Translations under genes and position numbers: made by a program
Notes under the pieces: model-generated
The model's database searches: none
What the model saw: only the letters and a program-made list of their open reading frames with translations
Told to the model about the DNA's origin: nothing
Shown here: piece by piece, positions 1 through 45,101 of the stretch
Position numbering within the stretch: position 1 is the stretch's first letter
Layout of the letters: each line of letters starts with the position of its first letter
Origin: a virus
Length of the DNA: 45,101 nucleotides
Reading direction: 5' to 3' (one strand)
IMG/VR virus record: IMGVR_UViG_3300036652_000860
Span: 1 to 45,101 of that record

Positions 1-174
1 AAAATTCCGCGCCAGTCGCGTCTCGGCTTCGTCGTTGGGGAACACCAAAAACTTTTCGCCCTGGTGCTCCATCGCGCGGGCGTGCGGGATCAGCCCGGCG
101 AGATCGTCACGGTAAGGCACTACTACGGTAGTGTTCCGACGTGCCAACGTGACGGCAGATGCGGTGACGCTCAC
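1..174 (-). CDS. N-terminal fragment of an unidentified protein (runs off left edge)
   Basis: Open frame from a GTG at 174 that overlaps the stop of the upstream nuclease gene as GTGA, reading out of the window at base 1 (58 codons seen). The visible protein contains the stretch RRNTTVVVPYRDDLAGL and later GEKFLVFPNDEAETRLARNF. The palindrome at 121-133 lies inside and encodes NTTVVV. A SNF2- or DEAD-type helicase often follows a VRR-NUC gene in phages, so a helicase is possible, but no helicase motif is present in the visible part. Confidence 0.7.
   Translation of the reverse strand, partial: MSVTASAVTLARRNTTVVVPYRDDLAGLIPHARAMEHQGEKFLVFPNDEAETRLARNF
121..133. repeat. Palindrome site TACTACGGTAGTG
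   Basis: One mismatch to TACTAC-N-GTAGTA. Inside the partial gene 1-174 (NTTVVV). Confidence 0.75.
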
Positions 175-539
175 AGCGATGCCTCTAGCGCGCAGTCCGT
201 CATGGCGTCGAACAGCGGGCCGCGAATGGCATCGAGCCAGCGCTGCAATCCGGCTATTCCTGCATCATCGTCAATAACGAATATCGCGGCACCAGCGGCT
301 TCCATGTCTTCCATCGTCCCTTCCTGGCGCTTGGTAGGCTCGCGCCGTTTATGCGTCGGCTTGTCCGGGGGTGCCTTCGTTTCGATAGCGAAAGGGTGCC
401 CTCTGAACCAGCCGATATAGTCAAGCATCGGACGCCCATAACCAGCGGGCACCGGCATATTATAATAGAGGTCCCGCCCGTAACTGTCAAGCAGTTTGGA
501 AACGCGGGACTTGACTTTGCCCTCTGGCGTCGTCGCCAT
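171..539 (-). CDS. VRR-NUC-like PD-(D/E)XK nuclease
   Basis: 122 aa. Begins with a helical segment GKVKSRVSKLLDSYG, then YYNMPVPAGYGRPMLDYIG and FAIETKAP: a D followed by E-x-K as in the PD-(D/E)XK core of VRR-NUC proteins. A late R-Q plus AAGAAIFVID segment also matches the family. Length is typical of stand-alone phage VRR-NUC proteins, thought to act in replication or recombination. Start ATG 539 has AGGAG about 8 nt upstream. It is separated from the upstream gene by a 42-base AT-rich gap and translationally coupled (GTGA) to the next gene. Confidence 0.75.
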   Translation of the reverse strand: MATTPEGKVKSRVSKLLDSYGRDLYYNMPVPAGYGRPMLDYIGWFRGHPFAIETKAPPDKPTHKRREPTKRQEGTMEDMEAAGAAIFVIDDDAGIAGLQRWLDAIRGPLFDAMTDCALEASL

Positions 540-581
540 TTGTTACTCCTGTTTTAGTAGAGTTATTTCGTATATGAATTA

Positions 582-1154
582 TTATTTTGCCTCGATGGCG
601 ATGCGCGCGATGTCGGCGTCGGTCGGGAACGCATCGGCGTCCTCGAAGGTCAGCACCGTGCCGCCCTGCGTCTGGACCTCGTAGTAGACGTGCCCGGTCG
701 CGTCGTCCTGTTCCAGCCTCACGTCCGCGATGGCGGCGGCGAGGCGCATGGGGATAGCGCTCGCGAGGCGTTGCAGCGCGCCCTCAGCCTTGTAGCGCGC
801 CAGATTGCCCGACATCAGGGTTGTGCTCGTCGGGGCCTGCATACGGCCCGTGACGCTGCCCACGGGGTAGGGGGCCTGCATCATGTTCCACTGGGCCTGT
901 GCCGCCGCCTGCGATTGCGCGATGTTCTGGGCCTGCGCGTTGGCCTGTGTCGCCAGCCACGCATCCAGCGCGGCCCTTGTCTCGACCACCCGCGCCCGCT
1001 GCGCCAGTTCGCGCTGCGCCAGCGCCGTCGCCAGCGCCGCCTCCGAGTGGGCGTCGGGCGGGGCTACCCAAAACGCCGCCTCGGGGTCGATGCCGTAATC
1101 CGGCTTTGGTGTTGCTACTGTAGTAGGGATACCAAGCAGCTTCTTGAGGCTCAC
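582..1154 (-). CDS. Hypothetical protein, Ala/Gln-rich centre
   Basis: 190 aa. GTG start at 1154 is chosen because it overlaps the upstream stop as GTGA and follows an AGGAGG Shine-Dalgarno; the frame stays open further upstream but that extension is low-complexity and overlaps another gene. The N-terminus reads SLKKLLGIPTTVATPKPDYG, with PTTVAT encoded by the palindrome at 1113-1125. A long helical Ala/Gln-rich region follows, then a C-terminal domain VYYEVQTQGGTVLTFEDADAF. No family recognised. Confidence 0.7.
   Translation of the reverse strand: MSLKKLLGIPTTVATPKPDYGIDPEAAFWVAPPDAHSEAALATALAQRELAQRARVVETRAALDAWLATQANAQAQNIAQSQAAAQAQWNMMQAPYPVGSVTGRMQAPTSTTLMSGNLARYKAEGALQRLASAIPMRLAAAIADVRLEQDDATGHVYYEVQTQGGTVLTFEDADAFPTDADIARIAIEAK
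1113..1125. repeat. Palindrome site TGCTACTGTAGTA
   Basis: One mismatch. In the N-terminal codons of 582-1154 (PTTVAT). Confidence 0.75.
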
Positions 1155-1513
1155 ACGATCCTCCTGACCGGCAGGTTGAGGGTGGCGAACACTTCGTCGA
1201 TGTTGGTGCCCGGCGCGGCAAAGCTGGCCTGCATCGCGATCAGCGCGAGCACGTCGTCGGGCAGCTTGGCCGGGGCCGTCAGCCCCTCGCCGACGTGCAG
1301 CGGGCCGAGGTCCGCGCGCCACTCGCTTGCCGTGCCCTGGCGCGGCGTCGGGTCGGAAATGATCACGCGCGCGGCGATGCGCATCGGGTCGGCGATGACG
1401 CGGATGTGCAGATGCTGCGCGGTGCGCGGGAGCTGGCTGCGCACGATGGCGGCGATGTCGGCCTGAAAGCGCAGCGCGTCGAGCTTCGGTCGGGTCAGCG
1501 GCTCCCGCATCAT
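1151..1513 (-). CDS. Hypothetical protein
   Basis: 120 aa. The ATG at 1513 forms an ATGA overlap with the stop of the Cas4-like gene; a second ATG follows directly. A GTG at 1567 is possible but lies deep in the upstream gene. The protein has an alternating hydrophobic pattern (HLHIRVIADPMRIAARVIISD) suggestive of a small alpha/beta domain. No recognisable family. It sits between two nucleases and the polymerase group, so a replication or recombination accessory role is a guess from context. Confidence 0.65.
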   Translation of the reverse strand: MMREPLTRPKLDALRFQADIAAIVRSQLPRTAQHLHIRVIADPMRIAARVIISDPTPRQGTASEWRADLGPLHVGEGLTAPAKLPDDVLALIAMQASFAAPGTNIDEVFATLNLPVRRIV

Positions 1514-2205
1514 CGGTCGCCGCGCCCATGGTACGGGCAGGACGTGACCATGCAGTATTTCTTGCACAGTCCCGACGGCTTGGGGGGGTATTCCTGCTGT
1601 TTTCGCGCGGCTTCCAAGGCTCTGACGCGAGGCAGTAGATCGTTCCAGATGTCGACCAACCCCTCGCGGTAGAAAACCTCGAACTCGGGGCGGTCGTGCT
1701 GCACGAACAACAGGGAGCTTCGCACCGTGTTGATCTCGGGCATGTGCGCGAACACCAGGGCGGCGTTGATCTGGAGCTGCGTGAAATCCTCCTTGGGCTG
1801 GCCGTTCTTCCAGTCGATCACCGCCGCCGTGTCGCCGCCGAGCACGCGCATGACGTCGATCTGCCCGCGCAGCCAGACATCCTTGGCCATGTAGGCGCAG
1901 GGCTGGAACCCGGACGTGATCGCCATCTTCTGCTCGACCGCTAACTCGGTCTTGGCGCCCGCGGCAAGCCGAGATAGCATCTTCTCATGGATGCGCAGGC
2001 CGATGGGCAGCGGCGTGCCACGGGCGAGCCGGTCGGCGAACGCCTTGTGCAGCGCGTTGCCCTCGGCCAGTTGCGGCGTCTCGGGTTCGTAGACATCCTT
2101 TACCACGTTATAGTGGTAGTAGCGCTTGGCGCAGGTTTCGTAGTTTTTCAACGCGCTGTAGGACCAAGCGAACGGCTTGGCGGTTACGACGGTAGTGCCG
2201 CTCAT
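1510..2205 (-). CDS. Cas4/RecB-like PD-(D/E)XK exonuclease with Cys cluster
   Basis: 231 aa. SYSALKNYETCAKRYYHY at the N-terminus supplies the first cysteine; GQIDVMRV and AAVIDWKNGQ give the D...(D)xK core; QLQINAAL fits the Q-motif; GLCKKYCMVTSCPYHG gives three more cysteines. One N-terminal plus three C-terminal Cys is the 4Fe-4S arrangement of Cas4 and AddB nucleases. Phage relatives process DNA ends in replication or recombination. Start ATG 2205 follows GGAG. The palindrome at 2185-2197 encodes TTVV in the first ten residues (MSGTTVVTAKP). No Cas genes are nearby, so this is not evidence for CRISPR. Confidence 0.8.
   Translation of the reverse strand: MSGTTVVTAKPFAWSYSALKNYETCAKRYYHYNVVKDVYEPETPQLAEGNALHKAFADRLARGTPLPIGLRIHEKMLSRLAAGAKTELAVEQKMAITSGFQPCAYMAKDVWLRGQIDVMRVLGGDTAAVIDWKNGQPKEDFTQLQINAALVFAHMPEINTVRSSLLFVQHDRPEFEVFYREGLVDIWNDLLPRVRALEAARKQQEYPPKPSGLCKKYCMVTSCPYHGRGDR
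2185..2197. repeat. Palindrome site TACGACGGTAGTG
   Basis: Two mismatches. First codons of the Cas4-like gene (GTTVVT). Confidence 0.7.
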
Positions 2206-2210
2206 GCCGC

Positions 2211-2393
2211 TTACTCCATGACCGTGTGCAGATGGTGGACGATGGCACCGAGGATGAAGACGGCGTGCTTGACCGTGATCGGCTCCTCCTCGGCGGGCAC
2301 TTCCATGACCACCACGGTGCCGTCGGGGAACCGCCATTCTTCCCTGCGCCCGTCCGGCCGGGGGGTGAGCTGGACGACGTTGTTCGTGGTCAT
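2211..2393 (-). CDS. Small hypothetical protein
   Basis: 60 aa, starting at the ATG (2393) that overlaps the upstream stop as ATGA. Reads MTTNNVVQLTPRPDG, then EWRFPDGTVVVMEVPAEEEPI and a hydrophobic helix KHAVFILGAIVHHLHTV at the C-terminus. No family recognised. Part of a run of small coupled genes. Confidence 0.65.
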   Translation of the reverse strand: MTTNNVVQLTPRPDGRREEWRFPDGTVVVMEVPAEEEPITVKHAVFILGAIVHHLHTVME

Positions 2394-2638
2394 ATCGAAA
2401 ACCTCGCGCCGCAATGGCGGCATGTGTGGGTGTGGAAATGCGCCGGCGCACCGAGTTCGCCGTCGGGGTAGTCGTGCGCGCGGCCGGCGACGTACAGCCA
2501 TGGCGGCACGTTCGCCGGATTGCGGCGACGCTGGACGTAGTCGAGCCAGCGCCACTGCCCGCAGGCCAGCACCGGACGCCAGGCGAACCACTCGACCCAG
2601 CCCTCGGCCTCGGGCAGCGTGCCCCAGATGTCGTTCAT
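2390..2638 (-). CDS. Small protein with C-terminal Cys/His cluster
   Basis: 82 aa. Start ATG 2638 overlaps the upstream stop (ATGA). The protein ends HTHTCRHCGARFSI, a CxxC plus histidines that could bind zinc, with another Cys in LACGQWRW. Tryptophan- and arginine-rich. Function unknown. Confidence 0.65.
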   Translation of the reverse strand: MNDIWGTLPEAEGWVEWFAWRPVLACGQWRWLDYVQRRRNPANVPPWLYVAGRAHDYPDGELGAPAHFHTHTCRHCGARFSI

Positions 2639-2883
2639 TGGGTCAGGGCCTTCACGCACCACATCACGCTGTTCTCCAGATCGGTGATCGCCAGCGCGCG
2701 GTAGCGGCCTTCCTGCACCTGGAAGAACAGGCTTTCGAGTTCGGACGCCTTGAGCTTGATCAGGTCGTGCAGCGCCTTTTCCTCGGGCGTCAGCGCCCGG
2801 TAGGTCGGGCGGAAGCGGCTGACCGGGTGGTCGACGCGGTCGGATTGGCGGGCGTCAGGCTTGCCGTCGAATACGTTGCTCAT
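2635..2883 (-). CDS. acb2: Acb2-like anti-CBASS cyclic-nucleotide sponge
   Basis: 82 aa. After a 20-residue N-terminal tail comes the pattern of the Acb2/Vs.4 family: YRALTPEEKALHDLIKLKA, a glutamate-rich first helix, then RYRALAITDLENSVMWCVKALT, where the R-x-x-AI-x-TDL-x-x-x-x-M...V-x-A-T signature is typical. Acb2 forms hexamers that sequester cyclic di- and trinucleotides and so block CBASS and related defence. Assignment is by eye from motif and length. Start ATG 2883 is in an ATGA overlap; the palindrome at 2898-2910 and a GAGGA site lie just upstream within the previous gene. Confidence 0.72.
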   Translation of the reverse strand: MSNVFDGKPDARQSDRVDHPVSRFRPTYRALTPEEKALHDLIKLKASELESLFFQVQEGRYRALAITDLENSVMWCVKALTQ

Positions 2884-3440
2884 GGCGTGTCCTCTGTTGC
2901 TACGGTAGTGGCACCTTCACTCATCTGATGTTCGAGCGCGGCCCTCGGCATGAGACGGTCGTTGATGTAGATTTCGTTGCATTGCCACTCGTCGGCGATC
3001 ATGCACAGCGCCTCCGCCAGCGAGTTGAACCGACGGTCGGATTGCTCGATCAAGGCCCCGCTGGTGTCGGCGAGCAGCACCCGCGAGCCGGTGCTGGTCA
3101 TCTCCAAGCATACCGGCACCGGGTATTCGCCGGTGTCCGGGGAGAGCCGCCACGCGATGACGTCGTTATGGTCGGCATAGAGCTTGTGATAGAAGCCGTC
3201 CGCGTCCGGCTCGGGCGAGCCGCGCCGGATTTCCCACATGCACGCGCCCGGAGCCGCTGGCAGCAGCGTCCCGATCTCGGCGAGCGACAAATGGGTCTCG
3301 CCCATGCGGTCGCCGGCCGCGTTGTAGAACACCGTGAGTTGCCGCCACTTGCCCTCGTCCTTGGCGTGGACCGTCTCATAGCGCGCGACGTGGTCGAGGT
3401 TGATGGTGACGTCGTTGGGACACTGGAAAAACTGCGGCAT
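2880..3440 (-). CDS. Hypothetical protein
   Basis: 186 aa with a good GAGAGG site before ATG 3440. Its N-terminus (MPQFFQCPNDVTINLDHVARYE) and mixed beta-rich pattern give no known family; a C-terminal helix contains AEALCMIADEWQCNEIYINDR. The C-terminal residues GATTVATEDTP are encoded by the palindrome at 2898-2910, which also lies upstream of the Acb2-like gene. A second palindrome (3462-3474) sits just before this gene. Confidence 0.7.
   Translation of the reverse strand: MPQFFQCPNDVTINLDHVARYETVHAKDEGKWRQLTVFYNAAGDRMGETHLSLAEIGTLLPAAPGACMWEIRRGSPEPDADGFYHKLYADHNDVIAWRLSPDTGEYPVPVCLEMTSTGSRVLLADTSGALIEQSDRRFNSLAEALCMIADEWQCNEIYINDRLMPRAALEHQMSEGATTVATEDTP
2898..2910. repeat. Palindrome site TGCTACGGTAGTG
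   Basis: Two mismatches. C-terminus of 2880-3440 and upstream of the Acb2-like start. Confidence 0.7.
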
Positions 3441-3461
3441 GGCGTTACCTCTCAGAAAGTT

Positions 3462-3474
3462 TACGACAGTAGTA
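3462..3474. repeat. Palindrome site TACGACAGTAGTA
   Basis: One mismatch. Intergenic, upstream of 2880-3440. Confidence 0.75.
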
Positions 3475-3482
3475 GCTATCCG

Positions 3483-5396
3483 CTAGTTATTCACCCTTGA
3501 CTCGGCTTGGGCCAGTGTGAGTCCCCAGCCGCCCTCGCTGGCCAAGGGCAGCGTCGGTGCCCAGCTCGGCGGGATCGCGAACTGGCGTTCGAGGTAGGCG
3601 TCCCAGTGCTCTACATCGCGTTCGGGGACACAGTAGTCCAACGAGTCGTGCGTCGTCATAAACGGCCACAGCCCGGTTTCGTGACGCACCCGCAACGCGG
3701 TGTCGGTGATGACGATGCGGGCCAGCGCCTGCGTGATGTTCTCCACCATCTTGGCGCCGTAGATGCGCACCCGCCCCTGGGTGAACGGGTTGAGGTAGGA
3801 AATCTCCGGCTGCGGCGATCCGGTCGCGTTGATGGTCATGGTGGTGCGCAAATCGGGATAGGCGATCGGCATCCCATTCGGTAAGAAAATCGCGTCGCTG
3901 GTGCGCGTCAGGCAGGCCGGCAGCTTGGCGTCGATGGCGTTGCCGTAGCTGACAGAGCCACCGCCGCCGGACTCCGCCAGCATGGCGTTGAGGATGCCGC
4001 GCATCCGCGACCAGAGATGCACGATCTCGGAATAGGTCATCCGGTAGGTCTGCACCACGGTCATGCACTCCGGCAGCTCCATGCGCACGGAGGGCGTGCC
4101 CATGAGCAGCGTGTGCTGGAAACGCTCATGCGCCATGCCGTAGCCCAAGCCGAGGATCGAGGTTTTCCCCACGAAACGTTCGAGCTTGTCCAGAGCAGTA
4201 ATCAGCCGCCCGTAAACAACGCTGGCGAATTTGCAATAGACATCCTCGCGATTGGCGAAGGCGCGCAGCAACGTGCGGCAGCCCGCGAGGAAGGCGACCA
4301 TGCGCGCCTCGATCTGCGAGGCGTCGCGATGGATGATCCGATAGCCCGCCGGGGCCTGGATCGCCGCGCGGATGCGGCTGCCGCGTTTGAGGTTCTGAAA
4401 ATTGAACCCGCCATCGCCCGACATGCGGCCGGTATGGGCACCGTAGAAGCGGATCGGCACCGGCATCCAGCCGTTACTACCGTCGTGCCAGCCCTTGAGC
4501 GAGAGGTTGAGCATGGCCTGGGTGCGGGTGATCTCGATGGTGGATTTGGACTGCACCCGCGCGGCCAGCAGCGCCTGCACCATGGGGGTCTGCGTCTCGT
4601 CCTCGCAGAGTTCCTTGAACGCCTTGTCGTTTCTTGAGAACGCCGGGATCAGCATCCCGGTCGTGGGCGATACCTTGAGTGGGACGTCGACACCATGGGA
4701 CTCCAACAACGTAGCAAACTTGTCGTTGGAGCGCAGGTCCTTCTGGTCGATATGCGCCACGCGCGCGAAGCACGCATCGCGTTCGGCCTGCACGTAGCCT
4801 AGATGTTCGGCGAGCACGCCGGGGTCGAGGAAGACCTGCGGCTGCACATAGAGCCGCACCACCCAGTCGATGATGGCCAGCTCGGATTTCGGGAACACCG
4901 GGCGCAGCCGGTCGAAGATCGTTCGGCACAAATAATTATCATGCAAGCAGTAATCGGCGTAGGTCCGCAGTTCGGCGTGGCTGAACGAGGCCAGCGTCCG
5001 GCCCCGGTTCTTGTGGGCGTCGTCGCCCTTCGGCGGCAGGCCCAGATACGCGGCGATGCGCTTGAGCGAGACCTTGCCGGTGACCGGCCCGAGCAGGGCG
5101 CGGGCCATCGCCATGGTGTCCATGTAGAGCGCCGGCAGGTGGCCGAAATGCCAGAACAGGATGGCCCCGTCAAAGCGGGTGTTCTGGCACAGCAGCGCGG
5201 CTTGGCTCCAGTCGATCCGGGCCAGCCGGGCGGCGACATTGGCGTGGCCGACGAAGCACTCGTTGGGTCCGTCGCCCTCCTGCACCGCGCACATGATGAT
5301 CTCGAAACGAGGATCGAGGATGTAGTCGATCTCGCGCATCCGCAGCAGCGAATACTCGACTGAATAATACGTCTCGAAGTCGATACTGACGATCAC
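3483..5396 (-). CDS. Family A DNA polymerase with 3'-5' exonuclease domain
   Basis: 637 aa. Exonuclease motifs: SIDFETY (D6, E8), NTRFDGA (72-78) and YCLHD (149-153). Polymerase domain: TGRMSG...NFQNLKR (322-337), motif A RDASQIEARM (D358), motif B K411...GLGYG, motif C THDSLDY (582-588; HDS instead of the bacterial HDE, as in several phage enzymes). No 5'-nuclease domain, which is normal for phage replicative family A polymerases. GTG start overlaps the upstream gene as GTGA, with GGGAG upstream. A palindrome copy at 4475-4487 encodes HDGSN (304-308), before the polymerase palm motifs. It is the main replication enzyme visible here. Confidence 0.95.
   Translation of the reverse strand: MIVSIDFETYYSVEYSLLRMREIDYILDPRFEIIMCAVQEGDGPNECFVGHANVAARLARIDWSQAALLCQNTRFDGAILFWHFGHLPALYMDTMAMARALLGPVTGKVSLKRIAAYLGLPPKGDDAHKNRGRTLASFSHAELRTYADYCLHDNYLCRTIFDRLRPVFPKSELAIIDWVVRLYVQPQVFLDPGVLAEHLGYVQAERDACFARVAHIDQKDLRSNDKFATLLESHGVDVPLKVSPTTGMLIPAFSRNDKAFKELCEDETQTPMVQALLAARVQSKSTIEITRTQAMLNLSLKGWHDGSNGWMPVPIRFYGAHTGRMSGDGGFNFQNLKRGSRIRAAIQAPAGYRIIHRDASQIEARMVAFLAGCRTLLRAFANREDVYCKFASVVYGRLITALDKLERFVGKTSILGLGYGMAHERFQHTLLMGTPSVRMELPECMTVVQTYRMTYSEIVHLWSRMRGILNAMLAESGGGGSVSYGNAIDAKLPACLTRTSDAIFLPNGMPIAYPDLRTTMTINATGSPQPEISYLNPFTQGRVRIYGAKMVENITQALARIVITDTALRVRHETGLWPFMTTHDSLDYCVPERDVEHWDAYLERQFAIPPSWAPTLPLASEGGWGLTLAQAESRVNN
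4475..4487. repeat. Palindrome site TACTACCGTCGTG
   Basis: Two mismatches. Inside the DNA polymerase gene (HDGSN). Confidence 0.65.
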
Positions 5397-5581
5397 TGGT
5401 TCGTTGCTCCCGCGCCACGGGTCGGCGTTACGACGGTAGTAGTTGCTGCCGACGAGTTTCCATAATACGCACTCTGGTGCAAACCGGGTGTTATCTCGTG
5501 TGCTATCCCGGTAACGATCTGTGTGGGGAACGAGTTAACGCCCTCGGCGGGCGCGACCTCGGGGTGAACTATACCTCCCAT
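5393..5581 (-). CDS. Small hypothetical protein
   Basis: 62 aa, ATG 5581 preceded by AAGGA. It overlaps the upstream gene by 13 bases and the polymerase gene by 4 (GTGA). The C-terminal third is encoded through the palindrome 5429-5441 (SAATTTVVTPTRGAG). No family recognised; may serve mainly as a coupling leader for polymerase translation, which is inference from the overlap. Confidence 0.55.
   Translation of the reverse strand: MGGIVHPEVAPAEGVNSFPTQIVTGIAHEITPGLHQSAYYGNSSAATTTVVTPTRGAGATNQ
5429..5441. repeat. Palindrome site TACGACGGTAGTA
   Basis: One mismatch. Upstream of the polymerase start, inside the small gene 5393-5581 (TTTVVT). Confidence 0.75.
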
Positions 5582-5883
5582 TTCTCGTGTCCTTCAAGCG
5601 GCGCCGCCTCGACGGCGGCGCGTCCCATCCGGCCCATGCGCAGGTATTCCAGCGCCTCGATCAGCGCGGGCAGGCGCTCGCGCGCCACCCGCACGAGGCT
5701 GGTGTCCTGCCCGCTGCCGGAGACGTTGGCGATCAGCACCAGCTTGTCCGTCATGGTGACGCGCAGGCTGCGCTGCACGAGGCCGTCATCGGTGATGACC
5801 GCCTCGACCCGCCGCCCGAGCTGCCCCAGCTCCTCGTCGGTCATGGGCAGCTTGTTGCGGCGCTTGGGCTTGGGTGTCTTCAT
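5569..5883 (-). CDS. Hypothetical protein (paralogue-like to 11947-12279)
   Basis: 104 aa with a basic N-terminus (MKTPKPKRRNKLPMTDEEL). The C-terminal pattern LPALIEALEYLRMGRMGRAA resembles PTLIRLLEYVLAGPLGRTA in the protein at 11947-12279; the region before it is similar in layout. ATGA overlap with the upstream RHH gene. No known family. Confidence 0.65.
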   Translation of the reverse strand: MKTPKPKRRNKLPMTDEELGQLGRRVEAVITDDGLVQRSLRVTMTDKLVLIANVSGSGQDTSLVRVARERLPALIEALEYLRMGRMGRAAVEAAPLEGHEKWEV

Positions 5884-6245
5884 GGCTCCCCTTCCAGCAG
5901 CCGCATAGCGTGCTCGTTGAGCGAGCGGCCGCGTTCGGCGGCGTCGATGGCGAGCCGCTTGTGCAACGCACCCGGCAGCCGCAACGTCACCCGCGCCTCG
6001 TCGGAGCCGCCGCCCAACACTACGGTAGCATCAGCGCCCACGTCGTCCAGCCACTCACGCGCCTTGGACTCGGTCATCACGATGAGCGCCTGCCCCTCGT
6101 CCGAGCGGTCGGTCCAATGCAGGAAGAACCCTCCGCCTCGGGTCAGATAGAGCGTCTTCGTGACGTCGGCATCCTCGTAGTAGACATGCACCTGCGTCGC
6201 GGTGGCGGTGTTGTAGGTGACGCCGTCGATGATGCGCTTCACCAC
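5880..6245 (-). CDS. Two-domain protein with C-terminal ribbon-helix-helix
   Basis: 121 aa. N-terminal domain (1-70) KRIIDGVTYNTATATQVHVYY...LYLTRGGGFFLHW resembles a small beta-rich domain found fused to Arc-type RHH domains in alphaproteobacterial phages and plasmids. C-terminal domain EARVTLRLPGALHKRLAIDAAERGRSLNEHAMRLLEGEP is a ribbon-helix-helix DNA-binding fold. The two are linked by DATVV, encoded by the palindrome 6018-6030. GTG starts at 6245 and 6242 are both plausible (the second makes a GTGA overlap). RHH dimers bind short palindromes, so this protein is one candidate reader of the dispersed repeat. Confidence 0.7.
   Translation of the reverse strand: MVKRIIDGVTYNTATATQVHVYYEDADVTKTLYLTRGGGFFLHWTDRSDEGQALIVMTESKAREWLDDVGADATVVLGGGSDEARVTLRLPGALHKRLAIDAAERGRSLNEHAMRLLEGEP
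6018..6030. repeat. Palindrome site CACTACGGTAGCA
   Basis: Two mismatches. Interdomain linker of the RHH protein 5880-6245. Confidence 0.7.
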
Positions 6246-7006
6246 TGGCTATCCCCATCCAGCTTCTGCACGGCATGGATGTCCAGGGCGATCACACGCT
6301 CGCGCCGCAGCCCCTCGCGATGGGACGGCGGCAGCAGCATCGCCCCGGCCAGGATCGTCTCGACATGGCGCATCGGCGTCAGCCACGTCGCCATCAGCGT
6401 GGTGGTCGGCGCATAGAGCGAGGAGTTGCGCGGCGGATTGGAAAACCTTTCACGCCATAACTTGTCGCCCTTCGCCAGAGTCGCGAGCAAGGGCCAGGTC
6501 GCGTGGACATGCCCCACGGTCAGGCATTCCTCCAATACCGCTGCGACAGTAGCCGTTATCAGATTGGCCAGCCGGTGCGCCCGCGTCGCGTCATGCGCCC
6601 ACGATGCCAGCGCCGCCACCTGCTCGGGCGGCAGACGGTCGAGCGCCATGCTGGCGATGTAGCGGTTCTCGCCGCCGGACACCGCCGTCTTGGCGTAGGT
6701 CGGGCTGGTGCTGTTGGTCAGGTAGAATGCGTCCGGCCCGGTGAGGGTCAGGCAGATGGCGCGGCGGATCGTCGGATGCGCCAGCAGCACCGTGGGCGCA
6801 TGGTCGGTGGACACCTGCTTGAAGCCGTGCCGCTCGGTCAGCTCCATGCACAGCTTGAGCGCGTCGGGATCGAGCAGGGTGTCCTGCGTCTCCGCATGGG
6901 TCAGCGGGAAGGCGCAGTAGATGTGCTCCTTCTGGAGATCGGCGAGGCGCTTGGCCTCGGTCCTGATGGCTTCCTTGACGGCGGTGGACAGGCGAAAATT
7001 GGGCAT
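6239..7006 (-). CDS. Hypothetical protein
   Basis: 255 aa. Start ATG 7006 with AGGAG upstream, itself preceded by the palindrome 7022-7034. The N-terminus (FRLSTAVKEAIRTEAKRLADLQ) is a charged helix; the middle is mixed alpha/beta with YLTNSTSPTYAKTAVSGGENRYIASMALDRLPPEQVAALASW. Overall style recalls phage proteins annotated as nucleotide- or DNA-modification factors, but I see no catalytic signature and assign no function. Confidence 0.7.
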   Translation of the reverse strand: MPNFRLSTAVKEAIRTEAKRLADLQKEHIYCAFPLTHAETQDTLLDPDALKLCMELTERHGFKQVSTDHAPTVLLAHPTIRRAICLTLTGPDAFYLTNSTSPTYAKTAVSGGENRYIASMALDRLPPEQVAALASWAHDATRAHRLANLITATVAAVLEECLTVGHVHATWPLLATLAKGDKLWRERFSNPPRNSSLYAPTTTLMATWLTPMRHVETILAGAMLLPPSHREGLRRERVIALDIHAVQKLDGDSQW

Positions 7007-7021
7007 GATCGTCTCCTGGGT

Positions 7022-7034
7022 TACGACAGTAGTA
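7022..7034. repeat. Palindrome site TACGACAGTAGTA
   Basis: One mismatch. Leader of 6239-7006. Confidence 0.75.
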
Positions 7035-7046
7035 GGCTAGGCACGC

Positions 7047-7577
7047 TTATCCTTCGCGGAGTATCCTCCGGTGATCCGCGATCTCGAAGATGCTGATGAC
7101 GGCTTGCAGCGCGTCCCGCCCGGTGCCGTAGTATTCGATCCGGTCGGAATGCTTGGTGCCAGACAGGAAGCCCTGGCCGACGACGTGCGCATCATGCCTG
7201 GGGCCAGAGACCCTGGAGATCAGGCCGAGCGCCATGTTGACCGGGCGGTAGCGTTGCAGGTTGGGCACGACGAAGTAGAAGGCGCTCTCGCTGTCCAGCG
7301 GCTTGGACAGGCGCAGCCCGATCGAGACCGGCGGGCGCTGCTCCGGTGCGCCGGTCGCGGTGTAGACCTTGGCCAGCGCGTGCGCGATGGCGGTGAACTG
7401 CCCCCACAGCACGTTGGGCCGGTCCTCGTCGGCGGTGTCGTCCCACGGCACTACGTAGTAGCCGCGCTCGACGGCGGAGGTCACCGCGCGCCGGACGTTG
7501 GCGCTCTGCGCGCCGAGCAGGGCATCCAGATCGGGGAACTTGCCGGTGACCCGCACGCGGGGGCGGTAGCGGCTCAT
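7047..7577 (-). CDS. Hypothetical protein
   Basis: 176 aa; ATG 7577 overlaps the VWA gene stop (ATGA). Contains GYYVVPWDD, encoded by a 12-mer form of the palindrome (7449-7460), and a central beta-rich region IGLRLSKPLDSESAFYFVVPNLQRY. Coupled to the MoxR/DUF3150/VWA genes and probably part of that operon. No family recognised. Confidence 0.7.
   Translation of the reverse strand: MSRYRPRVRVTGKFPDLDALLGAQSANVRRAVTSAVERGYYVVPWDDTADEDRPNVLWGQFTAIAHALAKVYTATGAPEQRPPVSIGLRLSKPLDSESAFYFVVPNLQRYRPVNMALGLISRVSGPRHDAHVVGQGFLSGTKHSDRIEYYGTGRDALQAVISIFEIADHRRILREG
7449..7460. repeat. 12-mer palindrome CACTACGTAGTA
   Basis: No central base, one mismatch. Inside 7047-7577 (YYVV). Confidence 0.65.
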
Positions 7578-8989
7578 TTCGACCCCGCTTTCAGGTCCAC
7601 CGGGATCGTCTTGCCCCACGGGGCCTTCTTTTCCTTATCGTGGGTGTTGAGCCAGACCACGTCGTAGGGTGGCGGCTCCGGGGGGAACGTCCCGAGCAGG
7701 TCGGTCACGAAGATCAGCAGGTCGGGCTTGAGGTTCTGTTCGCGCACCCAATCGAACGCCGGGCGGAAATCGGTGCCGCCGCCGCCCTTGGCGTCGGTGT
7801 TCACGAAGTCCTCGGCGTCGGCCAGCGTGTAGACCTCGCTCACCTGATGCACCGCGGCGTCCACATCGAGAACAATCGTTTTCTTGGGACGGCAATCCGC
7901 GAGCACGCCGATCAGCTCGCCGTTGAGCACGCCGTATTCCTTCGGACCCATCGACCCGGACGTGTCCCGCACGAGCACCGCGAGGTTGGAGCCGGAGCCG
8001 ACGCGACCGGGCATGATCACCACCGGCGCCAGCACCAGACGGCGGCGCTTCGGACGCTTCCACGAACTGCGGTTGTGACCGATCTTACCGACGATGTGCA
8101 GGCGCATTTCCTCGCGCCAGTCGATCTGCGGCTCCAGGATGGCGTCGACCTTGCGCTTGAGGCCCGCCGGTAACATGCCTTGGGCCTTGGCCACGGCGGC
8201 GGCCTTGGCAATCGCCTCCTTGAACTCCTGCTTGTCGGGGAGATCGACCTTGCCGGTCACGGGGTCCACGGGCGGGGCCAGCACCTGATCGAAGCCGCCG
8301 CCATTGGCGTCGGCCTTGGTGTCCGGCCTGCCCCCTCTGGGTGCCTTGCCGGTCTGGCCGTAGGTCGAGCCCTTGGGGGGATTGGCTCCGGGTTGACCCT
8401 GACCGCCGGGACCACGGCCCGGCGGGTTACTACCGTTGTTACCCTTGCCCGGCTTGCCGCGTCCGCCGCCGCCGTTGTTCGGGTTCCACTTCTTGACGTA
8501 GACCTCCTCGACGAGATCGCCGCCGGCCACGTCGGGCGCGTAGAGCCACGACGCATTCATCATGCCGATGCCATCCTCAATCAATCCGGCATTGATGCGA
8601 TAGTCGGCGACGATGTTGAAATGGTCCATGTCCCAGTCGAGACCGCGCACCTTGGTGTCGCGGCCGTAGCTGGCCACGCGCTGCGAGTCGCCGCAGACGA
8701 TATGATCCATCTCGTGCGCCAGGATGAACACCCGCTCGCCCGGCTTCTTGTCAGCCAGATACACCGGGTTGATGAAGATGTGCCTGCCGTCGGTCGCCGC
8801 CGTCGGCACGTCCATGGTCACGACCAGCCGGCACAGGCTGTAGAAGATGTGGGCGTAGAACGGGGCTTGCGCCATGAACCCGATCAGCGCCACGTCGATG
8901 GCCTGCTGCTGGCTCGGGCTTGCCTTGACTTCGCGAAATGGGTGGGTCTTCGGCGGCACGTAGGCCGACGTCGCGATACTCTGGGACAT
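7574..8989 (-). CDS. VWA-like protein with zincin motif (DUF2201 type)
   Basis: 471 aa. N-terminal half carries HEMDH (92-96), an HExxH zinc-metallopeptidase motif, within a region typical of DUF2201-type putative metallopeptidases. A glycine/proline-rich linker spans about 168-222. The C-terminal half is a von Willebrand A domain with the MIDAS motif DTSGS (342-346). Such proteins pair with MoxR-type AAA+ ATPases, one of which is encoded upstream at 10144-11316. ATG 8989 follows an AGGA site directly downstream of the palindrome 9012-9024. Role in the phage is unknown; chaperone-like remodelling or metal insertion is the family-level expectation. Confidence 0.85.
   Translation of the reverse strand: MSQSIATSAYVPPKTHPFREVKASPSQQQAIDVALIGFMAQAPFYAHIFYSLCRLVVTMDVPTAATDGRHIFINPVYLADKKPGERVFILAHEMDHIVCGDSQRVASYGRDTKVRGLDWDMDHFNIVADYRINAGLIEDGIGMMNASWLYAPDVAGGDLVEEVYVKKWNPNNGGGGRGKPGKGNNGSNPPGRGPGGQGQPGANPPKGSTYGQTGKAPRGGRPDTKADANGGGFDQVLAPPVDPVTGKVDLPDKQEFKEAIAKAAAVAKAQGMLPAGLKRKVDAILEPQIDWREEMRLHIVGKIGHNRSSWKRPKRRRLVLAPVVIMPGRVGSGSNLAVLVRDTSGSMGPKEYGVLNGELIGVLADCRPKKTIVLDVDAAVHQVSEVYTLADAEDFVNTDAKGGGGTDFRPAFDWVREQNLKPDLLIFVTDLLGTFPPEPPPYDVVWLNTHDKEKKAPWGKTIPVDLKAGSK
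8428..8440. repeat. Palindrome site TACTACCGTTGTT
   Basis: Two mismatches. Gly-rich linker of the VWA gene (GNNGSN). Confidence 0.6.
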
Positions 8990-9010
8990 GGGTGTTAGTT
9001 TCCTGGGTTG

Positions 9011-9130
9011 TTACAACGGTAGTAATCTACGGAAGGCACGCAGCCAGCGCCGCCAACCACGCCGCAGGCGGGCGTGGCGCGGCATCGGCACGACCACGTA
9101 GTAGGGTCGGCCGGACGGGGTGGTGTTCAT
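9011..9130 (-). CDS. Small basic protein
   Basis: 39 aa, ATG 9130 in an ATGA overlap with the upstream DUF3150-like gene. It reads MNTTPSGRPYYVVVPMPRHA and ends in an arginine/tryptophan-rich basic helix (RRGWRRWLRAFRRLLPL). Both palindrome types are used: the 12-mer at 9092-9103 encodes YYVV, and the copy at 9012-9024 forms the last codons and the stop. The amphipathic basic tail could contact membrane or nucleic acid; unproven. Confidence 0.5.
   Translation of the reverse strand: MNTTPSGRPYYVVVPMPRHARLRRGWRRWLRAFRRLLPL
9012..9024. repeat. Palindrome site TACAACGGTAGTA
   Basis: One mismatch. Leader of the VWA gene; supplies the stop of 9011-9130. Confidence 0.75.
9092..9103. repeat. 12-mer palindrome GACCACGTAGTA
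   Basis: No central base, two mismatches. Inside 9011-9130 (YYVV). Confidence 0.55.
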
Positions 9131-10059
9131 CCCACCTTCCACTCGTCGAGTTGGACGATGATCTCGTGGGCGGCGTCGGCGGCCTCGTGGCGCGCGGCGG
9201 CGTTCTGCCGCAGCGTGGGCGCGTGCAGCATGGGTTCGAGGCGGGCGACCATGCCCGCGATCTCCGCCATGCGTTCGTCGCCCAGCACGTTCCAGGCGGG
9301 CAGCAGCGGGGCCAGATCGCGCACGTTGTCCAGCGTGCCGACCCGAAAGTCGCCCTCGGGGTCGGCGAGGCGTTCGTGCAGGGCGCTGACGGCCTTGCGC
9401 ACGGCGGCGAACGCGGCATCGAGCGCGCCTTCCATGGCGATGGCCTGCTTGCGTTGCAGGCTGGCGGCGAGCTTGGTCAGGATGCTTTCGGGGATGTTGC
9501 GGTAGATCGCGCTGGCGGGGATCGGCTCGAAGGTGAACTCGGCCCGGAACCGCGCGCGAAGCTGTGCCACGGTCGGGTAGTCGTCCTTGGCCAGCGCGCC
9601 GAGATTGGCCCGCGCCTTGTCGACCGCGTCGGGGTAGCCGTCGAGGAACGCATCGAGCGCCGCATCGGCGATGCGCTTGGCGGCACTCATCTCCGCGAGG
9701 TAGCGCTGGAATAGCAGCGTCGGCAGTAACCTTGGACCGCGCGAGCGCTCGGCCTGCTGGTCCGACGTGAACGGCAGGGTGAGCGCGAAATGCTTGGCCC
9801 GCATCGCCGCATAGGCCGCCTTGACCGCCTTGAGATCGGCGTCGGCGCCGGCGAGCAGGTTCTTGATCGCGCGGCCGACGTTGCCGATCGCCTCGGCCTT
9901 GACGCGGGCGTCTTCGATGATGCCGGGGTCGGAGGTTTCGCCGGACCACAGCGAGACGCGGATCGAGGCCAGCAGCGCGCTCTCGCGCAAGGTCTCGTTC
10001 AGCGTCGCGGCGTGGTTCTCATTCGGTTGGGTTTGGGTGGGTTGGGTGATCGCGTTCAT
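9127..10059 (-). CDS. DUF3150-like protein between MoxR and VWA genes
   Basis: 310 aa, mostly helical. The stretch SIRVSLWSGETSDPG, the following helices, and DYPTVAQLRARFRAEFTFEPIP match the general pattern of DUF3150 proteins, which are typically encoded between an AAA+ ATPase and a VWA protein, as here. Start ATG 10059; its AGGA Shine-Dalgarno is the outer edge of the palindrome 10065-10077. The family's molecular role is not established. Confidence 0.65.
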   Translation of the reverse strand: MNAITQPTQTQPNENHAATLNETLRESALLASIRVSLWSGETSDPGIIEDARVKAEAIGNVGRAIKNLLAGADADLKAVKAAYAAMRAKHFALTLPFTSDQQAERSRGPRLLPTLLFQRYLAEMSAAKRIADAALDAFLDGYPDAVDKARANLGALAKDDYPTVAQLRARFRAEFTFEPIPASAIYRNIPESILTKLAASLQRKQAIAMEGALDAAFAAVRKAVSALHERLADPEGDFRVGTLDNVRDLAPLLPAWNVLGDERMAEIAGMVARLEPMLHAPTLRQNAAARHEAADAAHEIIVQLDEWKVG

Positions 10060-10064
10060 GGAGT

Positions 10065-10077
10065 TCCTACGGTAGTA
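10065..10077. repeat. Palindrome site TCCTACGGTAGTA
   Basis: One mismatch. Overlaps the AGGA Shine-Dalgarno of 9127-10059. Confidence 0.75.
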
Positions 10078-10090
10078 ATTATGGGGGAGC

Positions 10091-10136
10091 TAAGTCGGGT
10101 CTGACTCGTCTAGCTGGGGGTTTCAGACCCGACTTA
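10091..10136 (-). terminator. Perfect 14-bp inverted repeat between MoxR and DUF3150-like genes
   Basis: TAAGTCGGGTCTGA (10091-10104) and its exact complement (10123-10136) with an 18-base loop, seven bases past the MoxR stop. Strong hairpin for the leftward transcript; no U-run follows, so it may act as a processing or attenuation structure. Confidence 0.5.
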
Positions 10137-10143
10137 GGGGTTG

Positions 10144-11316
10144 TCAGGCCCGCGCTGCGACCAGCACGTCCTTGTTCTTGGCGAGCCACTGCACCATCGG
10201 TGCCGTCTGGATCACGTCGGCGGCCTTGTCCTTCTGGGCCAAGATCGTCGAGACCGCGAGCGTCTGCATGTCGACGTGCATCCGCCCCACATAGGTCATC
10301 ACCTTCGCGGCATTCTGCTTGGTCACGTAATGCGACAGCATGAACGCGGTCACCATCTGGATGTCCTTGGTCGCGCCGCATTTGGCCTTCATCGGATCGC
10401 GTTCGATGTCGGCGATGTCGGGGACTTCCTCGGCATACTTGACGTGGACGAAATACTGCGCGGCCGACGCCGCTCCGACCCAAGATGCGCAGACTTCGCG
10501 CGCGATGGGATCGGTGGGGACGCGGTGGTGCTTGATGTCCTCGGGCGTGCGCAGCGCCATCAGCGCCTGATCCATCGCGATCAGCGAACGCGGGGTGGCG
10601 TACTGATCATCGCCGTCCGGGATCGCGTCCTTGAACACGATGTCAGGGTTCTTCCGCGCGAAGCTGACGGTGAGGTAGTGCGGGCGCACATCGGCATCGA
10701 GCGTCTGCACCCAGTCGAGCCACGGCCCGACCTCGGGATCGACCGACAGCTTGCCGCGCCGGTTGATCATGTGCTTGAGCTGGCGGACGACGCCGGACTT
10801 GTCGCTCGTGCGGTTGCCCGCGCTGATCACCCGCCAATGCGGCGGCAGATGCGTGCTACCCACAGAGCCCTTGTAGACGAGTTCGCTCGCGGCCTTCTGC
10901 GTGTCCTCGTCGGCTTGGCTCATCTCATCGAGAAAGAGCACGCCGACCTCGGGGATCGCGCCCTCCCATTCGCCCTCGAAATACCACTCGCCGTCCGGCA
11001 TGACGACGCGGGTGTTGTAGCGCACCGGCAGCCACGGCGCCTCGGTAAACACGGTGCCGGGGACCAGGCCGTTCTCGCGCTTGGCCGGAAACATGAAGCC
11101 ACGCACGTCGACGGACTCGACACTGGCCAGCATCATCACGACGAGGCCGACCGGCTTGTTGATCTCGGCGGCGAGCATTTCGCAGTACTGCTCGGTGCCG
11201 GCGGATTTGCCGATGCCGGGGCCGGACTCCAGATGGTAGGAGGCGGCGCGGACATCGCGCTCGATGCCGACCAGATGGGTCTTGAGCATGACCATCTTGC
11301 AGATTTCGATATTCAC
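10144..11316 (-). CDS. MoxR/CobS-type AAA+ ATPase
   Basis: 390 aa. Walker A GPGIGKSA (32-39), Walker B VGVLFLDE (124-131) and a sensor-1-like asparagine in ISAGNRTSD. MoxR proteins are AAA+ chaperones that work with VWA-domain partners; the partner is at 7574-8989. The GTG at 11316 is preferred because CAGGGA lies upstream and the palindrome 11347-11359 precedes it as in sister genes; the frame stays open to 11436 through the palindrome. A perfect 14-bp inverted repeat follows the stop. Confidence 0.85.
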   Translation of the reverse strand: MNIEICKMVMLKTHLVGIERDVRAASYHLESGPGIGKSAGTEQYCEMLAAEINKPVGLVVMMLASVESVDVRGFMFPAKRENGLVPGTVFTEAPWLPVRYNTRVVMPDGEWYFEGEWEGAIPEVGVLFLDEMSQADEDTQKAASELVYKGSVGSTHLPPHWRVISAGNRTSDKSGVVRQLKHMINRRGKLSVDPEVGPWLDWVQTLDADVRPHYLTVSFARKNPDIVFKDAIPDGDDQYATPRSLIAMDQALMALRTPEDIKHHRVPTDPIAREVCASWVGAASAAQYFVHVKYAEEVPDIADIERDPMKAKCGATKDIQMVTAFMLSHYVTKQNAAKVMTYVGRMHVDMQTLAVSTILAQKDKAADVIQTAPMVQWLAKNKDVLVAARA

Positions 11317-11346
11317 GGTGGGTGTGTTCCCTGGGTTGGTGGGTGT

Positions 11347-11359
11347 TACGACGGTAGTA
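11347..11359. repeat. Palindrome site TACGACGGTAGTA
   Basis: One mismatch. Leader of the MoxR gene. Confidence 0.75.
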
Positions 11360-11398
11360 GGATTGGAAGGCACGGCACGTTTAGGCAGCTCTCTGGGG

Positions 11399-11587
11399 CT
11401 AGAGGAACCCGACAAGCCCTTGCGCGATCCGTTCACAGAGATCGCGCTGGGCTTTCCAATAAGCCTTCTTCACTCTCCAGCCATTGATCGAGTAAACGAA
11501 GCGCATGGCGTAATTATCGAGTGTTGTAGTATATCCTACGGGAGTCCAGGAAAATACCTGGGTCCCGAACCGTTCGCCTAACATCAT
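11399..11587 (-). CDS. Small basic hypothetical protein
   Basis: 62 aa, tandem ATGs at 11587/11584 with a strong GAGGG site. Reads MMLGERFGTQVFSW, then RFVYSINGWRVKKAYWKAQRD. Lower GC than its neighbours. It is the first gene after the promoter at 11604-11639 and lies 82 bases before the MoxR start. No family recognised. Confidence 0.6.
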   Translation of the reverse strand: MMLGERFGTQVFSWTPVGYTTTLDNYAMRFVYSINGWRVKKAYWKAQRDLCERIAQGLVGFL

Positions 11588-11603
11588 CGTCCCTCGCTTT
11601 ATT

Positions 11604-11639
11604 TCTACTACAGTAGCACACTAGGATACTACTGTCAAT
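11604..11639 (-). promoter_or_regulatory. Sigma70-like promoter overlapped by two palindrome sites
   Basis: On the leftward strand TTGACA (11638-11633), 17-base spacer, TACTGT (11615-11610), about 22 bases before the start codon at 11587. The -10 box lies inside the palindrome 11606-11618 and the -35 box inside a half-site 11627-11639 (GACAGTAGTA on this strand). Site centres are 21 bp apart. Confidence 0.55.
11606..11618. repeat. Palindrome site TACTACAGTAGCA
   Basis: One mismatch. Covers the -10 box of the promoter at 11604-11639. Confidence 0.75.
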
Positions 11640-11654
11640 AGGAACGTATTCCTA

Positions 11655-11945
11655 CTATGAGAGAACGGCGATCAGTCCGGCGATGCTGTCGCCCTCCGCG
11701 CCCGCCTGCGCGGCCAGCAGCGCGTAGCCCTTGCGGGTCAGCGGCAACTCGCGGTCGTGCAGCGTGCGCACGGCGCGGGCGACGATCTGCGTGGCGGTGA
11801 GGCCGTCCTGCAAATGCTCGACCACCCAGTCGTCGGAGAACGACGCCGGACCGGCGCACAGCCGCAGCTTGATGCGGAACTCGATGAGATGGTTGACCCA
11901 GATCGTGTGCGTCGGGTCGAAGTCGGCGGATTTCAGTCGGGGCAT
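11655..11945 (-). CDS. Hypothetical protein
   Basis: 96 aa, ATG 11945 with GAGGA, preceded by the palindrome 11959-11971. Helical; contains FSDDWVVEHLQDGLTATQIVARAVRTL, helix-turn-helix-like in layout but not convincing. No family recognised. Confidence 0.65.
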   Translation of the reverse strand: MPRLKSADFDPTHTIWVNHLIEFRIKLRLCAGPASFSDDWVVEHLQDGLTATQIVARAVRTLHDRELPLTRKGYALLAAQAGAEGDSIAGLIAVLS

Positions 11946-11946
11946 G

Positions 11947-12279
11947 TTATTCCTCTGTTGCTACGGTAGTAGGCTCAATGCCGCCCGATGCGGACATGAT
12001 CGCGGTGCGGCCCAAGGGTCCGGCCAGCACATATTCGAGTAGGCGGATCAGCGTCGGCACGTCGCCGATGTGCAGCATGAGTATCTGCTTGGCGAGTGGT
12101 TCGCGGGACTGGTTGAGGCCGCGCACCGTGACGGCGTCCCCGAGCTTGCTGGCTTGCAGCGTGCGCAGATGCCGCCGCCCCAGCGGGTGCTCGATGGCGG
12201 CAACGACGCGCGTGAGCACGCCCTTGCGGCCGTCGGGATAGGGTAGGTCGTTGTCGAGCACGATCAGCGGCGCGCTCAT
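11947..12279 (-). CDS. Hypothetical protein (paralogue-like to 5569-5883)
   Basis: 110 aa, ATG 12279 in ATGA overlap. The segment VPTLIRLLEYVLAGPLGRTA parallels LPALIEALEYLRMGRMGRAA of 5569-5883. The C-terminus PTTVATEE is encoded by the palindrome 11959-11971. Function unknown. Confidence 0.65.
   Translation of the reverse strand: MSAPLIVLDNDLPYPDGRKGVLTRVVAAIEHPLGRRHLRTLQASKLGDAVTVRGLNQSREPLAKQILMLHIGDVPTLIRLLEYVLAGPLGRTAIMSASGGIEPTTVATEE
11959..11971. repeat. Palindrome site TGCTACGGTAGTA
   Basis: One mismatch. Leader of 11655-11945, C-terminus of 11947-12279 (PTTVAT). Confidence 0.75.
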
Positions 12280-12569
12280 TCGGTCGTCTCGGGCGTCGAC
12301 TCGGCCCAAGTAGCAGCTAGCTGCCGGATTTGCCCCAGCTTGGCGCGGTCGAGCGCGAGCTGGGCCAGCCGCGCCTGCGCCAGCGGCACCAGCTTGGCGA
12401 TCAGGCCGTGGCAGCCGGGGATGACCCGGTGCGCCATTCCCTTGAAACCGTCGGCGGTATCGTTGTCGCCGGCGAGGCGGAACAGGCGTTCCAGCAGCTC
12501 CGGCGTCATGGCGCAGCGCTCGGTTGCGGCCATCGCGAGGCAGTAGGTGATGAACTGGGCATCGTTCAT
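12276..12569 (-). CDS. Hypothetical helical protein
   Basis: 97 aa, ATG 12569 with AGGA and the palindrome 12591-12603 upstream. Entirely helical in appearance (FITYCLAMAATERCAMTPEL...LAQARLAQLALDRAKLGQI). No family recognised. Coupled to the next gene by ATGA. Confidence 0.6.
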   Translation of the reverse strand: MNDAQFITYCLAMAATERCAMTPELLERLFRLAGDNDTADGFKGMAHRVIPGCHGLIAKLVPLAQARLAQLALDRAKLGQIRQLAATWAESTPETTE

Positions 12570-12590
12570 GTTGTTGGCTTCCTGGGTTGT

Positions 12591-12603
12591 TACGACAGTA
12601 GTG
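12591..12603. repeat. Palindrome site TACGACAGTAGTG
   Basis: Two mismatches. Leader of 12276-12569. Confidence 0.7.
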
Positions 12604-12615
12604 ACGGCGTAGCCC

Positions 12616-12642
12616 GCCCGCAGGCTGGACGGCCTGCGGGCT
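12616..12642 (-). terminator. GC-rich hairpin after the glycoside hydrolase gene
   Basis: Perfect 10-bp inverted repeat (GCCCGCAGGC / GCCTGCGGGC) with a short loop, about 12 bases past the stop of the gene at 12653-14383. No U-run follows on the leftward strand, so intrinsic termination is doubtful; it may protect a 3' end. Confidence 0.45.
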
Positions 12643-12652
12643 TCGTTCGGGG

Positions 12653-14383
12653 TTAGGTCTGGATGCGCACGAGGCTCCCGACCTGGGCGTCGGGGGGTTG
12701 GACCTTCATGCCGCAGGTCAGCGTCGATTTGCCGTCCTTCATCATCGCCGCGACGACGTCATAGACCGAGTTGCCGATCACCGTGTTGATCGGCACCTTC
12801 TGCGACGCCGCCAGCCAGTTGTTCGCGTCACTGACCTCGACGGTGTTGTTCGGCTTGGCCAGCGCCACCGTGACCGTGACCGGCTTGGGGGCCGCCACCG
12901 GCGGTGCCACCGGGATTTCGATGCTCGGGGGCGCGATGCCACCGGGCGGGGTCACAGGTGGCTCCACGGGCGGCTCCACGGGCGGCTCCACGGGTGCGCC
13001 GGTCGGGTCCTCGGCGCTGGACCAGCCGCCGCGGTCGTCGCTGGCGTACCACCAGCCGTCGGCCTGCTGATAGATCACGCCGCCGCTGGCATAGAGCACG
13101 TCGACGTCATGCGTAGCGGGGTCGTGCTGCCCGTTGGAGGCGATGCCATAGTCCGCGTCCGCGTTGTCCAGCTCGACCAGCTCGAAGCTGTTGAGACCGG
13201 CAGAGTAGAGCACCAGGCCGGGCGCGGTGGCGGTGGTGCCGTCCGGCGACGCCACGGCGTCGGGGTTGGGCGGCGTCACCGGCGGCGGGTCGATGGGCGG
13301 GTCGATGGGATCGGGCGGGTCGATCACGTCGCCCAACGGGTTGGTCGTGCTGATCTCGTCGCCCAACAGATCGTTGATGCGGCGCTTGAGCGCGCTGGCG
13401 ATGGCCGGCTGGGTGCCGCTGGACCAGCGCCAGCTTCCATCGGAGGCCGGGATGTCCCATTTCACGATGCCCCACCATTTTCCGCCGGCCTGCCGGAACT
13501 TGACCACCTGATCGGCGAACCAATCGACCCAGTGCTCGTCGTCATGCACGCCGTCCGGGCCGCCGCAGCCGTGCTCGCTGATCATCAGCGGCTTGCCGAG
13601 ATCGAGCGCGAACTGCGTCATCAGGTTCCACGGATTTTCGTAGCCCGATGCACCGAACTCCCAGAATTGCTTGCGGTCATCGGGGTTGTTTTTATCGCCG
13701 TCCCCGTAATAAGTGCCGTAAAAATCCGGGGCCAGAATGTCCCACAGATCGGGGTCGGGATAGACGCTCATCGCAGGCTGCCCGCCGCGCCCCATCGCCG
13801 AGCACAGGGAGTTCAGCCAGACCATGTCAGGGTAGTTACTACGGGCGTAATCTCGGGTCAGACGCAGCACATGCTCCATCATCGCCTTCCACTTTTGTTG
13901 CTGATCCTCGCTCCAGCCCATCGCATAGGGCATGAAATCAAAATTATATTCGTATGCGAAACGAAAGATCACGAACCGGCAACCCGACGCATAGATGTCG
14001 TCGACGAGTTGCGTGAGCGTAGCGTCATACATGCCGTTGGCGTAGTCGACCAACGCTTGCGGATCGTTCCACCCATACGGGTTATTGTCGCCGTTGTGCG
14101 GGCGATAGGAAACAATCGGAATGCCCTGGAAGCCGGCACTCATCATATTCCACACGGTCCATGACATGTTCGGCCCGAAGTCGTAGGGCGTGCCCCAGGC
14201 GGCGAAGGTGCTGTAGGCGTTCGGCATCGCGCCCGCTTCCACGGCGACGACGTCGCGCATGTAGGCGACCAACGCCTCGTCGTTGTTGCCATCGAAGTTC
14301 CAACTGCCATCGGCGTCGGTATAACACCCGAAGATGCGGATGGTCGGCGGGAGCGGCACGGCGGTAGCGCTGGCGGTAGGCAT
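12653..14383 (-). CDS. GH26-like glycoside hydrolase with C-terminal Pro-linked modules
   Basis: 576 aa. Residues 15-340 look like a (beta/alpha)8 glycoside hydrolase of the GH26/clan A type: FRFAYEYNFDF supplies a candidate acid/base (E145) and LMISEHGCGG a candidate nucleophile (E270), with many aromatic residues between. Two proline-rich linkers (about 350-375 and 480-500) separate C-terminal modules, the last ending in a short LysM-length segment. No signal peptide. It lies in the accessory arm, away from the fibre genes. It could be a virion-associated or lysate-released polysaccharide depolymerase. The start has GGAGAG and is preceded by the palindrome 14409-14421. Confidence 0.7.
   Translation of the reverse strand: MPTASATAVPLPPTIRIFGCYTDADGSWNFDGNNDEALVAYMRDVVAVEAGAMPNAYSTFAAWGTPYDFGPNMSWTVWNMMSAGFQGIPIVSYRPHNGDNNPYGWNDPQALVDYANGMYDATLTQLVDDIYASGCRFVIFRFAYEYNFDFMPYAMGWSEDQQQKWKAMMEHVLRLTRDYARSNYPDMVWLNSLCSAMGRGGQPAMSVYPDPDLWDILAPDFYGTYYGDGDKNNPDDRKQFWEFGASGYENPWNLMTQFALDLGKPLMISEHGCGGPDGVHDDEHWVDWFADQVVKFRQAGGKWWGIVKWDIPASDGSWRWSSGTQPAIASALKRRINDLLGDEISTTNPLGDVIDPPDPIDPPIDPPPVTPPNPDAVASPDGTTATAPGLVLYSAGLNSFELVELDNADADYGIASNGQHDPATHDVDVLYASGGVIYQQADGWWYASDDRGGWSSAEDPTGAPVEPPVEPPVEPPVTPPGGIAPPSIEIPVAPPVAAPKPVTVTVALAKPNNTVEVSDANNWLAASQKVPINTVIGNSVYDVVAAMMKDGKSTLTCGMKVQPPDAQVGSLVRIQT
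13837..13849. repeat. Palindrome site TACTACGGGCGTA
   Basis: Two mismatches. Inside the GH26-like gene. Confidence 0.5.
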
Positions 14384-14408
14384 CGGTGCTCTCCGTGGTT
14401 GGTAGGAT

Positions 14409-14421
14409 TACTACGGTAGCA
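14409..14421. repeat. Palindrome site TACTACGGTAGCA
   Basis: One mismatch. Leader of the GH26-like gene. Confidence 0.75.
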
Positions 14422-14445
14422 GCAATTAGCCGGGTGCGCACCGCC

Positions 14446-14682
14446 TCATTCGGTGAAATTCTCGCGCGCCCGGCGGCGCACCGCCTCGATCTCCTCGTCG
14501 GTCAGTGGGTAGGGTTCCAGGCGCACCGGCACCAGCTCGGGCGCGGGCTTGGGGTCGGCGAGGCGTTTGATTTCGCCCTGGATCAGCCCCTGGATTTCGC
14601 TGGCGACCGAGAAGGCGTAGGCGGTCGGGCGGGCATTGGCCAGTTCGAGCGCGTCAGTCAGGCCCCGGATGTAGTCGCTCAT
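14446..14682 (-). CDS. Small hypothetical protein
   Basis: 78 aa, ATG 14682 after an AGGA site and the palindrome 14701-14713. Helical N-terminus, then a proline-rich stretch and an acidic C-terminal helix (PLTDEEIEAVRRRARENF). No family recognised. Confidence 0.6.
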   Translation of the reverse strand: MSDYIRGLTDALELANARPTAYAFSVASEIQGLIQGEIKRLADPKPAPELVPVRLEPYPLTDEEIEAVRRRARENFTE

Positions 14683-14699
14683 GGTAGGGTCCTATGTTG

Positions 14700-14780
14700 T
14701 TACAACAGTAGTGACTTCACGGCCAAAGCGATCAGTGCCCAGAGCAGCGCGGTGGTCGCGCAGACAAGCAGGGCGTTCAC
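14700..14780 (-). CDS. Micro-ORF encoding a 26-residue membrane peptide
   Basis: GTG at 14780 overlaps the upstream stop as GTGA. It encodes a short hydrophobic peptide beginning NALLVCATTALLWALIALA and ending KSLLL, a plausible single transmembrane helix. Its last codons and stop are made by the palindrome 14701-14713, as in the gene at 9011-9130. Its size and coupling suggest a real small membrane peptide, but coding cannot be proven by eye. Confidence 0.4.
   Translation of the reverse strand: MNALLVCATTALLWALIALAVKSLLL
14701..14713. repeat. Palindrome site TACAACAGTAGTG
   Basis: Two mismatches. Leader of 14446-14682; forms the end of the micro-ORF. Confidence 0.7.
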
Positions 14781-15070
14781 TCGGGCAGGTCCAGCGCCTC
14801 AAGCGCGTCGAGCAGGGTCATCACGGCGTTCTTGAAGGTCGGCGCCGTGGCCCGGTAGACGGTCTTGGGCTTGCGCACGCCGTCGGCGTCGGGGCGCACC
14901 GTGCAGATGCGGCATTGCCAGCCCGTCGGCGACAGGCGCGCATCGTAATAGAGCCGCAGTTCCAGCTTGGCCGGGCCGGGCGGATCGACCGCCTTGAGCT
15001 GGTCGAACCCGGTGAGCGTTCGGGTGAGGGTGCGGCTGTGCTCGTCGCGCCGGCGCTGACGGTTGGACAT
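14777..15070 (-). CDS. Hypothetical protein
   Basis: 97 aa with an arginine-rich N-terminus (MSNRQRRRDEHSRTLTRTL) and a beta-rich centre (LELRLYYDARLSP...CRICTVRPDADG). GGAG before ATG 15070; the palindrome 15096-15108 lies upstream. No family recognised. Confidence 0.6.
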   Translation of the reverse strand: MSNRQRRRDEHSRTLTRTLTGFDQLKAVDPPGPAKLELRLYYDARLSPTGWQCRICTVRPDADGVRKPKTVYRATAPTFKNAVMTLLDALEALDLPE

Positions 15071-15095
15071 CGGCTGCTCCGTGTTGTTGCGATGT

Positions 15096-15108
15096 TACGA
15101 CAGTAGCA
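15096..15108. repeat. Palindrome site TACGACAGTAGCA
   Basis: Two mismatches. Leader of 14777-15070, abutting the stop of 15109-15555. Confidence 0.7.
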
Positions 15109-15555
15109 TCAGGATGCCACACGCGCCTGTGTGCGTGCAAATGCCGCCGCCGCCCGCTTCTCACGGGCAAGCTGGCGCGCGGCCGCGATGGCGAGCGAGG
15201 CCAGGGGGCCGTGCAGGTCGACCACCCCAAAGGGTCCGACGACGTGGTGTTCGGTGGGGAAACCAAAGCACACCGTAACCTTGTTCTTGAACACCCGACG
15301 CGGATCGCGCAGCGCCATCAGCACGCAGTTGATGCGGTCGATGGTGATGCGCGTCGGGTAGCCGGCCATGGTGAACGAGACCACGCCGGTGATGTTGTTG
15401 CGCCAGATGATGCCGTGGCCGTGCAGATAGAGGATGGTGGCGGTGCCGCCATCGACCACGTCCTCGCCGACCCGGACCTCGGTGTTGCGACCGACGAACG
15501 GGAGATTTTGGGCGAAGGCGGTCGCGGCCATATAGCCCTCGCGCATGGGTTTCAT
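15109..15555 (-). CDS. Hypothetical protein
   Basis: 148 aa. ATG 15555 chosen after an AGGAG (14-nt spacing); a second ATG at 15546 is also possible. Contains TILYLHGHGIIWRNN and a C-terminal basic helix (AARQLAREKRAAAAFARTQ). Preceded by the palindrome 15582-15594. No family recognised. Confidence 0.6.
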   Translation of the reverse strand: MKPMREGYMAATAFAQNLPFVGRNTEVRVGEDVVDGGTATILYLHGHGIIWRNNITGVVSFTMAGYPTRITIDRINCVLMALRDPRRVFKNKVTVCFGFPTEHHVVGPFGVVDLHGPLASLAIAAARQLAREKRAAAAFARTQARVAS

Positions 15556-15581
15556 GGTAGGGTGTTGGACTCCTGGGTTGT

Positions 15582-15594
15582 TACGACGGTAGTG
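15582..15594. repeat. Palindrome site TACGACGGTAGTG
   Basis: Two mismatches. Leader of 15109-15555. Confidence 0.7.
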
Positions 15595-15596
15595 AC

Positions 15597-15986
15597 TCAA
15601 TGCGCTCTGACGTGGTCGACCAGCGCGGCGATCAGGAGGATTGGCCCGAGGAACAGGGTGATGATCCCGACCAGTAGCCCGATCTTCTGGCCGACCACCC
15701 ATGCCAGCGGCACCAATACCAGCCCGAGCAGCCAGCCGATTGGCCCGATGGCCAGACAGGCGCACAACATCGCCACGGCGCAGCCAATGGCGCCGATGAG
15801 CGCGCCAGCCCCGCCGAACACGATCATGGCTGGCTCTGCGGTGGACGTGAACAGCCCGGTGAAGTTGAACACACCATCGGAGAACTGGCTCCCCGCCTCG
15901 CGCAGCTTCGGCGCTATCGGGGGCGGCGGTTGCCAGCCTGTTAGCGTGAACCGCAGATGCATCGGCGGCAGATCGTCATCTTCCAT
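15597..15986 (-). CDS. Membrane protein with hydrophobic C-terminal half
   Basis: 129 aa: a soluble N-terminal third (HLRFTLTGWQPPPPIAPKL) followed by two or three long hydrophobic helices from about residue 52 to the C-terminus, rich in Gly/Ala/Leu. A holin-like role is possible from topology alone, but there is no lysis cassette next to it. GAGGAG precedes the ATG; the palindrome 16009-16021 is upstream. Confidence 0.65.
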   Translation of the reverse strand: MEDDDLPPMHLRFTLTGWQPPPPIAPKLREAGSQFSDGVFNFTGLFTSTAEPAMIVFGGAGALIGAIGCAVAMLCACLAIGPIGWLLGLVLVPLAWVVGQKIGLLVGIITLFLGPILLIAALVDHVRAH

Positions 15987-16008
15987 GGTCGGGCATTAAC
16001 TCCTCTGT

Positions 16009-16021
16009 TGTTACGGTAGTA
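16009..16021. repeat. Palindrome site TGTTACGGTAGTA
   Basis: Two mismatches. Leader of 15597-15986. Confidence 0.65.
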
Positions 16022-16030
16022 ACCCTGATC

Positions 16031-16711
16031 TCAGTGCCGGGTCGGCAGGCTGATCCCGAGGTCCTTGGCGATTTCCCTGGCGTATCTCGGGCCGTAGTCG
16101 GACGCCATCACCGCGTTCAGGAATATCCAGTCGCGCTCGCTGATCGCGTCGGGGCCTTGGCGGCGCACCCGCTCGGTCAGCGCCATCGCGTGCAGGGTGG
16201 CGCGGCGCTTCTGGTCCTCGCTCAGCACTTCGTCGGTGTCCTCGGTCGCGAGGTAGGGCAGGCGGCGGGAAATCTCGGCGTTGCTGCGCGCCAGCAGCAC
16301 GCGCAGGTCGATCTCGTAGGGCGGTATCCCGTCGCCGCGCGCGAAGCTCAGGTGGTTCTCGCCGTCGTCGAGATGGTTGGTATAGGTCTCGCGGGCATAG
16401 GCGAGCACGTTGTAGACGATCTCGCTGTCGTCGCAGGCGGGCACCGCGGTCAGGTAGAACGGCGACAGCGGCTTGGAGTCGGCCGGCACCAGGTTCTCGA
16501 AGCCGCCGGCCTCGTCGGCGCGGGCCTTGAAATGCTGGAACACCGCCGCGTCGAACACGCACATGGTTTTCATCCGGTGCCGGAACTCCGGGTCGTCCTC
16601 GGTCATCGCGTCCAGCTCCTCGTGCAGCTCGATATGGGCGGCGCGCACCACGAGGATCGCGACCAGGATGACGTCGGTGTCTTCGAGACGCGCGACGGTG
16701 AAGTTCTGCAT
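16031..16711 (-). CDS. Hypothetical protein
   Basis: 226 aa from ATG 16711, whose GGAGTA Shine-Dalgarno is itself one arm of the palindrome 16719-16731. Largely helical and acidic, with DTDVILVAILVVRAAHIELHEEL near the N-terminus. No family recognised. Confidence 0.65.
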   Translation of the reverse strand: MQNFTVARLEDTDVILVAILVVRAAHIELHEELDAMTEDDPEFRHRMKTMCVFDAAVFQHFKARADEAGGFENLVPADSKPLSPFYLTAVPACDDSEIVYNVLAYARETYTNHLDDGENHLSFARGDGIPPYEIDLRVLLARSNAEISRRLPYLATEDTDEVLSEDQKRRATLHAMALTERVRRQGPDAISERDWIFLNAVMASDYGPRYAREIAKDLGISLPTRH

Positions 16712-16718
16712 TCGGTGG

Positions 16719-16731
16719 TACTCCGGTAGTG
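16719..16731. repeat. Palindrome site TACTCCGGTAGTG
   Basis: Two mismatches, one of which creates the GGAG Shine-Dalgarno of 16031-16711. Confidence 0.65.
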
Positions 16732-16850
16732 ACGAACGGTTAAGCTGGAACCGCACACGAACGTATGCGCCCGTGCGCGGCCTAGGAAGCCGCTACAGGC
16801 CCAGGGCGACGTGGCCCTCTGGGGGGTAGGTCCGGCACGGCCCACGCTGG

Positions 16851-17465
16851 CTAGAAGCCAGCCGTGGTTGTGCCGGTAGGGCGGTAGCCGGACATGTCCT
16901 CGCCCTCGGCCCGCAGGGCGGGATTGGACGGCGTGAGGGATGCGCGCCATGCGGCCAGGGCGATGGGTCCGATCAGCTCGAAGGTCTCGACCACGCTGCC
17001 GAGCATCCGGCCCCGGAACGCGGTCACCCGCAGGCCCAGCGCGTCGCGCTCGATGGTGACGCGCTCGGTGTCGCCGACGATGCGCAGGGCGGCGTTGATG
17101 ATCTTGATCGCGTAGCTGGCCTCGGCGTCGCTGATGCGTTCGAGCCGGGCGGCGATGGACGGCAGCGGGTCGGTGGCGGGACCGTACCAGAGCGGCGCGG
17201 TATTGCCGTCGGTCCGGGTGTCGTCGTCCTCGGCGATGCGCACGCGCATGGCGTCCCACGCCACGGTGCGCATCTGGTTGGGGTCGTCGGCGTAGGCTTC
17301 GCGCCACATGCGGCGCAGACTCGGCGAGAGGATGCGCGGGTCGCGCGCGGCGACGTTGAGATCGTTGTGGGTCTCGCCGAGCAGGAACGCGGCGATGCCG
17401 ACGTAGCCGGCCAGGGTCGGGTAGCGCGCCGCCTCTATGTCGGAGAGCGCATTTGTTTCAGCCAT
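16851..17465 (-). CDS. Hypothetical protein
   Basis: 204 aa, GAGGA upstream of ATG 17465, with the palindrome 17489-17501 further upstream. Contains ASYAIKIINAALRIVGDTERVTIERDALGLRV. No known motif. A 120-base gap to the next gene holds only short hairpins. Confidence 0.65.
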   Translation of the reverse strand: MAETNALSDIEAARYPTLAGYVGIAAFLLGETHNDLNVAARDPRILSPSLRRMWREAYADDPNQMRTVAWDAMRVRIAEDDDTRTDGNTAPLWYGPATDPLPSIAARLERISDAEASYAIKIINAALRIVGDTERVTIERDALGLRVTAFRGRMLGSVVETFELIGPIALAAWRASLTPSNPALRAEGEDMSGYRPTGTTTAGF

Positions 17466-17488
17466 GATGCAGTCGTCCTCGCTGCTGT

Positions 17489-17501
17489 TGCTACTGTAGT
17501 A
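17489..17501. repeat. Palindrome site TGCTACTGTAGTA
   Basis: One mismatch. Leader of 16851-17465. Confidence 0.75.
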
Positions 17502-17535
17502 TGATGACGCTACCGGAGTCCAGCGGACCTCGGGA

Positions 17536-17910
17536 TTAGGAGCGCTTGCCCGGCACCACGGGGGCCGGCTTGGTCGTGGTGACCTGCTTACGGATCAGCG
17601 TGGCAACCAGTGCATCGACGGCAGCGCTGAGTTTGTCTAGCGGGTTGGTGCGGCAGTAATTGTCGATCCAGCCCCACAATCCCTGCGCGTCATTGCCTTC
17701 CAGCATGTCGAAGGTGTCAGTGGCTACCATTGTCGCGACACCGGAGAGATAGCCCGTCACCCAGCTCATCGGGCCGAGGTCCTGTTTGGTGTTCCGCTTC
17801 TCGGTCCACCAGCCGCAGGACTGGTTGCCCTGCCCGAACTGTGTGAAGGCACGGGCCTGGGGTGCCGCGAAAGTCAGGGCGACGATCGCGGCGAGCATGA
17901 ACTTACGCAT
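17536..17910 (-). CDS. Exported small protein with signal peptide
   Basis: 124 aa. ATG 17910 starts a clear signal peptide: MRKFMLAAIVALTFAAPQARA, cleavage after ARA. The mature part has two cysteines, SCGWWTEKR and WGWIDNYCRTNPLDKLSAA, a pattern common in small periplasmic proteins of alphaproteobacteria and their phages. A GTG 15 bases upstream is less likely. Function unknown; a periplasmic inhibitor or superinfection-exclusion role would fit. Confidence 0.65.
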   Translation of the reverse strand: MRKFMLAAIVALTFAAPQARAFTQFGQGNQSCGWWTEKRNTKQDLGPMSWVTGYLSGVATMVATDTFDMLEGNDAQGLWGWIDNYCRTNPLDKLSAAVDALVATLIRKQVTTTKPAPVVPGKRS

Positions 17911-17944
17911 TCGGTGTGATCTCACTGTTGGAGTGTTGGGTTGT

Positions 17945-17957
17945 TACTGCGGTAGTA
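17945..17957. repeat. Palindrome site TACTGCGGTAGTA
   Basis: One mismatch. Leader of the exported protein 17536-17910. Confidence 0.75.
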
Positions 17958-18422
17958 TTATTTGCAGGGGAACTCGGCTCGGAGCGCTTCGGTCACCATC
18001 AGGAGAAAGTCTTCGTCCCAACGCGACCTGCGCGCGTCGAGGTAGGCCGTGACCCGCTGGACGGCGGGGCCGGTCGCAGTGCCCTCGGGGATGCACACGC
18101 CATCGAGCGAGAACACCAGCGCCCGCACGGTGCCCACGCAGTAGCCCGAAATCTGGATGACCTGCGGGGTGGCGGACGCCCAAGGCGCATTGGCCGCATA
18201 GCCGTGGCAGCCCGGCATCACATAGGCCGTAGATGTCTGGCTGACTTCGGCGCTGGCGGGCGACGTGAGGCCGAGCGCGAGCATTGCTGCGAGCACGCCG
18301 GACCACAACCATCTGGCCAGATCGTAGAGCCTCGACATACCCATGTCGCCGATCACGAGGGTGAGCAGGAACAGGTAGACGTGGAAGGCGAGCTTGATGA
18401 TGCCGGAGATGAGCGTGAGCAT
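17958..18422 (-). CDS. Membrane-anchored Rap1a/Tai-like protein
   Basis: 154 aa. Two hydrophobic segments at the N-terminus (about 1-25 and 38-58, the second ending SPASA like a signal cleavage site). The C-terminal domain with GYCVGTVRALVF, VCIPEGT and a final AEFPC matches the cysteine pattern of Rap1a/Tai immunity-type periplasmic proteins. Known relatives bind and neutralise peptidoglycan amidase effectors; in a phage it might act in lysis control or exclusion, which is inference. Follows two palindrome-like sequences near 18441-18469. Confidence 0.6.
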   Translation of the reverse strand: MLTLISGIIKLAFHVYLFLLTLVIGDMGMSRLYDLARWLWSGVLAAMLALGLTSPASAEVSQTSTAYVMPGCHGYAANAPWASATPQVIQISGYCVGTVRALVFSLDGVCIPEGTATGPAVQRVTAYLDARRSRWDEDFLLMVTEALRAEFPCK

Positions 18423-18456
18423 GTGAGTTACTTTCGTAGGGTGTTGCGGTGGTAGT

Positions 18457-18469
18457 TACTGCGGTAGTA
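18457..18469. repeat. Palindrome site TACTGCGGTAGTA
   Basis: One mismatch. Leader of 17958-18422; degenerate copies adjoin at 18428-18456. Confidence 0.75.
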
Positions 18470-18487
18470 GTCTCAGCCACGACGGTG

Positions 18488-18748
18488 TTAGGCTTTCGGC
18501 TTGGCGTAGTTGGGCGGGGTCGCGAACGCGCGCTTGGCGGCCTCGGTGATCGCCGGGTCGATGCCGTTGCTCGGCTGATACGCGACCGGCTCGGCCGCGA
18601 GGGCGCGGTAGGAGATCACTTCCCAACCGGCCTTGTCATGCGCGACGCGGTTGCGCTTGGCGTAGTCGACGGGGTCGGCCTCCCATGAGACCGTGGTGAA
18701 CAGGCCGCCGGCGTTGCCGCGCGACACCGTGAACAGATACTTATGCAC
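18488..18748 (-). CDS. Small hypothetical protein
   Basis: 86 aa from GTG 18748. The AGGA Shine-Dalgarno is the edge of the palindrome 18758-18770. Contains DYAKRNRVAHDKAGWEVISYRALAAEP. No family recognised. Confidence 0.6.
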   Translation of the reverse strand: MHKYLFTVSRGNAGGLFTTVSWEADPVDYAKRNRVAHDKAGWEVISYRALAAEPVAYQPSNGIDPAITEAAKRAFATPPNYAKPKA

Positions 18749-18757
18749 CGTGGATGT

Positions 18758-18770
18758 TCCTACTGTAGTA
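18758..18770. repeat. Palindrome site TCCTACTGTAGTA
   Basis: One mismatch. Overlaps the AGGA Shine-Dalgarno of 18488-18748. Confidence 0.75.
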
Positions 18771-18782
18771 GAGTGTTGGGGA

Positions 18783-19319
18783 TCAGGCGGGTATCTTGGA
18801 CTTGGTCACCTGCTTGGTCATTGACTTAGCGGGGGACTTAGCCTTGCTCGCGCGCTTGGTCGGCGTGGCCACCTTGGCGGATTTGGACGGCGTCGGTGTG
18901 GGGTGAACAAACCCGAGCGGGTCGGTCTCGCACAGTTCGCCCAGTGGCAGGTTCACCACGTTGGTAAGTGGCGCGGCGCGGTCTTGGGTGGCGCGCGACT
19001 TAGAAGCCAGCTCGGCCCAGTCCATCCGGTGTTTTAGCTGGCGCGCGGCCAGCTCGTCTTCGAGGGTATGCACGAGGCGCTGATACTTCGAGATCGCGCA
19101 GATCGCGTCGTCCAATGCGGCGCGATTGCGCTGTTCGCTGCGCTTGAGCGCCACCGCGACCGCGAAGTAGACGCCGCTCGCGAGGGCGAGGAACAGCAGC
19201 GCGGTCAGCAGGTCGAGGCCGGCGAGCCAGTGGAAATGCCAGGCGATGCCCAGGATGAGCAGCGCGGGGATCAGCGCGGTGAGCCAGACGGACGCGATGG
19301 CGGCGAGGGGTGAGCGCAT
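18783..19319 (-). CDS. Membrane protein with coiled middle and Lys/Ser/Thr-rich tail
   Basis: 178 aa. Two transmembrane helices (about 8-32 and 36-57), then a charged helical segment (LKRSEQRNRAALDDAICAI) likely to be coiled-coil, and a low-complexity basic C-terminus with repeated K-x-TK-x-x-K. First gene of the leftward arm; the palindrome 19351-19363 lies upstream. No family recognised; spanin- or holin-like topology cannot be excluded. Confidence 0.65.
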   Translation of the reverse strand: MRSPLAAIASVWLTALIPALLILGIAWHFHWLAGLDLLTALLFLALASGVYFAVAVALKRSEQRNRAALDDAICAISKYQRLVHTLEDELAARQLKHRMDWAELASKSRATQDRAAPLTNVVNLPLGELCETDPLGFVHPTPTPSKSAKVATPTKRASKAKSPAKSMTKQVTKSKIPA

Positions 19320-19350
19320 GGGGTTGGTTCCCGTTGGTTGGGGTTGACGT

Positions 19351-19363
19351 TACTACGGTAGGA
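19351..19363. repeat. Palindrome site TACTACGGTAGGA
   Basis: One mismatch. Leader of 18783-19319. Confidence 0.75.
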
Positions 19364-19374
19364 ATAGGAAGCAA

Positions 19375-19410
19375 TAAGTCGGGCCGAATTTCCCCGCATG
19401 AGGGGACTTA
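19375..19410. repeat. Inverted repeat TAAGTC / GACTTA around a CCCC-GGGG stem
   Basis: TAAGTC (19375-19380) pairs with GACTTA (19405-19410); CCCC (19392-19395) and GGGG (19402-19405) lie inside. The same TAAGTC arms begin and end the longer inverted repeat at 10091-10136. Confidence 0.5.
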
Positions 19411-19441
19411 GCGGCACCGTGGGCGGCGCGGGGTGCCACGC

Positions 19442-19485
19442 CACTACGTAGTAACTGCTAAGGTAGTGGCCGTTACTACGTAGTA
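19442..19485. repeat. Triple palindrome cluster (12-, 13-, 12-mer)
   Basis: CACTACGTAGTA (19442-19453), TGCTAAGGTAGTG (19456-19468, three mismatches), TACTACGTAGTA (19474-19485, perfect). Tandem operator-like array in the control region. Confidence 0.7.
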
Positions 19486-19494
19486 GGGTGGGGG

Positions 19495-19516
19495 GTTATT
19501 TCGGAAGTGAAATAAC
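19495..19516. promoter_or_regulatory. Operator-like 8-bp inverted repeat GTTATTTC/GAAATAAC
   Basis: Perfect 8-bp arms with a 6-base centre. The internal ATTTCGGAAG (19498-19507) recurs inverted at 21873-21882 in the second control region, which suggests a regulator site. Confidence 0.45.
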
Positions 19517-19634
19517 GGTTGTGCGCATTCGGTGATCGGCACCCACCTATCCGTGCCATCGCAGGACCAGGGTGAGCGCGGCGTGGCGCGCGGGGATCGC
19601 GAGCGGTCGGCGATCGGCTGCCAGCCTCGGGGTG

Positions 19635-19992
19635 TATCGACTGCCAGAAAAGCCTAGGAACGCAGTCATATCCGGGGTAATCGGGCAAAACGTCAAGTGT
19701 CTGATATGCCACGATACCCGGTCGCCGGGGGCAATCGAGTGTATCGAGTGTATCTATTACCTAGGAAAATAAAGGAGAGAGCGGAACCTCGGGAGGTCGG
19801 GTGCCTCAAACTACCGCCAAACTTGTAGCAGCAGTTCAGCCGGGGATCGCGCGTATCCTATATTTTTAAAACTTGGTAGTAGATACATTCGATACATTCG
19901 ATAAGTCGGCCTGAACAAAATCAATCACTTAGCTCGGGTAGTCAACTGCCAGGGAACCTTGGTAATCGACGCCAAAAACCTGGCAGTCGATA
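19635..19992. repeat. Two-tier nested inverted repeat, origin or centromere candidate
   Basis: Outer pair TATCGACTGCCAG at 19635-19647 and inverted at 19980-19992, with an extra partial copy at 19941-19952. Inner pair: two tandem ATCGAGTGT units (19734-19754) and two inverted ATCGAATGT units (19882-19902). After the inner repeats both arms continue with a TAYTACC-like stretch. The midpoints nearly coincide, at about 19,814 and 19,818. Confidence 0.6.
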
Positions 19993-20120
19993 GCTTGCCA
20001 CTCGCGAGGTCACCCACGCGGGGCAAATCGGGCGGCGCGGCGCATTAAATCCACAGCATTCGGTGGCGCGTGCCTCATGCGCGCCGGTGTTGCGAGTGCT
20101 GTAGGTTGAATGGGTCGCTC

Positions 20121-20156
20121 CTGCTGTAGCAGGATTAGTTATTCCTACTACAGCAG
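20121..20156 (-). terminator. Hairpin downstream of gene 20187-21155
   Basis: CTGCTGTAG (20121-20129) pairs with CTACAGCAG (20148-20156), an 18-base loop between. Lies about 30 bases past the stop. No U-run, so termination is uncertain; the arms are also parts of palindrome-family sites. Confidence 0.35.
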
Positions 20157-20158
20157 TA
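20146..20158. repeat. Palindrome site TACTACAGCAGTA
   Basis: One mismatch. Downstream of 20187-21155; a weaker copy TCCTGCTGTAGCA is at 20119-20131. Confidence 0.65.
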
Positions 20159-20186
20159 ACAACGAGGTCAGTCTTAGGCGTCAGGC

Positions 20187-21155
20187 TTAGGCTGCCGTCA
20201 GGGCGTCCACGTCATCCGGCGTGAACGTTGAGGGTGACAAGGCGGCACCGATGGACTTCTTGCCACCACGGGCGCGCTTGGCCGCCTTGGGTGCGGGCGG
20301 CGCGACCGTCTCGACCTCGACCTCGGGGACTTCCTCGGTCGCGGGGACTTCTTCGGTCTCGGTCGGCTCGTTCAGCAGGCCCTCGATCGTCTGGTCCGGC
20401 TGATCCGATACTACGGTCGTAGCACCGGGAACCATACCGCGCACTGCGTCGAGGACTTCCTTGGTCACGGTCGCGAGACCATCGGCGGCCGCCACGATGT
20501 CGGCCAGATCGAAGTGGCTGGAGATCGCGCGCAGCTTGCCCACGATGGCCTCCAGTTCCTTGGCAGTCTTGGCGGTGTCCACCTTGCGGTCGGCGATGAC
20601 GCGATGCGCCTCGGCGATCAGATGGTCCATCGTCGGGATGCTCGCGCCGTCTTTGATGAAGCGCGAGGTCGAGAGGATGCAGTGATACTTGCGCAAGAAC
20701 GCCTCACGCAGCGGCTTCGGCGCACCCTTCTCGGGGTTCTCGCCTTCGATCGTCCAGGCGTCGTTGCACATCCCGATGATGCGGCCGATGTCGTCACGCA
20801 CGTTGGGGTGCATGACCACGCCGGCTTCTGAGATGAACGTTTTGATGGACTTGGACAGACCCTGCTGGTCTTCCTTGGCCTTCTTCAGCATGGAAGACGC
20901 CGCGGAAATCTCCAGCTCCGTCCAGCTACCCTCGGCGGAGCGGTCCGCGAGGGCGCGCATGGCGTTCTCACGGGCGTTGGATGCCTCGACCTTGGCCTTG
21001 TCGTTTTCATCCTTGGCGTTGGCCGCGAGACCGTCGGCGTAGGCGATCTCGGTCCGGCAGACCGAGGTAATCGTGCTGGAGATCGAGGACAAGCGCGCCG
21101 CATCGTTGGTCTGCTTGGCCTTGATGGCGAGAACCGTGTTCAGAACGTTTGTCAT
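20187..21155 (-). CDS. Helical protein with acidic then basic C-terminus
   Basis: 322 aa from ATG 21155 with GGAGG upstream. Residues 1-210 are helical and coiled-coil-like (KAKVEASNARENAMRALADRSAEG); a Pro/Glu/Val-rich acidic stretch follows, then AAKRARGGKKSIGAAL. The palindrome 20409-20421 encodes GATTVVSD just before the acidic stretch. It stands alone between the two control regions with its own palindrome-bearing leader. Could be a DNA-associated or host-takeover protein; no family recognised. Confidence 0.7.
   Translation of the reverse strand: MTNVLNTVLAIKAKQTNDAARLSSISSTITSVCRTEIAYADGLAANAKDENDKAKVEASNARENAMRALADRSAEGSWTELEISAASSMLKKAKEDQQGLSKSIKTFISEAGVVMHPNVRDDIGRIIGMCNDAWTIEGENPEKGAPKPLREAFLRKYHCILSTSRFIKDGASIPTMDHLIAEAHRVIADRKVDTAKTAKELEAIVGKLRAISSHFDLADIVAAADGLATVTKEVLDAVRGMVPGATTVVSDQPDQTIEGLLNEPTETEEVPATEEVPEVEVETVAPPAPKAAKRARGGKKSIGAALSPSTFTPDDVDALTAA
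20409..20421. repeat. Palindrome site TACTACGGTCGTA
   Basis: One mismatch. Inside 20187-21155 (GATTVVSD). Confidence 0.7.
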
Positions 21156-21171
21156 AGGCTTAGCCTCCAAT

Positions 21172-21187
21172 GCTACTACGTAGTAGC
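21172..21187. repeat. Perfect 16-bp palindrome around TACTACGTAGTA
   Basis: GCTACTACGTAGTAGC, perfect dyad, directly upstream of the Shine-Dalgarno of 20187-21155. A weaker 13-mer (TGCTCCGGTAGTG, 21201-21213) lies beside it. Confidence 0.75.
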
Positions 21188-21248
21188 GGGTTGACCGGGT
21201 TGCTCCGGTAGTGACAAGCGGGAGTGCGTGCCACTGCCGGAACAACGA

Positions 21249-21286
21249 AAAGCCGCGCGCGACCCTAAGAGGATCACGCGCGGCTT
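21249..21286 (-). terminator. Terminator-like hairpin in the leader of gene 20187-21155
   Basis: Ten-bp GC-rich stem (AAGCCGCGCG with CGCGCGGCTT) and, on the leftward strand, TTTTCG directly after. It lies about 95 bases upstream of ATG 21155, so it could stop read-through into that gene or act as an attenuator. Confidence 0.5.
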
Positions 21287-21758
21287 GACGGTTGGGGGTT
21301 GGAGTGCGTAGCCCCATCTCGCGCGGTTGCTAGGCGCGCAGGATGTTTGCGTTCTGATAAAGAGGCCGATTGTAGACCTAATTTGTTGCGTTCGCGCCCG
21401 GCTACGGAAGGATACTATCCAACCCGCAAGATGCCTTTATGATGCGCCTGCCAATCCATACCTCACTACGGTCGCTCTGTTCATCGCACCATCGCTTGCC
21501 AGTATCTGCGCCTCATACGCCCGCAGACTTAACAATCGCATTGCGAGCAGGGGTTATCGTTACCGTGCGCACTTTGGATTAGGGTCATTGTTATGTCGGG
21601 CTGACCAAACTCCGCCCCGCTAGTCTCACTAGCCTGATATAGCTCCCCGCCTAACACCGCTCGGGCTCGCATTGTAAATGAACAGGTAGGCTAGACGCCG
21701 CAGGTCTATGGTGCCTGCTACCAGTTTAGGTCGTCTACACCCTAGTGGATCGGTCAGA

Positions 21759-21770
21759 TACTACGTAGTA
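21759..21770. repeat. 12-mer palindrome TACTACGTAGTA
   Basis: Perfect, in the second control region just before the G-run cluster. Confidence 0.7.
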
Positions 21771-21779
21771 GCGCCTGCC

Positions 21780-21832
21780 GGGGGGTGGCCACCGGGGGGG
21801 CCATCTGTCCATGGGGGAGGGGGGCTGGGGGG
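21780..21832 (+). other. Cluster of five G-runs (possible G-quadruplex)
   Basis: Runs of 6, 7, 5, 6 and 6 G within 53 bases on the + strand, the last three separated by one to two bases. This fits an intramolecular quadruplex pattern. It follows the 12-mer palindrome 21759-21770 directly. Confidence 0.5.
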
Positions 21833-21994
21833 TGCTGTTATCTAAGCCCCCAAGACACCCAGCCTAAAATCGCTTCCGAAATTTTAATTCCAAAAATTTG
21901 GACCCCTTCAAATCACACCCTTTTAACCTGCCACGCGCGCCGATTTCGTGTATCAACAATGCCTATTCGTTACGATAGCGTTACATGTCACAGT

Positions 21995-22007
21995 TACGAG
22001 AGTAGTG
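21995..22007. repeat. Weak palindrome site TACGAGAGTAGTG
   Basis: Three mismatches; a more degenerate copy lies at 21970-21982. Non-coding. Confidence 0.4.
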
Positions 22008-22109
22008 TTTTTGTTTGGTAAACTCCGCTAGACACAAGGCGTTGCAGCGTGCGACACAGTGCGTCACCGGATGCGTCCCAAGCGGCTCCGGCACGCCGTT
22101 TTGATGCCC

Positions 22110-22122
22110 AACTACGGTAGTA
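22110..22122. repeat. Palindrome site AACTACGGTAGTA
   Basis: One mismatch. Leader of 22135-22575, abutting AGGA. Confidence 0.75.
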
Positions 22123-22134
22123 GGAAGCCTGGAT

Positions 22135-22575
22135 ATGACAACCAAGCGGATCAGCAGTAGCCACTCCCAGATAGGGGAAGCGGCCCCGATCCCTCGTTTA
22201 GACGCCTTCCTAGCCGACCGGATCACGGACTGGCTGAGCACAACCTACGAGAGCAGGCGAAAGCCAGAAATACAATCTAAAGTCCTTGCGCTGGTGCTCC
22301 AGCTCGCCTTTGATAAGAAGGGCGACCCGCAGCCCTTCCCCCGTCGGGAAGACCTCGCGGAGTATCTGTCCTGCTCCAAATTCACGATCGACGCGGCGAT
22401 CTACCGCTCGATGGAGCGCGACCTGATCCGCCCGGTGCTGCGCCCGGTCGAGGGCCATCTGGCGCGCGGCGGCGGCGTCAACCAGCTCCGCTATTTCGAG
22501 ATCATCAGCGACGCGCTGAAAGCTGAATATGACAGCTACAGAAGGACTGCGGGACGGAAACGACCTGCTGCCTAA
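22135..22575 (+). CDS. Winged-helix DNA-binding protein, probable regulator
   Basis: 146 aa, AGGA site before ATG 22135 that overlaps the edge of palindrome 22110-22122. The central part PRREDLAEYLSCSKFTIDAAIYRSMERDLI reads as a helix-turn-helix, followed by a wing-like GHLARGGGVNQLRYFEII. First gene of the rightward arm, so a lysis-lysogeny or copy-number regulator, or a replication initiator accessory, is plausible. A candidate binder of the dispersed palindrome. Confidence 0.65.
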   Translation: MTTKRISSSHSQIGEAAPIPRLDAFLADRITDWLSTTYESRRKPEIQSKVLALVLQLAFDKKGDPQPFPRREDLAEYLSCSKFTIDAAIYRSMERDLIRPVLRPVEGHLARGGGVNQLRYFEIISDALKAEYDSYRRTAGRKRPAA

Positions 22576-22756
22576 ATAGAAACAACTGAATAATATAACG
22601 AAGGGCAAACCATTGCCCATGTCGCGATAGTTGGGTGAAAGCTATTCCCCTTCATAGACAAACCCGTTAGAACCCAGTGACCCGTGGCCGTCGCCGTCCT
22701 GGACGGTCATTTAACTTGTGGGGCTGCTACGATAGTAGCACCCTGGAGGTCACGTA
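22576..22756. other. Intergenic stretch with small hairpins and a palindrome site
   Basis: Contains GGGCAA-acca-TTGCCC (22603-22618), a CCGTCCTGGACGG-type small inverted repeat near 22697, and the palindrome 22725-22737 just before the GGAGGT Shine-Dalgarno of the next gene. No further gene seen. Confidence 0.5.
22725..22737. repeat. Palindrome site TGCTACGATAGTA
   Basis: Two mismatches. Leader of 22757-23002. Confidence 0.65.
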
Positions 22757-23002
22757 ATGCCCAGGTCGGGAGCCGCTGCTTCGACGCCACCGCGCATCGT
22801 CGCGGACGACATGAGCTACCCCAGTGAGGTCGCACGCCTGTTCGCGACATTCGTGTTCAGTGAGATCATCGAAGACTTCGCCCGCGCGGATTTAGCGCCG
22901 CTGCGCCATCGTCCCGCCGCCGTGGATCGGGCGCGCGACGAGGCGATCAAGGACATCACCAGCATCGCCAAGCTGCTCAACCACCCGCCGGACGCCGTCT
23001 GA
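22757..23002 (+). CDS. Small helical hypothetical protein
   Basis: 81 aa after a strong GGAGGT. Helical; contains EVARLFATFVFSEIIEDFARADL and ARDEAIKDITSIAKLLN. No family recognised. Sits between two DNA-binding proteins and upstream of the triple stem-loop region. Confidence 0.65.
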   Translation: MPRSGAAASTPPRIVADDMSYPSEVARLFATFVFSEIIEDFARADLAPLRHRPAAVDRARDEAIKDITSIAKLLNHPPDAV

Positions 23003-23068
23003 TACCCTGCTAACGGGGTTCGCCGGCTTGCGTGATCGCGAGTCGGCGTGACACCCTGGAAACAGTTT

Positions 23069-23178
23069 GGGCCGGTCCTTTTGCAGAGGACCGGCCCGAT
23101 ACTGGTGGCAATGAGGAGGAACCGTTCGACCCCCTCATTGCCACGCTCCATCCGTTTTTTCAACCCCCCACGGGGGGT
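23069..23178 (+). ncRNA. Three consecutive perfect stem-loops upstream of HTH gene
   Basis: Stem 1 GGGCCGGTCC/GGACCGGCCC (23069-23078, 23088-23097). Stem 2, 12 bp, GTGGCAATGAGG/CCTCATTGCCAC (23105-23116, 23133-23144), followed within ten bases by TTTTTT (23155-23160). Stem 3 CCCCCC-ac-GGGGGG (23164-23177), just before the GGGGAG Shine-Dalgarno of the gene at 23196. Could be a terminator plus translational control leader, or a copy-control RNA region; direction of any transcript is not known. Confidence 0.5.
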
Positions 23179-23195
23179 CGGGGAGAGCTGTGCCG

Positions 23196-23726
23196 ATGCC
23201 AAGCCAGAACTTTTTTTCACCAGGCCATGCAACCGCCACCGCGCGCCGCCTGCGCACCGCCGTCGCCGCCCGCGAGATCACCCCCTACGACTTCGTGATC
23301 GCCGACCATTTGCTGTGGCAGTGCCGCAAGCTGGGCCGCGCCGACGCCCGCATCTCGATGTCGGCGCTTGCCTCGCGGTGCGGGCGGGCCAAATCCACCG
23401 TCGAGAAAACCGTCAAACGTCTCGCCGACCTCGGCCTTTTCCGCGTGGTGAAATCGCGTCTCAGGGTCTGGTGGGGGGTGAACCATAGCTCGGTCGCGTC
23501 CCGCCAGGACGTGAACACCTATGTTTTCTGCGCGCCGGACACAGAGACCGCGCGGCGGCCGGTAGAACGAGTCAAAGATAAAACCCTAGAGTCTCAACAT
23601 GCTAGACCCTTGGGAAAAGAGCTTGCAGCGGCACTAGAAAGCTACCAAACTACAGTAGTAAAAATGCAAGGGGCGCGTAACCGTGAAAACACTGGTACTG
23701 CTGTCCCAAAAGGGGGGTGCTGGTAA
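23196..23726 (+). CDS. Helix-turn-helix protein upstream of parA
   Basis: 176 aa from ATG 23196 (GTG 23190 also possible), with GGGGAG upstream. Residues about 50-80, ISMSALASRCGRAKSTVEKTVKRLADLGLFRVV, form a winged helix-turn-helix. Near the C-terminus the palindrome 23648-23660 encodes YQTTVVKM. The last 44 bases overlap the start of parA. Position next to a partition operon and behind a structured leader suggests a plasmid-type replication or copy-control regulator; not proven. Confidence 0.65.
   Translation: MPSQNFFSPGHATATARRLRTAVAAREITPYDFVIADHLLWQCRKLGRADARISMSALASRCGRAKSTVEKTVKRLADLGLFRVVKSRLRVWWGVNHSSVASRQDVNTYVFCAPDTETARRPVERVKDKTLESQHARPLGKELAAALESYQTTVVKMQGARNRENTGTAVPKGGCW
23648..23660. 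repeat. Palindrome site AACTACAGTAGTA
   Basis: One mismatch. Upstream of the parA Shine-Dalgarno, inside 23196-23726 (QTTVVK). Confidence 0.75.
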
Positions 23727-24363
23727 GAGCACGCTGGCGCTGCATATCGCGGTCTGTGCCGAACGACAGGGCCTGCGAACATTGCTCGTGGATGTCGATC
23801 CGCAGGGGTCGATCGCCGGCTGGGCCGAGCGGCGCGGCGAGCGCACCCCCGACGTGTTGCCGACTCATCCGGCCAAACTCGCCGCGGTGTGCGCCGACTC
23901 CGCGCGCGAAGGCTACGATCTGATCGTCATCGACACGGCCCCCGCCGCCGATAGAGGGGCGCTGGTCGCCGCCGGGGTGGCCGATTTTATTTTGATCCCA
24001 TGTCGGCCCGCGCAATTCGATCTCGACGCCGTGGTCACGACGGTGGCGATGATCCGCACTGTGCGAAAACCGTTCGCCATCGCGTTCAATGCCGCCCCGC
24101 CACGGGGCCGCCAGATCGAGGACGCGACCTCGCTGGTGGTAGCGTCGGAATATCCCTATCTGGCGCACAGCATCCGCAGCCGTGTGGCGTTTCAATCCTG
24201 CCTGACCTCGGGCGATACCGCGATGGAGCTGGAACCAAGCTCGATAGCGGCGCGCGAGATGGGTGATTTCTACGGCGAGCTGATGGGCCGCATGGACCGG
24301 CTCGACCGACTCGTTACCGCCGTGCCGAACGGCGACAACACCAAAACCAAGAGGAGTGCCTGA
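23683..24363 (+). CDS. parA: ParA-type partition ATPase
   Basis: 226 aa. Deviant Walker A KGGAGKST (10-17), DVDPQGS (motif A' like), and LIVIDTAP (Walker B). Short ParA without an N-terminal HTH, as in type Ib plasmid partition systems, where the partner is a small RHH centromere-binding protein; such a gene follows (24363-24662, overlapping by one base). It moves plasmid copies over the nucleoid, which implies an extrachromosomal plasmid-like state. GTG start with AAGGGG; the palindrome 23648-23660 lies upstream. Confidence 0.92.
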   Translation: MKTLVLLSQKGGAGKSTLALHIAVCAERQGLRTLLVDVDPQGSIAGWAERRGERTPDVLPTHPAKLAAVCADSAREGYDLIVIDTAPAADRGALVAAGVADFILIPCRPAQFDLDAVVTTVAMIRTVRKPFAIAFNAAPPRGRQIEDATSLVVASEYPYLAHSIRSRVAFQSCLTSGDTAMELEPSSIAAREMGDFYGELMGRMDRLDRLVTAVPNGDNTKTKRSA

Positions 24364-24662
24364 TGGCACTGAAAGCACCGCGAACACTGAACCGCCTGCC
24401 CGAGCCGCCGCCCGTGGAGCGCGTCCCAGGCCGTGCCCCAGCGGCGAGCAAGGGCCGCACGCGGCTGACGCCGATCAACGGCAAGGGCAAGCCTGTGGGC
24501 ACCCGCGAGGGTCGCACGCAGGTGGCGTTCTTCATCAACCGGCAGGCCAAGAAGCAGCTCGATCAGTTCCGCATCGACGAGGATACCTCGTTGCAGGCGC
24601 TGATGATCGAAGCGGTCAACCTGCTGCTGGAGAAGAAGGGCAAACGGCCGAACGCGGAGTAG
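24363..24662 (+). CDS. RHH-type centromere-binding partner of ParA
   Basis: 99 aa. A flexible basic N-terminus (to about 45) is followed by RTQVAFFINRQAKKQLDQFRIDEDTSLQALMIEAVNLLLEKKG, a ribbon-helix-helix. Layout (disordered basic arm plus C-terminal RHH) is that of ParG/omega-like partition proteins. ATG overlaps the parA stop (TGATG). Type Ib partners bind short repeats upstream of parA and also act as repressors; this makes it a candidate reader of the dispersed palindrome. Confidence 0.8.
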   Translation: MALKAPRTLNRLPEPPPVERVPGRAPAASKGRTRLTPINGKGKPVGTREGRTQVAFFINRQAKKQLDQFRIDEDTSLQALMIEAVNLLLEKKGKRPNAE

Positions 24663-24666
24663 CACC

Positions 24667-24927
24667 ATGAGCGACGATCCGATCCTGGCCGCCCTGGCGC
24701 GGCTGGAGGCCGGGCAAGTGGCCGTGATGGAACGCCTCGACCGACTACAGAACGCGATCACGGCGATCCGCGACGACATCGGCGTGAACTTCGCGCGGGC
24801 GAGCCGTGCAATCGAGGTGAACGATCACACCCGCGCGGAACTGCGCACGCTCGGCTCCGAGGTCTCGGGGATGCAGCGGCAAATCCAGCGGCTGCAAAGC
24901 GACGTGCGCGAGCTGCGCGGCGAGTGA
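24667..24927 (+). CDS. Small coiled-coil protein
   Basis: 86 aa, ATG four bases past the previous stop. Heptad-like helices throughout (LARLEAGQVAVMERLDRLQNAI and GSEVSGMQRQIQRLQSDVREL). Likely oligomeric. Third gene of the partition operon; function unknown. Confidence 0.65.
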   Translation: MSDDPILAALARLEAGQVAVMERLDRLQNAITAIRDDIGVNFARASRAIEVNDHTRAELRTLGSEVSGMQRQIQRLQSDVRELRGE

Positions 24928-24966
24928 CCGCCCGCTAAGGCGTTTCCCCCGCGCCCTTTGCTATGT

Positions 24967-24979
24967 TACTACCGTCGTA
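24967..24979. repeat. Palindrome site TACTACCGTCGTA
   Basis: One mismatch. Leader of the DUF5675 gene. Confidence 0.75.
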
Positions 24980-25000
24980 AGAGTTCGACGGAGTCCGGCT

Positions 25001-25426
25001 ATGCGCCTCGATCTGTTCCGCGAGCAGTCCGCCAGTGGTGCCACCATCGGCAGGCTCCACGTCGACGACGATTTCGAGTGCCACACGCTTGAGGATGTCG
25101 TGCGCGACCGCGAGAAAATCCCCGGCCGCACGGCGATCCCGGACGGCACCTACGGTGTCGTCGTCACCCACTCGCCGCGCTTCGGCGTGCTGATGCCGCT
25201 GCTGGTCGGGGTGCCCGGCTTCGAGGGCGTGCGCATCCATACCGGCAACACCGCCGAGGATACCGAGGGCTGCATCCTGGTTGGCCAGGGCCGCGACGAC
25301 GACTCGATCAGCAGCTCGCGCGCCGCCTATGCGGCGCTGTTCGCCAAGCTCAAGGCCGCCCATGACAGCGGCGAGACCATCACGCTGACCATCCATCCAA
25401 CGCAGCGCGAGGGAGCCGAGTCGTGA
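25001..25426 (+). CDS. DUF5675 family protein
   Basis: 141 aa covering the whole DUF5675 pattern: TIGRLHVDDDFECHTLED, IPDGTYGVVVTHSPRFG and RIHTGNTAEDTEGCILVG. The HxGN...T-x-GC arrangement recalls L,D-transpeptidase-like active sites; these proteins are common in phage and prophage lysis regions, but activity is not established. GGAG before ATG; the palindrome 24967-24979 is in the leader. Confidence 0.8.
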   Translation: MRLDLFREQSASGATIGRLHVDDDFECHTLEDVVRDREKIPGRTAIPDGTYGVVVTHSPRFGVLMPLLVGVPGFEGVRIHTGNTAEDTEGCILVGQGRDDDSISSSRAAYAALFAKLKAAHDSGETITLTIHPTQREGAES

Positions 25427-25722
25427 GCCTGAAAACCAAGAATACCGACTACCGTTTCAGCACGGCGTCGTTTTCCCATCTCAAGCTGATCGTGCCCGGC
25501 ACGCCGTTCCCGGTCACCGACGGGCTGCTGACCGGCGTGGCGGGGGTGGCCGACCTGACCATGGCCTCGGGCGTGGTGGTGCTCGGGGTGCCGCTGGTGG
25601 CGGGCTACAACCCGCTGCGGGTGGTCGCCGTGGCCGCGTTCACGCCGACCGCCGTGGGTGCCGCCGACGTGGTGTTCGCGGGCTACTGCTACGGCGTACC
25701 GATGAGCGGCCTGCTGCCGTGA
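25423..25722 (+). CDS. Small beta-rich protein before the spike gene
   Basis: 99 aa, GTG in GTGA overlap with DUF5675. Hydrophobic beta-strand pattern, GVADLTMASGVVVLGVPLVAGYN. Coupled by GTGA to the next gene; possibly a decoration or spike-base protein. No family recognised. Confidence 0.6.
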   Translation: MSLKTKNTDYRFSTASFSHLKLIVPGTPFPVTDGLLTGVAGVADLTMASGVVVLGVPLVAGYNPLRVVAVAAFTPTAVGAADVVFAGYCYGVPMSGLLP

Positions 25723-28424
25723 GCGACCTTGGCATCGGCGTCGGCGTGCCGATGCTCGTGGCGCGCGGCGGGGCCGACGCAGGGGGCGGCACCAGACCCG
25801 AGCAGGTGTGGGGGCCGAACCTGATCACCAACCCGACCGGCCTGGGCGCGGTCGCGGGGACCATCGGCGCGGGCGGGGCGTTCCCGACGGATTGGGGCCT
25901 CTTTTCTGGCACCACCGACGCGACCGTCGACGTCATCGAGCGGCTGGGCAGCCCAGGCGGCACGTTCCGCGTGCATGGTGCCCTGACCGCCTCGACGGCG
26001 TTTGAGTTCGTGTTCCAACAGCCGGAGCCGCCGCTGATCGCGGGGGCCACCTACGCCATGAGCGTGGACGTGCGGCTGACGGCGGGCGATCTGACCTTGC
26101 CGACGATTGACAGCGTGGGCCTGACGATCCAGGCCAGCGCGGGCGACTGGGCTTCCGTCTCTATCGCTGATGCAGATGCCACATGGAAAACCTACACCAT
26201 CCCGCCATCGGTCATCGGCGGCACCATCGCGGACCCAGGGCAGACTGTCAGCATCGACTTCGGCTACTACGTCCTCGCAGCGGGGGACGCGCTCGATTTC
26301 ACGCTTGAGTTCAACAACGTCACGCTGCGGCGGCTGCTGACGGTCGACACCGGGCCGGACTATTTCCTCGGACCCAATCTGGTCACCAACCCGACCGGCC
26401 TCGGCGCGGTCGCGGGCACGGTCGGCGCGGACGGGGCGATGCCAACGGAGTGGTCGGTCTACGAAACCGGCGGTGCCACCGTCGACGTCATCCCGCTGCC
26501 GGACGGCGAGGGCTGCTCGTTCCACATCCACGGCACGCTGAGCACGGTGAACTACATCGTCCTGGCGTTCCAGCAGCCGCAGGTCCCCTACACGCCGGAG
26601 GAGATTTTCACCGGCAGCGCGGAAATCTGGCTGATCGCGGGCAGCTTCGCCGGGGCCACGTATGGGGCGCTCGACATCTACGAGAACAGCGGCAACGGCG
26701 ACGTCACGACGAGCTTCCTGGACGCCACCGCGACCCCGCGCACCTACATCATCCCACCCAACGCGATCCACGCCGCCGACCCGCCCAACTCTACTACGGT
26801 AGCATTCACCCCGTACTGGTCCGTCGCCGCCGTCGGCGATGCGGTGGACTTCACTGTCGGGATCAACAACGCCACGCTGCGCCGGGCCACGCCCAAGCCG
26901 AAGCCACCATCCCTCACAATCGACTTCTTGCAGCCCGGCCCGCTCGACCCGCGCATCGTGTTCGCCCGCGCCAGCGGGGGCACCTACATCGACGCCACCG
27001 GCATCCTGCGGACCGCCGCCGTGGACGAGCCGCGCTGGGACTACGACGCGCAGGGGACCCTGCTCGGGCTGCTGCTCGAACAGAACAAGACCAACCTCAT
27101 CTATTCGTCCGTGATCGACGCGACGTGGGGGCCAGACGGCGACGCGCAGCTTACTGGCGCGACAACGCGGCCAGATGGCACGTCGGGAGCCTCGCTGATC
27201 GCCGCGGGCGGCACGAGTGATAGCGTCCGTTCGCTGATCGGCCCGATCGTCACCGGCACAGCCGCGTCGACACCCTACACCGTGTCGGTGTTCCTCAAGC
27301 GCGACACCACCAACGCCTATATCCAGGTGAACCTCCAAGACGCGGGAGCGACCTACGCGGCGGGCGTGGCCTATTACGACCTGACCAGCGGCGCGGCGGT
27401 CATAGGCGACCCGCTTGCTGGCGCTCTTGCGGACGCCGTGGCGACCCTGACCCCCATCGGCAACGGATGGTTCCGCGCCACGCTGGCGTTCACCACCAAT
27501 GCCGCGTCGGACCGGATCGCCTGCTTCATCGGCCCGTGCATGACGGTCACGGGGGCGGGCGACCACCGAAACTATCCGGGCGTCGTCGGCCAGGGCGTCT
27601 ATGCGTGGGGTGCCCAGGTCGAAGCCGCCGGGTTCGCGTCCAGCTACATCCCGACGACGGCGGCGGCGTTGGCCGCCCGCGCCGACGATCTGTACAGCGT
27701 CCCGGTCGGCCCCTGGTACGACGCGGCCGAGGGCGCGATGGCGCTGGAATACATCCTCAAGGGCGCATTCCCCGGCTACAACGGGCCGATGCAACTGGTC
27801 GGCGCGGACCGGGATAACGACTACATCGACATGGATCAGGTCGGCGTAGGGCCGGAGACGGCACCAATGTTATCTGCGGTTCAGGTGTCCATCGGCGGCA
27901 ACGGCCCCTACGATCTCTACGGCACTCCCGTCCCCATTCCCGCGCACACGATCAACAAGGGCGCGTCGTCATGGGCGGCGGGCGGCGCGATCATCGGCGC
28001 GCATAACGGTGTGGGATCGAACAACAGCGGCGGCAACGCCGTGGCCGCGCTGCCGGAGATCGTCGCCCTGACCGTCGCGGGCCAGATGCACTACCAGTGG
28101 CCGTGGAGCCTGTGGGCGCGCAGCGCGAAATACTGGCCCAGCGAACTGACCATGGCCGAACTCGTGGCCGAGACGACGCTGCCCGCGCCGCCGGCGGCCA
28201 AGCCATCGCCACCGGACAAGCCCACGCTGCCGACGCTGCCCGACAAGCCCTCGCTGCCCGACAAGCCGACGCTGCCGGACAAGCCGCTGCTGCCGCCGGA
28301 GAAGCCACCGGAGAAGCCGCCGGAGAAGCCGCCGGAGACGCCCACGCTGCCCGACAAGCCGCTGCTGCCGCCGCTCAAGCCGCCGGCGGGCATCGCGCAA
28401 CCCAAACGACGAGGCCGCCCATGA
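25719..28424 (+). CDS. Large spike-like virion protein with duplicated module
   Basis: 901 aa, GTG start in GTGA overlap. Residues 32-206 and 218-390 are two copies of one beta-rich module starting GPNL-TNPTGLGAVAG, resembling carbohydrate-binding jelly rolls. Then WDYDAQGTLLGLLLEQNKTNLI, the signature of phage head-spike/fibre domains, and a lectin-like region. The last 80 residues are Pro/Lys-rich repeats (LPDKP, PPEKP), ending in a basic RRGRP. Palindrome 26792-26804 encodes NSTTVAF in the second module. Likely host-binding or surface decoration. Confidence 0.75.
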   Translation: MSDLGIGVGVPMLVARGGADAGGGTRPEQVWGPNLITNPTGLGAVAGTIGAGGAFPTDWGLFSGTTDATVDVIERLGSPGGTFRVHGALTASTAFEFVFQQPEPPLIAGATYAMSVDVRLTAGDLTLPTIDSVGLTIQASAGDWASVSIADADATWKTYTIPPSVIGGTIADPGQTVSIDFGYYVLAAGDALDFTLEFNNVTLRRLLTVDTGPDYFLGPNLVTNPTGLGAVAGTVGADGAMPTEWSVYETGGATVDVIPLPDGEGCSFHIHGTLSTVNYIVLAFQQPQVPYTPEEIFTGSAEIWLIAGSFAGATYGALDIYENSGNGDVTTSFLDATATPRTYIIPPNAIHAADPPNSTTVAFTPYWSVAAVGDAVDFTVGINNATLRRATPKPKPPSLTIDFLQPGPLDPRIVFARASGGTYIDATGILRTAAVDEPRWDYDAQGTLLGLLLEQNKTNLIYSSVIDATWGPDGDAQLTGATTRPDGTSGASLIAAGGTSDSVRSLIGPIVTGTAASTPYTVSVFLKRDTTNAYIQVNLQDAGATYAAGVAYYDLTSGAAVIGDPLAGALADAVATLTPIGNGWFRATLAFTTNAASDRIACFIGPCMTVTGAGDHRNYPGVVGQGVYAWGAQVEAAGFASSYIPTTAAALAARADDLYSVPVGPWYDAAEGAMALEYILKGAFPGYNGPMQLVGADRDNDYIDMDQVGVGPETAPMLSAVQVSIGGNGPYDLYGTPVPIPAHTINKGASSWAAGGAIIGAHNGVGSNNSGGNAVAALPEIVALTVAGQMHYQWPWSLWARSAKYWPSELTMAELVAETTLPAPPAAKPSPPDKPTLPTLPDKPSLPDKPTLPDKPLLPPEKPPEKPPEKPPETPTLPDKPLLPPLKPPAGIAQPKRRGRP
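26792..26804. repeat. Palindrome site TACTACGGTAGCA
   Basis: One mismatch. Inside the spike-like gene (STTVAF). Confidence 0.75.
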
Positions 28425-28582
28425 ACATCATCGTCCTGCTGCTGATCATCCTGCTGCTGTTCGGCGGCCTCGGCGGTCTCGGCTACCGGCAGGGCTGGGT
28501 CGGCTCCGGCTACGGCGTCTATGGCGGCAGCGGGCTGGTGCTCATCGTCCTCGTCGTGATCCTGGTCCTGGTGTTCCGCTAG
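28421..28582 (+). CDS. DUF3309 small membrane protein
   Basis: 53 aa: two hydrophobic helices (about 3-14 and 39-52) flanking GGLGGLGYRQGWVGSGYG, the standard layout of DUF3309 proteins. ATG overlaps the previous stop (ATGA). Found widely in alpha- and betaproteobacteria. Its stop overlaps the stop of the terminase on the other strand. Confidence 0.8.
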   Translation: MNIIVLLLIILLLFGGLGGLGYRQGWVGSGYGVYGGSGLVLIVLVVILVLVFR

Positions 28583-29988
28583 GTCCAACCTGCTGCGGTA
28601 ATGCGCTGCCGGGGTGCCGACAGTCTACGTTGCTCCCGTAGTAACACCCTACCAGTGTAGTTCCCTGACACCCCGAGGGCCGCATATTGCAGGCAATCCG
28701 CCACGTCCGACCACGGGTGCAGCTTCTCCGGGCGATCTTCCAGGCGCCCGTCGCGCATCTTCTTGTAGCGGTATTGCGAGGCCAGGGCGCGGATCAGGAT
28801 GGGGCAGCCGGCGCGCGAAATCTGGAGGGCGGGCTGGCCGCCGATGGACGTGCGCATCAGCTTCTCGACCGCGTTGATGCGTGGCTCGACGTTGTTGGTC
28901 GAGGCTGGATACGCCAGAAAGCCCTGATCGCGCAGCACGTCGAACGGGCATTCCTCGCTGATCTGACTTTTCTCGCGGCCCGCCGGGTCGGCCACGACGA
29001 ACACCCGCTTACCCGCGTAGGGCTCAGCCGACAGCTCTGGCTTGAGCTGTTCTTCGAGCATCTGGATCAGCCCCATATCCTCGGTGACGACCTCCTTGTA
29101 GACGATGAGACGCCCGAGCGTGTCCACCTGGGTGATCAGCGCGCAGGGGGTGCGGCCGAAATCCTGCGCCACCATGATCGGGCGGTGCGGGTTCACTACC
29201 GTAGTAATGTCTTTGACATGCGTTTCGGCGTGGAAGCTGGAGCGGAACACCGCCTGCCCCGCATTCGAGGTCCCCCACATCGACTCGACATGGACCTCGG
29301 CCCAGCCCTTGCCGCGGTTCGACATCAGATTTTCGTAGTAGTTCGGCGGCAGGTTCTCGACGTTCTCGGCATAGGGACCGATGCCGCTCGGCTGGTGGAA
29401 CAGCGCGAAACGCGGGTCCGGCGCGAGCACCATGACCTCGTGGTAGGCGCTGTCCACGTCCCACGGGTTCGTGTCGCCGATGACCCCGAACCACGTCGGC
29501 CCGCCCATTATCTTGGAGGGGTAACGTCCACAGCGGCCTATGAGCGCGTCGATGATCTCGAACGGGACTTCCCTGATCTCGTTGACCCAGGCGCCGGTGA
29601 GCTGCAACGACAGCAATCTGCGCTGATCCTCCTTGGTATCGAGCGGAATAAGCGGCCAGTCGGAGTGGATGCGCGTGCCATCGGGTAGGGCGAACCTGAT
29701 CCGCACCGTCGAGTCGGTCACGTAGAACTGCACCATCGGGCCGAGATATTGCTGGATGTCGGCCAGCACGGTCGCCTTGAGCTGGGCGAACGTGTTGCGG
29801 ATGCAGGCAAAGCGAGTGTAGCGCACGCCGTCCGAGTGCGGGCGCTGCTGCGTCATGCGCCGCACCAACTCCATGATCGCGCCCATCGTCTTGCCGGAGC
29901 CGTACGGGCCGACCATCACCCGCACGAGGCTGGTGCTGTCCAGCATGAACCGCCGGACGGTGAGGCTCGGCGCGTAGGTCAGGCTCAC
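28579..29988 (-). CDS. terL: Terminase large subunit
   Basis: 469 aa. Walker A GPYGSGKT (27-34), Walker B region GAWVNEIREV (132-141), nuclease acidic residues in VAQDFGRT (D276), VVADPAG (D334) and HPWSDVADCLQY (424-435). It packages DNA into the prohead at the portal. GTG start overlaps the small subunit stop (GTGA). The palindrome 29194-29206 encodes DITTVVNPHRP (about 260-270), right before the first nuclease motif; weaker copies lie near the C-terminus (28631). Transcribed opposite to all other structural genes. Confidence 0.92.
   Translation of the reverse strand: MSLTYAPSLTVRRFMLDSTSLVRVMVGPYGSGKTMGAIMELVRRMTQQRPHSDGVRYTRFACIRNTFAQLKATVLADIQQYLGPMVQFYVTDSTVRIRFALPDGTRIHSDWPLIPLDTKEDQRRLLSLQLTGAWVNEIREVPFEIIDALIGRCGRYPSKIMGGPTWFGVIGDTNPWDVDSAYHEVMVLAPDPRFALFHQPSGIGPYAENVENLPPNYYENLMSNRGKGWAEVHVESMWGTSNAGQAVFRSSFHAETHVKDITTVVNPHRPIMVAQDFGRTPCALITQVDTLGRLIVYKEVVTEDMGLIQMLEEQLKPELSAEPYAGKRVFVVADPAGREKSQISEECPFDVLRDQGFLAYPASTNNVEPRINAVEKLMRTSIGGQPALQISRAGCPILIRALASQYRYKKMRDGRLEDRPEKLHPWSDVADCLQYAALGVSGNYTGRVLLREQRRLSAPRQRITAAGWT
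28631..28643. repeat. Palindrome site TGCTCCCGTAGTA
   Basis: Two mismatches. Inside terL near its 3' end. Confidence 0.6.
29194..29206. repeat. Palindrome site CACTACCGTAGTA
   Basis: One mismatch. Inside terL (ITTVVN). Confidence 0.75.
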
Positions 29989-30554
29989 GCGGCCAGCTCG
30001 TGCGCGGCAGTGTTGGGCACCATGTCGATGGTCTCGACGCGGTCGCCCATGTTGATGATGACCGCGAATTGCGGGCCGCCCGCCCCGGCGGGACCGTCGC
30101 CCTCGCCGATCCCGGCGATCTGGCGCATCTCCTTGATCAGCCCGACTTTCGCCGCCGCCGGGGTTTCCGGGTCCAGCAGCAGCCGAAATCCCTCGGGCAG
30201 CCCGAACTCGGCCAGCCCGGTCTGGGCCAGCGATTGCAGCTTGGCGCGCAGATTGTCGGGATGGTTGAACTCCGCGCGCACGCGCTCGATCTGCGCCTTG
30301 TTGCCCGGCTGCATGGCGAACCACGCGACATGGCCCTCGGTCAGCGCGAACTGCTTGCCGATGTCTTCGTAGGAATAGGTCGCCTGCGCGATCAGGGTGA
30401 CCAGCGAGTGATGCGGCAGCGCCAGCGGGTTCGGCGGCTTGACCGGGATGACCCTGGTGACGACGCCGCGCCCGCTCATCAGCGTGGCCAGGGAGATGAA
30501 CTCGCCCGAGTCGTCGACCGTGGTATCGAGTCCTGCATCTGGTAGGTGGGACAT
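29985..30554 (-). CDS. Terminase small subunit-like protein
   Basis: 189 aa, directly before the large subunit and coupled by GTGA. The centre SLVTLIAQATYSYEDIGKQFALTEGHVAWFA is a helix-turn-helix-like segment; a long helix and a Gly-rich stretch follow. Position and HTH support a DNA-recognising small terminase. Only a weak Shine-Dalgarno precedes ATG 30554. Confidence 0.7.
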   Translation of the reverse strand: MSHLPDAGLDTTVDDSGEFISLATLMSGRGVVTRVIPVKPPNPLALPHHSLVTLIAQATYSYEDIGKQFALTEGHVAWFAMQPGNKAQIERVRAEFNHPDNLRAKLQSLAQTGLAEFGLPEGFRLLLDPETPAAAKVGLIKEMRQIAGIGEGDGPAGAGGPQFAVIINMGDRVETIDMVPNTAAHELAA

Positions 30555-30605
30555 GTTCCAGCCACGAGCTATTGCGTCAGCGCCTTAGCATGGCCTAGTC
30601 ATGGC

Positions 30606-30618
30606 TACTACGGTAGTA
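30606..30618. repeat. Perfect palindrome site TACTACGGTAGTA
   Basis: Exact 13-mer, between the divergent terminase and portal operons. Confidence 0.8.
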
Positions 30619-30632
30619 GATAAGGGGGCCAA

Positions 30633-32915
30633 GTGCCCATAGCGCTGCCAGGAGTCTCGGTCTCGACGCCGCCCGCGCAGGCCCGCGCCGGCGGATTGCT
30701 TCGCGTGGTCTCCGGTCAGGAGCTGGATCGCCGCGACGCGCAGAGCCGCGCCGACGAGGCCGCGCGCCGCCAGAGCGCCTTGCAACTGCATGAACTCGAT
30801 CTCGGGGCCTACATCCGCAACACCTGGATGATGTTCCGCAACCACCGCAACACCAACCAGGGGGCCGACAGCCTGAACAACCGGCTGCTGCGGGCGCAGC
30901 GCATGATCGAGGGCAAATACGACAGCGCCAAGCTCACCGAAATCCAGAAATTCGGCGGCTCGGAGGTCTATTCGCGGCTGGTTTCCGGCAAATGCCGGGG
31001 GGCCACCGCGCTGATGCGCGACGTCTATCTCGGCCCCGACCGCCCGTGGGACATCCAGCCGCAGCCCGACCCGCCGGTGCCGCCCGGCGTGCTCGACCAC
31101 ATCATCCAACTGATCCAGATCGAGGCGGCGACGCTGGCGCAGTCCGGCCAGCCGGCGATCCCCGAACAGCTCCACGCGCGGCAGATGGGCCTGCTGCACG
31201 CCGCCGTGCAGGCCGCGCGCCAGCAGGCGCTGATGCAGGCCAACAGCACCGCCGACAAGATCGAGGACATGCTGGTCGAGGGGAAATTCTATGACTCGCT
31301 GGCCGAGTTCCTGACCGACCTGCCGATCTTCCCGTACGCCGTGCTCAAGGGGCCGGTGGTGCGCATGGTCCCGCAGATCGTCTGGAACGGCAACGCCGCC
31401 AGCATCCGGCAGCAGGCGCGGATGTTCTGGGAGCGGGTGTCGCCGTTCGATTTTTACTGGACGCCGGGTGTGTCAAGGATCGAGGACGCCGACACCCTAG
31501 AGCGCAAACGCTTTACCAGGGCCGACCTCAACGCGCTGATCGGCCTGCCCGGCTACGACGAGCAGGCGGTGCGCGGCGCCATCGACGATTACCGGCGTGG
31601 CCTGCGCGAGTGGCTGGACAGCCCCGATACCGAACAGGCGATCAACGAGGGCAGGGAGAACCCCAACCTCAACCGCTCGGGCATCATCGAAGGTCTTGAG
31701 TTCAACGGCATGATCCAGGGCGACATGCTGCTGGCGAACGGGGCCGATCCGAAAACCATCCCCGACATCGACCGCGACTACAACGTGCAGTGCTGGGTGG
31801 TCGGCCGTTACACCCTGAAAACCCAGATCAACCCGATGCCCCGGCAGCGGCACCCCTACTATGTCACCAGTTTCGAGAAGGTGCCGGGGACCGTGCATGG
31901 CCACGGCCTGCCGGACCTGCTCGAAGACATCCAGGAGATCAGCAACGCCGCGCTGCGCGCGACGGTCAACAACCTCTCCATTGCGTCAGGCCCGCAGGTG
32001 GTCATCGACGAGGAGGCGCTGTCGCCGACCGAGAACGGCGACGAGCTGTATCCGTGGAAGCGCTGGCGCATCTCGCGCGACCCGATGGGCAATCCGAGCG
32101 CCAAGCCGGTCGAGTTTTTCCAGCCCGCGTCGAACGTGCAGGAGAACCTTCAAGTCCTGCAATACGCCAACACGATGGCGGACGAGGCATCCGCGATCCC
32201 GCGCTACGTGACCGGCGAGAGCCTGTCCGGCGGCGCGGGCCGCACGGCGTCGGGCCTGTCGATGCTGATGAACAACGCGCAGAAGATGTTGCAGACGGTG
32301 GCTGGCAACATCGACCGCGACGTCATGGCTCCCTTACTGGACGGCATGTACGACCTGATCATGCTCACCGATACTACCGGAGTATTGACGGGGCAGGAAA
32401 GCATCCGCGTCCGGGGCGTCAATGTGGCGGTGCAGCGCGAGACCGAGCGCCAGAAGCAGCTCCAGTTTTTGCAGATCACCGGCAACCCGATCGACGCGCA
32501 GATCATCGGCCCGATGGGTCGCGCCCGCGTGCTGCGCGCCGTGGCCGCGAACATGGGCCTGCCGGACGACGTGGTGCCGGACGATCAGACCATGCAGTCG
32601 CAGCTCGACGCCCAGAAGCAGATGGCGGCGGCGGGACAGGCATTGACGGCAGCGGGCGCGGGCGGACCGCCCGGCAGCGCGCCACAGGCTCCCGGTGGAC
32701 CGCCCAGTCCGGCACAGCCGGGCGGCCCGCCAGGGGGTGCGCCGGGCGGGCCTCCCTCGCCCGGCAGCACTCCGGGCGGCGGTGGGGTGGGTCCTTCGCC
32801 GCCCGGAGCAGGGGGACATTCCCTGCCCAACCCCGCGCCGCAGCCCGGCCCGTCGGCGCACTCCGACCACGCACCGCCGTTCAACGCCTTTCAGCAACAC
32901 CAAGGAGCGATCTGA
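30633..32915 (+). CDS. Portal protein
   Basis: 760 aa. Podovirus-style portal: long N-terminal helices, central FWERVSPFDFYWTPGVSRIEDADTL, PYYVTSFEKVPGTVHGHGLPDLLEDIQEISNAALRA, and a QETERQKQLQFL-like C-terminal helix region; the last 110 residues are Pro/Gly-rich. The VTGESLSGGAGRTASGLSMLMNNA segment is typical of the portal crown/stem region in related proteins. GTG start after AGGGGG, with palindrome 30606-30618 just upstream; a second copy at 32372-32384 encodes DTTGV within the coding region. Confidence 0.85.
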   Translation: MPIALPGVSVSTPPAQARAGGLLRVVSGQELDRRDAQSRADEAARRQSALQLHELDLGAYIRNTWMMFRNHRNTNQGADSLNNRLLRAQRMIEGKYDSAKLTEIQKFGGSEVYSRLVSGKCRGATALMRDVYLGPDRPWDIQPQPDPPVPPGVLDHIIQLIQIEAATLAQSGQPAIPEQLHARQMGLLHAAVQAARQQALMQANSTADKIEDMLVEGKFYDSLAEFLTDLPIFPYAVLKGPVVRMVPQIVWNGNAASIRQQARMFWERVSPFDFYWTPGVSRIEDADTLERKRFTRADLNALIGLPGYDEQAVRGAIDDYRRGLREWLDSPDTEQAINEGRENPNLNRSGIIEGLEFNGMIQGDMLLANGADPKTIPDIDRDYNVQCWVVGRYTLKTQINPMPRQRHPYYVTSFEKVPGTVHGHGLPDLLEDIQEISNAALRATVNNLSIASGPQVVIDEEALSPTENGDELYPWKRWRISRDPMGNPSAKPVEFFQPASNVQENLQVLQYANTMADEASAIPRYVTGESLSGGAGRTASGLSMLMNNAQKMLQTVAGNIDRDVMAPLLDGMYDLIMLTDTTGVLTGQESIRVRGVNVAVQRETERQKQLQFLQITGNPIDAQIIGPMGRARVLRAVAANMGLPDDVVPDDQTMQSQLDAQKQMAAAGQALTAAGAGGPPGSAPQAPGGPPSPAQPGGPPGGAPGGPPSPGSTPGGGGVGPSPPGAGGHSLPNPAPQPGPSAHSDHAPPFNAFQQHQGAI
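32372..32384. repeat. Palindrome site TACTACCGGAGTA
   Basis: One mismatch. Inside the portal gene (DTTGV). Confidence 0.7.
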
Positions 32916-33112
32916 TGGACACCAAAGCACCGACCAAGGAACTCGCCCGCACCACGCTCGACGGGGCCAAGGGCGGCAAGGCGAGCACCAGCGGCCCGAC
33001 CGGCAGCGCCCGCGCCTACCCCAAGGGCAAGCTGCCGAGCGGCAACGGGCGCAGCTTCGTCCCCGACGGCAAGAGCGACTACGGCGTCGCCGGCGTCGGC
33101 GGTGGTGAGTAG
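32915..33112 (+). CDS. Small Gly/Lys/Ser-rich protein
   Basis: 65 aa, ATG overlapping the portal stop (TGATG). Low complexity, probably disordered: KGGKASTSGPTGSARAYPKG. One of several such small basic proteins in the head region (also 33115-33411, 39666-39845, 39857-40009). Possibly minor virion components. Confidence 0.65.
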   Translation: MDTKAPTKELARTTLDGAKGGKASTSGPTGSARAYPKGKLPSGNGRSFVPDGKSDYGVAGVGGGE

Positions 33113-33114
33113 CC

Positions 33115-33411
33115 ATGCCGATCTCCAGCCATCCCGGCGGCATCAAGGGCGGGATGCCGATCCCCCGGACGCCGCTGGGCGGGGGCAACCCCGCCGGGCG
33201 GGCTTTGGGTCACTATGGGACGCAGCCGCCCGCGCCTGGCTCGCCTGCGTCGATGGTCATGGCGCCCAAACCGATGACGCCCGCGACCAGCCTGCCGACC
33301 TCGCCGAACACCGACCTGGCCCCCGTGCGCGGGGCCATGGGTGGCATCCGCTCGCACCCGCGCCTCGGCGGGATCGTCGGCAAGACCCTGTCCTCGCCGG
33401 GCAACCTCTAA
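33115..33411 (+). CDS. Pro/Gly-rich small protein
   Basis: 98 aa, starts two bases after the previous stop. Low complexity with repeated PGG/PP motifs (MPISSHPGGIKGGMPIPRTP). No fold recognised. Confidence 0.6.
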   Translation: MPISSHPGGIKGGMPIPRTPLGGGNPAGRALGHYGTQPPAPGSPASMVMAPKPMTPATSLPTSPNTDLAPVRGAMGGIRSHPRLGGIVGKTLSSPGNL

Positions 33412-33422
33412 GGAACGAACCC

Positions 33423-33887
33423 ATGGGATTGAATATCGGAACCCCCGCCGCCGAAGCCTGCCGGGGCCTGCGCGGCAGCAAGGAATTTGCCCTCGTGCTC
33501 GCCGAACTCCGGCGCATGTGGAGCGACCGGCTGATCGCCGCGGCGTCCTCGCCGGTCGAGCAGCGCATCGAGGCGACCGCCTATGCCCGCGCCTTGCTGG
33601 ACCTGTGGGTCGGCTACGAGGCCGCGACCTCCGGCAAGAACCCGCGCGCGGTTGCTACGGTAGTAGAGGGCCACGGCGACCTGTTCGCCGAGCACGTCTC
33701 TCCGCACGAGGGCCGCGCCCACGAGGGCAGAGCGGGGGTGATCGAGGAGACCGCGCCCGTCCACGCGACCCAGCTTCCCGCCGAGTCGCGCCACGGCAAG
33801 GGACACCACGCCGAGCCGCTGGACGAGCCGCCGCCGACGCCGAAAGCCACCACGAAATTCTCTACGACGACTGACAAGAAGGGCTAA
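33423..33887 (+). CDS. Hypothetical head-region protein
   Basis: 154 aa after AAGGA. Helical first half (CRGLRGSKEFALVLAELRRMW...EATAYARALLDLWVGYEAA), then a His/Pro-rich tail. The palindrome 33653-33665 encodes RAVATVVEGH at the junction. Coupled to the scaffold-like gene. Confidence 0.65.
   Translation: MGLNIGTPAAEACRGLRGSKEFALVLAELRRMWSDRLIAAASSPVEQRIEATAYARALLDLWVGYEAATSGKNPRAVATVVEGHGDLFAEHVSPHEGRAHEGRAGVIEETAPVHATQLPAESRHGKGHHAEPLDEPPPTPKATTKFSTTTDKKG
33653..33665. repeat. Palindrome site TGCTACGGTAGTA
   Basis: One mismatch. Inside 33423-33887 (VATVVE). Confidence 0.75.
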
Positions 33888-33890
33888 CCT

Positions 33891-35048
33891 ATGTCCGAGA
33901 CGACGGCCGCACCGCCCCCAGCCCCCGTATCGGCCCCGGCCCCGCCGGTCGATCCCAATGCCGGGTTCGAGACGCCGATCCCGCCGGCCGTGCGCCGGCA
34001 GGCCGAGCGTGCCGCCGCCTTGCAGACCGAATACGCCCACGGCGTCGCGCGCCAGACCGCCGAGCTGGAAGCCGCGATCTCTGGAAAACCGATTGCTGAC
34101 GCAGCCGAAAGCGGGACTGGTCCTGGGCAGTCCACCCCCGCTCCGGCTGCGCCAGCAAGCCCCGCACCCGTGCCGCAGGGCATGGCGAACACGGGTGCCG
34201 GGTCTCCCGCGCCGACGCCGACGGAGGCAGCGCCTCCCGACGTGTCGGCGTGGGAGCAACGCTACCGCACCCTCGAAGGCAAATACTCCGCCGAGCTACC
34301 CCGGTTGCAACAGCAACTCGGGGCGGCGCAGAGCGAGATCGCCCGGCTGCACGCGCAGGCCGAGCGCGCCGAGATCGAGCGCCTGACCGCGCCCGCGCCG
34401 CGCTCCCAGATCGACGTGCCGCAAGAGGACATCGAGACGTTCGGCGCGGACTTGGTCTCGGCCTCGCAGCGCTGGTCGCGCGCGGGCGTCGAACCGGAGA
34501 TCGCCGAGCTGCGCCAGCAGCAGCAGCAACTTCGCCAGCAGATGCAGCAGGTGGCGCGCACCGCCGCCGAGCGCGATGTCGAGGCGCGGCTGGCGGCGTC
34601 TGTGCCAAACTGGCAACAGATCGACCGCGACGTGAATTTCCACGAATGGCTGGCGCGTCCCGACGTTTTTTCTGGACAATCCAACCACCCTAGGCTGGTA
34701 GAAGCCTATCGCGCGGGTGACGCTGCCCGCGTGGTCAATATCTTCCAAGCGTATTTGCGCGAGCATACCGTTCCCAACCAGGGCGGGACACAGCCGATCC
34801 AGACCACGCCGCCGATCTCTCCCTCGGCGGGGCAGGCGGGAAGGCTACCCCTCGAAACCCTGGCCGCCCCCGGCACCGTCCGGTCCGGCAGCACGAACGG
34901 CGCGAGCGAGCCGCCGATCATCCGCAGGGCGGAGGTCAAGGCGTTCTACGACGCGATCATTCAAGGTCATTACCGAGGCCGCGACGCCGCGCGTCAGGCC
35001 AGGGAAGCCGAGATCAATGCCGCGTTCGCCGCTCAACGTGTGGTCTGA
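33891..35048 (+). CDS. Scaffold-like protein
   Basis: 385 aa immediately upstream of the major capsid gene, the usual scaffold position. Pro/Ala-rich N-terminus, a coiled-coil (EGKYSAELPRLQQQLGAAQSEIARL and LRQQQQQLRQQMQQ), then a C-terminal helical domain. Composition and location fit a capsid assembly scaffold; sequence alone does not prove it. Confidence 0.7.
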   Translation: MSETTAAPPPAPVSAPAPPVDPNAGFETPIPPAVRRQAERAAALQTEYAHGVARQTAELEAAISGKPIADAAESGTGPGQSTPAPAAPASPAPVPQGMANTGAGSPAPTPTEAAPPDVSAWEQRYRTLEGKYSAELPRLQQQLGAAQSEIARLHAQAERAEIERLTAPAPRSQIDVPQEDIETFGADLVSASQRWSRAGVEPEIAELRQQQQQLRQQMQQVARTAAERDVEARLAASVPNWQQIDRDVNFHEWLARPDVFSGQSNHPRLVEAYRAGDAARVVNIFQAYLREHTVPNQGGTQPIQTTPPISPSAGQAGRLPLETLAAPGTVRSGSTNGASEPPIIRRAEVKAFYDAIIQGHYRGRDAARQAREAEINAAFAAQRVV

Positions 35049-35056
35049 AACATAGC

Positions 35057-35069
35057 TACTACGGTAGCA
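35057..35069. repeat. Palindrome site TACTACGGTAGCA
   Basis: One mismatch. Leader of the major capsid gene. Confidence 0.75.
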
Positions 35070-35088
35070 ATTCTCTGGGAGCACTCTC

Positions 35089-36042
35089 ATGGCCTATCCT
35101 GTCGCCAATCCCCCGTTCGGCGGGGCCGGCACCGGCGCGACCCCGCCCTACTCGGGCGTCTTCATTCCCGAGATTTGGTCGGGCAAACTCATCGAGAAAT
35201 TCTATGCAACGACGGTTTTGGCCGCGATTGCCAACACCGACTACGAGGGCGAAATCTCCAGCCACGGCGACAAGGTCAAGATCAGGACGAAGCCGACCAT
35301 CACGATCCGGCCGTATCAGGCGGATCAGCCGCTGCTGGTCGAGCGCCCGTCGTCCAACATCATAGAAATGCTGATCGACCAGGGCCAGTATTTCAATACG
35401 ATCCTGGACGATGTGATGGAGGTCCAGAGCGACATCAACCAGCTCTCGCTGTGGGCCGACGACGCCGCCGAACAGATGAAGATCGTCATCGACGTCGCCG
35501 TGCTCGGCACCATCGACGCGGGCATCGTCGCGGCCAACAAAGGGGCCACGGCGGGCAAGCACAGCGCCAACATCAACCTCGGCGCGGTCGGCGCACCGGC
35601 GGTGGTGACGCCCTCCACGGTGCTCGATTTCATTGTCGATATGGGAACGGTTTTGGACGAACAAAATATCCCGGAGACGGGACGTTGGCTCATCCTGCCG
35701 CCCTGGCTCGCCGGCATGGTCAAGAAGTCCGACCTGCGCAACGCCTCGATCTCGGGCGATGGCGTCTCGCTGGTGCGCAACGGCCGTCTCGGCATGATCG
35801 ACCGCTTCACGCTGTACGGGTCGAACCTGCTGCCCACGGCGGTCGAGGGCACCGACACCGCGACGCGCGTGTTCGCCGGCCATCCGCACGGCCTGTCGTT
35901 CGCCTCGCAGATGACCAACATGGAGACCATGCGGTCGGAGCAGGCGTTCGGGACGCTGATGCGCGGCCTACAGATTTACGGCAACAAGGTCCTCGACGGG
36001 ATCGCGTTGACGGAACTGTATGCCGTTCGCGGCACGGCCTAA
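35089..36042 (+). CDS. Major capsid protein
   Basis: 317 aa. N-terminal FIPEIWSGKLIEKFYATTVLAAIANTDYEGEI, central GQYFNTILDDV...WADDAAEQMKIVIDVAVLGTI and late DRFTLYGSNLLP are the pattern of HK97-fold coat proteins of P22-like and podovirus-like type. Good GGGAG in the leader, with the palindrome 35057-35069 upstream and 36045-36057 downstream; unlike most structural genes it has no palindrome inside. Confidence 0.88.
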   Translation: MAYPVANPPFGGAGTGATPPYSGVFIPEIWSGKLIEKFYATTVLAAIANTDYEGEISSHGDKVKIRTKPTITIRPYQADQPLLVERPSSNIIEMLIDQGQYFNTILDDVMEVQSDINQLSLWADDAAEQMKIVIDVAVLGTIDAGIVAANKGATAGKHSANINLGAVGAPAVVTPSTVLDFIVDMGTVLDEQNIPETGRWLILPPWLAGMVKKSDLRNASISGDGVSLVRNGRLGMIDRFTLYGSNLLPTAVEGTDTATRVFAGHPHGLSFASQMTNMETMRSEQAFGTLMRGLQIYGNKVLDGIALTELYAVRGTA

Positions 36043-36044
36043 AC

Positions 36045-36057
36045 TACTACGGTCGTA
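36045..36057. repeat. Palindrome site TACTACGGTCGTA
   Basis: One mismatch. Between capsid and adaptor genes. Confidence 0.75.
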
Positions 36058-36084
36058 ACCTCACGCACCGTAAGGCCCGCGCCG

Positions 36085-36453
36085 ATGAGCGGCACCGTTC
36101 GCACCATCGCCACTGTTCTCGCGGAAGCGCGCACGCTCCTGCAAGACAAGCACACGCCCTATCGCTACACCGATGACGAGCTGTTGGAGGCGTTCAACGG
36201 TATCGTTGCAGAGATCAGGGCGAAGCGACCGGACATGTTCCTCGGCGCGGGCATCGGGCTGCGTGACCCGGTGCCCTATTACACGATGGCCAACACCACC
36301 ACGCCGTTCCCGCTGCCGGCGACCGCCTACAACGCCTGCCTCTACTACGTCGTAGGGCGCAGCTCGCTGCGCGACGACACCTACGCCGACGACAGCCGGG
36401 CCGTCACCATGATGAACAAGGCGGTGACCTCGTTGCTGACGGTGGCATCGTAA
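36085..36453 (+). CDS. Head-tail adaptor-like protein (DUF6682 type)
   Basis: 122 aa after the capsid gene. TVLAEARTLLQDKHTPYRYTDDELLEAFNGIVAEI is the helical start of phage adaptor proteins that dock under the portal; the C-terminal helices follow. A 12-mer palindrome (36343-36354) encodes LYYVVGRSS. Confidence 0.7.
   Translation: MSGTVRTIATVLAEARTLLQDKHTPYRYTDDELLEAFNGIVAEIRAKRPDMFLGAGIGLRDPVPYYTMANTTTPFPLPATAYNACLYYVVGRSSLRDDTYADDSRAVTMMNKAVTSLLTVAS
36343..36354. repeat. 12-mer palindrome TACTACGTCGTA
   Basis: No central base, one mismatch. Inside the adaptor gene (YYVV). Confidence 0.6.
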
Positions 36454-36463
36454 TGGGGGCCTC

Positions 36464-37078
36464 GTGAGCACCGTCCCGCCGACCCAGCACGCCACGCTGA
36501 TGCGTCCCAGGGAGGCGCTGGACCGCTTCTTCGACGAGATCGAGGCGGTGGTGCCCGGCGTGCTGCACGCCGTCGTGCAGATGTGCCTGTGGGACAGTAT
36601 CGAAGACTTCTGCACGCGCAGCACGTTCTGGCGGCAGACCGTGCAGTGGACCCTCGGGGCCGGGGTCAACATGCTCGACTTCAACCCGTTCGATGGGGCC
36701 AGCCTGATCGTGCAGGTGCTCGAACTGGAGGGTCTCAGCCAGTGGGAAATGCAGCCTGTTGCGGTGTTGGTCGACCACGGTGATAGCACCCTACAACGCC
36801 AGGGCCACGCGCTCGTCGCCCTCAAGCCGGTGCGGCTGTCCAACCAGATACCGGGCTTCCTGACCGATCTGTGGTTCGAGCCGCTGCGCGACGGCGCGCT
36901 GAGCCGCCTGTACGGCCAGCCGGCCAAGCCCTACTCGAACATGCAGCTCGCGCAGTTCTTCGGGCGGCGCTTCGAGGTCGGCATTTCTCGCGCGCGGGGC
37001 CGCGCCGCGCACATGAACAGCCGCCACGCGCCGACATGGCGGTTCCCGTATTTCGCCCGTGGCCGGAGGAAAGTCTGA
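36464..37078 (+). CDS. Neck/tail-joining protein
   Basis: 204 aa, GTG start. Pattern of short-tailed phage neck proteins: IEDFCTRSTFWRQTVQWTL, beta-rich centre, then FEPLRDGALSRLYGQPAKPYSNMQLAQFFGRRFEVGIS. The adaptor gene precedes it and a short-tail gene set follows, consistent with a tail tube or nozzle A-like role. Ends in a basic FARGRRKV. Confidence 0.6.
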   Translation: MSTVPPTQHATLMRPREALDRFFDEIEAVVPGVLHAVVQMCLWDSIEDFCTRSTFWRQTVQWTLGAGVNMLDFNPFDGASLIVQVLELEGLSQWEMQPVAVLVDHGDSTLQRQGHALVALKPVRLSNQIPGFLTDLWFEPLRDGALSRLYGQPAKPYSNMQLAQFFGRRFEVGISRARGRAAHMNSRHAPTWRFPYFARGRRKV

Positions 37079-37491
37079 TGGGCGCGATCTACGACATCAC
37101 CGCCGCCGAGTTCGCGCGCGGGCGCATCGACTGGGGCGTGCAGAGCCTCGTGCTGGCGCTGACGTCTGTGGCTTACACGCCCAGTTACGCCGCCGAGAAG
37201 CATGTCATCGACCTGCCGACCGGCGTGGTGATGACGCCGTTCTACCCGCTGTTCGCGCCGGTCGTGCGCTCCGACGGCGTGTGCCAGGTCAACCGCGCCA
37301 TCCTGCCTGGTGTCACGACCACCGGGCCGATCAAGGGCGCGCTGATCGCCTTCGATGACGGCGGCGGCGACAGCAGCACGTTCCAGCTCGCCTGCTTCCT
37401 CGACCAAGGGCTCGGCTTCGGGATGTGGCCGGAGCAGGAAGATATCAGCATCAACTGGGATGCGAACTTTGGCGGCGTGCTCAAGCTGTGA
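37078..37491 (+). CDS. Hypothetical virion-region protein
   Basis: 137 aa, ATG overlapping the previous stop by one base. Beta-rich: LVLALTSVAYTPSYAAEKHVIDLP and ALIAFDDGGGDSSTFQLACFLDQGLGF. No family recognised; operon position suggests a structural or assembly protein. Confidence 0.65.
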   Translation: MGAIYDITAAEFARGRIDWGVQSLVLALTSVAYTPSYAAEKHVIDLPTGVVMTPFYPLFAPVVRSDGVCQVNRAILPGVTTTGPIKGALIAFDDGGGDSSTFQLACFLDQGLGFGMWPEQEDISINWDANFGGVLKL

Positions 37492-38081
37492 GTAGGTATT
37501 CCATCGAGCCGATCGGCGTCGAGCTGGCGACCGTCGCGGTGTCGTGCCAGCTCGACTACGACGAACTGACGCTCACGGGGGCCGGGCCGGGACGGGTAGG
37601 GACCATTATGCTCAAAGCACGCGGCACTACCGTAGTAGTTCCTACCGATGGCGGCGGCGAGATTTTGTTCTGGCAGCCGACCATCGCCGCCGTGCCCATC
37701 GTCGGCCGCGTCACCAAGCACCCGCGCGACCGGGCGCGCTACACCGTGGACTTTACCGACTGGGTGGACCCCGGCGAGCTGCTGGTGTCGATCAGCGACG
37801 TGCTGGTGACCCTGCTGGCGGCGACCTGGGCCGGTCCCTACCCGCCGTCGATCCCGCCCGCCGGCCCGGTCGTGCTGCCGCCCGATCCGACGCCGCTCAC
37901 GGTCCACTCGGCCTACCTCCTCGACAACGACGTGCAGGCGCAGGTGTTCGTCGATTTCGGCACCGACGGGAACACCTACGCGCTCGAATTTACGGTCGGC
38001 GGCACGTCCGGCCGCGCCATCAACGTCCGGGTCGACTGCTCGGTCCGCTCCGGCGTCATCAAGGCGGTGCAAGCGCTATGA
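37488..38081 (+). CDS. Structural protein before the fibre gene
   Basis: 197 aa from GTG 37488 (GTGA overlap). Contains RVTKHPRDRARYTVDFTDWVDPGELLVSISDVLVT, a pattern seen in phage proteins encoded next to fibres and spikes. The palindrome 37625-37637 encodes RGTTVVVPTDGG. Two beta-rich domains joined by a proline-rich linker near residue 120. Confidence 0.6.
   Translation: MSRYSIEPIGVELATVAVSCQLDYDELTLTGAGPGRVGTIMLKARGTTVVVPTDGGGEILFWQPTIAAVPIVGRVTKHPRDRARYTVDFTDWVDPGELLVSISDVLVTLLAATWAGPYPPSIPPAGPVVLPPDPTPLTVHSAYLLDNDVQAQVFVDFGTDGNTYALEFTVGGTSGRAINVRVDCSVRSGVIKAVQAL
37625..37637. repeat. Palindrome site CACTACCGTAGTA
   Basis: One mismatch. Inside 37488-38081 (GTTVVV). Confidence 0.75.
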
Positions 38082-39628
38082 CGGTCCAGTTCGCCAACAA
38101 CGCGGTCTCGGCGTTGCAGGTCGGCATCTCGCCGACCGACAACCATCTCATCGTCGCCCCCGCCGACGCGGCGCTGTTCCCGCCCGCCGGCGGCACCGAC
38201 GTGTTCGACCTCGTGATCGAGGACAGAAAAGTCGTCCCGCCGATCCGCGAGATATGCCGGTGTTACTCCCGTAGCACCAACAATCTCCAGGTCACGCGCG
38301 GCACCGAGGGCACCGCGGCGCTGGCCTGGGCGCCGGGGGTGATCGTCTCGCACCGCATCACCGCCGCCGGCATGGCGACGCTGCGCGATGACAGCTTCTA
38401 CGGCCAGCGGCTGCTCGGCTCGTTCGGCACCGCGCCGACGATCCGCCCGGACGGCACGCCGCTTGAGGTCGGCGACCACTACTACGACACCACCTTGCGG
38501 GAATTGTTCGTCTGGCTGCCCGGCGGCTGGGCGAGTGCGGCCAACGACATCGCCGGCGACACCACCATCGGCGGCTATCTGAACGTGGGCAAAGACGCCG
38601 CCGTGGACGGCAATCTGCACGTCCTCGGCACCGCCAAGGTGGACGGCGCGACCACGCTGGCGGGCCTGACGGTTACCGGCACGGTGACCGCGACGGGCGC
38701 GGTCACCGTGCAGACCCTCACCGTCAACGGCAACGAGAATGTCGGCGGCGTGCTGGCCTCGGCGACCGGCATCACCACGCCGGGCTACATCCATGCCGGC
38801 GGCTCGCTCGATGCTTATACCCTCAACGTCGGGGCCGGCGGTGCCAACGTCAACGGCGCGTTTTCCGCGTCGTCGATCTATACGGCGGGCAATATCTCGA
38901 CGCCGCTGGACATCTACGGCCGCCGCATCATCGCCAGCGCCGACGTGTATGCGTACACCGACATCCAGGGCACCAACATCACCGCGCGCGGCAACCTCAG
39001 TGCGAACGGCAACGCGGGCATCGCCGGCGGCCTGAGCGTGGGCGTCGATATCACCGCCGGGCGCAACGTCACCGGGGCCTACGGCCAGTTCAACTCGGCA
39101 CACATCCTCGGCCCGCTCAATGTCGACGGCGCGTTCGGCGCGGGCACGTCGATCTGGTCGGGCGGCGCGATCTCCGCCGTCGGCAGCATCAACGCCAACG
39201 GCAACGTCATCGCCGGGGCCGCGCTGCAAGGGGCCTATGTCCACTCGACCGGCAGCACGCAGACCGACGGCGACAGCGTCACCAACGGGGTGATCTATGT
39301 CGGCGGCACCGGCGGCATCCTTATGTTCGTCTCGAACGCCACTCGCGAGATACGCTACACGACGGATGGCTGGTCCTCTACGTTCGACTGGTCTAGCGGC
39401 ATCTTCGGGTGGTTCACCCCCGGCAGCGTCGCCAATATGTTTCTCGACAGCGTCGGCAATCTGCATGTCCACGGGCAGGTCTATGGCGGCCAGCGCGCCG
39501 CCAGGGTCGCGGGCGTGCTGGAGGTCGAGCCGGGCAACCCGGTGTCCTACGACGCCATGATCGAGGCACTGGCCGCGCGCGTCGCCGCTCTGGAAGCGCT
39601 ACTACCGACGCAGACCTCGCGCGGATGA
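38078..39628 (+). CDS. Tail fibre protein 1
   Basis: 516 aa. N-terminal FANNAVSALQVGISPTDNHL...LQVTRGTEGTAALAWAPGVIVSHRITAAGM is a classic podovirus fibre attachment domain. A long beta-helical shaft of GNLHVLGTAKVDG-like repeats follows, then IFGWFTPGSVANMFLDSVGNLHVHGQVYGGQRAAR and a short terminal coiled coil ([13 protein letters not shown]). The C-terminus resembles that of the second fibre (41795-43102). Palindrome 38264-38276 is inside, read as CYSRSTNN. Confidence 0.85.
   Translation: MTVQFANNAVSALQVGISPTDNHLIVAPADAALFPPAGGTDVFDLVIEDRKVVPPIREICRCYSRSTNNLQVTRGTEGTAALAWAPGVIVSHRITAAGMATLRDDSFYGQRLLGSFGTAPTIRPDGTPLEVGDHYYDTTLRELFVWLPGGWASAANDIAGDTTIGGYLNVGKDAAVDGNLHVLGTAKVDGATTLAGLTVTGTVTATGAVTVQTLTVNGNENVGGVLASATGITTPGYIHAGGSLDAYTLNVGAGGANVNGAFSASSIYTAGNISTPLDIYGRRIIASADVYAYTDIQGTNITARGNLSANGNAGIAGGLSVGVDITAGRNVTGAYGQFNSAHILGPLNVDGAFGAGTSIWSGGAISAVGSINANGNVIAGAALQGAYVHSTGSTQTDGDSVTNGVIYVGGTGGILMFVSNATREIRYTTDGWSSTFDWSSGIFGWFTPGSVANMFLDSVGNLHVHGQVYGGQRAARVAGVLEVEPGNPVSYDAMIEALAARVAALEALLPTQTSRG
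38264..38276. repeat. Palindrome site TACTCCCGTAGCA
   Basis: Two mismatches. Inside fibre 1 gene. Confidence 0.6.
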
Positions 39629-39630
39629 GC

Positions 39631-39643
39631 TACTACCGTCGTA
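39631..39643. repeat. Palindrome site TACTACCGTCGTA
   Basis: One mismatch. Between fibre 1 and the small basic genes. Confidence 0.75.
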
Positions 39644-39665
39644 ACCACCTAGCAGGAGCAGCACC

Positions 39666-39845
39666 ATGAAGGGTATTCCGTCCGGCAAGATCGGCCCGTC
39701 CTCGGTCGATCCGGCCTCGAAAGGCAGCAACCCCGCCGGCAACTCGCCGGGCAATCCTGGCAAGTCCAAGGCCGCGCCCGCGATCCCAGGCCCGAGCAAG
39801 CCGGGGATGCCGATCTCCATGAAGAAGGCGCTGCGGCGTAAGTAG
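39666..39845 (+). CDS. Small Pro/Gly/Lys-rich protein
   Basis: 59 aa after AGGAG. Disordered-looking (SSVDPASKGSNPAGNSPGNP), ending in a basic KKALRRK. Preceded by the palindrome 39631-39643. Possibly a minor DNA-contacting virion protein; inference from charge only. Confidence 0.6.
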   Translation: MKGIPSGKIGPSSVDPASKGSNPAGNSPGNPGKSKAAPAIPGPSKPGMPISMKKALRRK

Positions 39846-39856
39846 GAGGTTTTCCG

Positions 39857-40009
39857 ATGGCCAAGAACCCGTTCGCCAAGAAGTCCGCCAAAGGCTTCGA
39901 GCAGTCCAAGTTCGACAACGACAAGGGCGTCAAGGAAGGCTCGAAGGCGGACATGAAGCGCGATGCCAAGGAACTGCCGAAGTTCATGGCGGCGAAGAAG
40001 CGGAAGTAG
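39857..40009 (+). CDS. Small highly charged protein
   Basis: 50 aa after GGAGG, rich in lysine (MAKNPFAKKSAKGFEQ...MAAKKRK). A companion to the preceding gene, 11 bases apart. Palindromes 40012-40024 and 40028-40040 follow it. No family recognised. Confidence 0.6.
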   Translation: MAKNPFAKKSAKGFEQSKFDNDKGVKEGSKADMKRDAKELPKFMAAKKRK

Positions 40010-40011
40010 CG

Positions 40012-40040
40012 CACTACCGTAGTAGAAAACTACCGTGATA
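40012..40040. repeat. Tandem palindrome sites
   Basis: CACTACCGTAGTA (40012-40024, one mismatch) and AACTACCGTGATA (40028-40040, three mismatches), upstream of 40048-41802. Confidence 0.7.
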
Positions 40041-40047
40041 GGCAGCG

Positions 40048-41802
40048 ATGGTACAGTGGTCGGTCAAGGATATGGGCGGCGAGATGCCGAGGACCGACCC
40101 TCGGCTGCTGCCGCCCGCGATGGCCGAGGACGCCTGGAACGTCGATCTCCAGTCCGGCCCGCTCGATGGGCTGGGCGTGCCGCTGCTGATCAAGGATTTG
40201 ACCGCCGCCCCTGATCCGGTGATGCGGGCCTACCGGCTGCCGGGGCCGGTCGTGGGCGACCCCGATGCGTGGCTGCCGCTACCCTCGCCCTATTCGAGCT
40301 GCGTGCGCTCGCCCTTGGCCAACGACCAATACCGTCGCGTCTACTGGACATCGCCGGGGGAAAACGCGAAGTGGTCGACCTACGACGACATCCGCAACGG
40401 CTGGCCGCCCTACGATCTCGGCGTGATCCAGCCGACCGCCGCCTACACGCCCGTGGTCAGCGCCTCCGGCGGCACCGCGCCGGACGTGGTGCCGTGGGTG
40501 TCGCGCTCCTACCTGATCACCTTCATCAATTCCTACGGCGAGGAGAGCGCGCCCAGTCCGCCCTCCGACCCGGTGGACGGGGCATCGGACGGCGACTGGC
40601 AGATTTGGGTCAACGGCGCGCTGCCGGGGCCGGTGGCGGGCAGGAACTATCCGGGGCCGATCACCATCCGGCTGTATCGCACCGTGGTCGGGCAGACCTC
40701 GGGCGCGGTCTACTACCAGGTGCGCGACTTCAAGATCAGCCTCGGCGACGTGCCACCGCAGCCCTATCACGACACGCTGCTCGACAGCGAGATCGTCGGC
40801 AACCTCGTGCTGGCCAGCACCAACTGGGTCAACCCGCCGGACAACCTCGACGGCATGACCGTCATGCCCGGTGGGATGCTGGTCGGGTTCACGCGCAACA
40901 CCGTGCATTTCTGCGAGCCGGACCACCCGCACGCATGGCCCGCCAGCTACGATCAAAGCCTGATCTTCGATATCGTCGGCTTCGGCGTCTGGCAGCAAAG
41001 CCTCGTCGCGTTGACGCTCGGCACGCCGGCCATCGGCTCGGGCCAGATGCCGTCCTCGTTCACCTTCTCCGGCTTGCAGGTGCCGGAGCCTTGCATCTCC
41101 CGTGGCAGCATCATCACCGACCTCATGGGCGTCTACTATTCATCCCAGAACGGCTTGATAATGCTCAATTATATGGGAATGCAAAATATGACTCTGCAAC
41201 AAGTTACCCGGAATATCTGGCTCGAAGAATACAAGGGTGCAAGTTTGATAGCGTGTCGACACCGTAGTCAGTTCCTGGCGATCAACGGCGGCGACCACGG
41301 GTTCATCATCGACTACGGCGAGCCGCGCCTGGGCGTCATCCACATCGACCCGGTCTCCGGGGCCGACTGCGTGTGGAACGACCCCTATGACGGCAGCACC
41401 TTCATCATCAACGACAAGCTGGTCTACCGCTGGGACGATCCGACGGCGCAGGCGATGACGTGGCGCTGGCGCAGCAAGAAATTCAACCTGCCCAAGCCGA
41501 CCAATATCGGCGCGGTGCAGCTCTGGGTCTCGAAGGAGGTTACTACCGCAGTAGCACCGCCCGCGCCGCCGATGAGCACGCAGGACAATTCCGGTCTGGT
41601 GCTGCCGGACGGCGTGGTCTGCCTGTTCCGGTTGTTCGCCGACGACGAGATGATCTACGAAATGCCGATCATCGAGCCGCTGCAACTGCTGCGCCCGCCC
41701 TCGGGGCTGATGGCGTACGAGTGGCAGTTCGAGATCGTGTCCTGCATCGCCGTCTATCAGGTGCAGCTCGCCACCACGGTGAAGGAGCTGCAAGGTGCCT
41801 GA
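40048..41802 (+). CDS. Tail/head-completion protein of short-tailed phages
   Basis: 584 aa, beta-rich, with [16 protein letters not shown] (fibronectin-like) near 170-190 and repeats such as [18 protein letters not shown]. Layout resembles large tail-hub or stabilisation proteins of podoviruses, without a firm motif. The stretch 41140-41260 uses AT-richer codons than its surroundings. The palindrome 41541-41553 encodes [13 protein letters not shown]. Confidence 0.65.
41541..41553. repeat. Palindrome site TACTACCGCAGTA
   Basis: One mismatch. Inside 40048-41802 (VTTAVA). Confidence 0.75.
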
Positions 41803-43102
41803 CAGCACCGCGATCAGCATCTTCGGCCCGGTATCGGCGAACAAGACGCTGATGGGGGTGCCCGACCCCAGCGCGCAGAACGGCGCGATGGCGCTGCGCG
41901 TGCTGAAATCGAACATGGACCAGCTCTCCGGGTTTTCCGGCTCGGTGCTGGATCGCGCGGTCACCTTCAACGACCTGCTCGCGCACAACGTCACCGGGGG
42001 CGGCTCGGGCGGCTCCTCGGTCGGACCGCCGGGGCCGCAGGGCAAGCCGGGACCGACGGGACCGGAAGGCCCGGACGGGCCGCCCGGACCGGCTGGCCCC
42101 AAGGGCGACACCGGACCCGCCGGTCCGACCGGCCCCGCCGGACCGCAGGGTGCGCCGGGCGATGCCTCGGCGGGGATGCCGTCCTCGAACGCGCCGCCGC
42201 TCATGGACGGCGTGGCCAATCCCGGCGTCTCCGGGGAATGGTCGCGCGGCGATCACGTCCATCCGCACGACACGTCGCGGTTTCCGACCACGGGCGGCAC
42301 GATCAGCGGCAACGTCGACGTCACCGGCCAGATCACGGCAGCCTACGTGCATTCGTCCGGCAACGTGGACGCGGCGGGCGACGTCAATGCGTCCGGCAAC
42401 GTCCATTGCGTCGGGGTCTATGCCACCGGCGGCCTGTTTCAGATCGGTCCGAACTACTATCTGGCGCGCGGCGCGGCGGACGGCTTCTGGCGCTTCGTCG
42501 AGAACGGCACGGTCAACTTCACGGTCCAGACCGACGGCGGCGCGTCCGCGCGCGGCGACGTGCGCGCCAACAACGGCCGTGTGTTCTCCATCGGCGCGGG
42601 CAACAACCCGGTGTTCACCTGCTGGGACACCACCCACGGCATCGCGGCGGGGCTGCTGCTCGGGGCCGACAACCAGCTCTATCTGGCCAATGTCGACGGC
42701 AACGGGGCGTTCCAAAGCTCGCGGCTGCATCTCGACGCCTCGGGCAATACCGTCGTCGCGGGCACTTTTGCCGCGAATGGCGGCGCGACTTCGCTCTATG
42801 TCAGCGGCAGCATCCACGCGCTGAACTGGGAGAGCTACCAGTTCTTCATGGATACCAGCACGGGCATGTGGACGTGGCAGCGCTGGGACGGCTGGGCGCA
42901 GATGTGGCTCGACGGCGGCGGAAATTGCCGCGTCCACGGCGGGTTCTACGGCGGCCAGCGGCTGCGCGCCGAGACCAATGGAACGCTGACGCGCGACGCC
43001 CCCGAGGGCAAGGCGATGTCCACCGACGAGCTATTCGTGGCGATGTCGGAGCAGATCGCGGCGCTGCAAGCGCGTGTCGCCGCGTTGGAGGCTCGTCCAT
43101 GA
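41795..43102 (+). CDS. Tail fibre protein 2 with collagen-like segment
   Basis: 435 aa from GTG 41795, overlapping the previous gene by 8 bases, with GGAG upstream. A Gly-x-Y collagen-like stretch (about 75-125, [19 protein letters not shown]) precedes a beta-rich shaft and a C-terminus [26 protein letters not shown], shared in pattern with fibre 1 and ending in a coiled coil ([13 protein letters not shown]). Receptor-binding candidate. No palindrome copy found inside. Confidence 0.82.
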
Positions 43103-43542
43103 ACATCCGCATCAACCACCCCGGCGACGGCCATTGGATCATGCAGCAGGTCCAAGGCGTGTTCTCGCCGGACACCGATCATTCGCTTATGAACTACGAC
43201 GGTAGTAACACTCGGCGCGGAGGGTTCGCGCTGTGCAACTATTTGGGTGCCTCGATCACGGTCCACATGGCGGGCAGCGATCCCCGCTGGTGCTCGCGCG
43301 AGCTGATGTGGATGGTGTTCGACTACTCGTTCAACCAGCTCGGTGTGCGCAAGGTGCTGGCGCTGGTGCGCTCCACCAATGAGATCGCGCTGGATCAGGA
43401 CATGCGCGCGGGCTTCAAGCTCGAAGCCATCATCCGCGAGGTCTACCCCGACGCCGACATGTGGGTGCTCGGCATGACCCGCGCGCAATGCCGCTGGCTG
43501 GCGCTCAAGCCCAAGCACCATCGCATCGAGAGGGCCGCGTAA
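43099..43542 (+). CDS. GNAT-like acetyltransferase
   Basis: 147 aa, ATGA overlap with fibre 2. Central [51 protein letters not shown] shows the GNAT order of strand, acetyl-CoA-loop helix, V-x-x-x-N-x-x-A and R-x-GF. Such genes sit next to fibres in many podoviruses. Here the palindrome 43195-43207 is read in another frame, encoding [11 protein letters not shown]. Confidence 0.75.
43195..43207. repeat. Palindrome site TACGACGGTAGTA
   Basis: One mismatch. Inside the GNAT-like gene (YDGSN). Confidence 0.75.
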
Positions 43543-44432
43543 TGGGCGGCAAGCAGAAAGCGCCCCCGGCGCCCGACTACACGCCGCTGGTCGCCGCCTC
43601 GACGCAGAACGCGGATACGGCGCGCTACGCGGCGGACAAAGCCTACGACACGTCGCAGCAGCAGCTCGACTGGGCGCGGCAGCAATATGCCGACCAGAAG
43701 CCGCAGACCGATGCCTTTATGAAGTCAATGATCGCCAACAGCGACCAGCAGACGCAGCAGGCCAGCGACGCCGAGGCGCGCTACAAGTCGGTCTACCAGC
43801 CGATCGAGGACAAGTTCGCGAGCGAGGCGACCGGCTGGAACTCGCCGACGCGCTCGAACCAGCAGGCCGGAGCCGCCGAGGCGGAGGTCGCCACCCAGTT
43901 CAACCAAGCCCGCAACGCCAGCCAGTCGGCGTTGGAGAGCTACGGCATCGACCCCAGCCAGACCCGCTATGCCGCCCTGGATTTGGGCACCCGCGTGCAG
44001 CAGGCCGCCGCGCAGGCCACCGCCGGCACTCAGTCGCGCGTGCAGACCGAGGCCACGGGCTTGGCACTCCAGGGCGAGGCGGTCAATATCGGCCGCGGCT
44101 ATCCGGGGCAGGTGGCGCAGTCCTACGCCGGGGCGACGCAGGCGGGCACGTCGGGGATCAATGCCGGTCTCGGGACCATGTCCACCGGCAGCAACATGAT
44201 GGGCAACCCGGCCTCGTGGTTCTCCGGCGGGTCGAGTGCATTAAATTCGTCGACCGGCGCGCTCGCCGGGGCCGGCAACATGATGAATACCGGCTTTCAG
44301 GACAACATGGCCCACACCCAATACAACAACCAGCAGATCGCCCAGAATATGCAGGGCATCGGCCGGATGATCGGTGGCGCGATTTCCGGTGGCATGAGCG
44401 GCGGCGGCTCGGCCCTGCTCGGTATGCTGTAG
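43542..44432 (+). CDS. Internal/ejection-type virion protein
   Basis: 296 aa. ATG overlaps the previous stop by one base. Helical Gln/Ala-rich N-terminal half (AYDTSQQQLDWARQQYADQKPQTDAFM) and a Gly/Ser/Met-rich C-terminus with GRMIGGAISGGMSGGGSALLG. This [13 protein letters not shown]-type start is common in phage ejection or internal virion proteins. Confidence 0.65.
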   Translation: MGGKQKAPPAPDYTPLVAASTQNADTARYAADKAYDTSQQQLDWARQQYADQKPQTDAFMKSMIANSDQQTQQASDAEARYKSVYQPIEDKFASEATGWNSPTRSNQQAGAAEAEVATQFNQARNASQSALESYGIDPSQTRYAALDLGTRVQQAAAQATAGTQSRVQTEATGLALQGEAVNIGRGYPGQVAQSYAGATQAGTSGINAGLGTMSTGSNMMGNPASWFSGGSSALNSSTGALAGAGNMMNTGFQDNMAHTQYNNQQIAQNMQGIGRMIGGAISGGMSGGGSALLGML

Positions 44433-44445
44433 GAGCGTCGACACC

Positions 44446-45101
44446 ATGGCAATGAACATCGGGCCACTCGTCGACGGATTGTATTCCGGGGCCGACCACT
44501 ACCAGGAAGCCAGCGCCCGGCAGATGGCCAACGACCGGCAGAAGATGGAGCTGGACGCGCTGCGCGCCGCCCTCGCGCCGGACGACGGCAGCTTCGGCGG
44601 CCAGCCGGGTGGCCAGCCGGGTGGCCAGCCGGGGACCATGCCGAACGGCCTGCCCGATCCGACCAAATTCCCCGGCGAGACGGGTTCTACTACGGTAGCA
44701 CCATCCGCCGTCTCCGGCACGCCGCCGGTGCATCAGGTGTCGCACGAGGTCGATACCTCGGAGTTGGAGCGCAAGGCCAAGAAGCCCGGCGGCGTCACGT
44801 CCGACGAGGCGGCGAAGGAAAAGCCCGGTAAGGCGATCTACGACACGCCCGCCGGACCCCCGATCCCGGACGTGAACACCGGCCTGCCGCGCAGCGACAC
44901 GCCCGCCTATACCGGCACGCCACCGGGCGCGGGCGGGGCACCCGGTACCGGGCCGGTGCCGCCGCAGCCAACCACGGCTCCCGCCTATAGCGGCACGCCG
45001 CCGGGCGCGACGGGCGACGGCTCGAATGTGCCGCCGATCACCACGGGCGGACGGAACGTGCCGCCGACCAACACCGGGACGTGGCCGCCCCAAGCCCCCC
45101 C
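44446..45101 (+). CDS. Partial internal-virion-like protein (runs off right edge)
   Basis: Starts at ATG 44446 after AGGAG; 218 codons visible without a stop. N-terminus NIGPLVDGLYSGADHYQEASARQMANDRQ is a helix; a tandem GGQP repeat, then long Pro/Thr/Gly-rich sequence with GTPPGA repeats. The palindrome 44688-44700 encodes GSTTVAPSAV. Likely the next minor virion or ejection protein. Confidence 0.6.
   Translation, partial: MAMNIGPLVDGLYSGADHYQEASARQMANDRQKMELDALRAALAPDDGSFGGQPGGQPGGQPGTMPNGLPDPTKFPGETGSTTVAPSAVSGTPPVHQVSHEVDTSELERKAKKPGGVTSDEAAKEKPGKAIYDTPAGPPIPDVNTGLPRSDTPAYTGTPPGAGGAPGTGPVPPQPTTAPAYSGTPPGATGDGSNVPPITTGGRNVPPTNTGTWPPQAP
44688..44700. repeat. Palindrome site TACTACGGTAGCA
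   Basis: One mismatch. Inside the partial gene at the right edge (STTVAP). Confidence 0.75.

Follow-up and report, generated by a model that had tools for sequence, protein, structure and literature searches.

What does a stretch of phage DNA do that carries no gene and in which two tiers of inverted repeats face each other around nearly the same midpoint? A sequence-only reading of this locus had offered three functions, a replication origin, a bidirectional operator or a centromere. The window analysed here is the whole of an IMG/VR virus record of 45,101 bases, a fragment of the genome of an uncultured soil phage. We assign it to a podovirus-like phage because of the matches of its proteins, which include a connector, a major capsid protein, an internal virion protein, a family-A DNA polymerase, an exonuclease, an ATPase and a DUF2201 protein. 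The genome in the window is incomplete, since contig IMGVR_UViG_3300037069_002417, which is identical to window bases 19529-45099, continues past the right end. This contig starts within the repeat-bearing gap, at 19529, where a few unmatched bases precede the identity, reflecting either an assembly break or real variation. By portal protein, the nearest named phages form a group of four nearly identical Rhizobium phages that includes RHph_TM27A (52%), and judging from such matches the window phage is related to RHph_TM27A at the protein level. For the region from 17.5 to 22.5 kb, no similarity at the DNA level was found in the phage and plasmid collections searched.

The repeats lie in a non-coding gap between two minus-strand genes (Table 1). 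The nested layout described by the sequence-only reading is borne out, with both arms of both tiers in place and midpoints at 19813.5 for the outer pair and 19818 for the inner pairs. The inner tandem 9-mers read ATCGAGTGT twice on the plus strand at 19734-19751 and ATCGAATGT twice on the minus strand at 19885-19902. Both tiers are thus real, and their description can be refined: outer and inner repeats are copies of one 9-bp iteron, WATCGANTG, three facing three around ~19,815, and the inner arms extend to 28 bp of complementarity that includes three G-T positions. Of the seven copies of WATCGANTG in the whole 45 kb, six fall within 358 bp, three per direction. The absence of a gene, also claimed, holds as well, as no gene is supported in the gap and no open reading frame inside it exceeds 78 aa.

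Table 1. Features in and beside the proposed origin region, in window positions
Feature	Position	Strand	Remark
Non-coding gap, 867 nt, between two minus-strand genes	19320..20186	.	Proposed origin region; longest internal ORF 78 aa
Outer iteron, left, TATCGACTGCCAG	19635..19647	+	Exact match
Outer iteron, right, TATCGACTGCCAG on minus strand	19980..19992	-	Exact match
Two tandem 9-bp iterons, left, WATCGAGTG x2	19733..19754	+	
Two tandem 9-bp iterons, right, TATCGAATG x2	19882..19903	-	
Left arm, extended 28-bp inner inverted repeat	19734..19761	+	From sequence; pairs with 19875-19902 in computed fold
Right arm, extended 28-bp inner inverted repeat	19875..19902	-	From sequence and fold
Segment of 80 bp with the lowest stability in the whole window, candidate DNA unwinding element	19854..19933	.	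Nearest-neighbour stability scan
IHF-like site AATCAATCACTTAG (WATCAANNNNTTR)	19919..19932	+	Motif confined to gaps of the phage family
322-aa all-helical protein, no family assigned	20187..21155	-	Homologues precede the gap in 22 relatives

The significance of the repeats differs with the feature that is counted. In a window of 45 kb, finding one exact inverted pair of 13 nt within a distance of 400 nt is at chance level (shuffle mean 1.17). The 22-mer tandem motif together with its inverted partner is absent from all of 100 shuffles, and the mirrored-iteron score of the window is 6.5 against a shuffle maximum of 4.0. We rejected counts of repeated 9-mers as evidence on their own, because random pieces of the loci reach equal scores: the window gap scores 6, and pieces drawn elsewhere in the loci average 5.3 and reach up to 12. 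Searches of IMG/VR with the exact repeat sequences returned, beyond the near-identical phage copy, scattered single unpaired matches, mostly in ORFs.

The AT-rich patch said to be enclosed by the repeats proved to be the 80-bp segment of lowest stability in the window, overlapping both the IHF-like site and the right inner iterons. Thirteen of 18 loci, the window among them, have their least stable 80 bp within the gap. The IHF consensus is WATCAANNNNTTR, and its match in the window gap is a candidate site. Across the loci, the 16.2 kb of gaps contain 10 copies of ATCAATNNNTTAG, which fits this consensus, and the remaining 340 kb contain none (0.02 in shuffles); WATCAANNNNTTR itself occurs 12 times in gaps versus 4 times in the rest of the loci. 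The DnaA box TTWTNCACA is absent from the entire window; this box is facultative, as self-loading initiators need not use DnaA. The GC-skew analysis suggested as a check for an origin was of no help. Cumulative skew has its maximum at 21-22 kb, where gene direction also flips; its sign there is the reverse of what origins usually show, and we discarded skew as confounded evidence.

Relatives were gathered with a profile of the conserved ATPase, which found 54 loci; a genome scan with the ATPase profile gave no matches. A homologue of the minus-strand 322-aa gene adjoining the gap is encoded, in synteny, at 22 of the 54 loci, and nearly all 22 have after it some 360-1100 nt of AT-rich DNA in which no convincing gene is seen. 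Gap DNA sequence shows no conservation across these relatives. Period-9 tandem repeats are nevertheless concentrated in the gaps, with 8 in 18 kb compared with 9 in the remaining 338 kb, and mirrored arrays of unrelated iterons score above their own shuffles in L049 (8.5), L069 (8.5), L067 (6.0) and L055 (5.0). On sequence, we consider the mirrored arrays of lineage-specific iterons clear in these four relatives, probable to doubtful in L051 and L058, and doubtful in L053 and L063. Nine gaps (RHph_TM27A, L045, L047, L048, L050, L052, L068, L071 and L073) hold no clear mirrored array that beats shuffles. A mirrored array can therefore be claimed for only part of the phage family, half of the gaps being without detectable iterons, and all array-bearing relatives are metagenomic contigs. 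The layout also varies: L055 has two modules, each an AT-rich core flanked by iterons, and the array of L049 is found outside the gap, upstream of the 322-aa gene, its four iterons per side enclosing ATCAATAGGTTG and an AT-rich stretch. The sequence-only reading had named lack of conservation of the repeats in relatives as a ground for refutation; the repeat sequences are indeed not conserved, but in several relatives the architecture is, with different repeats in the same layout at the same place.

Among named phages, RHph_TM27A has related portal, capsid, PolA and DUF927 proteins and, at the matching place in its early region, an AT-rich non-coding gap with two ATCAATNNNTTAG sites. It differs in having no detectable mirrored iterons and in the gene adjoining its gap, for which no similarity to the 322-aa protein could be detected. 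The capsid, ATPase, PolA and DUF927 proteins of this phage group are also encoded on a Bradyrhizobium contig of 60.6 kb, NZ_PSRT01000042.1 (L131-L133), which seems to be a complete phage by itself. We did not retain it as a named relative, as it has neither a 322-aa homologue nor the IHF-like motif, and its AT-rich spots are without clear iterons.

We conclude that the gap at 19.3-20.2 kb is probably the replication origin of the phage. The window contains replicon-specific repeat copies, an adjacent, easily melted AT-rich segment and an IHF/HU consensus site; of the usual parts of an iteron origin, the DnaA box is missing. Iterons, an A+T-rich element and assistance by IHF/HU are standard for the lambda, pSC101 and R6K origins (PMC5043065). 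Of the functions first offered, the origin gains from the place and layout shared by relatives, the IHF-like site and the melting segment. We infer origin function, an iteron-binding protein and the direction of replication as follows. A phage initiator would bind the six WATCGANTG copies as two opposed assemblies, three iterons per side; an IHF-like host protein would bend the DNA at its site; the weakest 80 bp of the fragment would open; and the replicative helicase would be loaded in both directions. We propose opposed initiators because of the iteron-origin parts and the kinship of the DUF927 protein to the SaPI Rep initiator.

The SCC helicase Cch, which contains the DUF927 domain, is related to the self-loading initiator SaPIbov1 Rep; SaPI Rep uses its C-terminal domain to recognise iteron origins and apparently does so as two hexamers (PMC7581432). 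A DUF927 protein of ~1000 aa is encoded by each of the 17 relatives searched. The window ends before the expected position of this gene, which in the window phage should be found to the left of the fragment. By analogy with SaPI Rep, the DUF927 protein is the likeliest candidate for the initiator. Its identity among phages is about 0.35-0.41 in the ATPase core and 0.22-0.26 in the C-terminus (~110 residues); such variability would be expected if the C-terminus reads diverging iterons, but it is weak evidence for this role. In RHph_TM27A, the N-terminal region of the DUF927 protein looks primase-like by eye. The protein annotated there as 'putative integrase' (L098:14249-17332) matches DUF927 and no integrase model.

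The proposed origin thus resembles SaPI origins with a Rep initiator helicase (SaPIbov1 Rep / SCC Cch, DUF927) in its short replicon-specific iterons and in a DUF927-family helicase, here in the relatives, with a variable C-terminal region. It differs from them in that the phage helicase seems, from its motifs, to be fused to an N-terminal primase-like region, in that many phage relatives have an IHF-like site, and in that the helicase gene is far from the repeats: in RHph_TM27A it lies ~22 kb from the gap, whereas a SaPI-type origin sits directly downstream of the helicase gene. With the lambda origin (O iterons and an AT-rich element), the window shares inverted iterons, an adjacent A+T-rich segment and a place in the phage early region. 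However, the window iterons lie outside any initiator gene, no O-like initiator was identified with confidence, the units are 9 bp instead of the 19 bp of lambda, and the two inner arrays are ~130 bp apart. The iteron plasmid origins pSC101 and R6K gamma ori likewise combine iterons, an AT-rich element and an IHF-like site, but theirs is one direct array and not a mirrored pair, the window has no DnaA box, and the replication proteins differ.

The 322-aa protein beside the gap is the second initiator candidate or possibly an accessory factor. Its start was moved from 21317 to the ATG at 21155, the likely start, which has a Shine-Dalgarno-like TGGAGG directly upstream. The protein has no PHROG or Pfam match; its fold, predicted to be all-helical with good confidence for the first ~240 residues, has no match in PDB or BFVD, and the orphan family has an acidic C-terminal end. 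That this family represents a new kind of origin-binding initiator, one that in a large group of uncultured podoviruses from soil co-evolves with mirrored iterons specific to each lineage, is a tentative and rather doubtful extension. In the literature searched, we found no published replication origin for PolA/DUF927 podovirus-like phages. The matched, diverged candidate origins of the relatives offer ready origin-initiator pairs with which to ask what protein recognises the iterons and how specificity shifts, and they could show whether full-size phages also use the SaPI-type initiator mechanism.

We weighed the origin against other readings of the same repeats. They could be a partition centromere, bound by a phage ParA/ribbon-helix-helix ParB pair that stabilises a plasmid-like prophage. 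The window does encode ParA (23683-24363) and an RHH protein (24363-24662, PF20605), and L067, the sole other ParA-bearing relative among the 17 searched, likewise has a clear mirrored array. However, the repeats of a ParABS centromere lie near parAB and are present only with it. Here, the par genes are 3.7 kb from the repeats with other genes between, ParA is found only in the window and 1 of the 17 relatives, and L049 and L069 (contigs G013 and G023) have mirrored arrays and no ParA match. We therefore rejected a ParA centromere as a general explanation, and for the window phage itself consider it unlikely.

A phage regulator might instead bind the mirrored repeats as a bidirectional operator or regulatory region of the early operon. 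This would suit the position of the gap among early genes and the conserved winged-helix protein (22135-22575) that is encoded nearby in 16 relatives. Yet both genes flanking the gap point the same way, no sigma-70-like promoter was found in it, the winged-helix regulator has a better candidate site in a palindrome repeated genome-wide, and an operator leaves the melting minimum and the IHF-like motif unexplained, all of which makes this reading quite unlikely.

A structured non-coding RNA, with the nested arms as stems, is very unlikely. The computed fold is strong on both strands (z = -7.9 on the plus and -6.2 on the minus strand) and all differences between the inner arms are G-U on the plus strand, but inverted repeats fold well regardless of their role, and Rfam gave no match for the region. 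The iterons are kept in L049, L055, L067 and L069, although their arms are unequally spaced or accompanied by extra single copies, which favours protein sites over stems. Finally, lambda attP and cosB also combine short repeats with IHF sites, but an attachment or packaging site with arm-type or terminase-binding repeats is scarcely probable here, because a tyrosine integrase occurs in only 4 of 17 relatives; in addition, the scanned proteins of the window, itself a fragment, include no integrase match, and the gap belongs to the early region, at a distance of several kb from the packaging and head genes.

Apart from the origin, two other features of the window merit mention. A palindrome close to TACTAC-N-GTAGTA recurs across it in about 55 copies, roughly one per gene and in both gene directions, often just ahead of a Shine-Dalgarno sequence and start codon (for example at 3462, 7022, 12591, 18457, 19474, 21174, 22110, 30606 and 39631). 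Relatives have their own versions, TACTCCGGAGTA in G004 and TTTACTWCCGNAGTAAA in G003. In cluster K mycobacteriophages, inverted repeats associated with gene starts (ESAS; PMC3203893) are similar to the window palindrome. The winged-helix-like protein noted above is a candidate for reading these dispersed copies; its gene is on the plus strand and, in the 16 relatives that keep it, always divergent from the 322-aa gene. The second feature is a plasmid-like module on the plus strand at 23190-24662, which encodes a rep-like winged-helix protein, ParA and the RHH protein. The module is nearest to plasmids of Acetobacteraceae and other alphaproteobacteria, and among the relatives ParA occurs only in L067; its presence suggests a plasmid-like prophage state.
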